55,727 nt of DNA. Origin: Betaproteobacteria bacterium (GTDB taxonomy: Bacteria > Pseudomonadota > Gammaproteobacteria > Burkholderiales > Ga0077523). The notes below the pieces were generated by a model that worked only from the letters and a program-made list of their open reading frames with translations, was not told the origin of the DNA and ran no database searches. Shown in pieces: positions 1-55,727 of this stretch. The stretch's first letter is position 1; every line of letters starts with the position of its first letter. The stretch lies in the NCBI GenBank assembly GCA_016125475.1, contig WGLR01000046.1, forward strand, positions 1-55,727, read 5' to 3'. Made by a program: the position numbers and the translations under genes.

Positions 1-78
1 CGAACCCGCGAGCCTGACTGCCTCTTGCTTAAACTCCGCCGTGTACTGCCGATTCGGCACCGCTTCCTTCTTTCCCAT
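1..78 (-). CDS. IS3-family transposase OrfA, N-terminal fragment at window edge
   Basis: Only the first 26 codons are visible; the gene continues left of base 1. The peptide begins MGKKEAVPNRQYTAEFKQEA and continues VRLAGS, the usual N-terminus of the HTH_Tnp_1 helix-turn-helix in IS3-family OrfA proteins (RQYTaEFKxEAVRL). A GGAGG ribosome-binding site lies 6 bases before the ATG. OrfA normally binds the element's ends and is joined to the DDE integrase OrfB by frameshifting. It is too short to name the IS group. Confidence 0.7.
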   Translation of the reverse strand, partial: MGKKEAVPNRQYTAEFKQEAVRLAGS

Positions 79-141
79 CCTGTCCTCCGTTCACCAGAAA
101 GGTATCAACAATCTGATGTACGTGAAAACGAGGCCGGGTCA
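1..141 (-). mobile_element. End of an IS3-family-like insertion sequence (runs off window)
   Basis: The minus strand from 141 leftward starts with TGACCCGGCCTCGTTTTC, which has the TG-start typical of IS3-family termini. A transposase OrfA start codon follows about 60 bases later. The boundary at 141/142 is inferred: the HNH reading frame upstream matches its family up to the Trp codon at 142-144, and the next codon, TGA, is the first three bases of the proposed IS end. The other end, the OrfB frame and any target duplication lie outside the window. Confidence 0.6.
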
Positions 142-507
142 CCATTCGTGCTCCTCGAGGAAGAACGGTTCGGTCAGAACATTGCAGCCAATCTCCGGGT
201 CGCCGTGCAGGGGCTCCGAGCGGTATTGCTCCACCCGCCTTCGCAGCTCCGCATAGTCGCGAACTCCATTCTTGATGCCGAAGGCTTCCCACGCGAGACG
301 CGCAGGCAGGCGGCTGAAACGGACGAAAAACCCGCCTCCGACCACGACATTGTGCGGGGCGTGAAGCTTGAACAGAAATGGAACGCCCGGCTCGAGAAAT
401 GATGCGAGCGCCTTGCCGGATGGCTGCCAGAAGTTCACTTCCTCCGGCTTGAAGCTTCGAAGGAAATCGAACCATGCCTTGTCGGTGATACCTACCCAGA
501 AGTCCAC
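139..507 (-). pseudogene. HNH-endonuclease-family protein, N-terminal part, truncated by the IS
   Basis: 122 residues starting at a GTG preceded by GGAGG. The sequence (FWVGITDKAWFDFL, VNFWQPSG, PFLFKLHAPHNVVVGGGFF, LAWEAFG, DPEIGCNVLTEPFF) matches, from memory, the N-terminal half of proteins annotated as HNH endonucleases near restriction systems. That half looks like a PUA/EVE-type small-molecule or modified-base reader domain; this is an inference. The family is about 300 residues with the HNH nuclease at the C-terminus, which is missing here. The frame ends exactly where the IS-like end begins, so the gene is read as insertionally inactivated. Confidence 0.65.
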
Positions 508-526
508 CGCAACCTCCGCGCTTTGG

Positions 527-631
527 TCAGCCGTCCGTCACGTCCTCCCGCACGAGCATCCAGACGCGTTTGAGCGGCAGCTCTGCCTGGATGTCTGCCG
601 AGAGATTCTTGTACAACGATCTTTCCGCCAT
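527..631 (-). CDS. Short open frame between DUF2075 and HNH genes (34 aa), possible remnant
   Basis: ATG-started frame that begins 6 bases after the DUF2075 stop codon and ends 19 bases before the HNH GTG start. The peptide (MAERSLYKNLSADIQAELPL and onward to VREDVTDG) is not recognised. Its placement within a tightly packed same-strand gene run makes a small gene, or the 5' stub of a deleted one, possible. Length and lack of a clear ribosome-binding site leave chance as a real alternative. Confidence 0.2.
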   Translation of the reverse strand: MAERSLYKNLSADIQAELPLKRVWMLVREDVTDG

Positions 632-637
632 GCTGAT

Positions 638-2770
638 CTAGTCGCGTGCAATGCCGAGACAGGTTCGCAAGTGCGCGCGAGTCTCTGCGTCTTCTATCCA
701 CAAATAGCACCCGCTCATGCCGCGGGTGAGCAGGATTCGATAGGCTTGAGCGAGTCTAGCGCTTAGCGTCTCGTGTGCCGGCCCTGGCGTTCGCTCGTGG
801 CGTGCCGCCCTGACGCTGCGATTGAGGCCGGTGTCGTGTACGTACGAAGGGTCCGCGCGCCAATGGCCACCGCGCCAAACGAGGTCGGCGAGCCATAGCA
901 CCCCGACGGCGTCAAAGTCGAAGCCGCGCACAACGTACGGGCAGCCCACTTCACAGAGCGGGTCCGCGTGCATCGGGCTGCCTGGCGGCGCCTGAATGAA
1001 CCAAGTGTAATCAGTGCCCCTGGGGATGTAGTTCCAGACCTTGCTCCAGTGCCGCGGTGTGCCCAGCGCGTCCAGATACGGCTCGTGGAAGTCCTGCTGT
1101 GCGGCGGGCAGGGCATGGGGCCGCGCCGCGTGTTTGGTGTTCCACTTGCGCGCGTAGCTGGCCAGGAGCCGCACGGTGCGGCCGGCGCCGGCCCGGTCGC
1201 GCAGGCGCTGCTCCAGTTCGGCTAGGGTATCGGCGAGCTGAACATCGAACACGCCGCGCCACCGCTGGGCAAGCGCGGCCAGTTGCTCCGCCGGCTCACC
1301 GCGCAGCAGGCCCTCGAGCCAGGCGACGTAGTCGGTGGAGCCGGCGCAGCGGAACTGCGCGCCTTCCAGCGAGATGGGCTCGGCCACCTCGGCGCCCAGT
1401 TCGCTAGCCCAGCGCTGGATGTCGATCAGCGTGGTGTTCTCGCGGTCGCGGAAACTCTGCTCGGCGTCGAGCAGGAAGATCGACACTGTCGAACACCGGA
1501 TGATGTGGTAGGCCAGCGGGCCGAAGGTCGGCGCGAACCCGAACTGACCACGCCCCTCGGAGTGCTCGGGATTGATGAGGGCGTGGGCCTCGTCGACCAC
1601 CGAGACGAGGTACTGCTCGTCGCATGCACCGTCCTGGAATGGCACGCCCCAGGCCCGCAGGAGCTGCACGTTATCGCGCCACGCCGTGGCGTCGTTCGCA
1701 AAGTTGGCGCCGTGTCGGTGGCGCAGCCGGCCAAGCGATTGCGTGGTGAGTGGCACGTAGCTCGCTGCCCGTTTGACGACACCCGCGGCCGCATGTGCGT
1801 CGCCGGCTATCTGGAAGAGCTGCGCCCAGTTGCTCGTCTGCGCGGTAGAGGTAGTGGTAAGTACAGCGGCACCGTCCGGCAGGCGCTCGTCCGTAACAAG
1901 GGCGGCCCAGATTCGCGCTGCTACCACGGACTTGCCTGAGCCCGGCGGACCCTGTATCACGATCACCTGCTTCCGAGGGGATCCCCGGCCGAGCACCTCA
2001 GACTCAAGTCGCGCGCGGACAAGGCTGAATGCGCGACGTTGGTGATCGAGCAGCTCGAACGGGCTGTTCTCGCGATCGCGAATCTGCGCGCCGATCTGGC
2101 GCACGAAGCCTCGGTCTTGTCGATAGCGCCCGGCGATAAACGCTTGGGCAAACGACTCGTCCGGGGAGTTCAGAGTTCGCGCTAGGTAGGCGGGCCATGC
2201 CTCCCGAACAACGTGACGCGAGAGCGTAAAACAGGGGTAGTCACGCACGAGCGTGTCGTTTGGAGGCTCGGCGTAGGCTTGGTTATAGTAATCGCGCGTG
2301 AACAGCACGCAACCTCGCACGTCGGCCCCCTGATCCTGCACGGTCGAATGGAAGCGCCGGCAGTACTCGCTGTACCCTCGGACCTGGTCGGCCGGATGCA
2401 GCACGATAGAGCCGGCCCGCTCCATCAACCCCTCGGCGGGACCCGGCCGGTCGCCGCGCGTAATCCAGTGTTTCAGTTCGACGATGACGACCGAAGGCGT
2501 GACTGAGCCGCGACCGAGCAACACTACGTCGCACCAGGATGATGCCGCCGGGAGCTGATACTCCAACGCCAAGCATCCGTGGCCACCAAGGTACATATGC
2601 AGCGAGCCGAACTCCGGCGCCGCCAGCACGTCGGCGAGCGCAGGCAGTGATGATTCCCAGGCCTTTTGTTCTTCGTCGCCGCCGCGGCCGGTGGAGGACT
2701 GAAGGTCGGCGACCAGCGCGGACAGATCGGAGCGGACGGCTTCGCGGAACTGGGTGATGGTCAGAAGCAT
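638..2770 (-). CDS. DUF2075 nuclease-helicase (Schlafen-group-3-like AAA ATPase), 710 aa
   Basis: Two-part protein. Residues about 65-102 carry a PD-(D/E)xK nuclease signature: E70, D81 and E98-L-K100, followed by the HPADQVRGY element usual in this family. Residues about 240-700 are a DUF2075 P-loop helicase-like module with a Q-type LLDHQRRAF, Walker A GPPGSGKS at 274-281 and Walker B VVDEAHAL near 390. The C-terminus ends AYRILLTRGMSGCYLWI, typical of DUF2075. Such proteins are often found beside restriction genes and presumably act on DNA or RNA during defence; the function here is inferred. Its ATG lies inside the last codons of the truncated hsdR (10-base overlap). The gene itself looks full length and intact. 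Confidence 0.8.
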   Translation of the reverse strand: MLLTITQFREAVRSDLSALVADLQSSTGRGGDEEQKAWESSLPALADVLAAPEFGSLHMYLGGHGCLALEYQLPAASSWCDVVLLGRGSVTPSVVIVELKHWITRGDRPGPAEGLMERAGSIVLHPADQVRGYSEYCRRFHSTVQDQGADVRGCVLFTRDYYNQAYAEPPNDTLVRDYPCFTLSRHVVREAWPAYLARTLNSPDESFAQAFIAGRYRQDRGFVRQIGAQIRDRENSPFELLDHQRRAFSLVRARLESEVLGRGSPRKQVIVIQGPPGSGKSVVAARIWAALVTDERLPDGAAVLTTTSTAQTSNWAQLFQIAGDAHAAAGVVKRAASYVPLTTQSLGRLRHRHGANFANDATAWRDNVQLLRAWGVPFQDGACDEQYLVSVVDEAHALINPEHSEGRGQFGFAPTFGPLAYHIIRCSTVSIFLLDAEQSFRDRENTTLIDIQRWASELGAEVAEPISLEGAQFRCAGSTDYVAWLEGLLRGEPAEQLAALAQRWRGVFDVQLADTLAELEQRLRDRAGAGRTVRLLASYARKWNTKHAARPHALPAAQQDFHEPYLDALGTPRHWSKVWNYIPRGTDYTWFIQAPPGSPMHADPLCEVGCPYVVRGFDFDAVGVLWLADLVWRGGHWRADPSYVHDTGLNRSVRAARHERTPGPAHETLSARLAQAYRILLTRGMSGCYLWIEDAETRAHLRTCLGIARD

Positions 2771-3181
2771 GGGAGTGGGAAGTCCGCCATCAGACGATGA
2801 GTGCCGCTCAGCCGCTGGAACTGCAGAAAGTAGCCGCTCTGCCAGCGGTGTCGCAGTGTGCGGGCGATGGCGCGGATCTGGTCTGGCGTCTGCACGCTGC
2901 GATCCACCTCTTCGGGCGCGTACTCCAAGTCGTCGTCGAGCTGCCAGTCGCGCCGGGCGCGCGTGGGCTTGTCCAGGACCTGCAGCCAGTACCCAGCTTC
3001 CACCTTGCTGCCGGCATCGGTGACTTCGGTCTTGATGCGGTAAACGTCGTAGTTGACGTTCACGCCGTCGGCCACGGCCTGCGGGTGGCCGTACTCCATG
3101 ACCAGGTTCTGATTGAAGAAACCGAAGGTCTGCTTATTGGGCGTGGCGGTGATGCCGATCAGGTAGGCGTCGAAGTCTTGA

Positions 3182-3258
3182 TGCGGGCACTTCGTGTCCC
3201 GCACCGCTTCGCGGCGACCTGAAGGTCGTCCAAATTCGCCTAGGTCAAATTTGCCTAG
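3182..3258. repeat. Hairpin and direct-repeat block inserted in frame in hsdR
   Basis: Bases 3182-3203 form a stem (TGCGGGCAC, loop TTC, GTG-T-CCCGCA with one bulge). A GACCT/AGGTC mini-stem follows near 3217-3228. Two direct copies CAAATTCGCCTAG / CAAATTTGCCTAG lie at 3231-3243 and 3246-3258. In HsdR relatives the corresponding protein runs directly from the VL-x-YFD element to FDAxLIG; here about 25 extra residues lie between them. The frame is preserved. Confidence 0.5.
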
Positions 3259-3390
3259 CACCTGGCGCCAGAGGTTGTAGATGGAACGGTGCGCCTCGTC
3301 GGTGACGATGATGTCGAAGGTCTCGATCGGGAAGGCGGGGTTGTAGTCGAGCGGGGGTACTTCGGCGAGGAGATTGCCCCCACCCCGGTC

Positions 3391-3412
3391 CTCCCCCGCT
3401 GATGCGGAGGAG
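3391..3412. repeat. REP-like GC-rich hairpin inside hsdR
   Basis: CTCCCCCGC, loop TGAT, GCGGAGGAG: a 9-bp stem with one mismatch, preceded by CCACCCCGGTC. It belongs to the same hairpin family as 4566-4588 and 7644-7662. It encodes a low-complexity SASSASAGEDRGGG segment that breaks the normally compact loop before the YNPxFPIE motif of HsdR. The reading frame remains open across it. Confidence 0.55.
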
Positions 3413-4487
3413 GCGGAAAGGAAGGAGACTTCGTCGTCTTCTTCCGGCAGGTCGCGGCCCTTGAGCATGGAGTACATGCGCTGGATGGTGCAGATGCAGA
3501 CGCGGGCGGTCTTGTCGAGCTGGTTGCTGGTCAGGTGCTGGACGATGTACTCCTCGCCGAACTTGTAGTTGTTGACGGGCGAGACGTACTGGTCGAACTC
3601 TTTCTTGGTCTGGCGGCCCAGGTTGCCGCGGTCCACCAGGAACAGCACGCGCCGGGCGCCGGCAAACTTGATGAGGCGGTAGATGAAGCTGATGGCGGTA
3701 AACGTCTTGCCGCTGCCGGTGGCCATCTGGATCAGCGCGCGCGGCTTGTTCTGCGCGAGGCTGGCTTCGAGGTTCTGGATTGCAGTGATCTGCGCGGGCC
3801 ATAGCCTGAAGTCACCCCACTCGGTGACCAGCGGCGGCATCTTCTGCACCCTGTGGAGGAACGAGTCGCCGTCGAGGTAATCGGGCGGGTGCTCGACGTA
3901 GGCGGCACCGGAGATGCCGGGGATCTCGTGCGCGGGGCGTGTCGTACCGGGCAGGTTCAGCCAGTCGGCCAGGGTTTCCGGCCGATGGAACGCGAACACG
4001 TTTCGCGCGCGAGGCTCGGGGTCGAGCCCGTTGGTGAAGTGGGTCTCGACGCCGGTCGACTCGTAGACGAAGGGGAGCGGGCGTCGCCATGCGGGCAACG
4101 AGTCGGGCAGACCCCGGGCGTAGCGCTCGGACTGGATCTCGACGCCGGTCAGCGTCGCACCCTCGCGCTTGGCCTCGACGAGCCCGGCGGCGCGGCCGTC
4201 CAGATAGAGCAGGTAGTCGGCGAAGCCGGGGCCGGCCTGGGAGTCGTTCGGAGCGCCGGTGAGGGGGAATTCACGGATCGCGACGCCGCGCGCGGCGTGG
4301 ATGTCGGCGTCGGCCACGTCGCACACGTGCCAGCCCGCGGCCTGGAGCAGGCTGTCGATCTTGTGGCGAGCAGCTTGTTCGGGTCCCCCCAACTGCGTTG
4401 TCCCCAATGCTTGTTATTTCCGCTTTGGGATTTTAGGGGCCGGACGGGGGAGGGGGAAGGGAATAGTTCTCTTGACGCGGAGCGATG

Positions 4488-4524
4488 GATTCTGGGCCGG
4501 TGTGCCTTGCGCACCCTACGAGAC
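4488..4524. repeat. Dispersed palindromic repeat, copy 1
   Basis: GGATTCTGGGCCGGTGTGCC followed by TTGCGCACCCTACGAGAC. The core GGTGTGC-CTT-GCGCACC is a hairpin with one G-U-type position. Further copies lie at 7705-7733 and 7745-7782. Confidence 0.6.
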
Positions 4525-4565
4525 GGGGGGGGAGGGCTGGGGAGGGGGCTGAATGAACACCGATG

Positions 4566-4588
4566 CTCCCCCCGCTTCGCAGGGGGAG
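4566..4588. repeat. REP-like GC-rich hairpin, intergenic copy
   Basis: CTCCCCCCGC, loop TTC, GCAGGGGGAG: a 10-bp stem with one mismatch. Same family as the copies at 3391-3412 and 7644-7662. Confidence 0.6.
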
Positions 4589-4750
4589 GCGGCAATGGTT
4601 CTGCCCACGCTTCGTGAGGCGGCGGGCGATCGGCGCTCGGGCGGACCTGGGTTTGCCTCGCCCGGTTCTCCCCATTAAGTGGGCCGACGCGCGTTGTTTC
4701 CGCTGATTCGTGAGGGAAGCCTGTCGTGGCACGCGTTCGTCCGGTGCGCC

Positions 4751-6718
4751 CTATCGTCTGCGTTTCCAGATCTGGCGGAAGCGCTGGTAGCCGAGCTGCG
4801 GGCGGTCGGACCGATAGTTGTCTTCGAGGTCGATGATGTGGCAAGTGGCCGTGCCGCCGAAGCGTTCGCCGCGCAGGCCGCGTCCGACCATCTGCTCGTA
4901 GAGCACCTGGCTCACGGTGGGGCGGGCCATCACGACGTGGGTGACCTTCGGTGCGTCGAAGCCCGTGGTGAGCACTTCGCAGTTGCAGAGCACCTGCACG
5001 TGCCCGGTCTTGAAGTCGCCGATGATCTTCCGGCGGGTCACGTCGCGTGTCGCACCGCTCACGAAGGCGGCCTCGATCCCGCGCTGGCGCAGGAGAAAGG
5101 CCATGCACTCGGCGTCCTGCACCGTCGGGCCGAAATAGATCACGAGCGCGTCGGGTGTCGCGCAGATGTCGACGAGGCTGTCGAGGATCGCGAGGCGGCG
5201 CTCGGGCTTGTCCGCGCGGATCTTCAGCGCGTAGTCGATCCGGTCGATCTCGTCCTCGGTGAGGTTGTCGATGTCCACGCCCAGCGGCGTGCGCAGGATG
5301 GTGTCGGTCTTGATCACGCCGAACTGCGGACGCGAGAGGTAGCCGCGTTCCTGCAGCGCGACGCGCGGCTCCTCGCCGAGGGTGTCGAACGGCTCGACGA
5401 TCGTGCGGAACAGGCGACGCAGCGCGACGGTGCCGGCGATGGGGTCGTTCGGTGCGTATTCCTCGCGGAACGGCGTGGCGGTGAGCCCGATGATGTTGGG
5501 CTTCAGATCGGTCCGCGCGAACTCGTCCACGATGCGTTCGTAGGACGGCGCCGCGGCGCGGTGGGCTTCGTCGATCACGACGAGGCCGGTGTGGCCCATC
5601 AGCGCGTCGAGCACGTCGGCGGAACCCTGGGCGCGGCGGTCGATGAGCTTCACGATCCGGTGCGGCGTCGAGACGAACACGGTGGGGCGCTGTTCCAGCG
5701 TGATGAGTGTCTCGCGGTGGCGCTGGAGGTCGTGGGTGTACTGGCCCCAGAAGCGGAACAGCAGCACGGGGCACACGGAACTCGACGCGAGCCAGACGTC
5801 CCGGAAACACGCGTACGCCTGTTCGCAGAGTTCTTCCGTATGGGCGAGCCAGAGGACCGTGCAACCGGCGCCCGTCCCGCGCTCGGCGAAGCGTTCGGTG
5901 AGCCAGTCCCGGATCGTGTCGACGGCCACGCGCGTCTTGCCGGCCCCCGTGGGCAGCGTCACGATCGCGCGGCCATCGGGTCGCGCGAGCACGGTGCGGA
6001 GCTTGCCCTGCACCTCCTTCTGGAAATCCTGCAGCGGGGGCAGGTCGACTCGGCCTTCGAGGTATTCGAAGTCCGGCGGCGTCTCGGCGGCCGGGATGCC
6101 TGCGTATTCTTCGGGAAACCCGCACTCGATCACGAAGCGCAGCGCGGTGGCCTTGCCGGGGTGCCAGCGACCAGGCGCGTCGACACGAGCGCGCTTCGCG
6201 ACGGCCCGGCGGATGTCGGGAACGGAAAAGAGATCGATGGCGTGCTGCGTGAGCAGGGCGGCGGCCAGTTCGGGCTTGGTGCCGCGGCGGTCCTCGCCCG
6301 AGAGCTGGCGGCGTGCGCGACGCAGGGTGTAGAGCAGTGGGCCGAGCAGGCTCTCGAGTTCCTGGTGCGTGAGCAGCTCCGCGAGACGATCGGCTGCGGC
6401 GGCTTCGGCCGCGGAGCGGAATTCGATCGCGGGGGAAGCCTCGTCTTCCGCCCGGCGCGGCGCACGGTGGAATCGTGCGACGAATCCGCCCGTCCCGCGC
6501 GGCCCGGGCTCGATGAGCCTGTGGTGGTCGAGTTCCTCGCGCAGTGCGGCGTACTGCTCCTCGGTCAGGTCCCAGAGCAGCCGGATCTCGTCCTTTGTGA
6601 GGCGGCCCCGGTCGAGGACGGTGCGGAGGATGTCGTGCACGGGCACGCGCGGCGGGGTGGCACTCGCGGTAGGCGGTAGGAGCGTCATCTGTCGCGGCTC
6701 GGGCATGTCACGCCCCAT
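4751..6718 (-). CDS. SF2 DEAH-box helicase with winged-helix-like N-terminus (RadD-like core), 655 aa
   Basis: Residues about 25-75 (LTKDEIRLLWDLTEEQYAAL) look like a winged helix. A helical region to about 235 follows, then an SF2 core: LPTGAGKT near 254-261, WLAHTEELCEQA, VVIDEAHRAA near 380, GLTATPFR, and in the second RecA domain TTGFDAPKVTHV and QMVGRGLRG. The core resembles RadD/YejH helicases, which act in DNA repair; relatives with extended N-termini occur in defence islands. Downstream on the same strand come the degraded hsdR and DUF2075 genes. All motor motifs look intact, so the protein should be an active ATPase. The exact substrate cannot be deduced. The next gene right, a SPOR protein, appears unrelated. 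Confidence 0.75.
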   Translation of the reverse strand: MGRDMPEPRQMTLLPPTASATPPRVPVHDILRTVLDRGRLTKDEIRLLWDLTEEQYAALREELDHHRLIEPGPRGTGGFVARFHRAPRRAEDEASPAIEFRSAAEAAAADRLAELLTHQELESLLGPLLYTLRRARRQLSGEDRRGTKPELAAALLTQHAIDLFSVPDIRRAVAKRARVDAPGRWHPGKATALRFVIECGFPEEYAGIPAAETPPDFEYLEGRVDLPPLQDFQKEVQGKLRTVLARPDGRAIVTLPTGAGKTRVAVDTIRDWLTERFAERGTGAGCTVLWLAHTEELCEQAYACFRDVWLASSSVCPVLLFRFWGQYTHDLQRHRETLITLEQRPTVFVSTPHRIVKLIDRRAQGSADVLDALMGHTGLVVIDEAHRAAAPSYERIVDEFARTDLKPNIIGLTATPFREEYAPNDPIAGTVALRRLFRTIVEPFDTLGEEPRVALQERGYLSRPQFGVIKTDTILRTPLGVDIDNLTEDEIDRIDYALKIRADKPERRLAILDSLVDICATPDALVIYFGPTVQDAECMAFLLRQRGIEAAFVSGATRDVTRRKIIGDFKTGHVQVLCNCEVLTTGFDAPKVTHVVMARPTVSQVLYEQMVGRGLRGERFGGTATCHIIDLEDNYRSDRPQLGYQRFRQIWKRRR

Positions 6719-6781
6719 TGTATGTAATGCGTGTGGGCGTGCAGGCGTCGGTGACGGATTGTCCGGGCGGGGCTCGCCGGG

Positions 6782-7489
6782 TTATCGCTCCGGCACCAGC
6801 ACCGCCTTGATGCCCATGAGCAGCAGCTTCTTCTCGGCGCGTTCGGCGTCGTCCCGGTCCTTGAAGGGGCCGACCATCAGTCGGGTCTCGGAGTAGGTGT
6901 CGATCCCGGCCTTCTTCAGGCGCTTGCGGAAGGCCTCGGCGTTCGCGGTGCTCGAGAACACGCCGACCTGCACGATGAAGGGGCCATTCTGGGGAGAGGC
7001 CGGGCTTGCCACCGGTACCGGAGCCGGGGCTGGCGCTGGGGGGGCTGGCTTCGGTGCCGCCGCGACCGGGGCGGCGGGCGCCGGTGTCGCGGCAGGCTTG
7101 GGCGCGGGCCTGGGTTCCGGGGCCGGGGCCGGCTTCGCGAGCTGGGCGGGTGGCTCGGGTTTCGGTTCCGGTTTCGTCTCGGGTGGAGCGGGCGGCGGGG
7201 CTTGCGGTTCGGTCTCCTCGACGGGCGGAATGCCGGAGTTGTTCTCGACGACGGGAGGGGGCGGGGGCTCGATCGTCGTGTCGGGCTGGACCGTTCTCGG
7301 CAGCGTGGACGGTGGCGTGATCGCCGTGGGCGGGGGTGGGGGCTCGACCTTCCTGCGCTGCGAGAGCCGCTCCATCACGACGAGGCCCACGATCGCGACA
7401 GCGAGAAGAATCAGGGCGGCGACGAGGCGGCGAATGGTCCGGCGTTTGACCTCTCCCTCTGGCGGGGGCTGGTAGAGCGTGTCGGCCAT
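6782..7489 (-). CDS. SPOR-domain cell-division/peptidoglycan-binding protein (DedD/FtsN-like), 235 aa
   Basis: Layout is typical of bacterial SPOR proteins: a short cytoplasmic head, one membrane helix at about residues 22-41, a long Pro/Ala/Lys-rich periplasmic linker (about 50-165), and a C-terminal SPOR domain (about 168-235) with FIVQVGVFSSTANAEAFRKR and VGPFKDRDDAERA. SPOR domains bind denuded glycan strands at the division septum. The gene is not in the usual folC/accD neighbourhood of betaproteobacterial dedD, so the family is firm but the gene name is not. It is separated from ndk by a repeat-rich gap and transcribed away from it. Confidence 0.85.
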   Translation of the reverse strand: MADTLYQPPPEGEVKRRTIRRLVAALILLAVAIVGLVVMERLSQRRKVEPPPPPTAITPPSTLPRTVQPDTTIEPPPPPVVENNSGIPPVEETEPQAPPPAPPETKPEPKPEPPAQLAKPAPAPEPRPAPKPAATPAPAAPVAAAPKPAPPAPAPAPVPVASPASPQNGPFIVQVGVFSSTANAEAFRKRLKKAGIDTYSETRLMVGPFKDRDDAERAEKKLLLMGIKAVLVPER

Positions 7490-7541
7490 CGGCTTGTTGT
7501 CAGTGGGGTTTATGTGGACGGGATGCTATCACTACATATTG

Positions 7542-7639
7542 GGCGATAGGCGATAGGCGATAGGCGATAGGCGATAGGCGATAGGCGATAGGCGATAGGC
7601 GATAGGCGATAGGCGATAGGCGATGGGCGAGAGGCGATG
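7542..7639. repeat. 7-bp tandem repeat (GGCGATA), 11 perfect plus 3 variant units
   Basis: Eleven exact GGCGATA units run from 7542 to 7618. Three variants follow: GGCGATG, GGCGAGA and GGCGATG, ending at 7639. There are no spacers, so it is not a CRISPR array. It lies 53 bases upstream of the SPOR gene start and could vary in copy number by slippage. Confidence 0.95.
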
Positions 7640-7643
7640 GGTG

Positions 7644-7662
7644 CCCCCCGCGCTGCGGGGGG
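7644..7662. repeat. REP-like GC-rich hairpin beside the tandem array
   Basis: CCCCCCGC, loop GCT, GCGGGGGG: a perfect 8-bp stem. It is followed by AGGAGATCCTGGGC and belongs to the same hairpin family as 3391-3412 and 4566-4588. Confidence 0.6.
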
Positions 7663-7704
7663 AGGAGATCCTGGGCTCGAATCCCGGCGTTGCGGGAGGG
7701 ATCC

Positions 7705-7733
7705 AAGGCCGGTGCGCCGTGCGCACCCTACGG
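7705..7733. repeat. Dispersed palindromic repeat, copy 2
   Basis: AAGGCCGGTGCGCCGTGCGC followed by ACCCTACG. The core GGTGCGC-CGT-GCGCACC is a perfect 7-bp stem. A run of 12 G follows directly. Confidence 0.6.
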
Positions 7734-7744
7734 GGGGGGGGGGA

Positions 7745-7782
7745 GATTCTGGGCCGGTGCGACGTGCGCACCCTACGAGACT
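7745..7782. repeat. Dispersed palindromic repeat, copy 3
   Basis: GATTCTGGGCCGGTGCGACG followed by TGCGCACCCTACGAGAC. It is nearly identical to copy 1 at 4488-4524 across the whole unit, including the flanking GATTCTGGGCC and CTACGAGAC. Confidence 0.6.
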
Positions 7783-7922
7783 CGCGATCGCGGGGGAGGG
7801 CTGCTCAGGGGGTGCTTAAGCCCCCAGAAAGGCGTGCCGCGCAGCATCGCACTTCCCTCGGCAAAAAGGCCGTGCTATCCTTCTGAATTCCTTGCAAATT
7901 TAACCCCTGAGTGGAGATTTCA

Positions 7923-8348
7923 ATGGCTGTTGAGCGCACGCTTTCCATCATCAAGCCCGACGCGGTGGCGAAGAATGTCATCGGGCAGATCTACTCGCGT
8001 TTCGAGAACGCGGGCCTCAAGATCGTCGCGGCGCGGATGATGCACCTCTCGCGTTCCCAGGCGGAGGGGTTCTACGCAGTGCACCGCGAGCGTCCGTTCT
8101 TCAACGACCTGGTGAACTTCATGACCTCGGGCCCGGTCATGATCCAGGTACTGGAGGGTGAGGGCGCGATCACGAAGAACCGTGACCTCATGGGCGCCAC
8201 GGATCCGAAGAAGGCTGCTGCCGGCACCATCCGCGCGGACTTCGCGGACTCCATCGACGCGAATGCCGTGCACGGGTCCGACGGCCCGGACACCGCGCGC
8301 CAGGAAGTCGCCTACTTCTTCCCGTCCCTGGACGTCTTCACGCGCTGA
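7923..8348 (+). CDS. ndk: Nucleoside diphosphate kinase, 141 aa
   Basis: Transfers the terminal phosphate of ATP to other (d)NDPs through a phospho-histidine. The active-site His is H117 in NAVHGSD, and the N-terminal [12 protein letters not shown] and [13 protein letters not shown] nucleotide-binding motifs are present. Length matches the bacterial family. The ATG at 7923 is chosen over an in-frame GTG at 7911 because GGAG at 7912-7915 is the ribosome-binding site. It is the first gene of a long plus-strand operon: its TGA shares a base with the rlmN ATG (TGATG), which suggests translational coupling. Confidence 0.97.
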
Positions 8349-9520
8349 TGCCCGTCAATCTGCTCGACTTCGACACGCACTCGCTCGGCAGCTGGTTCGC
8401 CGGGCAGGGCGAGAAACCCTTCCGCGCCCGACAGGTGATGCGGTGGGTGCATCGCGCGGGCGTGTCCGAGATCGAGCAGATGACCGATCTCTCCAAGACT
8501 CTCCGTGCCCGGCTCGCGGCCGATTGCGTGATCGGCGCACCGGGCGTTCTCAGTGATTCCACCGCGCCCGACGGCACCCGCAAGTGGCTGCTCGACGTCG
8601 GGGCGCGCAACGGCATCGAGACCGTCTTCATCCCGGAGACCAACCGGGGCACGCTGTGCATCTCCAGCCAGGTGGGCTGCGCGCTCGAGTGCGCGTTCTG
8701 CTCCACGGGCCGGCAGGGGTTCAACCGCAATCTCACGGCCGGCGAGATCATCGGCCAGCTCTGGCACGCGAACCGCGCGCTCGGTGCGGACCTCATGGCC
8801 GGCAGGCGCGTCGTCACGAACGTCGTGATGATGGGCATGGGCGAGCCGCTTGCGAACTTCGATGCCGTCGTCACCGCGATGCGCGTGATGCTCGACGACC
8901 ACGCCTACGGCATGTCGCGCCGCCGCGTGACGCTGTCGACGTCGGGCATGGTTCCCTGGATCGACCGGCTACGCGAGACCCTGCCCGTTTCCCTCGCGAT
9001 CTCGCTGCACGCGCCCAACGACGAATTGCGCGACCGCCTCGTGCCGATCAACCGCAAGTGGCCGCTCGAGCAGCTGCTCGCCGCGTGCCGCCGCTACATC
9101 GAGGGCGCCGCGGCGGCCGGAGATGCCGACGACGAGGACGACGCACCCGTCGAGGCATTCCAGAAGGTGAAGTGGCAGCGCGCGGGTTCTCCGCGCGACT
9201 TCGTCACGTTCGAGTACGTGATGCTGCGGGACGTCAACGACCGCCCCGAGCACGCGGAACAGCTCGTGGACCTCATCGGTGACCTGCCCTGCAAGTTCAA
9301 CCTGATTCCGTTCAACCCGTTCCCCGATGCCGGCTTCGAGCGCTCCACGCAGGACGCCGTGCTGCGTTTCCAGGCGCGGCTGATCGAGGCCGGGTTCGTG
9401 ACCACCGTGCGCAAGACGCGCGGGCAGGAGATCGACGGGGCATGTGGTCAGCTCGCCGGCCAGGTGCAGGACCGTACACGCCGTGCCATCAAGCGCGAAG
9501 GAGCAGCGAACGCAGCATGA
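8348..9520 (+). CDS. rlmN: Dual-specificity 23S rRNA/tRNA adenine-C2 methyltransferase, 390 aa
   Basis: Radical-SAM enzyme that methylates A2503 of 23S rRNA and A37 of some tRNAs. The [4Fe-4S] cysteines are C111, C115 and C118 in CALECAFC. The C-terminal resolving cysteine is C366 in [17 protein letters not shown] and [10 protein letters not shown] motifs are present. There is an unusual acidic insertion around residues 257-272 ([15 protein letters not shown]) before [14 protein letters not shown], absent from E. coli RlmN. Overlaps ndk by one base and pilW by four. Confidence 0.97.
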
Positions 9521-10323
9521 TCAAGCAGATCGGTGTCATCCTGTTGTTGAGCGTGACCGTCTTTGCGGCGTGTCGCTCGCCCGACACGCGGTCCCCGGAG
9601 GAGGTCGTCGGCGCACGGCCGCCCGCGTCGCCCGAGCCGACACCCGCGAGCCCCGAGGAACGCGCCCGCGTGCACACCGAACTCGCCGCGAGCTACCTGC
9701 AGATCCGGCGCATGGGCGTCGCACTGACGGAAGTGCAGGAAGCCCTCAAGGCCGATTCCGACTACGTGCCCGCACACAACGTGAGCGGGCTCATCTACAT
9801 GCAGCTCGGCGAGGACAAGAAGGCGGAAGCGAGCTTCCAGCGGGCGCTGCGTCTCGATCCGAAGGACTCCGACGCGAACAACAGCTACGGGCTGTTTCTC
9901 TGCGAGCGCAAGCGCGGCGAGGAGGGCATCAAGCACTTCATGACCGCGTTGAAGAACCCGCTGTACGCGACACCGCAGGACTCCTTCGTGAACGCGGGCG
10001 TATGCTCCCGCCGCATGGGCGACGACGTCGCCGCGCAGAAGTACTTCGAACAGGCGCTCGCGGTCCAGCGCAACGATCCGCGTGCACTCATCAATCTCGC
10101 GCAGCTCTATTTCGACCACAAGCAGTACTATCTGGCGAAGGAGCGTCTCGACAAGTTCATGCAGCAGAACAAGAACCCCGATCCCGGGGCGCTCTGGCTG
10201 GGCGCCCGCGTGGAGAACAAGATCGGTGACGAGGCGGCACTGATGTCCTACGGTGCCCAGCTCAAGGACAAGTTCCCGGATTCGCGCGAGGCCCATCTCT
10301 ACAGTCAGGGGCAGTTCGAATGA
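9517..10323 (+). CDS. pilW: Type IV pilus biogenesis/stability lipoprotein PilW (PilF), 268 aa
   Basis: TPR-repeat outer-membrane lipoprotein that helps assemble the PilQ secretin for type IV pili. A short signal peptide ends at a lipobox-like TVFAAC with C19 as likely lipidated residue. Tandem tetratricopeptide units follow ([75 protein letters not shown]). The ATG at 9517 overlaps the rlmN stop (ATGA). Position between rlmN and rodZ is the standard betaproteobacterial arrangement. No other pilus gene is in the window. Confidence 0.92.
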
Positions 10324-11390
10324 CGCAGGCAATTCTCGATCCGCAGAACCCCGAGAAGTCGGGACCCGAACCAGGCTCCGGCGACGCCAGGCTGCCCGGC
10401 GAGGAACTGCGCGACGCTCGCCTGCGGATGAAGATGAGCCCGGCCGACGTCGGGCGACAGCTCAAGCTGCACCCCCGACAGGTGGAGGCGCTCGAGCACG
10501 ACGACTATTCGATCTTTCCGAGCCCGGTGTTCGTTCGGGGTTTCATGCGGAACTACGCCCGCCTCCTCGGGCTGGACGGTGATGCCCTCATCGCCGCTGC
10601 GGAGACCGCGGGTCGACTCGCCACGCCGGAACGCAACGGCATCACGCACGGCGGCGAGAACGCCGTCGCGCCGCCTATGCCCGGTCTGCACGAACCGCTC
10701 GAACGCGATCGCGGCAAGAAGGGCTGGATTCCGATCACCGTCGCCCTGATCGTGATCGCGGCGGCGATCGTCTATCTGCGTTATCAGCCGGCGCGGACAC
10801 CCCCGCCCCTGCCGTCACCGCACGTGGACGTCACGCCGCCGATGCCGGCAGGGGGCATGCCGCCCCAGCAGCCTGCGCAGGTCGTCGTGCCGGCACAGCC
10901 AGGTGTGCCTCCTGCCGCGAGTCCCGAGCAGTCTGCGCCGCCTTCGCCGGCCACCACGGCGGCTGCTCCCTCCCCCGCGACCGACGTTCCCGTCAGTCAG
11001 GCCCCGGTGGCCGCCCCCGAACCTGCGGCGACCACGCCCCAGGCAGCGCCCGCGCAGACGGAGTCCGCCACGACGCCTCCCGCCGGCGAGGAGCCCAGGG
11101 CCGAACCGCAACCGGTGCACAAGGTCGTCACGGGGCCGGGAGGCTACGCGGGTGGTCCCGAGATCCACATGACGTTCTCGCTGGAGTCCTGGGTGGACGT
11201 CCGGAATGCGGACGGCCAGGTGATCTTCCAGGATCTCAACGCACCGGGTTCGGACATCACGGTGCGCGGGAAGCCGCCCCTGAAGGTGACCGTCGGCAAT
11301 TCGTCCGGCGTGAGCCTGTCGTTCAACGGTCGTCCCGTGGACCTGTCCGGCCATGCGCGGGGCGACATCGCACGCGTCACGCTGGAGTGA
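10320..11390 (+). CDS. rodZ: Cytoskeleton protein RodZ, 356 aa
   Basis: Bitopic membrane protein linking MreB filaments to the rod-shape elongation machinery. The cytoplasmic HTH domain is at about residues 27-95 ([36 protein letters not shown]). One membrane helix lies at about 139-156, followed by a long Pro/Ala-rich periplasmic linker and a C-terminal DUF4115 beta-domain (about 272-356, [20 protein letters not shown]). Start ATG overlaps the pilW stop by four bases. A shape gene in this position fits a rod-shaped cell. Confidence 0.93.
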
Positions 11391-11397
11391 CGGCATC

Positions 11398-12672
11398 ATG
11401 TCTCTGAACGGGCTCGTGCGCCGGCGCAGCCGGCAGGTGAGGGTGGGGCACGCCGTGATCGGTGGCGATGCGCCGATCCTCGTGCAGTCCATGACCAACA
11501 CCGACACCGCGGATGCCGAGGGCACCGCGCGTCAGGTGTTCGACCTCGCGCAGGCGGGCTCCGAGATCGTGCGCGTCACGGTCAATTCCGCCGAAGCGGC
11601 GGCGGCCGTGCCCGCGATCCGCTCGAAGCTCGATGCGATGGGGTGCAATGTCCCCCTCGTGGGCGACTTCCATTTCAACGGCCACCGCCTGCTCACGCAG
11701 TATCCGGAGTGCGCGGCGGTCCTCGACAAGTACCGCATCAACCCAGGCAACGTCGGCAAGGGCTCGAAGCGCGACGAACAGTTCGCGACCATGATCGAGA
11801 TGGCCTGCAAGTACGGCAAGCCCGTGCGCATCGGCGTGAACTGGGGCTCCCTCGACCCCGAACTGGCCGCGCGGATGATGGACGAGAACGCGCGCTCGAG
11901 CGCGCCCGTGGATGCCACGCAGGTCACGCGAGAGGCGCTGATCGTCTCGGCCATCGAGAGTGCGCGCCAGGCCGAGCGCTGGGGGCTCCCGGGCGACCGC
12001 ATCGTGCTCTCGGCGAAGGTGAGCGGCGTGCAGGACCTGATCTGGGTGTACCGCAATCTGGCGGCCCGGTGCGACTACCCGCTGCATCTCGGGCTGACCG
12101 AGGCCGGCATGGGGTCCAAGGGCATCGTCGCGTCGACTGCCGCGCTGTCGGTGCTGCTGCAGGAGGGCATCGGCGACACGATCCGCATCTCGCTCACGCC
12201 GGAACCCGGCGGAGACCGTACGCGCGAGGTCGTGGTCGCGCAGGAGATCCTGCAGACCATGGGCCTGCGCAGTTTCGCGCCCATGGTCATCGCGTGTCCC
12301 GGTTGCGGCCGTACCACGAGCACGTTCTTCCAGGACCTCGCGGCGCGCATCCAGAGCTATCTGCGCGCGCAGATGCCGGTCTGGCGCGACGCGTATCCGG
12401 GTGTCGAGGACATGCACGTCGCGGTGATGGGGTGCGTCGTGAACGGCCCCGGGGAGAGCAAGCATGCGAACATCGGCATCAGCCTGCCCGGTTCGGGGGA
12501 AAGCCCGGTGGCGCCGGTGTACGTCGACGGCCGCAAGACCGTGACGCTGAAGGGGGAGCGCATCGCCGAGGAATTCCAGGCGATCGTCGAGCAGTACGTG
12601 CGGGACCGCTTCGGCGCCCGTGCGCAGTCGGAGACTCACGAGTCGTCATCCAGGGCACACGCCGGCGCGTGA
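11398..12672 (+). CDS. ispG: 4-hydroxy-3-methylbut-2-en-1-yl diphosphate synthase, 424 aa
   Basis: Penultimate enzyme of the MEP isoprenoid pathway, converting MEcPP to HMBPP with a [4Fe-4S] cluster. The cluster cysteines are seen in ACPGCGRT and in [16 protein letters not shown]. The N-terminal TIM-barrel part begins [20 protein letters not shown] with [11 protein letters not shown] 11398 has a GGAGTGA ribosome-binding site overlapping the rodZ stop; an upstream in-frame start at 11353 lies inside rodZ and is not used. The extra C-terminal tail after [10 protein letters not shown] is poorly conserved. Confidence 0.96.
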
Positions 12673-12710
12673 GCGCCCGTGGCTGCCGCAATCCAATTTC
12701 GATCTCTGCA

Positions 12711-13970
12711 ATGAGCGAGACCATACAGTCCGTCAAGGGAATGAACGACGTGCTGCCGGACGAGGCAGCCGCGTGGGAGTTCTTCGAGGAAACCGTGCGT
12801 GCGTGGCTGCGCCGCTACGGCTATCGCCAGATCCGCATGCCGATCCTGGAGCGCACGGACCTCTTCGTGCGGTCCATCGGCGAGGTCACGGACATCGTCG
12901 AGAAGGAGATGTTCACGTTCACGGACCGGCTGAACGGTGACGACCTCACCCTGCGTCCCGAGGGGACGGCCTCGTGCGCGCGCGCGGCGATCCAGCACAG
13001 CCTGCTCTACGCCGGCCCGCAGCGGCTCTGGTATTCCGGCCCGATGTTCCGGCACGAACGCCCGCAGAAGGGGCGTTACCGCCAGTTCCACCAGTTCGGG
13101 GTCGAGGCGCTCGGCCTGACGGGCCCCGACATCGATGCCGAACTCATCATCATGGGTGCGCGGCTCTGGCGGGATCTCGGGCTCGCGAACATCGAACTGG
13201 AAGTGAACACGCTCGGCGACGCCGAGGCCCGCGCACGGTACCGCGCGCGGCTGATCCATTACCTCGAGACCCACCAGGACGGCCTCGACGAGGACGCACG
13301 ACGCCGGATGCACACCAATCCACTTCGTGTGCTCGACAGCAAGAACCCGCAGATGCAGGCGCTCATCGAGGCCGCTCCCCGGATGCTGGACGACCTCGAC
13401 GAGCCGTCGCTCAAGCACTTCGAGGACGTCCAGCGGCTGCTGCGCAACGCCGGCGTCGAATATCGCATCAATACCCGCCTCGTCCGCGGCCTGGACTACT
13501 ACAATCGCACGGTTTTCGAGTGGGTCACGACGGAACTGGGCGCCCAGGGGACGGTCTGTGCGGGCGGTCGCTACGACGGGCTCGTCGCGCAGATCGGCGG
13601 CAAGCCGGCGCCCGCGGCGGGGTTCGCGATGGGGGTGGAGCGGCTCATCGCGCTGCTCCCGGGCGGCTCGCGCGAAGTGCCGCCGCTCGCGCCGGACGTC
13701 TATGTCGTCTGGAGCGGCGAGGCGGCCGAACCCCACGCGTGGCGCGTCGCGGAGCAGCTTCGCGATGCCGGTATGGACGTTACCATGCACGCCGGCGGGG
13801 GCAGTTTCAAATCCCAGATGAAACGCGCGGACGGCAGCGGTGCGCCGTTCGCCGTGATCATCGGTGACGACGAGGCGGCGGCCGGCGAGGTCACGCTGAA
13901 GCCGATGCGCGACCAGCGCGAACAGGTAAGGGTGCGGGCCGAGGACGTGCCGGCACTCGTCAAGGGCTGA
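12711..13970 (+). CDS. hisS: Histidyl-tRNA synthetase, 419 aa
   Basis: Class II aminoacyl-tRNA synthetase charging tRNA-His. Motif 1 region, motif 2 [20 protein letters not shown], the histidine-specific [15 protein letters not shown] and motif 3 GFAMGVERL are all present, followed by the C-terminal anticodon-binding domain from about residue 325. ATG 12711 gives the standard N-terminus ([16 protein letters not shown]) but has no clear ribosome-binding site. An in-frame GTG at 12669 overlaps the ispG stop (GTGA) and could instead couple translation, adding 14 residues. Confidence 0.96.
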
Positions 13971-13983
13971 GAGGAAGGGAGAC

Positions 13984-14619
13984 ATGGCGGTCTACAATCT
14001 GGAAGAGCAGGAAAACATCGAGGCACTCAAGGCCTGGTGGAAGCAGTACGGTCGCATGGTGATCTCCGCCGCGGTGGCGTTCGTCCTCGGCGTGGGCGGG
14101 ATCCAGATCTGGCGCTACTACAAGACCCAGCAGGCGCTCGGTGCCGCGGCCGTGTATCTCGACCTGGAGCAGTCCGTGAAGGTCGGCAACGTCGAGAAGG
14201 CCGGGACGCTCGAGGCGAAGCTCCGGGACGACTACGCCCGAACGACCTACGCACCGCGCGGCGCGATGCTCTACGGCAAGCTCCTCGTCGACAAGGGCCA
14301 GGAAGACAAGGCGGCCAGTGCGCTCGCCTGGGCTGCCGGCAATGCTAAGGATCCCGCCGTGGGCGCCCTCGCGAACCTTCGTCTCGCGGCCGTGCTCCTC
14401 GACCTCGGCAAGTACGACGAGGCGCTCAAGGCAGTCTCGAATCCGCCGACGGACCCGTTCGCGGCCCTGTTCGCGGACACGCGCGGGGACATCCTCGTCG
14501 CGCAGGGCAAGAAGGAAGACGCGAAGGGCGCCTATCAGATCGCGCTCGACAAGCTTCCCAAGACGAGCGCGTATCGCAACGTGGTCGAGATCAAGCGCGA
14601 AGCCCTGGGGATCAAGTGA
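13984..14619 (+). CDS. YfgM-family tetratricopeptide membrane protein, 211 aa
   Basis: Inner-membrane protein with a cytoplasmic N-terminus, one membrane helix at about residues 24-42 (VISAAVAFVLGVGGIQIW), and a periplasmic TPR-like domain (Pfam TPR_21/DUF2133). In E. coli, YfgM is an ancillary SecYEG-associated factor that works with PpiD. EENIEALKAWWKQYG at the start is diagnostic. AGGGAGA lies just before the ATG. Placed between hisS and bamB, the same order as in E. coli, with a four-base overlap to the in-frame GTG of bamB. Confidence 0.9.
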   Translation: MAVYNLEEQENIEALKAWWKQYGRMVISAAVAFVLGVGGIQIWRYYKTQQALGAAAVYLDLEQSVKVGNVEKAGTLEAKLRDDYARTTYAPRGAMLYGKLLVDKGQEDKAASALAWAAGNAKDPAVGALANLRLAAVLLDLGKYDEALKAVSNPPTDPFAALFADTRGDILVAQGKKEDAKGAYQIALDKLPKTSAYRNVVEIKREALGIK

Positions 14620-14621
14620 GC

Positions 14622-15758
14622 ATGACGCAGCGCTGGGTCCGTCTCGCAGCCTCACTCGTCGCGGCGTGCGTGCTCGCCGCGTGCTCGTCCAGCGGCCACG
14701 AGCCGGCCGAGCTCAAGGACATCAAGCCTGACGTCCGCGGGCGCGTGGCGTGGCGGGTCTCGGTGGGCGACTCCGGGCCGTACATCTTCACGCCGGGCAT
14801 CTGGAACGGCGACTATTTCGTGACGAGCGCCGAGGGCAAGCTGGCGCGCATCGACGGCAGCAACGGCAAGCGCAAGTGGCGCGTCGACACAGACAAGCCG
14901 GTTTCGGGCGGGGTCGGGGTGCAGGACGGCATGGTGTTCGTGGGCACTGCCAAGGGCGAGGTGCTCGCGTACCACGCGGAAGACGGCAAGCCTGTATGGC
15001 ACGCGACGGTGTCGAGCGAGGTCCTCAGCGCGCCCGCCGTCGCGGACGGCTTCGTGGTCGTGCGCAGCGGCGACGGGCACATCTCGGGTCTCGACGCTCA
15101 GGACGGCAGCCGGAAGTGGGAGTACATCCCGACGTCGCCGCCGGCGCTCACGCTGCGCGGGGCGTTCGGGTTCACGATCGACCACGGGGTGGTGTACGTC
15201 GGGCTGGCCGGAGGCAAGCTGATCGCGCTTCGGCTCACGAGCGGAGAACTGCTGTGGGAGACCGCGCTGTCCATGCCCAAGGGCGACACGGAACTCGAGC
15301 GCCTGACCGACGTGGTGAACGACCCGATCGTGGACAACGGTCAGGTGTGCGCCGTGGCCTTCCAGGGACGGATCGGGTGTTTCGATGCCGCGCGCGGCAC
15401 GCTCGTCTGGGCGCGCACTGCTTCGAGCAGCGGTGGGCTCGCCGCGACCCGGACGGCGTTCTTCTTCGCGGACGACAAGGGTTCCGTGTTCGCAGTCGAC
15501 CGCGAGTCGGGCGGCAGCCTGTGGAAGCAGGATGCTCTCGCTTACCGTGATCTCGGCGCGCCCGGCATCGTCGACCGTTACGTCGTCGTCGGAGATTTCG
15601 AGGGCTATCTGCACATGCTGGACATCGACGACGGTCATCTGGCGGGGCGGATGTCGACGGACGGGGACCCCATCACCGCCGCGCCGATCCAGGTCGGCAA
15701 GGGCAATTTCATCGTCCAGACGCGCGAAGGGCACCTCTACGCCATCACGCTGCGATAA
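14622..15758 (+). CDS. bamB: Outer membrane assembly lipoprotein BamB, 378 aa
   Basis: Lipoprotein subunit of the BAM complex that inserts beta-barrel proteins into the outer membrane. A signal peptide ends in VLAAC with C21 lipidated. The rest is an eight-bladed PQQ-like beta-propeller with repeated blade motifs (GKRKWRVDTDKPVSGGVGV, DGKPVWHATVSSEVLSAPAV, DGSRKWEY, SGELLWETAL). ATG 14622 is preferred over GTG 14616. The last gene before der, 36 bases on. Confidence 0.95.
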   Translation: MTQRWVRLAASLVAACVLAACSSSGHEPAELKDIKPDVRGRVAWRVSVGDSGPYIFTPGIWNGDYFVTSAEGKLARIDGSNGKRKWRVDTDKPVSGGVGVQDGMVFVGTAKGEVLAYHAEDGKPVWHATVSSEVLSAPAVADGFVVVRSGDGHISGLDAQDGSRKWEYIPTSPPALTLRGAFGFTIDHGVVYVGLAGGKLIALRLTSGELLWETALSMPKGDTELERLTDVVNDPIVDNGQVCAVAFQGRIGCFDAARGTLVWARTASSSGGLAATRTAFFFADDKGSVFAVDRESGGSLWKQDALAYRDLGAPGIVDRYVVVGDFEGYLHMLDIDDGHLAGRMSTDGDPITAAPIQVGKGNFIVQTREGHLYAITLR

Positions 15759-15794
15759 TTTCCGGTCGTCCAGCGCCGGCGGAGCGGCCATCCC

Positions 15795-17120
15795 GTGAAA
15801 CCCACCATCGTGCTCGTCGGCCGACCGAACGTCGGCAAGTCGACCCTTTTCAATCGTCTCACCAAGACGCGGGACGCCATCGTCCACGACATGCCGGGGC
15901 TCACGCGCGACCGACACTACGGTCACGGCGTCGTGGGTCCGAAGCCCTACGTCGTCGTCGACACCGGCGGGCTGGAGCCGGTCGCGAAGGACGGGATCAT
16001 GCATCACATGGCCCGCCAGACGCTTCAGGCCGTGGACGAGGCGGATGCGGTCATCCTGCTCCTCGACGCGCGCGCGGGCCTCTCGCCCCAGGACCGGGAG
16101 ATCGCGTCGCGCCTGCGACGCTCGGGGCGAAAGCTCTGGATCGTCGTGAACAAGGCCGAGGGACTCCCGCACGCGACGGCCGTCGCCGATTTCCACGAAC
16201 TCGGCCTCGGCGAGCCGGCCGCGATCTCTGCGGCCCACGGGGACGGCGTGCGCGAACTCATGGACCTCGTGCTCGAGGCGTTTCCGGACGACGACGGCGA
16301 GGCGGAGCCGCAGCATCCGAAGATCGCGGTGGTGGGCAGGCCGAACGTCGGCAAGTCGACGCTCGTGAATGCACTGCTCGGGGAGGAGCGCGTGATCGCG
16401 TTCGACGAGCCGGGCACGACTCGGGACAGCATCTACATCGATTTCGAGCGGGACGGCCGGCAGTACACGGTGATCGACACCGCGGGCGTGCGGCGTCGGG
16501 GCAAGGTGGAGGCTGCCGTCGAGAAGTTCTCCGTGCTGAAGACGCTGCAGTCGATCGAGGATGCGAACGTCGTGATGCTCGTGATCGACGCGCGGGACAA
16601 GGTCACGGACCAGGATGCCCATCTCGGGGGCTTCATTCTCGAGGCCGGCCGTGCGCTGGTCGTCGCGATCAACAAGTGGGACGGCCTCCCGGCCGAGGCG
16701 CGCGAGCGCGTGAAACGGGATTTCGAGCGCAAACTGAACTTTCTGGGGTTCGCCAAAGTCCACTTCATCTCTGCACTGAGGGGTACGGGTGTGCCCGCGT
16801 TGCTGAAGTCCGTGGACGCCGCCTATGCGGCGGCCATGGCGAAGCTGCCGACGCCGAAGCTCACCCGGATACTGCAGGACGCTGTCACCCGGCAGCCTCC
16901 GCCGCGCTCAGGGATGCGGCGGCCGAAGCTCCGGTATGCACACCAGGGCGGTAACAACCCGCCCCGGATCGTGATCCACGGCAACGCGCTGAATCACGTG
17001 CCCGACAGCTATCGCCGGTATCTGGAAAGGGTGTTCGTCGAAGCGTTCGGACTGCAGGGCACGCCGGTGCGGGTGGAGTTCAAGCAGGGCCGGAATCCCT
17101 ATGCCGATCCGCAGCGGTGA
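15795..17120 (+). CDS. der: Ribosome-assembly GTPase Der (EngA), 441 aa
   Basis: Two tandem G domains followed by a KH-like C-terminal domain, needed for 50S maturation. G1 motifs are GRPNVGKST in both domains (near residues 9-17 and 180-188), with DTGG and DTAG G3 motifs, and NKAE and NKWD G4 motifs. The KH domain carries [22 protein letters not shown]. The start is a GTG at 15795. Length fits the family. It is the last gene of the ndk-der run. Confidence 0.97.
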
Positions 17121-17187
17121 GCCGCCCGGCACGGCGCAGGGAGACGCAGGGGAGGGGGAGCATGGCGTTGTTAACTTGGCCCCCGAA

Positions 17188-17216
17188 TTGAAGTAGAGTT
17201 GCAGCAGTGGATACAC
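17188..17216 (+). promoter_or_regulatory. Candidate sigma-70 promoter for hfq
   Basis: TTGAAG (17188-17193), 17-base spacer, ATACAC (17211-17216), about 75 bases upstream of the hfq ATG, in the 171-base gap after der. The -35 is good and the -10 is weak. Confidence 0.35.
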
Positions 17217-17291
17217 GTTCTGGGGCTCGGCAAACGCTGGACCGAGCCGGCTTGAGCCAGAGATCAGCAAAATATTCCAAGGAGTGCCTCC

Positions 17292-17531
17292 ATGAGTGGA
17301 AAAGGGCAGTTGCTACAAGACCCGTTCCTTAACACGCTTCGCAAGGAGCACGTGCCGGTCTCGATCTATCTCGTCAACGGCATCAAGCTTCAGGGGCAGA
17401 TCGAGTCGTTCGATCAGTACGTCGTGCTGCTGAAGAACACCGTCACCCAGATGGTCTACAAGCACGCGATCTCGACGGTCGTCCCAGCGCGGCCGGTCAA
17501 TTTCTCGGTCGAGAACGCGCAGGAGAATTGA
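17292..17531 (+). CDS. hfq: RNA chaperone Hfq, 79 aa
   Basis: Sm-like hexameric protein that pairs small regulatory RNAs with mRNAs. The Sm1 motif ([26 protein letters not shown]) and Sm2 motif ([12 protein letters not shown]) are intact, including the YKH at the proximal RNA-binding face and Q8 in [10 protein letters not shown]. The C-terminal tail is short, as in other betaproteobacteria. AAGGAG precedes the ATG. It starts the hfq-hflX-hflK-hflC cluster. Confidence 0.98.
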
Positions 17532-17593
17532 CCCTGCGGCTGATGTCGTTCGTTGCCGGCGATTCCAGCCGGCCCCGGCCCGGGGGCTAGGGA

Positions 17594-18718
17594 ATGTTCG
17601 AGCGCCCGGTCGGCGGCGACCTCGCCATTCTGGTCAGCCTGACGCGCGGCCAGCCCGGAGCCGAGGGTTCCGCGGCAGAGTTGCGTGAACTCGCGCGGAG
17701 TGCCGGTGTAAGCATCGCAGGCGAGATAGGTGGCCGATCCGACCGCCCCAACCCTGCCACGTTCGCGGGATCCGGCAAGGTCGAGGAAATCAGGAATCTG
17801 GTTCAGGAAACGGGTGCCAACCTCGTCCTGTTCGATCACGCCCTTTCACCCATTCAGGAACGCAACCTCGAGCGCGAACTCGCATGTCGTGTGCTCGATC
17901 GCACGAGCCTCATCCTGGACATCTTCGCGCAGCGCGCGAAATCGCACGAGGGCAAGCTTCAGGTCGAACTCGCACAGCTCGAGCACCTGGCCACGCGTCT
18001 CGTGCGCGGGTGGACTCACCTGGAACGCCAGAAGGGCGGTATCGGTCTGCGCGGACCTGGGGAGACCCAGCTCGAGACCGACCGGCGTCTGCTCGGCAAG
18101 CGGGTCAAGTTCCTGAAGGACCGGCTCGCCCGGGTGTCGCGGCAGCGCGACGTGCAGCGGCGCTCGCGGGACCGCAATGCTGTGCCGACGGTGTCGCTGG
18201 TCGGCTACACCAACGCCGGCAAGTCCACGCTGTTCAATGCCCTCACGCACACGGGTGCCTACGCCGCGAACCAGCTCTTCGCGACGCTCGACACCACTTC
18301 CCGGCGCGTTCACACGCCGCATGGTCCGATCGTCCTGTCGGACACGGTCGGGTTCATCCGCAGTCTTCCGCACACCCTCGTCGACGCGTTTCGCGCCACG
18401 CTCGAAGAGACCACGCGGGCGGATCTCCTGCTGCACGTGGTCGATGCCTCGAGCCCGGACCGCGACATGCAGATGGCGGAGGTCGACCGCGTGCTCGCGG
18501 AAATCGGTGCCGAGGAGGTGCCGAGAATCATCGTGTACAACAAGATCGATCTGACGGAACTCGCACCGGGGGTCGTGACGGACGAGTGTGGTACCATCCG
18601 CGCGATTCGACTGAGCGCCGTCAGTGGCGCCGGTCTGGAGCATCTCAGAGCTGTCTTCGATCAGCTCGCAGAACCGCGGGACGTGAAGACGTCCGACGGT
18701 CGTCTGGTAGCGGCTTGA
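17594..18718 (+). CDS. hflX: GTPase HflX, 374 aa
   Basis: Ribosome-splitting GTPase that rescues stalled or heat-damaged ribosomes. The N-terminal HflX domain includes GSGKVEEI and GGIGLRGPGETQLETDRR. The G domain has GYTNAGKST (about residues 208-216), DTVGFIRSLPH as G3, and YNKID as G4. Starts at ATG 17594, 62 bases after hfq. The spacer contains a GCCGGC-gattcca-GCCGGC hairpin at 17555-17573 that could tune read-through. Confidence 0.96.
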   Translation: MFERPVGGDLAILVSLTRGQPGAEGSAAELRELARSAGVSIAGEIGGRSDRPNPATFAGSGKVEEIRNLVQETGANLVLFDHALSPIQERNLERELACRVLDRTSLILDIFAQRAKSHEGKLQVELAQLEHLATRLVRGWTHLERQKGGIGLRGPGETQLETDRRLLGKRVKFLKDRLARVSRQRDVQRRSRDRNAVPTVSLVGYTNAGKSTLFNALTHTGAYAANQLFATLDTTSRRVHTPHGPIVLSDTVGFIRSLPHTLVDAFRATLEETTRADLLLHVVDASSPDRDMQMAEVDRVLAEIGAEEVPRIIVYNKIDLTELAPGVVTDECGTIRAIRLSAVSGAGLEHLRAVFDQLAEPRDVKTSDGRLVAA

Positions 18719-18773
18719 CCCGACCCTCAGTGTCGACAAGCATAGAGACTCACCGAGGAAATCAACGGGCGAT

Positions 18774-19949
18774 ATGGCACTGAACGATCCCCAGTGGGGA
18801 AGGCGTCGCGGCGACGGACCGCCGGATCTCGACGAGATCTGGAGCAGGTTCAACCAGAAACTGGCCGGGCTCTTCGGCGGCAAGGGTGGCTCGGGAGACG
18901 GTCCTGACGGCGGAGGCAAACAGTTCGGTGGCGGCCTCGGCCTGCTCGCCGGGCTCGTCGTGCTCGTCTGGTTCGCGAGCGGCTTCTACATCGTGGATGC
19001 CGGGCAGAAGGGCGTCGTGCTCCGCTTCGGCAAGTACGTGGAGACCACGGATCCCGGACCGCGCTGGCACCTCCCGTATCCGATCGAGTCGGCCGAGGTC
19101 GTGAACGTCGCCGGCGTGCGCACGATCGAGGTCGGCTATCGCAACGACGTGCGCAGCAAGGTGCCGAAGGAAGCGCTGATGCTCACGGACGACGAGAACA
19201 TCGTCGACCTGCAGTTCGCGGTGCAGTACATCCTGAAGGACCCGACCGAATACCTGTTCGACAACCGCAATCCGGACGAAGCGGTGCGTCAGGTGGCGGA
19301 GTCCGCCATTCGCGAGATCGTCGGCAAGAGCAAGATGGATTACGTGCTGTACGAGGGGCGCGAGCAGATAGCCGTGCAGGCTCGCGACCTCATCCAGAAG
19401 ATCATCGACCGCTACAAGCTCGGCGTGACGATCAGCCAGATCACGATGCAGAACGCTCAGCCGCCCGAGCAGGTGCAGGCAGCCTTCGCCGATGCGGTCA
19501 AGGCAAACCAGGACCGCGAGCGCCAGAAGAACGAGGGGGAGGCCTACGCGAACGACGTCGTGCCGAAGGCCCGGGGTACCGCAGCGCGTCTCGTCCAGGA
19601 GGCCGAGGGCTACCGGCAGCGCGTCATCGCCAATTCCGAGGGTGAGGCTTCCCGCTTCAAGGACGTCCTGACCGAGTACAAGAAGGCCCCTGGCGTGACA
19701 CGCGAGCGTATGTATCTCGAGACCATGCAGCAGGTGCTGTCGTCGACGAGCAAGGTCCTCGTGGACCAGAAGCAGAGCGGGAACCTGCTGTTCCTGCCGC
19801 TCGACAAGATTCTCCAGATGGGAGGCACGAACGGCCCGAACGGTGCGTCGACCCCGTCGTCTCCCGTAGACCCCACACCTCCACACTCCACTGACGGCAG
19901 TTTGCGTTCGCGCGATTCCTTCCGTAGCCGCGACAGGGAGTCCCGCTGA
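18774..19949 (+). CDS. hflK: FtsH-modulating membrane protein HflK, 391 aa
   Basis: SPFH/band-7 protein forming the HflKC cage around the FtsH protease. The Gly/Asp-rich cytoplasmic N-terminus (GRRRGDGPPDLDEIWSRFNQ) is diagnostic of HflK. One membrane helix lies at about residues 52-75, followed by the SPFH domain from VDAGQKGVVLRFGKYVE and a coiled-coil with QAAFADAVKANQDRERQKNE. It shares one base with hflC (TGATG). The Ser/Arg-rich C-terminal tail is poorly conserved. Confidence 0.96.
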   Translation: MALNDPQWGRRRGDGPPDLDEIWSRFNQKLAGLFGGKGGSGDGPDGGGKQFGGGLGLLAGLVVLVWFASGFYIVDAGQKGVVLRFGKYVETTDPGPRWHLPYPIESAEVVNVAGVRTIEVGYRNDVRSKVPKEALMLTDDENIVDLQFAVQYILKDPTEYLFDNRNPDEAVRQVAESAIREIVGKSKMDYVLYEGREQIAVQARDLIQKIIDRYKLGVTISQITMQNAQPPEQVQAAFADAVKANQDRERQKNEGEAYANDVVPKARGTAARLVQEAEGYRQRVIANSEGEASRFKDVLTEYKKAPGVTRERMYLETMQQVLSSTSKVLVDQKQSGNLLFLPLDKILQMGGTNGPNGASTPSSPVDPTPPHSTDGSLRSRDSFRSRDRESR

Positions 19950-20824
19950 TGAAGAAGAATCTCGGAACCCTGCTGGTCGTCCTGATCATCGCTCTGGTCG
20001 TCGCTAGTCTCGCGATGTTCACCGTGGACCAGCGCCAGTACGCGGTCGTGTTCCGCCTCGGCGAGATCGTGGGCGTGAAGACCAAGCCGGGGCTGTACTT
20101 CAAGGCCCCGCTCATCGATCGGGTCCGCTATTTCGACGGTCGCATTCTCACGATCGACACGGACGAGCCGGACCTGTTCCTCACGTCCGAAAAGAAGAAC
20201 GTGCTCGTCGACTCGTTCGTGAAATGGCGCATCGTCGACGTGAAGCAGTACTACGTGAGCGTCGGCGGCAACGAGCAGCGTGCACGGATCCGGCTCATGC
20301 AGACCGTGAACGACAGTCTGCGCGCCGAGTTCGGCAAGCGCACGATCCACGACGTGGTCTCCGGCGAGCGCGATCAGATCATGGACATCATGCGCGAGAA
20401 GGCCGACACCGACGCACGCAAGATCGGCGTCCAGGTCATCGACGTGCGCCTGAAGCGCGTCGACCTTCCGCAGGAAGTCAGCGATTCCGTCTACGGCCGC
20501 ATGAAGGCCGAACGGGAGCGCGTCGCGAAACAGCTCCGGTCGCTCGGCACGGAGGAATCGGAGAAGATCCGGGCGGACGCGGATCGCCAGCGCGAAGTCA
20601 TCATCGCGGAGGCGTACCGTGACGCACAGCGGATCAAGGGGGAGGGGGATGCCAAGGCGTCGGCAATCTACGCGAAGGCATTCACGGAGGATCCGGATTT
20701 CTACGCCTTCTATCGCAGCCTGGATGCCTATCGGCAGACGTTCACGAACAAGGGCGACGTGATGGTGCTGGATCCGAGTTCCGAGTTCTTCAAATACATG
20801 CGGGGGGCCGGCGGCAAGCGATAG
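19949..20824 (+). CDS. hflC: FtsH-modulating membrane protein HflC, 291 aa
   Basis: Partner of HflK. An N-terminal membrane helix (about residues 6-24) precedes the SPFH domain (VDQRQYAVVFRLGEIVGVKT, DKKN-type TSEKKNVLVDSFVKWRI). A helical segment (RMKAERERVAKQLRSLGTEE) and AYRDAQRIKGEGDAKA follow. Length matches E. coli HflC apart from a shorter tail. Translation is probably coupled to hflK. Confidence 0.96.
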   Translation: MKKNLGTLLVVLIIALVVASLAMFTVDQRQYAVVFRLGEIVGVKTKPGLYFKAPLIDRVRYFDGRILTIDTDEPDLFLTSEKKNVLVDSFVKWRIVDVKQYYVSVGGNEQRARIRLMQTVNDSLRAEFGKRTIHDVVSGERDQIMDIMREKADTDARKIGVQVIDVRLKRVDLPQEVSDSVYGRMKAERERVAKQLRSLGTEESEKIRADADRQREVIIAEAYRDAQRIKGEGDAKASAIYAKAFTEDPDFYAFYRSLDAYRQTFTNKGDVMVLDPSSEFFKYMRGAGGKR

Positions 20825-20857
20825 AGCGTCCGCCCACTCGTCGGTCGCGGGGAAAGA

Positions 20858-21049
20858 GTGACGGACACACTGCTGTCTGCGATCGCGCTGATGCTGGTGC
20901 TGGAGGGCGTCCTGCCCTTCATCCTGCCCGCTGTCTGGCGCGACACGTTCCGCAAGCTGGTGGATTTCTCCGACGGGCAGCTCCGCTTCATAGGGTTGAC
21001 GTCCATGCTCGTCGGCCTGCTCGTGCTGTTCCTCGCGCACCACACCTGA
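20858..21049 (+). CDS. DUF2065 small membrane protein (YjeT-like), 63 aa
   Basis: Two predicted membrane helices (about residues 5-25 and 43-60) around a short loop with WRDTFRKLVDFSDGQLRFIG, the DUF2065 signature. Function unknown. Starts with GTG preceded by GGGGAAA. It is commonly located between hflC and hisZ/purA in proteobacteria, which supports it being real despite its length. Confidence 0.88.
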   Translation: MTDTLLSAIALMLVLEGVLPFILPAVWRDTFRKLVDFSDGQLRFIGLTSMLVGLLVLFLAHHT

Positions 21050-21064
21050 GAATCGATCGGTCCG

Positions 21065-22222
21065 ATGATGCGCAACTGGTTGCTACCCGAGTACGTCGAG
21101 GACGTCCTGCCGGCCGAGGCCTGGCGGGTCGAAGTCCTGCGACGTCGACTCCTCGATCACTTCGCGGCGAACGGCTACGAGCTCGTGATGCCTCCACTGA
21201 TCGAGTATCTCGAATCCCTGCTCACGGGTACGGGTCACGACCTCGATCTGCGCACGTTCAAGCTCGTCGACCAGCTCTCGGGCAGGATGCTCGGCGTGCG
21301 GGCCGACATCACGCCGCAGGTCGCACGGATCGACGCGCACCTGCTGAACCGCCCCGGCGTGACACGGCTTGCCTACTGCGGCACGGTGCTGCACGCCCTT
21401 CCGACGACCGCGTCACATTCCCGGGAAGTGCTGCAGATCGGAGCCGAGCTCTACGGGCACGGCGGGGTCGAGAGTGACATCGAGATCCAGGGGCTGATGC
21501 TGGATGCGCTGTCGTTCGCGGGCGTGACCGGCATGCACCTCGATCTGGGGCACGTGGGGCTGTTCCGTGCACTCTGCCGGACCGGAGGCATCGACCGCGA
21601 CCTGGAGCGCGAACTGTTCCAGGCCCTGCAGGGCAAGGATCTTCCCTCGCTGCGTGACCTGACCGCCGCGCTGCCGGCCGCCTCGCGAGAGCCCATCCTG
21701 CGTCTCCCGGACCTTTTCGGTGGCGCGGAGGTGATCTCCGAGGCTCGAAAGGTCCTGCCCGACCTTCCCGAGATCGCGTCGTCCCTGGACGAACTCCAGC
21801 GGATCTGCGATGCACTCAAGTCGCGCGTGGACGCGCTGCTCGTGGATCTCGCGGAGCTGCGGGGTTACCACTATCACAGCGGTGCCGTGTTCGCGGCCTA
21901 TGCGACGGGGAGTTCGAATGCCGTTGCGCAGGGTGGGCGTTACGACGAGGTCGGGCGAGCATTCGGCCGGGCGCGGCCGGCGACCGGCTTCAGCCTCGAT
22001 CTGCGCGCACTCGCCGAGCTTGCCGGGCCGTCGGACAAGCGGACCGTGATCCACGCACCCGCCAGCGGCGACCCCGCGCTGCGCGAAGCGATCGCGAGGC
22101 TGCGTGCCCAGGGAGAGGCGGTGATCGTCGATCTTCCCGGGGAGCGCGAGGCGCTCGGAAACGTTCCGCTGCGCGAACTCGTCGCGAAGGACGGTCACTG
22201 GCAGGTCGTGTCCGTCGGCTGA
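21065..22222 (+). CDS. hisZ: ATP phosphoribosyltransferase regulatory subunit HisZ, 385 aa
   Basis: HisS-like paralogue lacking tRNA charging; with the short HisG it forms the first enzyme of histidine synthesis. The N-terminus NWLLPEYVEDVLPAEAWRVE and MLGVRADITPQVARIDAHLL are typical. The class II motif 3 region is kept as GRARPATGFSLDLRAL. Two consecutive ATG codons (21065 and 21068) make the exact start uncertain by one residue. The gene implies a short-form HisG elsewhere in the genome. Confidence 0.94.
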   Translation: MMRNWLLPEYVEDVLPAEAWRVEVLRRRLLDHFAANGYELVMPPLIEYLESLLTGTGHDLDLRTFKLVDQLSGRMLGVRADITPQVARIDAHLLNRPGVTRLAYCGTVLHALPTTASHSREVLQIGAELYGHGGVESDIEIQGLMLDALSFAGVTGMHLDLGHVGLFRALCRTGGIDRDLERELFQALQGKDLPSLRDLTAALPAASREPILRLPDLFGGAEVISEARKVLPDLPEIASSLDELQRICDALKSRVDALLVDLAELRGYHYHSGAVFAAYATGSSNAVAQGGRYDEVGRAFGRARPATGFSLDLRALAELAGPSDKRTVIHAPASGDPALREAIARLRAQGEAVIVDLPGEREALGNVPLRELVAKDGHWQVVSVG

Positions 22223-22365
22223 CCGGGAGACTCGCAGCCCGGCAATGGACACCCCGTGCGTTCCTGCACGCGGGAGTGTATGGATCGAGGAAGTGTGCCC
22301 GGATCGTCCGGGCAGCGTACGATGATGACTCGCGGGAGCGCCGGCGTGGCGTCGAAGGCGAGTGA

Positions 22366-23676
<1,311 letters not shown>

Positions 23677-23801
23677 CGACCGGCATGCGGACGCCCTCCC
23701 AGGCTGGAAAATGCCGGGGGGGCTGTAGGGAACTGCAGGGAAATTTCGACCGCCGGATACGCTGCACCAACAACGGAGAGCGAGTTCGCGATCGATGAAG
23801 A

Positions 23802-23888
23802 TGGTGCCGAGAAGAGGACTCGAACCTCCACAGGGTTGCCCCCGCCAGGACCTGAACCTGGTGCGTCTACCAATTCCGCCATCTCGGC
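23802..23888 (-). tRNA. tRNA-Leu (anticodon CAG)
   Basis: 87 bases including an encoded CCA. Reading the minus strand, the acceptor GCCGAGA pairs with TCTCGGC followed by A-CCA. D-arm TGGCGGAATTGGTAGACGCA, anticodon loop TTCAGGT with CAG at 23852-23854, a long variable arm typical of leucine tRNAs, and T-loop GGTTCGAGTCC are all clear. It decodes CUG, a heavily used codon in such GC-rich genomes. A promoter sits directly upstream. Confidence 0.97.
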
Positions 23889-23901
23889 CAAGAGGGCGCG
23901 A

Positions 23902-23931
23902 AATGTAGCCTCAAAGCCGCTCCATTGTCAA
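23902..23931 (-). promoter_or_regulatory. Sigma-70 promoter of tRNA-Leu
   Basis: On the minus strand: TTGACA (23931-23926), 18-base spacer, TACATT (23907-23902), followed about 13 bases later by the tRNA 5' end at 23888. The -35 is a perfect match. It overlaps the TTG proposed as the rnr start on the other strand. Confidence 0.65.
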
Positions 23932-26186
23932 ACGAGATTCCAGTGACCCGAAAAAGAATTCCAGCCAAGCCATCCAAGCCATCCAGGCCCGCCAGGCGCG
24001 TGTCCACGCGTCGTAGCGCCCCGACAGCCCTGAAAGGTCTGCGTGCGCGCGATCCCTACCTCGAGCGCGAGAGAGAGCGTTACGAGCATCCGCTGCCCTC
24101 GCGCGAGTTCATCCTCGAACTCATGACCGAAGCCGGTGCACCGGTCGAGGCGGGGGAACTCGCAGAGCGTCTCGATATCGCCGAGCACGAGCGCGACCAT
24201 TTCGAGAGGCGGCTCATGGCGATGGCGCGCGAAGGCCAGATCCTCATCAACCGCAAGGGGGCACTCTGCCTGGCCGGCAAGCTCGAGCTGCTGCCGGGGA
24301 CCGTGCAGGGGCACCCCGAGGGATACGGGTTCTTCCTGCCCGACGAAGGCGGTGCGGACCTCTTCCTGAGCAATCAGGAGATGTCCAAGGTCATGCACGG
24401 TGACCGCGTGATGGCCCGTCAGGTAGGGGTCGACCGGCGAGGGCGGCCCGAAGGAGCCATTGTCGAGGTGCTCGAGCACCGAACGGACAAGGTCGTGGGG
24501 CGCTTCATGCGGGAGCACGGCGTGGCGTTCGTCGCGCCTTCCGATCGGCGCCTCGCGCACGACATACTCGTTCCCGCGGACGCCGTGGGGGGCGCCGAGC
24601 CGGGCCAGATCGTCGAAGTCAGGATCGTGAAGCAGCCGGCGCGCTACGTTCAGCCCATCGGGAACGTCGTCAACGTGCTGGGTGATGCCACCGACCCGGG
24701 CATGGAGATCGAGATCGCGGTCCGGAAACACCAGATCCCGCACGAGTTTCCCGAGGCCGTGCAGGCCCGGGCCACGAAGATACCGAGCAAGGTCCTGAAG
24801 AAGGATCTCAAGGGGCGCACGGATCTGCGAGAACTGGCGCTGGTCACGATCGACGGCGAGACGGCACGGGACTTCGACGACGCGGTCTACTGCGAGCGGC
24901 AGGGACGCGGGTACAAGCTCTACGTCGCGATCGCCGACGTGAGTCACTACGTGCAGCCGGGAGATGCGCTGGATCTGGAAGCCGGCGAACGGGGGAATTC
25001 GGTCTATTTCCCGCGCCGCGTGGTCCCGATGCTGCCCGAGGCTCTGTCGAACGGCATCTGCTCGCTGAACCCGGACGTCGACCGGCTCTGCATGTGCTGC
25101 GAGATGGACATTTCGGCAAGTGGCGATATCGCGCGCTATGCGTTCTACCCGGCCGTGATGCACTCCCATGGCCGACTCACCTACACGGAGGTCTGGGACG
25201 CGCTGTCGGACGCTTCGTCGGAAGCCGCGGAACGGCTCGCTCCGCTCCTGCCGCAGCTCGAGGCGCTCGAGAAGCTCTTCCGGGTCCTCGTGAAGGCGCG
25301 CGAGCGACGGGGGGCGATCGACTTCGAGACGATCGAGACGCAGATGGAGTTCGGGGACGACGGGAAGATCCGCGCGATCCATCGGGTGGAGCGCAACGAC
25401 GCGCACCGTATCATCGAGGAATGCATGCTCGCCGCGAACGTCTGCGCATCGGACTTCCTGCAGGGCCATCGTCACCCGGCGCTCTACCGCGTACACGAGG
25501 GGCCCACGGAGGAGAAGCTGGAACGGCTGCGCGAGTTCCTCGGGGAGTTCGGGCTTCAGCTCGGCGGCGGTGACGCGCCGCGTGCGAAGGACTATGCGAA
25601 GCTCCTCGCCACCGTGAAGGATCGGCCCGATGCCGAACTCCTGCAGACGGTCATGCTCCGGTCCCTCCAGCAGGCCGTCTACAGTCCCGAGCCGCTCGGT
25701 CACTTCGGTCTCGCTTACGAGTCGTACACGCATTTCACGTCGCCGATACGGCGCTATCCGGACCTCGTCGTGCACCGTGCGATCCGGTCGGTGCTTGCCG
25801 GAGGCTCGGGCCTTGCGCTCGACCTCGTGGCGCTCGGGCGGCACTGCTCGATGACGGAGCGCCGTGCCGACGAGGCCACCCGTGACGTGACCGCGTGGCT
25901 GAAGTGCTACTACATGCGCGACCGGGTCGGAGAGACCTTCGACGGAACGGTGAGCGGCGTGTCGGCCTTCGGCGTGTTCGTCGCCCTCGACAGCGTGTAC
26001 GTCGAGGGCATGGTGCACGTCTCGGAACTCGGCAACGACTACTACCATTTCGACGCGACCCGGCACCAGATGCTCGGGGAGCGGACCGGGCAGCGGTTCC
26101 GGCTCGGCGACCGGCTGCGGGTCACTCTCGTCCGTGTGGACCTGGAGCGCTCGCGCCTCGACTTCGTGCCCGAACGGGGGCGCTAG
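23925..26186 (+). CDS. rnr: Ribonuclease R, up to 753 aa
   Basis: Processive 3'-5' exoribonuclease that degrades structured RNA and takes part in rRNA quality control. An N-terminal helical/HTH part (PSREFILELMTEAGAP), cold-shock domains (GHPEGYGFFLPDEGGADLFL), the RNB catalytic domain with TIDGETARDFDDAVYC acidic residues, and a C-terminal S1 domain (GVSAFGVFVALDSVYVEGMV) are present. The start is uncertain: TTG 23925 lies within the tRNA-Leu promoter and has no ribosome-binding site. GTG 23943 or GTG 24000 would remove only a basic, non-conserved leader. rlmB follows at once. Confidence 0.95.
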   Translation: MSNEIPVTRKRIPAKPSKPSRPARRVSTRRSAPTALKGLRARDPYLERERERYEHPLPSREFILELMTEAGAPVEAGELAERLDIAEHERDHFERRLMAMAREGQILINRKGALCLAGKLELLPGTVQGHPEGYGFFLPDEGGADLFLSNQEMSKVMHGDRVMARQVGVDRRGRPEGAIVEVLEHRTDKVVGRFMREHGVAFVAPSDRRLAHDILVPADAVGGAEPGQIVEVRIVKQPARYVQPIGNVVNVLGDATDPGMEIEIAVRKHQIPHEFPEAVQARATKIPSKVLKKDLKGRTDLRELALVTIDGETARDFDDAVYCERQGRGYKLYVAIADVSHYVQPGDALDLEAGERGNSVYFPRRVVPMLPEALSNGICSLNPDVDRLCMCCEMDISASGDIARYAFYPAVMHSHGRLTYTEVWDALSDASSEAAERLAPLLPQLEALEKLFRVLVKARERRGAIDFETIETQMEFGDDGKIRAIHRVERNDAHRIIEECMLAANVCASDFLQGHRHPALYRVHEGPTEEKLERLREFLGEFGLQLGGGDAPRAKDYAKLLATVKDRPDAELLQTVMLRSLQQAVYSPEPLGHFGLAYESYTHFTSPIRRYPDLVVHRAIRSVLAGGSGLALDLVALGRHCSMTERRADEATRDVTAWLKCYYMRDRVGETFDGTVSGVSAFGVFVALDSVYVEGMVHVSELGNDYYHFDATRHQMLGERTGQRFRLGDRLRVTLVRVDLERSRLDFVPERGR

Positions 26187-26187
26187 C

Positions 26188-26940
26188 GTGGCACGGATGC
26201 GGCTGGTCTACGGCGTCCACGCGGTGTCGGCCCGGCTTCGTCAGGATGCCGGCAACGTCCGCGAGGTCTACCTTGCGGAGGGTCGGGCGGACGGGCGCCT
26301 GCGCACGCTCGCGGCACTCGCGGCCGAGCGGGGCGCAAAGGTCGTCGCCGTGAGCATCGAGCGGCTCGACCGCATGTTGCCGGGCGTCCGGCACCAGGGC
26401 GTGGCGTGCGAATGCGAGGCCCCGACTCTTCGGCACGACCTCGACGAGGTTCTCGACGCCGTCCGGGGGGACCCCCTCGTGCTCGTCCTGGATGGTGTGC
26501 AGGATCCGCACAATCTCGGCGCGTGTCTGAGGAGCGCCGACGCGATGGGCGTCCACGCCGTGGTCGCGCCGAAGGATCGCGCGGTCGGGCTCACGCCGGT
26601 CGTGGAAAAGGTCGCCTGCGGGGCAGCCGAAACGGTCCCCTACGTGATGGTGACCAACCTCGCTCGAACTCTGGACGCCCTCAAGGATCGCGGCCTGTTC
26701 GTGGTCGGCCTTGCCGGCGAGGGAGACGGGCCTCTGGCAGCGCAGCGGCTGGATGGCGCCGTCGGCCTCGTGCTCGGCGCAGAAGGCGCCGGTCTGCGCC
26801 GCCTCACGCGGGAGCGTTGCGACGTGATCGCGTCCATCCCGATAGTGGGCACGGTCGAGAGCCTGAACGTCTCGGTCGCGGCGGGAATCTGTCTCTACGA
26901 AGCGCGGCGGCAGCGCGATTCCGGCCACAGAATGACTTGA
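26188..26940 (+). CDS. rlmB: 23S rRNA Gm2251 2'-O-methyltransferase RlmB, 250 aa
   Basis: SpoU/TrmH-family SPOUT methyltransferase. The N-terminal substrate-binding domain begins LVYGVHAVSARL. The knotted SAM domain has LDGVQDPHNLGACLRSADAM, LVLGAEGAGLRRLTRERCD and IVGTVESLNVSVAAGICLYE, the three SpoU motifs. GTG 26188 is one base after the rnr stop and follows a GGGGGCG; ATG 26197 is an alternative three codons in. Order rnr-rlmB is the E. coli arrangement. Confidence 0.95.
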   Translation: MARMRLVYGVHAVSARLRQDAGNVREVYLAEGRADGRLRTLAALAAERGAKVVAVSIERLDRMLPGVRHQGVACECEAPTLRHDLDEVLDAVRGDPLVLVLDGVQDPHNLGACLRSADAMGVHAVVAPKDRAVGLTPVVEKVACGAAETVPYVMVTNLARTLDALKDRGLFVVGLAGEGDGPLAAQRLDGAVGLVLGAEGAGLRRLTRERCDVIASIPIVGTVESLNVSVAAGICLYEARRQRDSGHRMT

Positions 26941-26964
26941 TTCAGAAGCACTTCGCCCTATAAT
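26937..26964 (+). promoter_or_regulatory. Sigma-70 promoter for rpsF-priB-rpsR-rplI
   Basis: TTGATT (26937-26942), 16-base spacer, TATAAT (26959-26964), perfect at the -10. The -35 overlaps the rlmB stop codon. The transcript would start near 26971, leaving a leader of about 57 bases before the rpsF ATG. Confidence 0.65.
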
Positions 26965-27027
26965 GGCGGGCTTTCCTTGCTCCACCGGCACGCCCATACC
27001 GGGGAGCTTCACCCACGAGGAGCACAC

Positions 27028-27456
27028 ATGAGGCACTACGAAGTCGTATTCATCGTCCATCCCGACCAGAGCGAGCAGGTGCCCGCGATGGTCGAGCGCT
27101 ACCGCACGATGGTGACCAGCAAGGACGGCAAGATCCACCGTCTCGAGGACTGGGGCCGTCGTCAGCTCGCTTACCCGATCCAGAAGGTCCACAAGGCGCA
27201 CTACGTTCTCATGAACATCGAGTGCGACCAGTCCGTGCTGGAAGAACTCGAACACGCCTTCCGCTTCAACGATGCGGTGCTTCGCCACCTGACCGTCAAG
27301 AAGTCCGAGGCCGATACCGGTCCGTCGCCGATGATGAAGGAGGAGAAGTCGAAGTCCCTCACGAGCTCGGGCGAAGGCAGCGGCGAGGCGAAGTCGCAGG
27401 GCGACGCCAGGCCCCAGCCGGAAACGAAGCCCGAGACCGAGGCGTCCGCGGGCTGA
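27028..27456 (+). CDS. rpsF: 30S ribosomal protein S6, 142 aa
   Basis: S6 fold ([40 protein letters not shown]) that pairs with S18 on the 30S platform. Residues after about 105 form a long Ser/Glu/Lys-rich tail, like the glutamylated tail of E. coli S6 but longer and of different sequence. ATG 27028 follows GAGGAG at 27016-27021. First gene of the S6-PriB-S18-L9 operon. Confidence 0.97.
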
Positions 27457-27465
27457 TCACGCCCG

Positions 27466-27762
27466 TTGGAGACCAATCGGGTCGAGCTCTCGGGTCGCGT
27501 GGATGCGATCGAGGCGATCCGGACGTCTCCGGCCGGTGTGCCGTCCGTCCGGTTGGAACTCGCGCACGAGTCCACGCAGATCGAAGCGGGGCACCCCCGC
27601 AAGGTGCAGTGCCGGATGCGTGTGGCGGTCGTGGGAGCGCAGGTCGACCGCGTCGCGGGGCTCTCCATCGGAGACTCGGTGGTCATCAGGGGATTTCTGG
27701 CACGGGCGAGCTACAGGAGCGAATGGCCCGTGCTGCATGCAACGGAATTGAAAGTCATCTAG
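27466..27762 (+). CDS. priB: Primosomal replication protein N (PriB), 98 aa
   Basis: OB-fold single-strand-binding protein used in replication restart with PriA and DnaT. The OB strands are visible (NRVELSGRVDAIEAIRTSPA, GDSVVIRGFLARAS, LHATELKVI). Its place between rpsF and rpsR is diagnostic. The start is TTG at 27466 with only a weak upstream signal; a low-efficiency start may reduce its level relative to the ribosomal proteins around it. Confidence 0.92.
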   Translation: METNRVELSGRVDAIEAIRTSPAGVPSVRLELAHESTQIEAGHPRKVQCRMRVAVVGAQVDRVAGLSIGDSVVIRGFLARASYRSEWPVLHATELKVI

Positions 27763-27778
27763 AGCGAGGTACTGAATC

Positions 27779-28066
27779 ATGGCATTCGGAGGCCGCAAGT
27801 TCGGCAAGGACCGCAAGAAGGACGACAAGTCGTCCCGTCCGCTGTTCAAGCGTCGCAAGTTCTGTCGGTTCACCGCAGAGGGAATCAAGGAAGTCGACTA
27901 CAAGGACATCGACATCCTGAAGGACTTCGTGAACGAGAACGGCAAGATCATCCCGGCCCGCATCACGGGCACGCGCGGGCACTACCAGCGTCAGCTCTCC
28001 ACGGCGGTGAAGCGCGCGCGGTTCCTGGCCCTGCTGCCGTATACCGACCTGCATTCGGGGAGGTAA
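27779..28066 (+). CDS. rpsR: 30S ribosomal protein S18, 95 aa
   Basis: Binds 16S rRNA with S6. The family core [20 protein letters not shown], and [20 protein letters not shown], is complete, and the basic N-terminal extension ([18 protein letters not shown]) is that of betaproteobacteria. The start ATG at 27779 gives the standard length. Confidence 0.97.
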
Positions 28067-28072
28067 GGCGCG

Positions 28073-28522
28073 ATGCAGATCATTCTTCTTGAAAAGGTCG
28101 CGAACGTCGGTCAGCTCGGCGACATCGTGAAGGTTCGGGACGGCTTCGCACGGAACTTCCTGATCCCCCAGGGCAAGGCGAAGCGCGCCACGGAGGCGAA
28201 CCTCGCCGAGTTCGAGAAGCGTCGCGCTGAGCTGGAGAAGATCCACGCGGACGCGCTGGCTGCCGCGCAGGAGAAGGCTGCCAAGATGGAAGGCCTCATG
28301 ATCCAGATCACCCAGAAAGCGGGTGTGGACGGCCGCCTGTTCGGCTCCGTGACGGGTCACGACGTGGCGGACGCGCTCGCCGCGCAGGGCTTCGAGGTCG
28401 AGAAGGGCGCCGTGCGCATGCCCGAAGGGCCCATAAAGCAGGTCGGTGATCACGGTGTGTCGGTCTCGCTGCACACCGACGTGAGCGTCGAGATCACCGT
28501 CTCGGTGCTCGGCCAGCAGTAA
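28073..28522 (+). CDS. rplI: 50S ribosomal protein L9, 149 aa
   Basis: Two-domain ribosomal protein joined by a long helix. N-domain [20 protein letters not shown] and [15 protein letters not shown], connecting helix around residues 45-80, and C-domain with [17 protein letters not shown]. Last gene of the operon; an intrinsic terminator follows. Confidence 0.97.
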
Positions 28523-28556
28523 CGCTGCATTTCGCGCCCGAATACGCGCGAGAAGG

Positions 28557-28587
28557 AAGGCCGCCTCCCGGGGCGGCCTTTTCGTTT
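28557..28587 (+). terminator. Intrinsic terminator after rplI
   Basis: AAGGCCGCC (28557-28565), loop TCCCGG, GGCGGCCTT (28572-28580), then TTCGTTT. A perfect 9-bp stem with a T-rich tail ends the S6-L9 transcript before dnaB. Confidence 0.85.
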
Positions 28588-28688
28588 CCATGTCGCCCGA
28601 TTGCCTGCGCTCGGGCGCAGGTGTGCGAAGTTCGGGAGCGTAGACGTAGAATCACGGTTCGCCTCTTCCCTCCGTCAGCAAGCGTCGC

Positions 28689-30068
28689 ATGTCCGCACCG
28701 GTCGAATTCGACTCAGCCATCCAGGAACTCAAGCTCCCCCCGAACTCCGTCGAGGCGGAGCAGTCCGTGCTCGGGGGGCTGCTGCTGGAGAACACCGCCT
28801 GGGACAGGATCGCGGACCTCGTCACGGAGGAGGACTTCTATCGGTCCGACCACCGGCTGATCTACCGTCACATCTCCCGTCTCATCGAACAGTCACGTCC
28901 GGCCGACGCGCTCACCGTTTCGGAGAGCCTGGAGCGCAGCAACGAGCTCGAGAATGCGGGCGGGCTCGCGTACGTCGCGATGCTCGCGCAGAACACGCCC
29001 TCCGCGGCGAACATCAAGCGCTACGCGGAGATCGTCCGCGAGCGGTCGATCATGCGCCAGCTCGTCGCGGTGGGTACCGCGATCGCGGATTCCGCCTACA
29101 ACCCCACCGGCCGGGAGGCCGAGCAGCTTCTCGATGAGGCCGAGGCGCGCGTGTTCGAGATCGCGGAGGCCGGCTCGCGCGGCAAGCAGGGTTTCCAGGG
29201 CATGCCGCAGCTGCTCACGCAGGTGGTCGATCGCATCGACATGCTCTACAACCGGGACAATCCGAGTGACGTCACCGGTGTCCCGACCGGCTACGCGGAC
29301 CTCGACGAGAAGACCTCCGGCCTCCAGCCGGGCGACCTGATCATCGTGGCCGGCCGGCCGTCCATGGGGAAGACCGCGCTTTCACTCAACATCGCCGAGA
29401 ACGTCGGGCTCGACGCCGGGCTGCCCGTCGCGGTCTTCAGCATGGAGATGGCGGCCACGCAGCTCGTCATGCGTCTGCTCGGTTCGGCGGGAAAACTCGA
29501 TCAGCACAAACTGCGGACCGGGCGCCTGGAGGATGCGGACTGGCAACGCCTCACGCAGGCGGTCGGTCGACTGAACGAGGCGCCGATTCACATCGACGAG
29601 ACACCGGCCCTCACGGCGCTCGAGGTCCGCGCGCGCACGCGCCGCCTGCACCGGCAGTACGGCAAGCTCGGACTCGTCGTTATCGACTATCTGCAGCTCA
29701 TGTCCTCCAGTTCGCAGGGGGAGAACCGTGCGACCGAGATCTCGGAGATCTCCAGGTCCCTGAAGGCGCTCGCGAAGGAAATCGGCGTGCCGGTGATCGC
29801 ACTGTCGCAGCTCAATCGCAGCCTCGAGCAGCGTCCGAACAAGCGCCCGGTCATGTCGGACCTGCGTGAGTCCGGGGCCATCGAGCAGGATGCGGACGTC
29901 ATCCTGTTCATCTACCGCGACGAGGTGTACAACCCCGACACGGCCGACAAGGGTGTGGCCGAAATCATCATCGGGAAACAGCGGAACGGGCCGATCGGTA
30001 CCGTGCGGCTCACGTTCCGTGGAGAGAACACCCGCTTCGAGAACTATGCCGACCCGGGTCGGTACTAG
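28689..30068 (+). CDS. dnaB: Replicative DNA helicase DnaB, 459 aa
   Basis: Hexameric 5'-3' helicase of the replication fork. The N-terminal domain (PPNSVEAEQSVLGGLLLEN) and RecA-like C-terminal domain with Walker A GRPSMGKTAL, FSMEMAATQLVMRLL, LVVIDYLQLMSS and the SDLRESGAIEQDADVI signature are intact. Its own transcription start should lie in the gap after the rplI terminator. Confidence 0.97.
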   Translation: MSAPVEFDSAIQELKLPPNSVEAEQSVLGGLLLENTAWDRIADLVTEEDFYRSDHRLIYRHISRLIEQSRPADALTVSESLERSNELENAGGLAYVAMLAQNTPSAANIKRYAEIVRERSIMRQLVAVGTAIADSAYNPTGREAEQLLDEAEARVFEIAEAGSRGKQGFQGMPQLLTQVVDRIDMLYNRDNPSDVTGVPTGYADLDEKTSGLQPGDLIIVAGRPSMGKTALSLNIAENVGLDAGLPVAVFSMEMAATQLVMRLLGSAGKLDQHKLRTGRLEDADWQRLTQAVGRLNEAPIHIDETPALTALEVRARTRRLHRQYGKLGLVVIDYLQLMSSSSQGENRATEISEISRSLKALAKEIGVPVIALSQLNRSLEQRPNKRPVMSDLRESGAIEQDADVILFIYRDEVYNPDTADKGVAEIIIGKQRNGPIGTVRLTFRGENTRFENYADPGRY

Positions 30069-30220
30069 GCCAGTCCGGTTACCTCGAGCGACGTGACGTC
30101 GGCGTGCGATGGGCTGGCAGCTGCAAATTGAGGCTAGACTAGCAGCGGTTGGCGGGGCCGGGGGGCTCCCGCGAGAATGCGCGAGACGCGCCAACCATTG
30201 ATCGGGGTCGCGATGCCGCC

Positions 30221-31411
30221 ATGTCGATAAAAATCAAGATCGCACGAAGTCCCAAGGAAATCGACGACGCCCTGTGGCTTCGCCACGAGGTGTTCGTGGT
30301 CGAGGACGGCAAGTTCGGCGGCAAGCCGTTCCACGGGCACCGGCTCGTCGACCGCTTCGACGCTTTTCCGTCGGTCTTCCACGTGATCGCCTACGATGGT
30401 CCCGACCCGATCGCGACGATGCGTCTGGTGAAGGACAGTGCGGGTGGACTGCCCGCGGACGAACTGTTCGATTTCGACCGCTACCGCCGGCGAACCCTTC
30501 TCGAAACCAGTGCACCCGTATTCGGGAGCGCGGGGATGCTCGCGATCCGCGAAGCCTGGCGCCGCCGCCGGGACGTGATCCGGGCCATGTTCCGCATGGC
30601 CGCGACCGTGTGCAAGCGCGAGGGAGCAACACACATTCTCGTTGCAGTGAATCACGAGACGGCCGGGATGTACGAACGTCTCGGTTTCACGCCGCTCAGC
30701 GAGAAGATCTGGAACGACGAGATCGAGAACCACATCGTGCCGCTCGCGGGCAGCACCGACCAGTTCGTGGCCTGGGCGTTCCAGGGGCTGCCCGACACGC
30801 CGCTCAGCGCGTTCCAGGACAGCTTCGAACGCATGGTCTTCCGCGCAGGCGAAACCATCTTTCAGGAAGGCGACGTCGGGGAGCACGCATTCGTCGTCGA
30901 CTCCGGCGAGGTACAGATCGGGCGGAAGCGTGAAAGCGGCGAGGAACTCACGCTCGCGATCTTCGGGCGGGGCGACATGTTCGGGGAACTCGCGCTGCTC
31001 GACGATCAGCCCCGGTCGGCGAGCGCGCAGGCTTCCGCCGACTGCGAACTCATGACTCTCGACCGTGCGACGTTCCAGGAACAGCTGCATTCCCACCCCG
31101 AGCGGAGCACCAGCCTGTTCCGGATGTTCGCGGGCCGGATGCGCGCGATGGACGAACTCGCGATGGTGCTCGCGTTCGCGGGGCCCGCCCAGCGACTCGA
31201 GTTCGCCATGGAGATCGCGCGACAGCAGGCGGTGCCGGACCGCAACGACGCCGCGCGCGTGCTGTTCCACGGCGGTCCCGCGGATCTCGCGCGCATGGCG
31301 GCAGTCACGGAACAGGAAGCGCGTCGATTCGTCGAGGGCCTCGCTTCCGCGGGGGTCGTGAGTCTCACGCCCCGGTTCATCGGTTTCAAATCCAGGAAGA
31401 CACCCCCATGA
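30221..31411 (+). CDS. GNAT-type acyltransferase fused to a cyclic-nucleotide-binding domain and Crp-like winged helix, 396 aa
   Basis: Three domains are seen. Residues 1-185 are a GNAT fold (LWLRHEVFVVEDGKFGG, IATMRLVKD, and an acyl-CoA loop region MLAIREAWRRRRDVIRAMFR) closest in feel to N-acyl amino acid or LuxI-type synthases. Residues about 200-310 are a cNMP-binding domain with a complete phosphate-binding cassette: F254-G-E256-LALL-DDQP-R265-SA. Residues about 320-396 look like a Crp C-terminal winged helix (DLARMAAVTEQEARRFVEGL). Cyclic-nucleotide-gated acyltransferase with DNA binding is an inference; mycobacterial PatA has a similar pair in the opposite order. ATG 30221 is chosen because upstream residues are not conserved-looking. 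It overlaps the next gene (ATGA). Confidence 0.75.
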   Translation: MSIKIKIARSPKEIDDALWLRHEVFVVEDGKFGGKPFHGHRLVDRFDAFPSVFHVIAYDGPDPIATMRLVKDSAGGLPADELFDFDRYRRRTLLETSAPVFGSAGMLAIREAWRRRRDVIRAMFRMAATVCKREGATHILVAVNHETAGMYERLGFTPLSEKIWNDEIENHIVPLAGSTDQFVAWAFQGLPDTPLSAFQDSFERMVFRAGETIFQEGDVGEHAFVVDSGEVQIGRKRESGEELTLAIFGRGDMFGELALLDDQPRSASAQASADCELMTLDRATFQEQLHSHPERSTSLFRMFAGRMRAMDELAMVLAFAGPAQRLEFAMEIARQQAVPDRNDAARVLFHGGPADLARMAAVTEQEARRFVEGLASAGVVSLTPRFIGFKSRKTPP

Positions 31412-31923
31412 CCCGACTGTCCCAACTCGATGCCGACGCCGCACCGGAGCTCGCCGCGCGCATCACGCGCGAGCGTGGCGGAAAGCTGCTCTCCCTCTAT
31501 CGCGTACTGCTGCACAGCCCGAAGGTGGCCGAGGCCTGGCTCCAGTTCTTCACGGTCATCCGGCAGCAGTGCGATCTGTCGGCGCGCCACCGCGAGGCCG
31601 CGATCCTTCAGGTTGCCGTGCTCAACCGGGCCCGGTACGAATTCGAGCAGCACATCCCGTTCGCGCTCGCAGCCGGCCTCACGGAGTCGATGATTCAGGC
31701 CATTCGTAACGGGACGGACGACGCCGGATTCACGGATACCGACCGCGCCGTGCTCGCCTACACGCGCGCGATGACGCGTGACGTCCAGGTGCCCGACGAC
31801 GTCTTCGAGGCGGTGAAGCGCCACTTCCCGGATGCCCAGATGGTCGAGCTGACGGCCACCATCGGCGGTTACAACCTGGTATCGCGCTTTCTCGAGGCGA
31901 TGGCGATCCACGAGGAAAAGTAG
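31408..31923 (+). CDS. Carboxymuconolactone decarboxylase/AhpD-family protein, 171 aa
   Basis: All-helical AhpD-like fold: LLSLYRVLLHSPKVAEAWL, LSARHREAAILQVAVLNRAR, YEFEQHIPFALAAGLTE. The CxxC of peroxidase-type AhpD is absent; the EFEQH pattern is that of the CMD branch, whose biochemical roles vary. Overlaps the preceding fusion gene by four bases, so the two are co-translated and probably work together. It ends in a short gap facing the convergent outer-membrane gene. Confidence 0.8.
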   Translation: MTRLSQLDADAAPELAARITRERGGKLLSLYRVLLHSPKVAEAWLQFFTVIRQQCDLSARHREAAILQVAVLNRARYEFEQHIPFALAAGLTESMIQAIRNGTDDAGFTDTDRAVLAYTRAMTRDVQVPDDVFEAVKRHFPDAQMVELTATIGGYNLVSRFLEAMAIHEEK

Positions 31924-31972
31924 GGGCGCGCACCCGGGCGGCGCGTCGGGTCGGCCCGGATCCCTCGCGTCC

Positions 31973-32866
31973 TCAGCGCAGGCGCAGGAGATAGAGGGCG
32001 CGGACCGTGTACCCCGCGTAGCCCGGGCCGTTCGTCGCGGACGAATCGAATCGCGAGACGCTCAGGTCCATGGCGTGCTCGCCGGAAAAGGCGTAATTGC
32101 CCCCCAGTTCGAACACCTTGGTCGTCGCGTCGGCACGGTACGCCCGGTAGCGCAGGTTGCCGTGATCGAAGGCAGGGTCCCACGCTTCGGCCGAGAACCA
32201 GTCGGTGCGCCCGTTGTACGCCGGGTCGCTCGGCGCGCCGGGATAGTAGCCATATCCGAAAACCTGGTCCCCGTCGATCCACGTGGCGCTCCCGTACAGG
32301 GTGAGGGCCGGGCTCGCGTGGTAGTCGATCGTGCCGTGGAGCCGACGGTCCGTCAGATCGAACACGTCGCTCTCGCGCCCGTAGCGCCGCTCGATGCTCG
32401 CGTCGCCCGCGAGCCGGAGCCGGTCCGTGAAGTACTTTCCGAGTCCCGCCCCCAGTGACGCGAGTTCGCCGTCGCGGATCGGGCTGTCCTCGTAACGACG
32501 AACCTCGGCTGTCGCGAAGAGGTCGAGCCACGCTCCGGTGTAGACGGGGTTCGGCTGGAAACGCCAGTTGACGCGAGCAGTGGCCGCGAGCTGGCTCAGG
32601 TCCGAATTGGTGCGGTACGCGTCGCCGCGCAGCGCCGCACGCGTGACGATGCCGCTGCGGGCGCCGGTCATGAAGCTGCGCATGGCGTAACCTTCGATGC
32701 CGAGCGCCTGATCGCTCAGCTCCTGGCCCGACAGACCCCGGTTCACGTTGCTCTCGTGCCGGACTCCGGCCTCCAGGCCGAAGCGGGTCTCGCCCGCATG
32801 TGTCACGCCGGCCGTCGCAGCGAGGAGCAGCCCGACGCCGGCGCCGATCGATCTCGTCACAGCCAT
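31973..32866 (-). CDS. Outer-membrane beta-barrel protein with signal peptide, 297 aa
   Basis: A cleavable signal peptide (residues 1 to about 24, ending VTHA) is followed by alternating amphipathic strands rich in Tyr, Arg and Asp, and a C-terminal strand ending YLLRLR. GLEAGVRHESNVNRG after the signal is common in MtrB/PioB-like and other beta-barrels annotated as outer membrane beta-barrel proteins. No ligand or substrate can be assigned. Divergent from the FecR gene with 67 bases between, which suggests joint regulation and perhaps a surface complex. Confidence 0.65.
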   Translation of the reverse strand: MAVTRSIGAGVGLLLAATAGVTHAGETRFGLEAGVRHESNVNRGLSGQELSDQALGIEGYAMRSFMTGARSGIVTRAALRGDAYRTNSDLSQLAATARVNWRFQPNPVYTGAWLDLFATAEVRRYEDSPIRDGELASLGAGLGKYFTDRLRLAGDASIERRYGRESDVFDLTDRRLHGTIDYHASPALTLYGSATWIDGDQVFGYGYYPGAPSDPAYNGRTDWFSAEAWDPAFDHGNLRYRAYRADATTKVFELGGNYAFSGEHAMDLSVSRFDSSATNGPGYAGYTVRALYLLRLR

Positions 32867-32905
32867 CGACTACCCCTTTCCCGTGAGGACGCAGATAATT
32901 CGGGG

Positions 32906-32921
32906 GCTCCCAGTATGCCAA
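32906..32921 (-). promoter_or_regulatory. Possible sigma-54-type promoter for the outer-membrane barrel gene
   Basis: Minus strand TTGGCATACTGGGAGC: the GG and GC pairs are 12 bases apart as in the -24/-12 consensus, and TGGCA is matched, but the -12 half (GAGC for TTGC) is imperfect. It would start transcription about 30 bases before the gene. Confidence 0.25.
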
Positions 32922-32933
32922 AGGGTTTTCGAT

Positions 32934-33647
32934 ATGGGAAAGTCGACCGAACGTTACGAAACCGCGCGGCGGGAACTGCTCGTTCGCCTGCTGGCTGCGG
33001 GGGCCTTCGCGCAGGTTCCGGTCGCCCTGGCGGCGCCGTCACTCGGGCGCGTGCCCCGGCGGCTTCCGCCCGGGCGGTCGATCTACTCGCTGCGCGGTCA
33101 GGTGCTGGTGGACGGGCAGCGTGCGACGGAAGCGACCCACATCGACTCGGGCGCGACGGTCGATACGGGTCCGGACTCGTCCGTCACCTTCGTCGTCGGG
33201 GCGGACGCGTTCATCCTGCGCGAGAAGAGTCGACTGCACCTGAAGGGATCGGCGCCCACGTTCATCACGCTGCTGCGTGTCGCGACCGGCGCGCTCCTGT
33301 CGGTGTTCGGGCACGGAAGGAAGCGCGTCGACACCGTGACCGCCACGGTCGGCATTCGGGGTACCGGGCTGTACGTGGAGTCGGCGCCGGACAGGAGCTA
33401 CGTGTGTACCTGTTACGGCACGACCGAGATCGCCACGATCGACGACCCCGCGATCGAGGAGACCATCCACTCGACCCACCACACGGCACCGCGCTACGTG
33501 CTCGCTCCCGGAAGCAGCTCGCGCATCGTGCCTGCCCCCTTCATCGATCACACCGACCTCGAACTCATGCTGCTCGAGAATCTGGTCGGGCGCACGACGC
33601 CTTTCTCACTGTTCGACGAATCCTACGGCCGCCAGCGTCGTTACTGA
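32934..33647 (+). CDS. FecR-domain exported protein, 237 aa
   Basis: The N-terminus has a twin-arginine-like signal (ARRELLVRLL then a hydrophobic AAGAFAQVPVALAA), suggesting Tat or Sec export. The FecR domain covers about residues 45-150 (GQVLVDGQRATEATHIDSGA, SVTFVVGADAFILRE, VGIRGTGLYVES). It then has YVCTCYGTTEI, a Cys pair conserved in a betaproteobacterial FecR subgroup from memory. FecR domains usually sense or bind at the cell surface; no sigma factor gene is adjacent. ATG 32934 is taken because upstream codons overlap the divergent gene. Partner is probably the barrel protein. Confidence 0.7.
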   Translation: MGKSTERYETARRELLVRLLAAGAFAQVPVALAAPSLGRVPRRLPPGRSIYSLRGQVLVDGQRATEATHIDSGATVDTGPDSSVTFVVGADAFILREKSRLHLKGSAPTFITLLRVATGALLSVFGHGRKRVDTVTATVGIRGTGLYVESAPDRSYVCTCYGTTEIATIDDPAIEETIHSTHHTAPRYVLAPGSSSRIVPAPFIDHTDLELMLLENLVGRTTPFSLFDESYGRQRRY

Positions 33648-33667
33648 CGCCGGCGTCGATACGCGCG

Positions 33668-34246
33668 TCAGTCCGGATCGTCGAATGCGCGATCCGGGGT
33701 CGGTGACGGTGTACCCCTCAGCAGTACGAGCAGCGCACCGCTGCCCCCGTCCGCGGGACGCGCCTGCACGTAGGCGAGGACTTCGTCACGCTGGCGCAGC
33801 CAGTGCGCGACCTTGCCCTTGAGCACCGGCCGCCCGCCCTGCGAGCGATAGCCCTTGCCATGGACGACACGGACACAGCGGATCCCGGTACGGACGCATC
33901 GGCTCAGGAAGCCGGCAAGCATCGAGCGCGCCTCGTCCACGGTCATGCTGTGGAGGTCGAGGTCGTCCTGGACGGCCCATTCTCCCCGCCGAAGCTTGCG
34001 GAGCGTCTGCCCGGGAATCCCGTCGCGGCGGTAGGTGAGCTCGTCCCCGATGTCGACCGCGTTGTCGTCCTCGAGCGGATCGGTGAGGCTGTCCTCGAGC
34101 ACGGCCCGTTCGTCGCGGCGCGTGTGCACCGGGACCGGTTCGACTCTGGGCGGCTCGTGCTCGACCCGCGGCGTCGGCTTGAGCCGCTCGGCGCCCTGCA
34201 CCGCCTCACGAAAGGCGAGAAGATCGTCGTCGTCCTGTTCGGCCAT
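33668..34246 (-). CDS. Smr-domain protein, 192 aa
   Basis: C-terminal Smr domain (about residues 95-175) with LDLHSMTVDEARSMLAGFL and the GKG motif in VVHGKGYRSQGG. Smr domains nick or cleave branched DNA or RNA; in E. coli, SmrB cleaves mRNA at collided ribosomes. The N-terminal part is charged and disordered. This is a stand-alone bacterial type, without MutS. ATG 34246 is chosen. It lies 52 bases downstream of trxB on the same strand, so it may be co-transcribed. Confidence 0.88.
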   Translation of the reverse strand: MAEQDDDDLLAFREAVQGAERLKPTPRVEHEPPRVEPVPVHTRRDERAVLEDSLTDPLEDDNAVDIGDELTYRRDGIPGQTLRKLRRGEWAVQDDLDLHSMTVDEARSMLAGFLSRCVRTGIRCVRVVHGKGYRSQGGRPVLKGKVAHWLRQRDEVLAYVQARPADGGSGALLVLLRGTPSPTPDRAFDDPD

Positions 34247-34298
34247 GACCCCGTGGTGTGTCGTCGTGAGCGTCAGGATGACGTGCGCAGGGGCGGGA

Positions 34299-35345
<1,047 letters not shown>

Positions 35346-35378
35346 CTATCGTCATGCTTCGCTCTATGAATCAAACAC

Positions 35379-37670
35379 ATGCGCAGTAAACGACGCGGGG
35401 CGGAGCGGCCGGAGCAACAACCGCTGCCGCCGCGCCTGGCCAAGCTTGTCCGCGAAGCCTGGTGGCTCGTGTTCCTCGGGGCCGCCGCCTACCTCGGCCT
35501 GATCCTCGCCACCTATCACCTGACCGACCCCGGATGGTCGCACGCACTCACGACGCCAGAGGTCCGCAACGCGGGTGGCAAGGTGGGCGCCTGGGTCGCG
35601 GACGTGCTGCTGTACCTCTTCGGCATGTCCGCGTGGTGGCTCGTGGTCCTGTCGCTGCTCGGTCTCGTCGCGCTCTACCGGCGGCTCGACCCGCCGCCGT
35701 CGAGCACCGACAGGCGGCCGCTCTACTATGCCGGGGCGGGGTTCTTCATCGTTCTCGTGGCTTCGAGCGGCTTCGAGGCGCTGCGTCTGCACTCGCTGCA
35801 CGCGACGCTGCCGTACCGGCCTGGGGGCCTCGTCGGCGAAGTGCTGGCGTCGGGGCTGCTCATGACCACGGGGTTCACGGGCGGAACCCTGCTGCTGCTC
35901 ATTGCGCTCGCGGCGGGGTTTTCGCTGTTCACGGGTCTGTCCTGGATCGCGGTGGCGGGGCGGCTCGGGACATGGCTCGAGTCCGCGTTCGAGAACGTGG
36001 TGCGCCGGGTCTCCGAGCGCCGGGATAGGGCCATCGGCGAGGAGGCGACGGTGAAGCGGGGGGCGGTCGTCGAGGAGAAGCGGGTCATTCTCGAGGAACG
36101 CACGCCCATCCACATCGAGATGCCCGTCAAGGAAATCCCGAAGTCCGCTCGCGTGATCAAGGAACGTCAGAAGCCGCTCTTCGAGGACCTGCCGGATTCT
36201 CCACTGCCGCCGCTGCAGCTGCTCGACGAGGCCGACAGTCACGTGGAACTCGTGTCCGCGGAGACCCTGGAATTCACCTCGCGGCTGATCGAGAAGAAGC
36301 TGCTCGATTTCGGTATCGAGGTGAAGGTGCTGGCAGCGTACCCGGGGCCCGTGATCACGCGCTTCGAGATCGAACCGGCGGTCGGCGTGAAGGGCAGCCA
36401 GATCGTCAATCTCGTGAAGGACCTCGCGCGCTCGCTGTCCGTCATCAGCATCCGCGTGGTCGAGACCATTCCCGGCAAGTCGTGCATGGGGCTGGAGATC
36501 CCCAATCCCACGCGGCAGGTCGTGCGCCTGTCGGAGATCCTGAGCTCGGAAGTCTACGCGCACATGTCCTCGCCACTCACGCTCGCGCTCGGCAAGGACA
36601 TCGCGGGCAAGCCGGTCGTCGCGGATCTCGCGCGCATGCCGCACCTGCTCGTCGCGGGTACGACGGGTTCCGGAAAGTCGGTCGCGATCAACGCGATGAT
36701 CCTCTCGCTGCTCTACAAGGCGACACCCAACGAGGTGCGCGTGATACTCGTCGACCCGAAGATGCTCGAACTCTCCGTGTACGAGGGCATCCCGCACCTG
36801 CTCGCCCCGGTCGTGACCGACATGAAGCAGGCCGCGTTCGCGCTCAACTGGTGCGTGGCCGAGATGGAGCGCCGGTACAAGCTCATGTCGAGCCTCGGGG
36901 TGCGGAACCTGTCCGGCTTCAACCAGAAGATACGTGACGCCGAGAAGGCCGGCTCGCCGCTCACCAATCCCTTCACCCTCACGCCGGAGAGCCCGGAGCC
37001 ACTCAACGAACTGCCGCTCGTCGTCGTCGTGATCGACGAACTCGCGGACCTCATGATGGTGGTGGGCAAGAAGGTCGAAGAGCTCATCGCGCGCCTCGCG
37101 CAGAAGGCCCGTGCGGCAGGCATCCACCTGATCCTGGCGACGCAGCGTCCGTCCGTGGACGTGATCACGGGCCTCATCAAGGCGAACATCCCGACGCGCA
37201 TCGCGTTCCAGGTGTCCAGCAAGATCGACTCGCGAACGATTCTCGACCAGATGGGTGCCGAGGCGCTGCTCGGTCAGGGCGACATGCTGTACCTGCCACC
37301 CGGCACGGGCCTGCCGCAGCGGGTTCACGGCGCGTTCGTGGCGGACGACGAGGTGCACAAGGTCGTGGAGTACCTGAAGTCCCGTGGCGAGCCGCAGTAC
37401 ATCGAAGGCATTCTCGACGGCGACGATGTCGAAGGAGGCGAGGCCGGCGAAGCGGGCGGAGGCGATGCCGAGGCCGACCCCCTGTACGACGAAGCCGTGG
37501 CGATCGTGCTGAAGTCGCGCCGCGCCTCGATCTCGCTCGTCCAGCGGCATCTGCGGATCGGCTACAACCGCGCCGCGAGACTCATCGAGCAAATGGAACG
37601 CGCCGGGCTCGTCTCGGCCATGGCAACCAACGGGAACCGCGAAGTGCTGGTTCCGGCGAGGGCAGAATGA
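35379..37670 (+). CDS. ftsK: DNA translocase FtsK, 763 aa
   Basis: Septal double-strand DNA pump that aligns chromosome dimers for XerCD. About four membrane helices lie in residues 28-195, a short linker, then the alpha-beta motor with [12 protein letters not shown] near 425-436, [18 protein letters not shown] and [10 protein letters not shown]. The C-terminal gamma winged helix ([20 protein letters not shown]) reads polar KOPS sites. The linker is short compared with E. coli (total 1329), as usual in betaproteobacteria. lolA overlaps its stop. Confidence 0.97.
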
Positions 37671-38290
37671 AAATGAGGATGTGGGGGCTGGCCGTCGTGC
37701 TCGCGATGGTGTCGGCGGTACCGGTGCTCGCGGGTGGCATCGAGGAACTGAAGTCCTTCGCGTCGGAGGTGACGTCCGCACGCATGGACTTCGTGCAGAG
37801 CGTCGCGAACCAGAAGGGCAAGGTGCTGCAGGAGTCCCGGGGCGAATTCGAGTTCGCCCGCCCGGGCAAATTCCGGTGGCTTTATACGAAACCCTACGAG
37901 CAGCTCATCGTGGGGGACGGCGTGAAGGTGTGGGTGTACGACAAGGATCTCGACCAGGTGACGGTGAAGGAACTGGGCGACGCGCTCGGCTCCAGTCCGG
38001 CCGCCCTGCTCGCGGGCAGCAATGACCTCGACCGCGCCTACACGTTCGAGACCCTGCCGCGCGAGGGCGACACCGACTGGGTGGAAGCGGTTCCGAAGGA
38101 TGCCGACAGCTCGTTCGAGAAGATGCGCATCGGGTTTCGCAAGGGTAATCCCGTGGTCATGCGTCTGTACGACCGCCTCGGGCAGGTCACCACGATCCGG
38201 TTCAGCCACCTCGAACGGAATCCGCAGCTTCCGGCCTCCACCTTCCGCTTCGTGCCGCCCCCGGACGCCGACGTCGTCGGCGATCGCTGA
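37667..38290 (+). CDS. lolA: Outer-membrane lipoprotein carrier protein LolA, 207 aa
   Basis: Periplasmic chaperone that takes lipoproteins from LolCDE to LolB. A signal peptide of about 22 residues (ending VLAGG) is followed by [40 protein letters not shown] and [20 protein letters not shown], the LolA signature strands. Starts with ATG overlapping the ftsK stop (ATGA). The ftsK-lolA-rarA-serS order matches E. coli. Confidence 0.95.
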
Positions 38291-38410
38291 TCGATCCCGT
38301 CATGCTGGCGCGGGTGTGCCGTGTGCCCGCGGTTCGACAGACAGCCTCGGGTGCGGAATTCCGGCGCCTTTCCCCCACACAACGATCCGGCACCCGCGCA
38401 CGCAGAGACC

Positions 38411-39778
38411 ATGTCCGACCTACTTTCAGCCCCGTCTTCATCCGTCGCGCCGCTTGCGGAGGCCATGCGACCGCACCGCGTCGAGGATGTCGTCGGGCAG
38501 TCTCACCTGCTCGCCGAAGGCCGTCCGCTGCGACTCGCGATCGAGTCGGGTCAGCCGCACTCCATGATCCTCTGGGGCCCTCCCGGAGTGGGCAAGACGA
38601 CCCTCGCGCGGCTGCTCGCACGCGCGTTCGACGCCGAATTTCTTGCCCTCTCGGCGGTATTTGCCGGCGTGAAGGACATCCGCGAGGCCGTGACGCGTGC
38701 GCAGGAAACCCTTGCGCGCACGGGGCGCCGGACCATCCTGTTCGTCGACGAGGTCCACCGCTTCAACAAGGCGCAGCAGGACGCCTTCCTGCCGTTCGTG
38801 GAGCAGGGCGTCGTGACGTTCATCGGGGCGACCACGGAGAACCCGTCCTTCGAGGTGAACGGCGCGCTGCTGTCGCGGGCGGCCGTGTACGTGCTGAATC
38901 CACTGTCGTCCGAAGAGCTCGGCGTCCTGTTCGAGCGTGCGAGGGCGAACGCACTCGGCGGTCTGCACTTTTCCGATGCAGCCAGGGAAATGGTGGTCGG
39001 CTTTGCCGACGGCGACGCGCGGCGCATGCTCAACATGCTCGAGACCATTCGTGCGGCCGTGTCGGCCGCGGGTGTGGAGACCGTCGACGACGCGTTTCTG
39101 CAATCGACGCTCGCGCAGAACCTTCGCCGTTTCGACAAGGGAGGCGAGGCGTTCTACGACCAGATTTCCGCCTTGCACAAGTCGGTGCGCGGCTCCAGTC
39201 CGGACGCTGCGCTCTACTGGTTCTGCAGGATGGTGGATGGCGGTGCCGACCCGCTCTATCTGGGCAGACGCATCGTGCGGATGGCTTCGGAGGACATCGG
39301 CATCGCGGACCCTCGGGCGCTGCGGCTCGCGCTCGACGCCTGCGAAGCCTATGAAAGGCTGGGGAGCCCGGAAGGCGAACTCGCGCTCGCGCAGGCCGTG
39401 CTCTATCTGGCGTGTGCACCGAAGAGCAACGCCGCCTACGTTGCCTATAATTCGGCCCGCGAACTCATCAGGCGGGACGGTTCGCGCACCGTTCCCCTGC
39501 ACCTTCGGAATGCGCCGACGAAGCTCATGAAGTCCCTGGGGTACGGTCACGAATATCGCTATGCGCACGACGAGCCGGAAGCGTACGCGGCGGGCGAGAC
39601 GTACTTCCCGGACGACATGTCGCCGCCGACGTTCTACGTGCCGACGCCGCGCGGACTGGAAGGGCGCATCGCGGAGAAGCTCGCGCACCTGCGCGAACTC
39701 GATGCGAATGCGCGGCGCGACGGGCGACGAAAGTCCGGACACTCGAGGAAAGACCAGGCGCCCGACGAGTCGACATGA
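38411..39778 (+). CDS. rarA: Replication-associated recombination protein RarA (MgsA), 455 aa
   Basis: AAA+ clamp-loader-like ATPase acting at stalled forks. MRPHRVEDVVGQSHLL, Walker A GPPGVGKTTLARLL near residues 56-63, sensor/VDEVHRFNKAQQDAFLP, and the C-terminal tetramerisation part (YRYAHDEPEAYAAGETYFPD) are present. ATG 38411 is used; an earlier in-frame start at 38321 adds an unconserved leader. The 120-base gap after lolA has no gene. Confidence 0.96.
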   Translation: MSDLLSAPSSSVAPLAEAMRPHRVEDVVGQSHLLAEGRPLRLAIESGQPHSMILWGPPGVGKTTLARLLARAFDAEFLALSAVFAGVKDIREAVTRAQETLARTGRRTILFVDEVHRFNKAQQDAFLPFVEQGVVTFIGATTENPSFEVNGALLSRAAVYVLNPLSSEELGVLFERARANALGGLHFSDAAREMVVGFADGDARRMLNMLETIRAAVSAAGVETVDDAFLQSTLAQNLRRFDKGGEAFYDQISALHKSVRGSSPDAALYWFCRMVDGGADPLYLGRRIVRMASEDIGIADPRALRLALDACEAYERLGSPEGELALAQAVLYLACAPKSNAAYVAYNSARELIRRDGSRTVPLHLRNAPTKLMKSLGYGHEYRYAHDEPEAYAAGETYFPDDMSPPTFYVPTPRGLEGRIAEKLAHLRELDANARRDGRRKSGHSRKDQAPDEST

Positions 39779-41110
<1,332 letters not shown>

Positions 41111-41135
41111 CAGCGGGCACGCGAAAGGGTGAGGG

Positions 41136-42593
41136 TCAGAGGAGAAAGCCGCTGACCTGGCGTTCGGGCCGTTCGTCGGAGTCGTCCTGCGAACGCGCCT
41201 GAAGCAGTCCGCCCGACGCGTCGTCGCGAGGCATGATCTGGACGAGGATGTGGTAGAACGCCCGGACGTTCTCGGCGAGCGCGACGGCCTCGCCTCCGCG
41301 CGCGTAGCCGTATCGGAGTTCCCAGTTGTAGTCCGGGTTCGCGAGCAGTGGCAGCGCGCGGCGCACGTCTATCCACACGTCCGGGTCGAGACCCATGCGC
41401 TGGGCGAGGATGCGCGCGTCCTCGAGGTGGCCGAGCCCCTGGTTGTAGGCGGCAAGCGCGAGCCAGGTCCGGTCGGGTTCCTCGATGCGGTCCGGCAGTG
41501 TGTCGCGCAGGGTCCTGAGATACCGGGCGCCGGCGAGAATGCTCTCCCTGGGGTCCAGCTTGTTCTTCACGCCCATGCGCTCTGCCGTGTCGGACGTGAG
41601 CATCATGAAGCCCTGTACGCCCGTCGGCGACGTGGCGACCGGGTCCCATTTCGACTCCTGGTAACCCAGTGCGGCGATCAGGCGCCAGTCGACGCCCGTC
41701 TGTTTCTGAGCTTCCAGGAAGGTGTCGCGGTACGCGGACAGCCGGGTCTGGCAGTCGTCGAGGAAAGCATCGATCTGCAGATCGCTCAGCCGGTTGACCT
41801 GGCCGTAGTAGCGATCGATGAGCTGGTCCAGCGTGCCGTCCTTCGAAATCTTCGCGAAGAAGCGTTTCGCCGCCTTCACCAGATCCGGGTCGGCGTCCCT
41901 CGGGAACGCCCAGGCCAGTTGCTGGGGCTTGTCGAGCGACATGGCCATGCGCAGCTGAGGCATCGCCGCACGCAGCTGGTCGAAGACGTGGGAGCCGATC
42001 ACCCCGAACTCCGCCTCGCCCGCCGCCAGCCATTTCGTCACGGCTTCGGGCTGGCGTGCGTGCATGATGTCGACGTTGAGATCGGGAGCCTTGCGTAATG
42101 CGGCATCCAGGGCTTCCTCGCCACTCGACTGGGCAGTCACGACGACCTGCTTGTCGCCGAGCGCCTCGATCGATCGAGGATTGCGGACGTCCTTGCGGCG
42201 GATCAGGATCTGACGCACGCGCATGTACCCCGGGCCGAACGTGAAGGCCGAATGCAGGTCGGGCGTTGCGACGAGCGACGCCGCGGCGAGGTGCGCCTCG
42301 CCACGTTCGAGCCGGGTCAGGACTTCACCGTAGCTGTGCGCCACCACGAATCGCACGGGAACCTTGAGTTCGCGGGCGAAGAGTTCCGCCAGATCATTCT
42401 CGAGGCCGGCGTACTCCCCACGGCCGTTCACGTACCGCGTCGTGACCGAGTGACGCGTCAGCACCACGAGGCCGTCGCGATAGGAGTCCGGGGCCACGAC
42501 GGGGCCGGGCGGCAGGTCCATGTTCGCGGGCACCTGCAGCGAACTGGACGCGGCGATCGCCAGCAGGATGGCGGATACGGCGAGATGGCGCAT
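41136..42593 (-). CDS. mltF: Membrane-bound lytic murein transglycosylase MltF-like, 485 aa
   Basis: A signal peptide is followed by an ABC-type solute-binding domain (about residues 38-265; LVVLTRHSVTTRYVNGRGEY, LAAASLVATPDLHSAF) and a C-terminal SLT lytic transglycosylase domain with the catalytic Glu in LGYQESKWDPVATSPTGVQG and LAAYNQGLGHLEDA. This two-domain layout defines MltF, whose solute-binding domain regulates muropeptide cutting. No lipobox cysteine is obvious. Start ATG 42593 is chosen as the only one giving a good signal peptide. Confidence 0.9.
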   Translation of the reverse strand: MRHLAVSAILLAIAASSSLQVPANMDLPPGPVVAPDSYRDGLVVLTRHSVTTRYVNGRGEYAGLENDLAELFARELKVPVRFVVAHSYGEVLTRLERGEAHLAAASLVATPDLHSAFTFGPGYMRVRQILIRRKDVRNPRSIEALGDKQVVVTAQSSGEEALDAALRKAPDLNVDIMHARQPEAVTKWLAAGEAEFGVIGSHVFDQLRAAMPQLRMAMSLDKPQQLAWAFPRDADPDLVKAAKRFFAKISKDGTLDQLIDRYYGQVNRLSDLQIDAFLDDCQTRLSAYRDTFLEAQKQTGVDWRLIAALGYQESKWDPVATSPTGVQGFMMLTSDTAERMGVKNKLDPRESILAGARYLRTLRDTLPDRIEEPDRTWLALAAYNQGLGHLEDARILAQRMGLDPDVWIDVRRALPLLANPDYNWELRYGYARGGEAVALAENVRAFYHILVQIMPRDDASGGLLQARSQDDSDERPERQVSGFLL

Positions 42594-43045
42594 GGTCAGG
42601 GCGATTCGGTCTCTCGAACGTTCGGGTCCGGTTGGAACGCTCTTCCGGCAATCGGTTCGCCGAAGTGCCGACCCGTTGTGGCTTTCGTGCCGCAAAACAA
42701 TGGCTTCTATGGCTTCTCTATCAAGTCCGGCATCGTGGCCATTCCGGTTATTCCCTGCACGGGCCGGTCGCGGCGAGGAACTCGATTCTTCGGTGCCACG
42801 AAGTCACTTTGCTGGCAATGTCATGCCGGAGTCAAGCAAGTCGGCGGCCATGGGGCCGAATCGGAAGGCTTTCTCTCGCAAGAACATATGCTTGGGCCGG
42901 ATTTCTCAAGAGGTTCCTGACGCCGCGAGGATGGCGCGGCGGCTGCCGGCGTAGTGACGGGCGACACCAGATTGACGTCGCCGGCCTCGATCGGTCCGAT
43001 ATAATCGGCCGGTTTGCATCCCGCCACGTACCCGCCTTCCCGCTG
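42594..43045. other. Intergenic region between mltF and ccmA
   Basis: No gene is supported in these 452 bases. One plus-strand frame is open into ccmA, but its upstream codons give no family resemblance. The region must hold promoters for both mltF and the ccm operon; a palindrome-flanked TATAAT lies at 42990-43008. GC content drops around 42690-42910, but no repeat or RNA gene is evident. Confidence 0.5.
42990..43008. promoter_or_regulatory. Candidate -10 box and overlapping operator upstream of ccmA
   Basis: ATCGG-T-CCGAT-ATA-ATCGG: three interlocking arms in 19 bases, giving palindromes at 42990-43000 and 42996-43008. TATAAT at 43000-43005 is embedded, 40 bases before the ccmA ATG. No -35 lies at the right spacing, which would suit an activator-dependent or repressed promoter. 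Confidence 0.35.
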
Positions 43046-43675
43046 ATGCTCGAAGTCCGCGATCTCGCCTGCTGGCGGGGCGACCAATGCCTGTTCGATG
43101 GCCTCGACGTTCGGCTCGGTGCGGGGGAGGTCCTCTGGATCGAGGGCGCCAATGGCAGCGGCAAGACGAGTCTCATGCGGATTCTGTGCGGCCTGAGTCC
43201 GCCCGAGCGGGGCGAAATCCGCTGGAAAGGGCGCACGCTGCGCGAAGGCCGGGACACGCTCCTTCACGACCTCATGTATCTGGGGCACCTGAATGCGCTC
43301 AAGGACGACCTCACGGTCGCGGAGAATCTGGATTTCCATGCCTCGATCCTCGAACTGCCTCGTGACGGCCGGCTGGTCGGGGAGGCCATCGAGGCTGTCG
43401 GCCTCACGAGCAGGCAGGATCTTCCGGTACGGGTGCTGTCCCAGGGGCAGCGCCGTCGCGCAGCGCTCGCGCGCCTGTGGCTCGCGACCGACAGGCCCCT
43501 CTGGATACTCGATGAACCGTTCGCCGCTCTCGACACTGCGTCCGTGGACAGCCTGTCCGATCTCGTCGCGAGCCACGTCGAGAGAGGGCACGTCGTCGTG
43601 CTCTCGACTCACCAGGAGGTGCCGCTCCCCGTATCGCGCACGCGCCGCCTTCGCCTGGATGCGTTGTCCCGATGA
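43046..43675 (+). CDS. ccmA: Heme exporter ATP-binding protein CcmA, 209 aa
   Basis: ABC ATPase of the CcmABCD complex that releases holo-CcmE. Walker A EGANGSGKTSLMRIL, ABC signature LSQGQRRRAALARLW and Walker B LWILDEPFAALD are present. ATG 43046 gives the usual compact length. It opens the ccm operon, with the next gene overlapping by four bases. Confidence 0.96.
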   Translation: MLEVRDLACWRGDQCLFDGLDVRLGAGEVLWIEGANGSGKTSLMRILCGLSPPERGEIRWKGRTLREGRDTLLHDLMYLGHLNALKDDLTVAENLDFHASILELPRDGRLVGEAIEAVGLTSRQDLPVRVLSQGQRRRAALARLWLATDRPLWILDEPFAALDTASVDSLSDLVASHVERGHVVVLSTHQEVPLPVSRTRRLRLDALSR

Positions 43676-44337
43676 ACCCGCTGCTCGCAGTATTCCGGCG
43701 CGATCTGCTGCAGGCCTGGCGTCGACGCGCAGACTGGCTCACGACGTTCTTCTTCTTCGTGATCGTGGTGAGCCTGTTTCCTCTCGGCGTGGGCCCCGAG
43801 CCCGCGATGCTGCGCACGATCGCACCCGGAATCCTGTGGGTCGCCGCACTGCTCGCGGCGATGCTGTCGCTGCCGCGCGTCTTCGAGTCGGATTTCGCGG
43901 ACGGTGCGCTGGAGCAGCTGCTCCTTTCGCCCGAGCCCCTGCCGTTGCTCGTGCTGTCGAAGACGACGGCTCACTGGCTGCTGTCCGGCGTTCCGCTCGC
44001 GCTCATGGCACCCGTGCTGGGTCTTCAGTTCGGGCTCGACGTCGAAGCCGTGCGGGTGCTGTTCTGGTCGCTGCTGCTCGGCACTCCCTGCCTGTCGCTG
44101 ATCGGCGTTGTCGGCGCGGCGCTCACCCTGGGCGTTCGTGGCGGAGGCGTCCTGATCGCGCTGCTGGTGCTGCCCCTGTACATTCCCGTGCTGATTTTCG
44201 GGGCCGGTGCCGTGGAAACCGTCGCCACGGGAACTGGGGCGGCCGGGCATCTGTCTCTGTTGGGAGCCTGCTTGTGCATCGCCCTGCCGCTTGCCCCCTG
44301 GGGCGCTTCGGCCGCACTGCGCGTGGCGCTCGAGTAG
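43672..44337 (+). CDS. ccmB: Heme exporter permease CcmB, 221 aa
   Basis: Integral membrane protein with six predicted helices. FRRDLLQAWRRRADWLTTFF and a DFADGALEQLLLSPEPL loop are CcmB signatures. It pairs with CcmA; the FESDFADGALEQLL region is the family-conserved coupling loop. ATG overlaps the ccmA stop (ATGA). Confidence 0.95.
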   Translation: MNPLLAVFRRDLLQAWRRRADWLTTFFFFVIVVSLFPLGVGPEPAMLRTIAPGILWVAALLAAMLSLPRVFESDFADGALEQLLLSPEPLPLLVLSKTTAHWLLSGVPLALMAPVLGLQFGLDVEAVRVLFWSLLLGTPCLSLIGVVGAALTLGVRGGGVLIALLVLPLYIPVLIFGAGAVETVATGTGAAGHLSLLGACLCIALPLAPWGASAALRVALE

Positions 44338-44350
44338 GAACGATCATCTG

Positions 44351-45082
44351 ATGAACTGGTTCAAGTTTTCCTCGCCCCAGACCTTCTACCCCCTCGCGGG
44401 ACGGCTCATTCCGGTGTTCTGGGTGCTGGCCGTCGTGCTCGCGGTCGCGGGCCTCTACATCGGTTTCTTCGTCGCCCCCACCGACTTCCAGCAGGGCGAC
44501 GCCTACCGGATCATCTTCATTCACGTGCCGGCCGCCTGGATGTCCATGTTCATCTACCTCGTCATGGCCGGCTGGGCGGCGCTCGGACTCGTGCTGAACA
44601 CGCGGCTTTCGTCGATGATGGCGAGCGCGCTCGCGCCCACCGGAGCGCTGATGACCTTCATCGCGCTCTGGACGGGGTCCTTCTGGGGCCGGCCGACCTG
44701 GGGCACCTGGTGGGTGTGGGATGCGCGCCTCACCTCCGAACTCATTCTGCTTTTCCTTTACATCGGCTTCATGGCCCTGCACGCGTCGATCGACGAGCCG
44801 CGCCGCGCCGACAAGGCTGCGGCCATCCTCGCGATCGTCGGCGTCGTGAACGTGCCGATCATCTATTTCTCGGTGAAGTGGTGGAATACCCTGCACCAGG
44901 GGGCGTCGGTCAGTCTCACGCGCGCGCCCAGCATGGCCACCACGATGCTCCTGGGCATGCTCGTGATGGCCATCGCTTTCTGGATGTACAGCATCGCGGC
45001 GGCGCTTTCGCGCGTGCGGAGCATCATTCTCGAGCGCGAGCGCAATTCCGCGTGGATCGGACAGTTGCAGGAGAGTCGTTAG
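44351..45082 (+). CDS. ccmC: Heme lyase/exporter subunit CcmC, 243 aa
   Basis: Membrane protein that loads heme onto CcmE. The tryptophan-rich periplasmic motif WGTWWVWDARLTSELIL and flanking conserved histidines (IFIHVPAAW, WWNTLHQGASV) are present, with six membrane helices. Spaced 13 bases from ccmB. Family and order are unambiguous. Confidence 0.97.
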   Translation: MNWFKFSSPQTFYPLAGRLIPVFWVLAVVLAVAGLYIGFFVAPTDFQQGDAYRIIFIHVPAAWMSMFIYLVMAGWAALGLVLNTRLSSMMASALAPTGALMTFIALWTGSFWGRPTWGTWWVWDARLTSELILLFLYIGFMALHASIDEPRRADKAAAILAIVGVVNVPIIYFSVKWWNTLHQGASVSLTRAPSMATTMLLGMLVMAIAFWMYSIAAALSRVRSIILERERNSAWIGQLQESR

Positions 45083-45083
45083 G

Positions 45084-45260
45084 ATGCAGTGGGGCAGTGT
45101 GGGCGAGTTCTTCTCGATGGGTGGCTACGCCGAATACGTCTGGGGCGCGTTCGGCGTGACGCTCGTTCTGATGGTGGGTGAGGTGGTGGTTCTCGGGAGG
45201 CGGCACGCGGCTGCGCTGCGTGACGCCCGCCGGCTCGCGCGAGCGGGAGGGCCGCGATGA
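45084..45260 (+). CDS. ccmD: Heme exporter small subunit CcmD, 58 aa
   Basis: Small membrane protein, too short for most gene finders. One helix (about residues 18-37, [20 protein letters not shown]) is preceded by [13 protein letters not shown], the CcmD signature, and followed by an Arg/Ala-rich tail. It stabilises the CcmABC-CcmE complex. Starts one base after ccmC and overlaps ccmE by four bases (ATGA), as expected for this operon. Confidence 0.93.
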
Positions 45261-45739
45261 AGCCGCGTCACAGGCGGTTCGCGATGGTCGTCGGCGGGCT
45301 CGCGGTGCTAGGCATCGGCGCCGCGCTGATTCTCAACGCGTTCAACAGCAACCTGGTGTTCTTTTACAGTCCCACGCAGGTGTCCGCGCACGAGGCCCCG
45401 GTCAACCGGAGTTTCCGGATAGGCGGTCTCGTCCAGGCTGGCAGCCTGAAGCGCGAGGCCGACGGCGTCACGATGCGGTTCGTGGTCACCGACACGGCGA
45501 GGTCCATCCCCGTGAGTTACAAGGGCATCCTTCCCGATCTCTTCAAGGAGGGCAAGGGTGTCGTGGCCCAGGGCAAGCTGGGCGAGGACGGCGTGTTCCA
45601 CGCGAGCGAAGTCCTCGCGAAGCACGACGAGAACTACATGCCTCCGGAGGCGGCCGATGCCGTCGAGAAGGCCCAGAAGGCGGAGCAGGAAAGCCAGAAG
45701 ACGCTGGTCATGGAGAAAACGGGAGGGTCGGGACGGTGA
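45257..45739 (+). CDS. ccmE: Heme chaperone CcmE, 160 aa
   Basis: Periplasmic heme carrier anchored by an N-terminal helix (about residues 9-29). An OB-fold domain follows, with the covalent heme-binding H123 and Y127 in [26 protein letters not shown] and [16 protein letters not shown] are conserved. The tail after 135 is Glu/Lys-rich. It overlaps ccmF by four bases. Confidence 0.97.
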
Positions 45740-47724
45740 TTCCGGAAATCGGTCAGTTCGCACTGCTTCTCGCGCTTTGTGTCGCACTCGTCCAGGGTAC
45801 GCTGCCGCTCGTCGGCGCGGCCCGGGGCAACGTTCGGTGGATGGCGATCGCGCGACCGGCCGCGATGGCCCAGTTCCTGTTCGTCGCGATCGCGTTCTCG
45901 TGCCTCGCGTGGTCCTTCGTGAACAACGACTTCTCGGTCCTGAACGTCGCCCAGAACTCGAACAGCCATCTGCCGCTCCACTACCGCTTCGCGGCGACGT
46001 GGGGCAGCCACGAGGGTTCGCTGCTGCTCTGGCTGTTCATGCTCACCGCATGGATGACGGCCGTGGCGCTCTTCAGCCGGCACCTTCCGGAGGCGATGAC
46101 GGCGCGGATCCTGTCGGTCATGGCGCTCGTGAGCATCGGGTTCCTGCTCTTCATGATCATCACGTCCAATCCGTTCGCGAGACTCCTGCCGGCGGCGGAC
46201 GACGGCAACGACCTCAACCCGCTGCTGCAGGATCCCGGCATGGTCATCCATCCGCCGATGCTGTACATGGGGTATGTCGGCTTCTCCGTGGCCTTCGCTT
46301 TCGCCATTGCCGCGTTGCTCGGCGGCAAGCTCGATGCGACCTGGGCGCGGTGGTCCCGACCCTGGACAACCGCCGCGTGGATGTTTCTGACGGTCGGAAT
46401 CTGCCTCGGCAGTGCGTGGGCCTATTACGAACTGGGCTGGGGGGGATGGTGGTTCTGGGACCCGGTCGAGAACGCTTCCTTCATGCCCTGGCTCGTCGGC
46501 ACGGCGCTGATGCACTCTCTCGCCGTCACCGAGAAACGTGGCGGATTCAAGATATGGACCGTCCTGCTCGCGATCATCGCATTCAGTCTGAGTCTTCTCG
46601 GCACGTTCCTCGTCCGCTCGGGGGTCCTCACCTCCGTCCATGCGTTCGCGACGGACCCCGCGAGAGGCGTGTTCATCCTGCTTTTCCTGTCCGTTGTCGT
46701 GGGCGGGTCACTCGCGCTGTTCGCATGGCGGGCGCCAAAGGTGGGTGTCGGTGGACAGTTCGAACTCGTGTCGCGGGAGGCCGCCCTGCTCACGAACAAC
46801 GTCCTGCTCCTCGTCGCCGCGGCGTCGGTGCTGCTGGGAACGCTGTATCCCCTGTTTCTCGATGCCCTCGATCTCGGGAAGATCTCCGTCGGGCCTCCTT
46901 ATTTCGACACGGTGTTCGTTCCGCTCATGACGCCGGCCCTGTTTCTGATGGGCCTCGGACCGATGGCCCGGTGGAAGCGTGCCGAGCTTCCGGATCTGTT
47001 CACGCGACTGCGCTGGGCAGCGGCCGTGGCGGCCGTCACTGCGGCGATCGTGCCGTTCCTGATGGGAAGATGGTCGCCGATGATCTTCCTCGGATTGCTG
47101 ATGGCGTTCTGGATACTGGCGTCGTCGGCCGCGAACCTGAAGGAGCGTCTTTCGCAGGTGACCGCGGTGAATGGCGGAAGTCTGTCGCGAGCGTTCCGTG
47201 CGCAACCGCGGGGTTACTGGGGCATGCTGATCGCGCACTGCGGTGTCGCCGTCTTCATCGTCGGCGTGACGATGGTGAAGAGCTACGAGACCGAGCGCGA
47301 CGTGAAGATGTCCACCGGCGACATCGTCGATATTGCGGGGTACGGATTCCGCCTGGACGGTTTCGAGAAGCGCAGGGGGCCCAACTACGAGGCGACCGTG
47401 GGGAAGATCACCGTGTTGCGCGACGGGCGGGAAGTCCTGCACATGTTCCCGGAAAAGCGTTTCTATTCGGTGCAGCAGATGCCGATGACCGAGGCGGACA
47501 TCGACACTGGTCTCACCCGTGACCTGTACGTGTCCCTCGGTGAACCCGTGGGCGACAACGCCTGGGTGGTGCGTCTCTATCACAAGCCTTTCGTCGACTG
47601 GATCTGGGGAGGCGGGTTCATCATGGCCTTCGGCGGCTTCATCGCGCTCACCGATCGCCGCTACCGGCTCGAACGCAGGGCCGTGCGCGCCGGTGCATCG
47701 AACGTCGTCGGCGCTTCTGCCTGA
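45736..47724 (+). CDS. ccmF: Cytochrome c heme lyase subunit CcmF, 662 aa
   Basis: Large membrane protein (12 or more helices) that attaches heme to apocytochrome c with CcmH. The [30 protein letters not shown] and tryptophan-rich [19 protein letters not shown] motifs are conserved. GTG 45736 (overlapping the ccmE stop) is the start; longer upstream frames are not credible. C-terminal periplasmic region ([20 protein letters not shown]) is intact. Confidence 0.97.
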
Positions 47725-47736
47725 TCGCCGGGAACC

Positions 47737-48261
47737 ATGAAGCGATTCCTCTGGCCGCTGGCGATATTCCTCATCCTCGTCGTGTTCCTTGGTGTCGGGC
47801 TGACCCTGAATCCCCGGGAGGTGCCGTCGCCTCTGGTCGACAAGCCGGCGCCGTCCTTCACGCTCGCGAGGTTGCATCACCCCGAGCGCAGCATGTCGCC
47901 AAGCGAGATGGCGGGGCAGGTCTGGCTCCTCAACGTGTGGGCGTCATGGTGCGTGTCCTGCCGTCAGGAACATCCGTTGCTGGTCCAGTTCAGCAAGGCC
48001 AACGTGCTTCCGATCGTGGGCCTCAACTACAAGGACCAGCGTCCCGATGCACTGAAGTGGCTCGATGACTTCGGAAATCCCTATTCGTTCTCCGTGATGG
48101 ACACGGACGGAAAGGTCGGCATCGACTACGGTGTCTACGGTGTCCCCGAGACGTTCGTGATCGACAGGAACGGTGTCATTCGCTACAAGCAGATCGGTCC
48201 GATCACGCCCGACGTTCTCCAGAACAAGCTCCTGCCGATGATCCGGAAACTCCAGGGATGA
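47737..48261 (+). CDS. ccmG: Thiol:disulfide interchange protein CcmG (DsbE), 174 aa
   Basis: Membrane-anchored thioredoxin that reduces apocytochrome c cysteines. N-terminal anchor (residues 4-22), active site W71-C72-V-S-C75, cis-Pro in YGVPETFVIDRNG. VWASWCVSCRQEHP with the acidic groove residue is as in DsbE. Twelve bases after ccmF, overlapping ccmH by four. Confidence 0.96.
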   Translation: MKRFLWPLAIFLILVVFLGVGLTLNPREVPSPLVDKPAPSFTLARLHHPERSMSPSEMAGQVWLLNVWASWCVSCRQEHPLLVQFSKANVLPIVGLNYKDQRPDALKWLDDFGNPYSFSVMDTDGKVGIDYGVYGVPETFVIDRNGVIRYKQIGPITPDVLQNKLLPMIRKLQG

Positions 48262-48746
48262 GAATCTTCCTCTCCATCGTGTTCGCGCTGCTGGTGGTGG
48301 TCGGCAATGACGTCGCGCGGGCCGTCGAGCTCAAGACCCCCAGCAAGGACGAAGTGCTGGAGGATCGCCTGAACACGCTTTCCTCGGAACTGCGGTGTCT
48401 GGTCTGTCAGAACCAGTCGCTCGCCGACTCGCACGCGGACCTGGCCATCGACCTGAAGAATCAGATTCGGGAAATGATGCGACAGGGCAGGTCGGACGCC
48501 GAGATCAAGGCTTACCTGACTCACCGCTACGGCGACTTCGTGCTGTATCGACCGCCGATGAAGACCTCCACCTGGTTCCTGTGGATCGGACCGTTCGTGC
48601 TGCTCGTCGTCGGCATCGCAGCGCTGGCACGGGCCGTGAGGCAGCGCCGTCGACGGCTCGCAGAGGCCGTACCGGAGGAGGTCGATACCGCGACGCGGGA
48701 GAGAGCCCGCGCACTGCTGGCTGACGACGGTCCGGGCGCTGACTGA
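48258..48746 (+). CDS. ccmH: Cytochrome c maturation protein CcmH (CcmL type), 162 aa
   Basis: Signal peptide of about 22 residues, then a periplasmic three-helix domain with the redox pair C47-LV-C50 in LRCLVCQNQSLADSHADLA, and one C-terminal membrane helix (about residues 106-126). It lacks the fused TPR part of E. coli CcmH, so a separate CcmI would be needed; none follows here. End of the ccm operon. Confidence 0.95.
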   Translation: MRIFLSIVFALLVVVGNDVARAVELKTPSKDEVLEDRLNTLSSELRCLVCQNQSLADSHADLAIDLKNQIREMMRQGRSDAEIKAYLTHRYGDFVLYRPPMKTSTWFLWIGPFVLLVVGIAALARAVRQRRRRLAEAVPEEVDTATRERARALLADDGPGAD

Positions 48747-48864
48747 CCGGTCGTCTGCCCAGGTAAGGTCCGGATGGGGTCGGGTCTTGTCGGGCGGTGC
48801 CCCTTCCTCAGGTGTCCGAGGGACGGTGCTGCATCGACTCTCGGCCGGTGCGGACAGAGCCCGT

Positions 48865-48893
48865 TTGCTATCAAGGCCATAGCACGATAAAAT
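48865..48893 (+). promoter_or_regulatory. Sigma-70 promoter upstream of the 52-codon gene
   Basis: TTGCTA (48865-48870), 17-base spacer, TAAAAT (48888-48893). Start of transcription near 48900 leaves about 114 bases of leader before the ATG at 49014. Good consensus match and spacing. Confidence 0.6.
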
Positions 48894-49013
48894 CCGTTTG
48901 CTCAAAACAGTGCGGTGGCGAAGTTCCTGCCATCTGCCTTGTTTTCATGTCTCCTTTGCTTTTCCCTCGTGCGGAGACATTCAATTTCAGGTCCTCGAAA
49001 AAGGAGTGAATCC

Positions 49014-49172
49014 ATGGCAAGAGTCCTGTCACCCCAGGAAGTCGCAGCAATGATCGTCGCATCGCGACGCGACGACGATCAGCCTCGCTTTGCACGCCGC
49101 AAGGTCACTACCCCGAAACCTCAGGCCAAGCCGGAGCCGAAGCGTTCCGCCACGCCCGGCAGCAAACACTGA
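49014..49172 (+). CDS. Small basic protein of unknown function, 52 aa
   Basis: ATG 49014 is preceded by AAGGAG at 49001-49006 with 7-base spacing, and a good promoter lies upstream. The protein starts MARVLSPQEVAAMIVASRRD and becomes a Lys/Pro/Arg-rich tail (TTPKPQAKPEPKRSATPG). The first half could form an amphipathic helix; the tail may bind nucleic acid. No family is recognised. Its own promoter, ribosome-binding site and about 114-base leader argue that it is a real, independently expressed gene. Confidence 0.6.
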   Translation: MARVLSPQEVAAMIVASRRDDDQPRFARRKVTTPKPQAKPEPKRSATPGSKH

Positions 49173-49512
49173 GCCGCAACTTCGCCGTGTCGTAATCATC
49201 GCTGGTCCCCTGTCGCAGCAGTCGCCGTCGCGCTCCGCTGCGATGGGCCGGACCGGAGGCCGGTACGCGCGTACCGGCGCCCGCAGGCTCCTCCCCCTGT
49301 TCATGTCCGGATTGTCTTGCCCGGGTCACCAGCATCACTCCCGGACTTGACGCATGCCTTTCAGACTCCGGACCGCCAGCTTTCGTTCCGTCGTCGGCGT
49401 CGTGCCGTCGACTCGCCCCTTGGCCGCGAGCGAGCGCCGGGCCACGATTCCTCTGGAAGCTTTCGGCGCGAACGTCGCATAATGGACGTACTTCCTGCTG
49501 AGGCGACGGCAC
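49173..49512. other. Intergenic region with a 20-bp perfect palindrome
   Basis: No gene is supported in these 340 bases. It contains the palindrome at 49259-49278. A CATAAT, 32 bases before the methyltransferase ATG, has a TGGAAG 18 bases upstream and is a possible weak promoter for that gene. Confidence 0.5.
49259..49278. repeat. Perfect 20-bp palindrome
   Basis: GCCGGTACGCGCGTACCGGC is its own reverse complement over all 20 bases. There is no loop and no T tract, so an operator or protein-binding site is likelier than a terminator. Confidence 0.6.
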
Positions 49513-50136
49513 ATGACCGATTTCGACGACGCACAGGCGTTCTGGGACCGGCGGTTCGATACCGCCGAGTACATCTTCGGAACGGAACCCAACGCATTCG
49601 TGACCAGACATGTCCATCGCATCGCCCCGCAGGGCCGAGTCCTGGATGTCGCGTGTGGCGAGGGCCGCAACTCGGTGTGGCTCGCCGGTCGCGGATATCG
49701 GGTGACCGGAATGGACGTCTCTCCCGTCGCCCTCGACAAGGCACGGCGGCTCGCTGCGGGCGCGCGCGTATCGGTCGAATTCCTGCGGGCGGACGTTCGG
49801 GAATGGAACTGGGAGCCGAAGGCGTTCGACGCCATCCTGTCTGTCTTCATCCAGTTCGCCTCCCCGAAGGAACGCAAGCGACTCTTCGGCGGCGTGCTCG
49901 AATCCCTTAAGCCGGGCGGGATGTTCCTGCTGCAGGGCTATACGCCGCGACAACTCGAGTACGGTACCGGTGGCCCGGGCGATCCGGACCATCTCTACAC
50001 GCGTGCGATGCTGGAGGATGCCCTGGGGGGATTCGATATCATTCTCCTCGACGAGCACGATGACGTGCTCAACGAGGGAACGAAACACGTGGGCCCGTCG
50101 GCCCTCGTTGACGTCGTCGCCCGCCGCCCGGAATAG
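49513..50136 (+). CDS. Class I SAM-dependent methyltransferase, 207 aa
   Basis: Rossmann-fold methyltransferase: motif I VLDVACGEGRNSVWLAGRGY near residues 43-62, then GMDVSPVALDKARRLA, acidic LRADVREWNW and post-motif III LKPGGMFLLQGY. YIFGTEPNAFV at the N-terminus is found in a common group related to TehB (tellurite) and thiopurine-type methyltransferases. The substrate cannot be told. It stands alone between intergenic gaps. Confidence 0.85.
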   Translation: MTDFDDAQAFWDRRFDTAEYIFGTEPNAFVTRHVHRIAPQGRVLDVACGEGRNSVWLAGRGYRVTGMDVSPVALDKARRLAAGARVSVEFLRADVREWNWEPKAFDAILSVFIQFASPKERKRLFGGVLESLKPGGMFLLQGYTPRQLEYGTGGPGDPDHLYTRAMLEDALGGFDIILLDEHDDVLNEGTKHVGPSALVDVVARRPE

Positions 50137-50191
50137 GAACGTCCTCGGTGGCGAACGGGACCCGTCCGCCTTCGCGGTCGATGGCGGTTCC

Positions 50192-50221
50192 TGCCGGCAC
50201 CGGTCGGCGCCGGAGCCGGCA
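50192..50221. repeat. GC-rich nested inverted repeat after the methyltransferase gene
   Basis: TGCCGGC (50192-50198) pairs with GCCGGCA (50215-50221), with inner CCGG/CCGG arms. It lacks a T tract and could be a weak rho-independent or RNA-stabilising hairpin. Confidence 0.4.
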
Positions 50222-50284
50222 CACCGCTCCGGATGACGGTGGCCGCCGACATCCGTTACATCCCGGTACGAAGAGGAGCGCCTG

Positions 50285-51781
50285 ATGGGTGGCATGCTGT
50301 TGCAGGGGCTGGGCACCGTGGTGGCGCTGGTCCTTCTCAGTGCGGTCATCTTCTGGTTCGTGCACGACATCACCCAGAAGAAGCACACGATCCTGCGGAA
50401 CTTCCCGGTCATCGGACACCTGCGCTACTTCCTGGAGCGCCAGGGCGAGTATTTCCGTCAGTACTTCTTCGCGAACGACCGCGAGGAAATGCCGTTCAAC
50501 CGGGCGATTCGATCGTGGGTGTATCGGCTCGCGAAGAACGAAGGCGGAACGATCGGTTTCGGCTCGACCAACAACCTGAGCGAACCCGGGAACATCGTGT
50601 TCGTGAACGCGCCTTTCGCCGTCCTGGACGAGGACCGCGTACCCACGCCGTCGCTGGTGATCGGTGCCGGATACTGTCGGGAGCCCTTCGAGGCACGCTC
50701 GGCCGTCAACATCAGCGGAATGAGCTACGGTGCGCTGTCCGCGCCTGCGGTACGGGCGCTTTCGCGGGGAGCGGCCACGGCAGGCTGCTGGCTCAACACG
50801 GGTGAAGGCGGTCTCTCGCCGTATCACGCCGAGGGAGGCTGCGACGTCATCATGCAGGTCGGAACCGCCAAGTACGGGGTTCGCGACCAGGACGGACGGT
50901 TGAGCGAGGCGCGGTTGCGGGAAGTCGCTCCGCTGGTCCGTGCGTTCGAGATCAAGCTTTCACAGGGGGCCAAACCCGGCAAGGGAGGCATCCTGCCGGC
51001 AAGCAAGGTAAGCCAGGAAATCGCGGACATCCGGGGAATCGTGGCCCATCGGGATTCCATCAGCCCGAACCGGCACCCCGACGTCGCGAACGCCGACGAA
51101 CTCCTCGATCTCATCGCACGCATCCGCGATGCCACGGGCAAACCCGTGGGAGTCAAGACCGCCGTAGGCGGATGGGAGTTCATGCATCAGCTCGCCGATG
51201 CGGTGCATCGCCGCGGACTGGAGACTGCGCCGGACTTCCTGACGATAGACGGGGGAGAGGGTGGCACCGGGGCTGCCCCGCAGGCCCTCATGGACCACGT
51301 GGCGCTGCCGATTGCCGAGGCCCTCCCGCGGGTCATCGATGCACTCATCGAGACGTCCCTGAGGGAGCGGATTCGCGTCGTCGCGAGCGGAAAACTCGTG
51401 ACATCCGCCAAGGCCGCCTGGGCGCTCTGCGTCGGAGCGGACTTCGTGAACACCGCGCGTGGATTCATGCTCTCGCTCGGGTGCATCCAGGCGCTGCGTT
51501 GCCACACCAATACCTGCCCCACGGGCGTCACGACGCACAACAGGCGGTTGCAGCGGGGGCTGGTCGTGGAGGAGAAATATCTGCGCGTCGCGCACTACTG
51601 CATGAACATGAACGCGGAGATCGACATGATTGCCCACTCGTGCGGACTGCAGCACGCGCGGGAGTTCCGACGCGAGCACGTGCGCATCGTGCAGTCTGCG
51701 CACAGCACGGTCGCCCTGTCGTCACTCTTCCCGTATCCCGACCGGCCCGAGCGGTCGACGCTGCGCGTCGCCGGCGATTGA
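50285..51781 (+). CDS. FMN-binding glutamate-synthase-family protein, membrane anchored, 498 aa
   Basis: An N-terminal membrane helix (about residues 7-26) is followed by a full GltB-type TIM barrel: NISGMSYGALSAPAV, NTGEGGLSPYH, FEIKLSQGAKPGKGG, ISPNRHPD, FLTIDGGEGGTGAAP, and the three [3Fe-4S] cysteines C400, C406 and C411 in LGCIQALRCHTNTCPTG. It lacks the glutaminase and GltD parts, so glutamate synthesis is unproven; the physiological reaction of this stand-alone family is not settled. A GAGGAG precedes the ATG. Confidence 0.85.
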   Translation: MGGMLLQGLGTVVALVLLSAVIFWFVHDITQKKHTILRNFPVIGHLRYFLERQGEYFRQYFFANDREEMPFNRAIRSWVYRLAKNEGGTIGFGSTNNLSEPGNIVFVNAPFAVLDEDRVPTPSLVIGAGYCREPFEARSAVNISGMSYGALSAPAVRALSRGAATAGCWLNTGEGGLSPYHAEGGCDVIMQVGTAKYGVRDQDGRLSEARLREVAPLVRAFEIKLSQGAKPGKGGILPASKVSQEIADIRGIVAHRDSISPNRHPDVANADELLDLIARIRDATGKPVGVKTAVGGWEFMHQLADAVHRRGLETAPDFLTIDGGEGGTGAAPQALMDHVALPIAEALPRVIDALIETSLRERIRVVASGKLVTSAKAAWALCVGADFVNTARGFMLSLGCIQALRCHTNTCPTGVTTHNRRLQRGLVVEEKYLRVAHYCMNMNAEIDMIAHSCGLQHAREFRREHVRIVQSAHSTVALSSLFPYPDRPERSTLRVAGD

Positions 51782-51799
51782 GCGGCGGGTCCGCCCGGC

Positions 51800-52114
51800 T
51801 CACGCCTCCGCCGGCGCATCCCTTTCGAGACGGATCTTGCCCCGTCCGGGGCGTACCTGGAGATCGTTGTCCCGGGCAAAGCTCATCAGGAAGTCGTAGG
51901 CCTGCGGGTTGATTTCCTGCAGGACCGTCTCGATCACGACGCCCGTCTGGCCTTCACGCGAAACCGGGCGGGCGTGCCGTGAATACCGCAGCCGGTTGTC
52001 ACCGTCGAACGCGGCGAGGGCACCACAGAGTCGTTCGGCCCAGTCGCTCGGGCGAAACGTGCGCCCGTCCGCGTGGATGCCGAGGATCAACCATTCTTCG
52101 GGTTCGACGTTCAT
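51800..52114 (-). CDS. DUF3579 protein, 104 aa
   Basis: Matches DUF3579, a betaproteobacterial family of unknown function: ILGIHADGRTFRPSDWAERL, CGALAAFDGDNRLRYSRHAR, MSFARDNDLQVRPGRGKI. No catalytic motif or signal peptide. It is transcribed toward the glutamate-synthase-like gene and away from the MarR gene by 360 bases. An upstream overlapping open frame is not believed. Confidence 0.85.
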   Translation of the reverse strand: MNVEPEEWLILGIHADGRTFRPSDWAERLCGALAAFDGDNRLRYSRHARPVSREGQTGVVIETVLQEINPQAYDFLMSFARDNDLQVRPGRGKIRLERDAPAEA

Positions 52115-52473
52115 TGGGGAGGCACTGGACGAAGGGGCAGATCCTTATCGTCATCGGCGGGCTGGTCTTGAGTATCGGGCGTCCGCCAGGGGGTGTCGTC
52201 CGGCCTTCCCGTGCCGGTCCGGGACGGGCGTGGCCGGGGAGAGCGCGTCGACACCACCACGCCGTTGCCCGCCGAACCCCCGTTGATCAGCGTGGTGGCT
52301 CGCGGGTCAGGGCCGTGTCGCGCGACTTCATCGGCGTGTCGGTCGCGCGCGGCTTCCGGGTGTCGCCGTGCCGGAAACCGCATTTGCGCTCCGCCCCGCG
52401 ACTCTGATATTTTGGTCGGAATGTTTTCTGGGCGGTGGCAGGCGTCGCGCCCCTTCGGGGGCACGACCCGGGG
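52115..52473. other. Intergenic region between marR-type gene and DUF3579
   Basis: No convincing gene. A 117-codon minus-strand frame overlaps the DUF3579 start but has a random-looking Pro/Arg-rich product. An AT-rich patch at 52407-52428 may hold the DUF3579 promoter. Confidence 0.45.
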
Positions 52474-53004
52474 TCAGATGTCCGACAAATGGGTCTTCGC
52501 GGCGGATTTCGTGCGCACCGCCATACGTTCGATGATGTTCGCGAGGGCACGATCCAGCTTCGCCAGCTCGGCAGGGGACATGCTCGCGAGCGCGTCCGGG
52601 AGGACGCCACGTGCAGGTCCGGGAGCCTTCTTCAGGAGCTTTTCGCCGGACTGGAGCAGATGAATCCTGACGACGCGGGCGTCTTCGGTCGCGGTCTTGC
52701 GTGTGATGAGTCGACGGCGCGACAACTCGCCGAGCAGGTTGCTCACGGTGGACTGGTGAAGCGCCATGGCCGCCGCAAGGTCGGTCACTTTGAGTCCGGG
52801 ACGCTCGGCGATCTCCCGCAGTGCCCACAGCTGGGCAGGGGTGACGCCGACGGACTTCTCCACATTGGCGAAGTGCAGCTTGGCCGCCCGGAAGATCTGG
52901 CGGAACTTCATGAGCACGGCCAGAGCGGTGTGCCCGTCTGAGGCCACGGCTGGCTTGGCTGCTTTGCGACGACTGGTCGACTGGGAGGCGGGTGCGCTGG
53001 GCAT
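52474..53004 (-). CDS. MarR-family transcriptional regulator, 176 aa
   Basis: Winged-helix regulator. The DNA-binding part reads VTPAQLWALREIAERPGLKV, TDLAAAMALHQSTVSNLLGE, LSRRRLITRKTATEDARVVR, as in MarR proteins; the C-terminal helices form the dimer. An N-terminal Ser/Lys-rich leader is unstructured. ATG 53004 is selected because upstream codons (to 53229) look non-coding and overlap the divergent gene. The ligand is unknown. It is divergent from the TreY-like gene with 169 bases between, so it could control itself and that gene. Confidence 0.8.
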   Translation of the reverse strand: MPSAPASQSTSRRKAAKPAVASDGHTALAVLMKFRQIFRAAKLHFANVEKSVGVTPAQLWALREIAERPGLKVTDLAAAMALHQSTVSNLLGELSRRRLITRKTATEDARVVRIHLLQSGEKLLKKAPGPARGVLPDALASMSPAELAKLDRALANIIERMAVRTKSAAKTHLSDI

Positions 53005-53173
53005 TTTCTTCGGTTGAAGCCTACAGGTTAGGGTCAAGGAACAGGGGAGCGGACATTTCCGCGAACGGTCCGGACAATCCAGGCGGGATGATAATGTCTG
53101 CCCGGGAGAAATGTATGGGGTGTGCATCCATTCGCCGCGATACGTTTGATTTTCGACATGAGCCGATGAAGCG

Positions 53174-55727
53174 ATGGGACAAGGCTTTTTGAGGAGAGGA
53201 CGTCGGGTCGTCGTGGCCGAAGTGGTCACCGAGAACCGCGTCGAAACAGAAGAAGGTCCTGACGGTGGCGACAGTGCGCCGCCAGTCGTGCCGAAGGTGC
53301 CGCGGGCGATCTATCGTTTCCAGCTGACCCCTCAGTTCGGCCTGCGCGAGGTACGGGCGCTCGTGCCATACCTCGCTTCCCTCGGGTTCAGCCACGTCTG
53401 CTGTTCGCCCTATCTGCGCGCGCTCGGAGGCACCGGTGCCCGTCTGGGGCTCAGTGGCGAGGACGCGGTCGATCCCCTCCTCGGTGACCATGATTCACTC
53501 GAGGCGCTCGCACTTTCCCTGCAGTCCCACGGCATGGGGCAGATCATCGAGGTCGCGCCCGACCAGATGACCGACGCGGGAAACGAGCACGTCTGGTGGC
53601 TCGACGTACTGGAGAACGGTGCGGCCTCGCGGTTTGCGGATCATTTCGACCTCGAGTGGGATGCCGGGTCGGCGAGCGGACCCCCGCGCGTCGTCGTGGT
53701 TCTCCCCGAGTCCGCGTTCGTGCCGGGCGCTTCCGTGCCCGACATTCCACTGGTTTTCGACGAGTCGGCCGGCTGCTTCTTCTTCGTCCACGATTCGTAT
53801 CGCCTGCCTCTCTCGCCGGCCTCCTATGGCGAAATCCTCCGGACGGCCGCCGGAAGCGTCGAAGCGTCACTGCCCGAGGCCGGCAGGGAACTGCACGGCA
53901 TTGCTGCAGGATTCGACGGATTGCCGTCCTGCGACACAAGGTCTGCGGCGGAGATTGCCGCCCGTGGTCGCGGAAAGGAGCGACTCAAGCACTCTCTCGC
54001 CGGGGCTTGCGAGCGCTGGCCGGAGATCGTTGCCGGCATCGAGGCAGTCGTGGCGACCCTCAACGGGGAGCACGCGGCGACGGACGGTCGCTCCCGCGGC
54101 CTGCTTCTCGACCGGCAGGCTTTCCGGGCGGTCCGACCGAGCGAGCGGGAAGATCTCGCGAAAGGGGCGGGGCGTGCGGCACGGCGCGAGCTCAGGATCG
54201 AGCACGAGGCAGTGTTCCATGCGACGCATCGTCCCGTTCTCGACTGGGCGCGCAAGGGCTGGGTTCAGGGCGTGAGGGTGGATTGTCTGGATCGTCTGCG
54301 CGATCCGGTGAGCTACCTCGGTCGTCTCAGCTCGAGTGTCAGTACGGCGCTCGCGCACGGCGAGGGCAGCGAGTCCGTATCACGGTCCGGGGGGCCGTCC
54401 CTGTATGTCGTGGTGGACAAGGTGACGTCGCCCGAAGAACGGTTGCCTGCCTCATGGCCGATCGACGGCACCACCGGACTGCAGTTCGCGAACGCCGTGG
54501 ACGGTGTGTTCGTGGACACCGCGGCCAAGGGGCGTTTCGATCGCATCTACACGGGTTTCACCGGCAAGGGTGCCGGGTTCTGGGAGACCGCGCGCGCGTG
54601 CAAGCTCCGGGCGCTGGAGAGCGCCCATGCGGACGAGCTGGACTATGCCGCGCGCCGACTGTCACGGATCTCCGGTCACGCACGGGACGGTGGGGATGAC
54701 GATCCCGCAAGGCTGCGGGCCGCGCTCGCCGAGGTGATCGCGAGTCTCCCCGTCTACCGGATCTATTCGTCGTCCGATTCGGACCCACAGACCAGGGCAT
54801 TCGTGGATCGTGCCATCGAGTCTGCACGGGCATCGAGACCGGACCTGTCCGAAGAATCGCTGGCGCTCATTCGGCGGATCCTGCTCGGTGACGGCTCGCC
54901 GGACGGCGACGGCCTGACGCAAGACGAGCGTCGGGCGGTGACATTGCGGCTTCAGCGACTGGCGGCCGCCGCAATGACGCTGGGCGTGGAGGAGCGCGCG
55001 CTGTACCGCCACGTCGGGCTGGTCTCGCTCAACGAGACCGGGGGAGATCCGTCGACATTCGGTACGACCCTGCCCGGATTTCACGGTGCGAATCGGGAAC
55101 GCAGCACGCAGTGGCCCCGTGCGGTGGTCCCGGCGTCGACACAGGCCGCGTGCCGTTCGACCGATGCGCGTGCGCGGATCAACGTGCTGTCGGAAATCCC
55201 GGGTGCCTGGCGGGATGCGCTGGAACGCTGGGCCGACATGAATGCGCGCTTCAGGGTGCGCCTGACCGACGATCGCACGGTACCCGCGGCCGCCGACGAG
55301 TACATGCTCTACCAGACACTGCTCGGGACGTGGCCGCTCGCGCCGCTCGACGCGGAAGGGCTTCGCGACTACGCGTCACGCATCAGGCGCTACATGATCC
55401 GGGCCGCGCGCGCCGCGGGCGTCCAGACGAGTCACGAGCAGGTCGACGCGGACTACGAGGAGGCTCTCGGCACGTTCGTCGACGGGATCCTCGCCTCTGC
55501 CGCCGACAACGCGTTCCTTCAGGACTTTGCGGGTTTTCGCGAATACATTGCCTGGCTCGGCATCCTGAACAGCCTGTCGAACACCGCGCTCAAGCTCACG
55601 GTGCCGGGCGTTCCACAGATGTTCCAGGGGGCCGAGTTCTTCGACTTCACGCTCGACCGGGAGGATCGCGAGGAACGCGCGCAATCCCCGGACTGGGAGA
55701 ACCGGAAGATCCTGTCCAAGCGGCTCA
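53174..55727 (+). CDS. TreY-like GH13 family protein with degenerate catalytic motifs (partial, 851+ codons)
   Basis: The frame is open from ATG 53174 (alternative GTG 53213) past the right edge. It follows the maltooligosyltrehalose synthase (TreY) fold: AIYRFQLTPQFGLREVRALV, HVWWLDVLENG, SWPIDGTTGL, LVSLNETGGDP, ARARINVLSEIPGAWRDALE, PGVPQMFQGAEF. Key catalytic positions differ from TreY: region I VPNHM is APDQM (130-132), RIDH is RVDC (D370 kept, H lost at 371), acid/base Glu in EKIL becomes D415, and STHDTKR becomes STQAACR (Q657, A658, A659, C660). GVPD is GVPQ (Q815). The usual product, trehalose from glycogen ends, is therefore unlikely. A regulatory or binding role is inferred. The stop lies outside the window. 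Confidence 0.7.
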   Translation, partial: MGQGFLRRGRRVVVAEVVTENRVETEEGPDGGDSAPPVVPKVPRAIYRFQLTPQFGLREVRALVPYLASLGFSHVCCSPYLRALGGTGARLGLSGEDAVDPLLGDHDSLEALALSLQSHGMGQIIEVAPDQMTDAGNEHVWWLDVLENGAASRFADHFDLEWDAGSASGPPRVVVVLPESAFVPGASVPDIPLVFDESAGCFFFVHDSYRLPLSPASYGEILRTAAGSVEASLPEAGRELHGIAAGFDGLPSCDTRSAAEIAARGRGKERLKHSLAGACERWPEIVAGIEAVVATLNGEHAATDGRSRGLLLDRQAFRAVRPSEREDLAKGAGRAARRELRIEHEAVFHATHRPVLDWARKGWVQGVRVDCLDRLRDPVSYLGRLSSSVSTALAHGEGSESVSRSGGPSLYVVVDKVTSPEERLPASWPIDGTTGLQFANAVDGVFVDTAAKGRFDRIYTGFTGKGAGFWETARACKLRALESAHADELDYAARRLSRISGHARDGGDDDPARLRAALAEVIASLPVYRIYSSSDSDPQTRAFVDRAIESARASRPDLSEESLALIRRILLGDGSPDGDGLTQDERRAVTLRLQRLAAAAMTLGVEERALYRHVGLVSLNETGGDPSTFGTTLPGFHGANRERSTQWPRAVVPASTQAACRSTDARARINVLSEIPGAWRDALERWADMNARFRVRLTDDRTVPAAADEYMLYQTLLGTWPLAPLDAEGLRDYASRIRRYMIRAARAAGVQTSHEQVDADYEEALGTFVDGILASAADNAFLQDFAGFREYIAWLGILNSLSNTALKLTVPGVPQMFQGAEFFDFTLDREDREERAQSPDWENRKILSKRL

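Follow-up and report, generated by a model that had tools for sequence, protein, structure and literature searches.

The window analysed here is the whole of contig C9 (55,727 bases), part of a 4.88 Mb draft genome that comprises 48 contigs, with a completeness of 96.72% and a contamination of 1.49%. Its right-hand edge carries a frame homologous to maltooligosyltrehalose synthase (TreY), next to a gene for a MarR-family regulator (Table 1). A DUF3579 protein (Pfam) is encoded upstream of the latter, and the window also contains one tRNA (Rfam, gathering threshold) amid many coding-like frames. The stretch 52300-53400 yielded no site resembling a promoter or terminator.

Table 1. Coordinates of features on contig C9 (the window) and on contig C6
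Feature	Position	Strand	Basis or remark
tRNA	23805-23888	-	Rfam
DUF3579 protein	51803-52114	-	Pfam
MarR-family regulator gene, 176 aa	52474..53004	-	Divergent from TreY-like frame; Pfam MarR_2 49.1 bits, MarR 43 bits; start 53004 read from translation
TreY-like frame	53174..55727	+	851 codons (53174-55726), truncated at the contig edge; gene very probably runs on in C6, minus strand, from 14822 to 14361
Residues 86-92 (GTGARLG) replacing the family's GSxHGYD	53429..53449	+	159-row alignment
Region I: D130-Q131 replacing Asn-His	53561..53566	+	159-row alignment
Region II: nucleophile column D370 kept, C371 replacing His	54281..54286	+	159-row alignment
Region III: D415 replacing acid/base Glu	54416..54418	+	159-row alignment
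Region IV: Q657-A658 replacing His-Asp (stabiliser)	55142..55147	+	159-row alignment
TreY C-terminal piece	C6:14382-14810	-	TIGR02401 match
MscS-type mechanosensitive channel gene	L014 (G000:C6) 13291-14214	-	Next after TreY C-terminal piece

Family Membership and Extent of the TreY-like Frame

The frame is free of stops for 851 codons from its ATG (855 counted from the preceding stop) and runs off the edge of the contig. Thus truncated, it scored 503.0 bits against the TIGR02401 (TreY) profile, for which the cut-off is 498.65, and matched the maltooligosyltrehalose synthases (MTSases) 6lcu, 6lcv, 5zcr, 1iv8 and 3hje in the PDB. The PRK14507 model gave 667.7 bits, below its own cut-off of 2148, and a Pfam search at E values up to 0.001 returned no family, hence no match to the GH13 amylase domain (PF00128), which was recorded at 69.3 bits in a slice of the genome's intact TreY. 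On the evidence of profile and structure matches the frame is a TreY homologue (family GH13_26), and the original prediction of an open maltooligosyltrehalose synthase homologue at this edge was thereby confirmed.

A TIGR02401 search of the genome returned, together with four weak matches, an intact TreY on contig C46 (976.6 bits), the frame itself (profile positions 1-686) and a piece on contig C6 (profile positions 706-836) which, that contig being 14,823 bases in length, sits at its very end. The piece consists of 153 codons that stay open up to a stop where TreY proteins normally terminate, and its best-scoring matches in 349 genomes of the order showed 31 to 38% identity. When the frame and the C6 piece were each used in a search, eight of the ten highest-ranking other genomes in either case belonged to one 14-row group, which stands with the frame in a quick tree. 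As judged from match spacing in eleven genomes of this group, the gap between the two contigs amounts to 1, 5, 4, 1, 4, -2, -9, 3, 4, -13 and -13 residues, and to 1 by the spacing in the genome's own intact TreY. Because these estimates are small (-13 to 5 residues), C9 and C6, which are unjoined in the assembly, very probably meet within a single gene of approximately 1000 codons, a junction that we infer from match spacing and shared relatives. The end of C6 accordingly supplies an in-frame candidate for the C-terminal TreY region and, provided that it does belong to this gene, the early stop beyond the window that would have spoken for decay was not seen.

The next gene on C6 encodes an MscS-type channel; such channels, like trehalose, are connected with osmotic stress. 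Within the genus, the one close MscS relative (54-56%, genome G302) lies on a 13.8-kb contig with no TreY match, a result that speaks neither for nor against the C9-C6 junction.

A gene interrupted where a contig breaks off, in a draft of the stated completeness and contamination, could be the product of an assembly error, or the contig could be foreign. Both are highly improbable: all 855 codons are open in a single frame of coding composition, the frame and the C6 piece point to the same relatives, and the tRNA and the many other coding-like frames on C9, which resemble conserved chromosomal genes, argue against a foreign contig.

The Intact TreY Cluster and the MarR Gene

Contig C46 carries a glycogen/trehalose cluster, its genes named by reading their translations and, for TreY, by the TIGR02401 match, which comprises treS-like, glgX and treZ genes plus a MalQ-TreY fusion of 1712 codons with intact motifs. 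The TreY-like frame is a stand-alone gene with no MalQ half, located outside a tre cluster. Of treZ, glgX and a second, intact treY, which the original proposal was to seek beyond the frame, an intact treY exists elsewhere in the genome, but treZ and glgX lie beside that copy, not beside the frame.

The nearest in-genome relative of the MarR gene (31%, 63 bits) is likewise divergent and adjoins the gene with which the C46 cluster begins. In a set of 100 further stretches that bear TreY, each with no more than ~10 kb of flank, MarR relatives were seen in two, at 86 bits in G020 and at 63 bits in a Geobacter, and in none of the remaining 98. Together with the relative on C46, these cases, from a small sample, hint at a joint origin of the MarR and TreY genes from a tre cluster.

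Catalytic Columns

An alignment was made of the frame and 159 further TreY rows, drawn from genomes of its own phylum and from a collection of genome contigs, after removal of the genome's own fragments (L002, L003) and of four partial rows (L064, L070, L072, L199). The rows are not equivalent to independent lineages, since species may repeat and some rows are near-identical (L025, L026). Catalytic columns were placed via the MTSases 6lcu and 5zcr in PDB alignments, and the roles assigned to them are those general to GH13 enzymes.

The nucleophile Asp, present in 159/159 other rows, is retained in the frame as D370, as is the equally invariant Arg (R368). The acid/base Glu and the stabiliser Asp, each likewise present in all 159 rows, are represented by D415 and A658 respectively, so that D370/D415/A658 stands where every other row has Asp/Glu/Asp. 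Beyond this triad, the Asn and His of region I (159/159) are replaced by D130 and Q131, the His of region IV (159/159) by Q657, and the His of region II, found in 158 rows with Pro in the other, by C371. The HGYD motif is also gone and reads ARLG, with A89 and L91 in place of the His and Tyr of the 159 rows. Mapping the frame in this way upheld each replacement originally proposed, namely His to Cys after a retained D370, Glu to Asp, Asp to Ala and loss of the region I His. Loss of the catalytic residues was thus correctly foreseen, but the actual loss is wider than the triad: it extends to 45 of 115 near-invariant columns, including HGYD, which had escaped mention. The frame is an enzyme homologue with essential residues replaced, as would be expected of a pseudoenzyme, and annotation by the TreY profile, which scores it above cut-off, would credit it with an activity that it very probably lacks.

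Retention of R368 and D370, the still acidic character of D415 and the appearance of D130 as a new acidic residue would be compatible with a repurposed enzyme, in which D370 together with D415 or D130 performs another reaction in the old barrel, and the rapid evolution of an open frame likewise fits a new function. Such repurposing is nevertheless improbable, the stabiliser Asp, three His residues and the HGYD segment having been lost together, a joint loss which in GH13 enzymes removes the -1 subsite; moreover, no partner genes of another pathway were recognised alongside.

Selection or Decay

The columns conserved in at least 95% of rows distinguish the frame most clearly from other TreYs, since it keeps only 70/115, a loss of 39%, against a median of 0.991 for the other rows and 0.90-1.00 for the ten most divergent of these. 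In the 85-95% class the frame keeps 58/79, and the same ten divergent rows keep 0.63-0.84. It was apparent that most of the scaffold resembles that of a very divergent TreY, and that the invariant columns do not. Uniform loss over conservation classes was modestly rejected (G 11.67, 4 df, p 0.02), and losses were modestly concentrated in the five catalytic segments (19/35, as compared with 26/80 elsewhere; Fisher p 0.038).

The open frame provides a stronger argument for selection than either of these tests. Since other TreYs hardly lose their near-invariant columns, the 39% lost was taken as a scale of the time since loss of function, on the assumption that loss proceeds at the average neutral rate, and neutral drift of the genome's own intact TreY was simulated to the corresponding 61% identity. 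The 851 codons then acquired a mean of 9.9 stops (minimum 1), and 0/400 runs remained stop-free; fewer neutral changes with selected changes on top would soften this argument. At 80% and 90% identity, 3/400 and 24/400 runs respectively were stop-free. GC3 exceeded GC2 in all eight 300-base windows of the frame, indicating a gene-like composition throughout, with an overall GC3 of 0.788 that lies below those of three genes of the C46 tre cluster (0.845-0.879).

These data bear directly on the view that the frame is decaying, as a divergent copy of TreY made redundant which has lost its function and is drifting, so far free of stops and frameshifts. A brief period of drift would be compatible with the absence of stops, as the runs at 90% identity indicate; the slightly lowered GC3, the losses beyond the catalytic segments, the absence of the frame from all 11 congeners and a long end branch (vide infra) also accord with that view. 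Against it stand the extent of the near-invariant loss, at which no neutral run stayed open, the retention of 85-95% columns to the degree found in divergent working TreYs, and the codon-position composition. Plain neutral decay is consequently unlikely. The original verdict of a selected pseudoenzyme as opposed to decay therefore held in so far as some ten stops were expected and none seen, and invariant columns were lost more than those of the next class; it gained no support as regards long-term conservation of the altered form, no orthologue having been found. The best full-length relatives, at only ~40% identity, are too distant for dN/dS.

Distribution and Origin

No orthologue of the frame was found in 11 congeners, nor was one recognised in 300 genomes of the order, 369 of the class and 398 of the phylum (overlapping samples, each counting the genome itself), in which TreY matches were present in 54, 37 and 71 genomes respectively. 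The family sample consisted of 12 genomes of a single genus, in which the frame was confined to its own genome, G302 had a single TreY match with intact motifs and ten had no match. Outside the genome, the best full-length identity was 41% (G321), a partial piece of 169 residues reaching 45% (G510). Two full-length TreY matches were found in no other genome of these samples, scoring having covered the best two or three candidates in each. The substitution set, for which a search of genomes had been proposed, was thus seen nowhere else in the samples from genus to phylum among the fetched loci, to which the reading of motifs was confined; a degenerate TreY may exist elsewhere.

Scanning the contig collection with only the frame's protein yielded 19 pattern matches, among them no relative. 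An alignment-based scan used three patterns, one of which was the region IV motif (THDxKR) and thereby favours intact enzymes; the best 80 of its 587 loci included none with a changed triad residue, L199 being a partial locus without the N-terminal motifs. Six of these 80 failed a strict motif string test: L138, L154 and L159 have Ser for the Thr preceding the region IV His, L145 has the same Ser plus HCYD, the region II His is Pro in L186, and the partial row L199 is the sixth. A similarly minor departure, HGYN in L043, also left the triad unchanged. A plasmid search gave 341 records with a match, all at below 60% identity.

In the quick tree the frame was placed in an open fork with the 14 rows (SH-aLRT 99), and a careful tree gave support of 85/90 (not starred) for its grouping with a similar 17-row set. 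The frame's end branch was 2.55 changes per column in the former and 3.3 in the latter (medians 0.37 and 0.45), a very long branch which is a sign of changed or relaxed constraint. The second tree and the topology tests were based on 34 rows, all except the frame cut at 830 residues. Pairing of the frame with the genome's own intact TreY (p-AU 0.147), or with the group of that TreY (p-AU 0.091), was not rejected, and the frame may possibly have originated either by duplication within the genome or by transfer.

Interpretation

Taken at the level of sequence, the interpretation that we regard as probable is a TreY-derived pseudoenzyme, its active-site chemistry lost and the folded protein kept under selection; most likely, the second full-length copy makes a non-catalytic protein. 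The open frame, together with the retention of 85-95% columns as in divergent TreYs, fits a protein kept for its fold and not for its chemistry. Weighing against this interpretation are the lack of an orthologue, the very long branch, the 26/80 losses outside the catalytic segments, the lower GC3 and the modest p values.

Under the pseudoenzyme interpretation, a second stand-alone TreY gene, which possibly arrived or was duplicated along with a tre-cluster regulator of MarR type, would have lost its active-site chemistry while selection maintained the folded protein. If expressed and acting without catalysis, this protein would most likely bind either the active MalQ-TreY/TreZ enzymes or linear alpha-glucan, and such binding would tune the flow from glycogen to trehalose. 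A role in binding glucan or a partner is suggested by analogy with the plant protein ISA2 (vide infra), and the link to TreZ or a glycogen enzyme originally envisaged is no more than conceivable, treZ and glgX adjoining the intact treY on C46 and not the frame. The fuller proposal, that the pseudoenzyme is under its own copy of the tre-cluster MarR regulator and tunes trehalose by sensing or scaffolding alpha-glucan or by binding active TreY/TreZ, is tentative and, as a whole, rather doubtful.

With TreY proper the frame shares collinearity over 851 codons, a score above the TIGR02401 cut-off and many structural columns; it differs in its replaced acid/base Glu, stabiliser Asp, three His residues and HGYD, and in standing alone outside a tre cluster. 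The animal proteins 4F2hc and rBAT, GH13-like but without activity, similarly retain the fold after loss of catalysis; unlike the frame, they are membrane subunits of amino-acid transporters and are not derived from TreY. As described in PMC12510319, plants have noncatalytic paralogues of alpha-glucan enzymes, for example ISA2, a paralogue of the isoamylase ISA1 which, like the frame, is retained beside an active counterpart, but which belongs to a plant starch debranching family and binds ISA1, whereas the frame has no known partner. Among the TreY papers listed, no title or abstract opening named a noncatalytic TreY paralogue, and no paper in the literature collection searched contained both 'trehalose synthase' and 'pseudoenzyme'. 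If selected, the frame would exemplify, in a bacterium, the addition of a noncatalytic component to a storage-glucan pathway.

Additional Observations on TreY

At the sensitivity of the search, the lack of a TreY match in 10/12 genomes of the genus, some of them incomplete, indicates that the pathway is patchy in its distribution. The TreY of L186, from a Candidatus Competibacteraceae MAG, carries its Pro at the otherwise invariant region II His with the triad intact. Two further TreY matches, G285:C3:183104-185458 and G877:C11:174475-176754, each contain one internal TGA, and may represent pseudogenes, frameshifts or sequencing errors.
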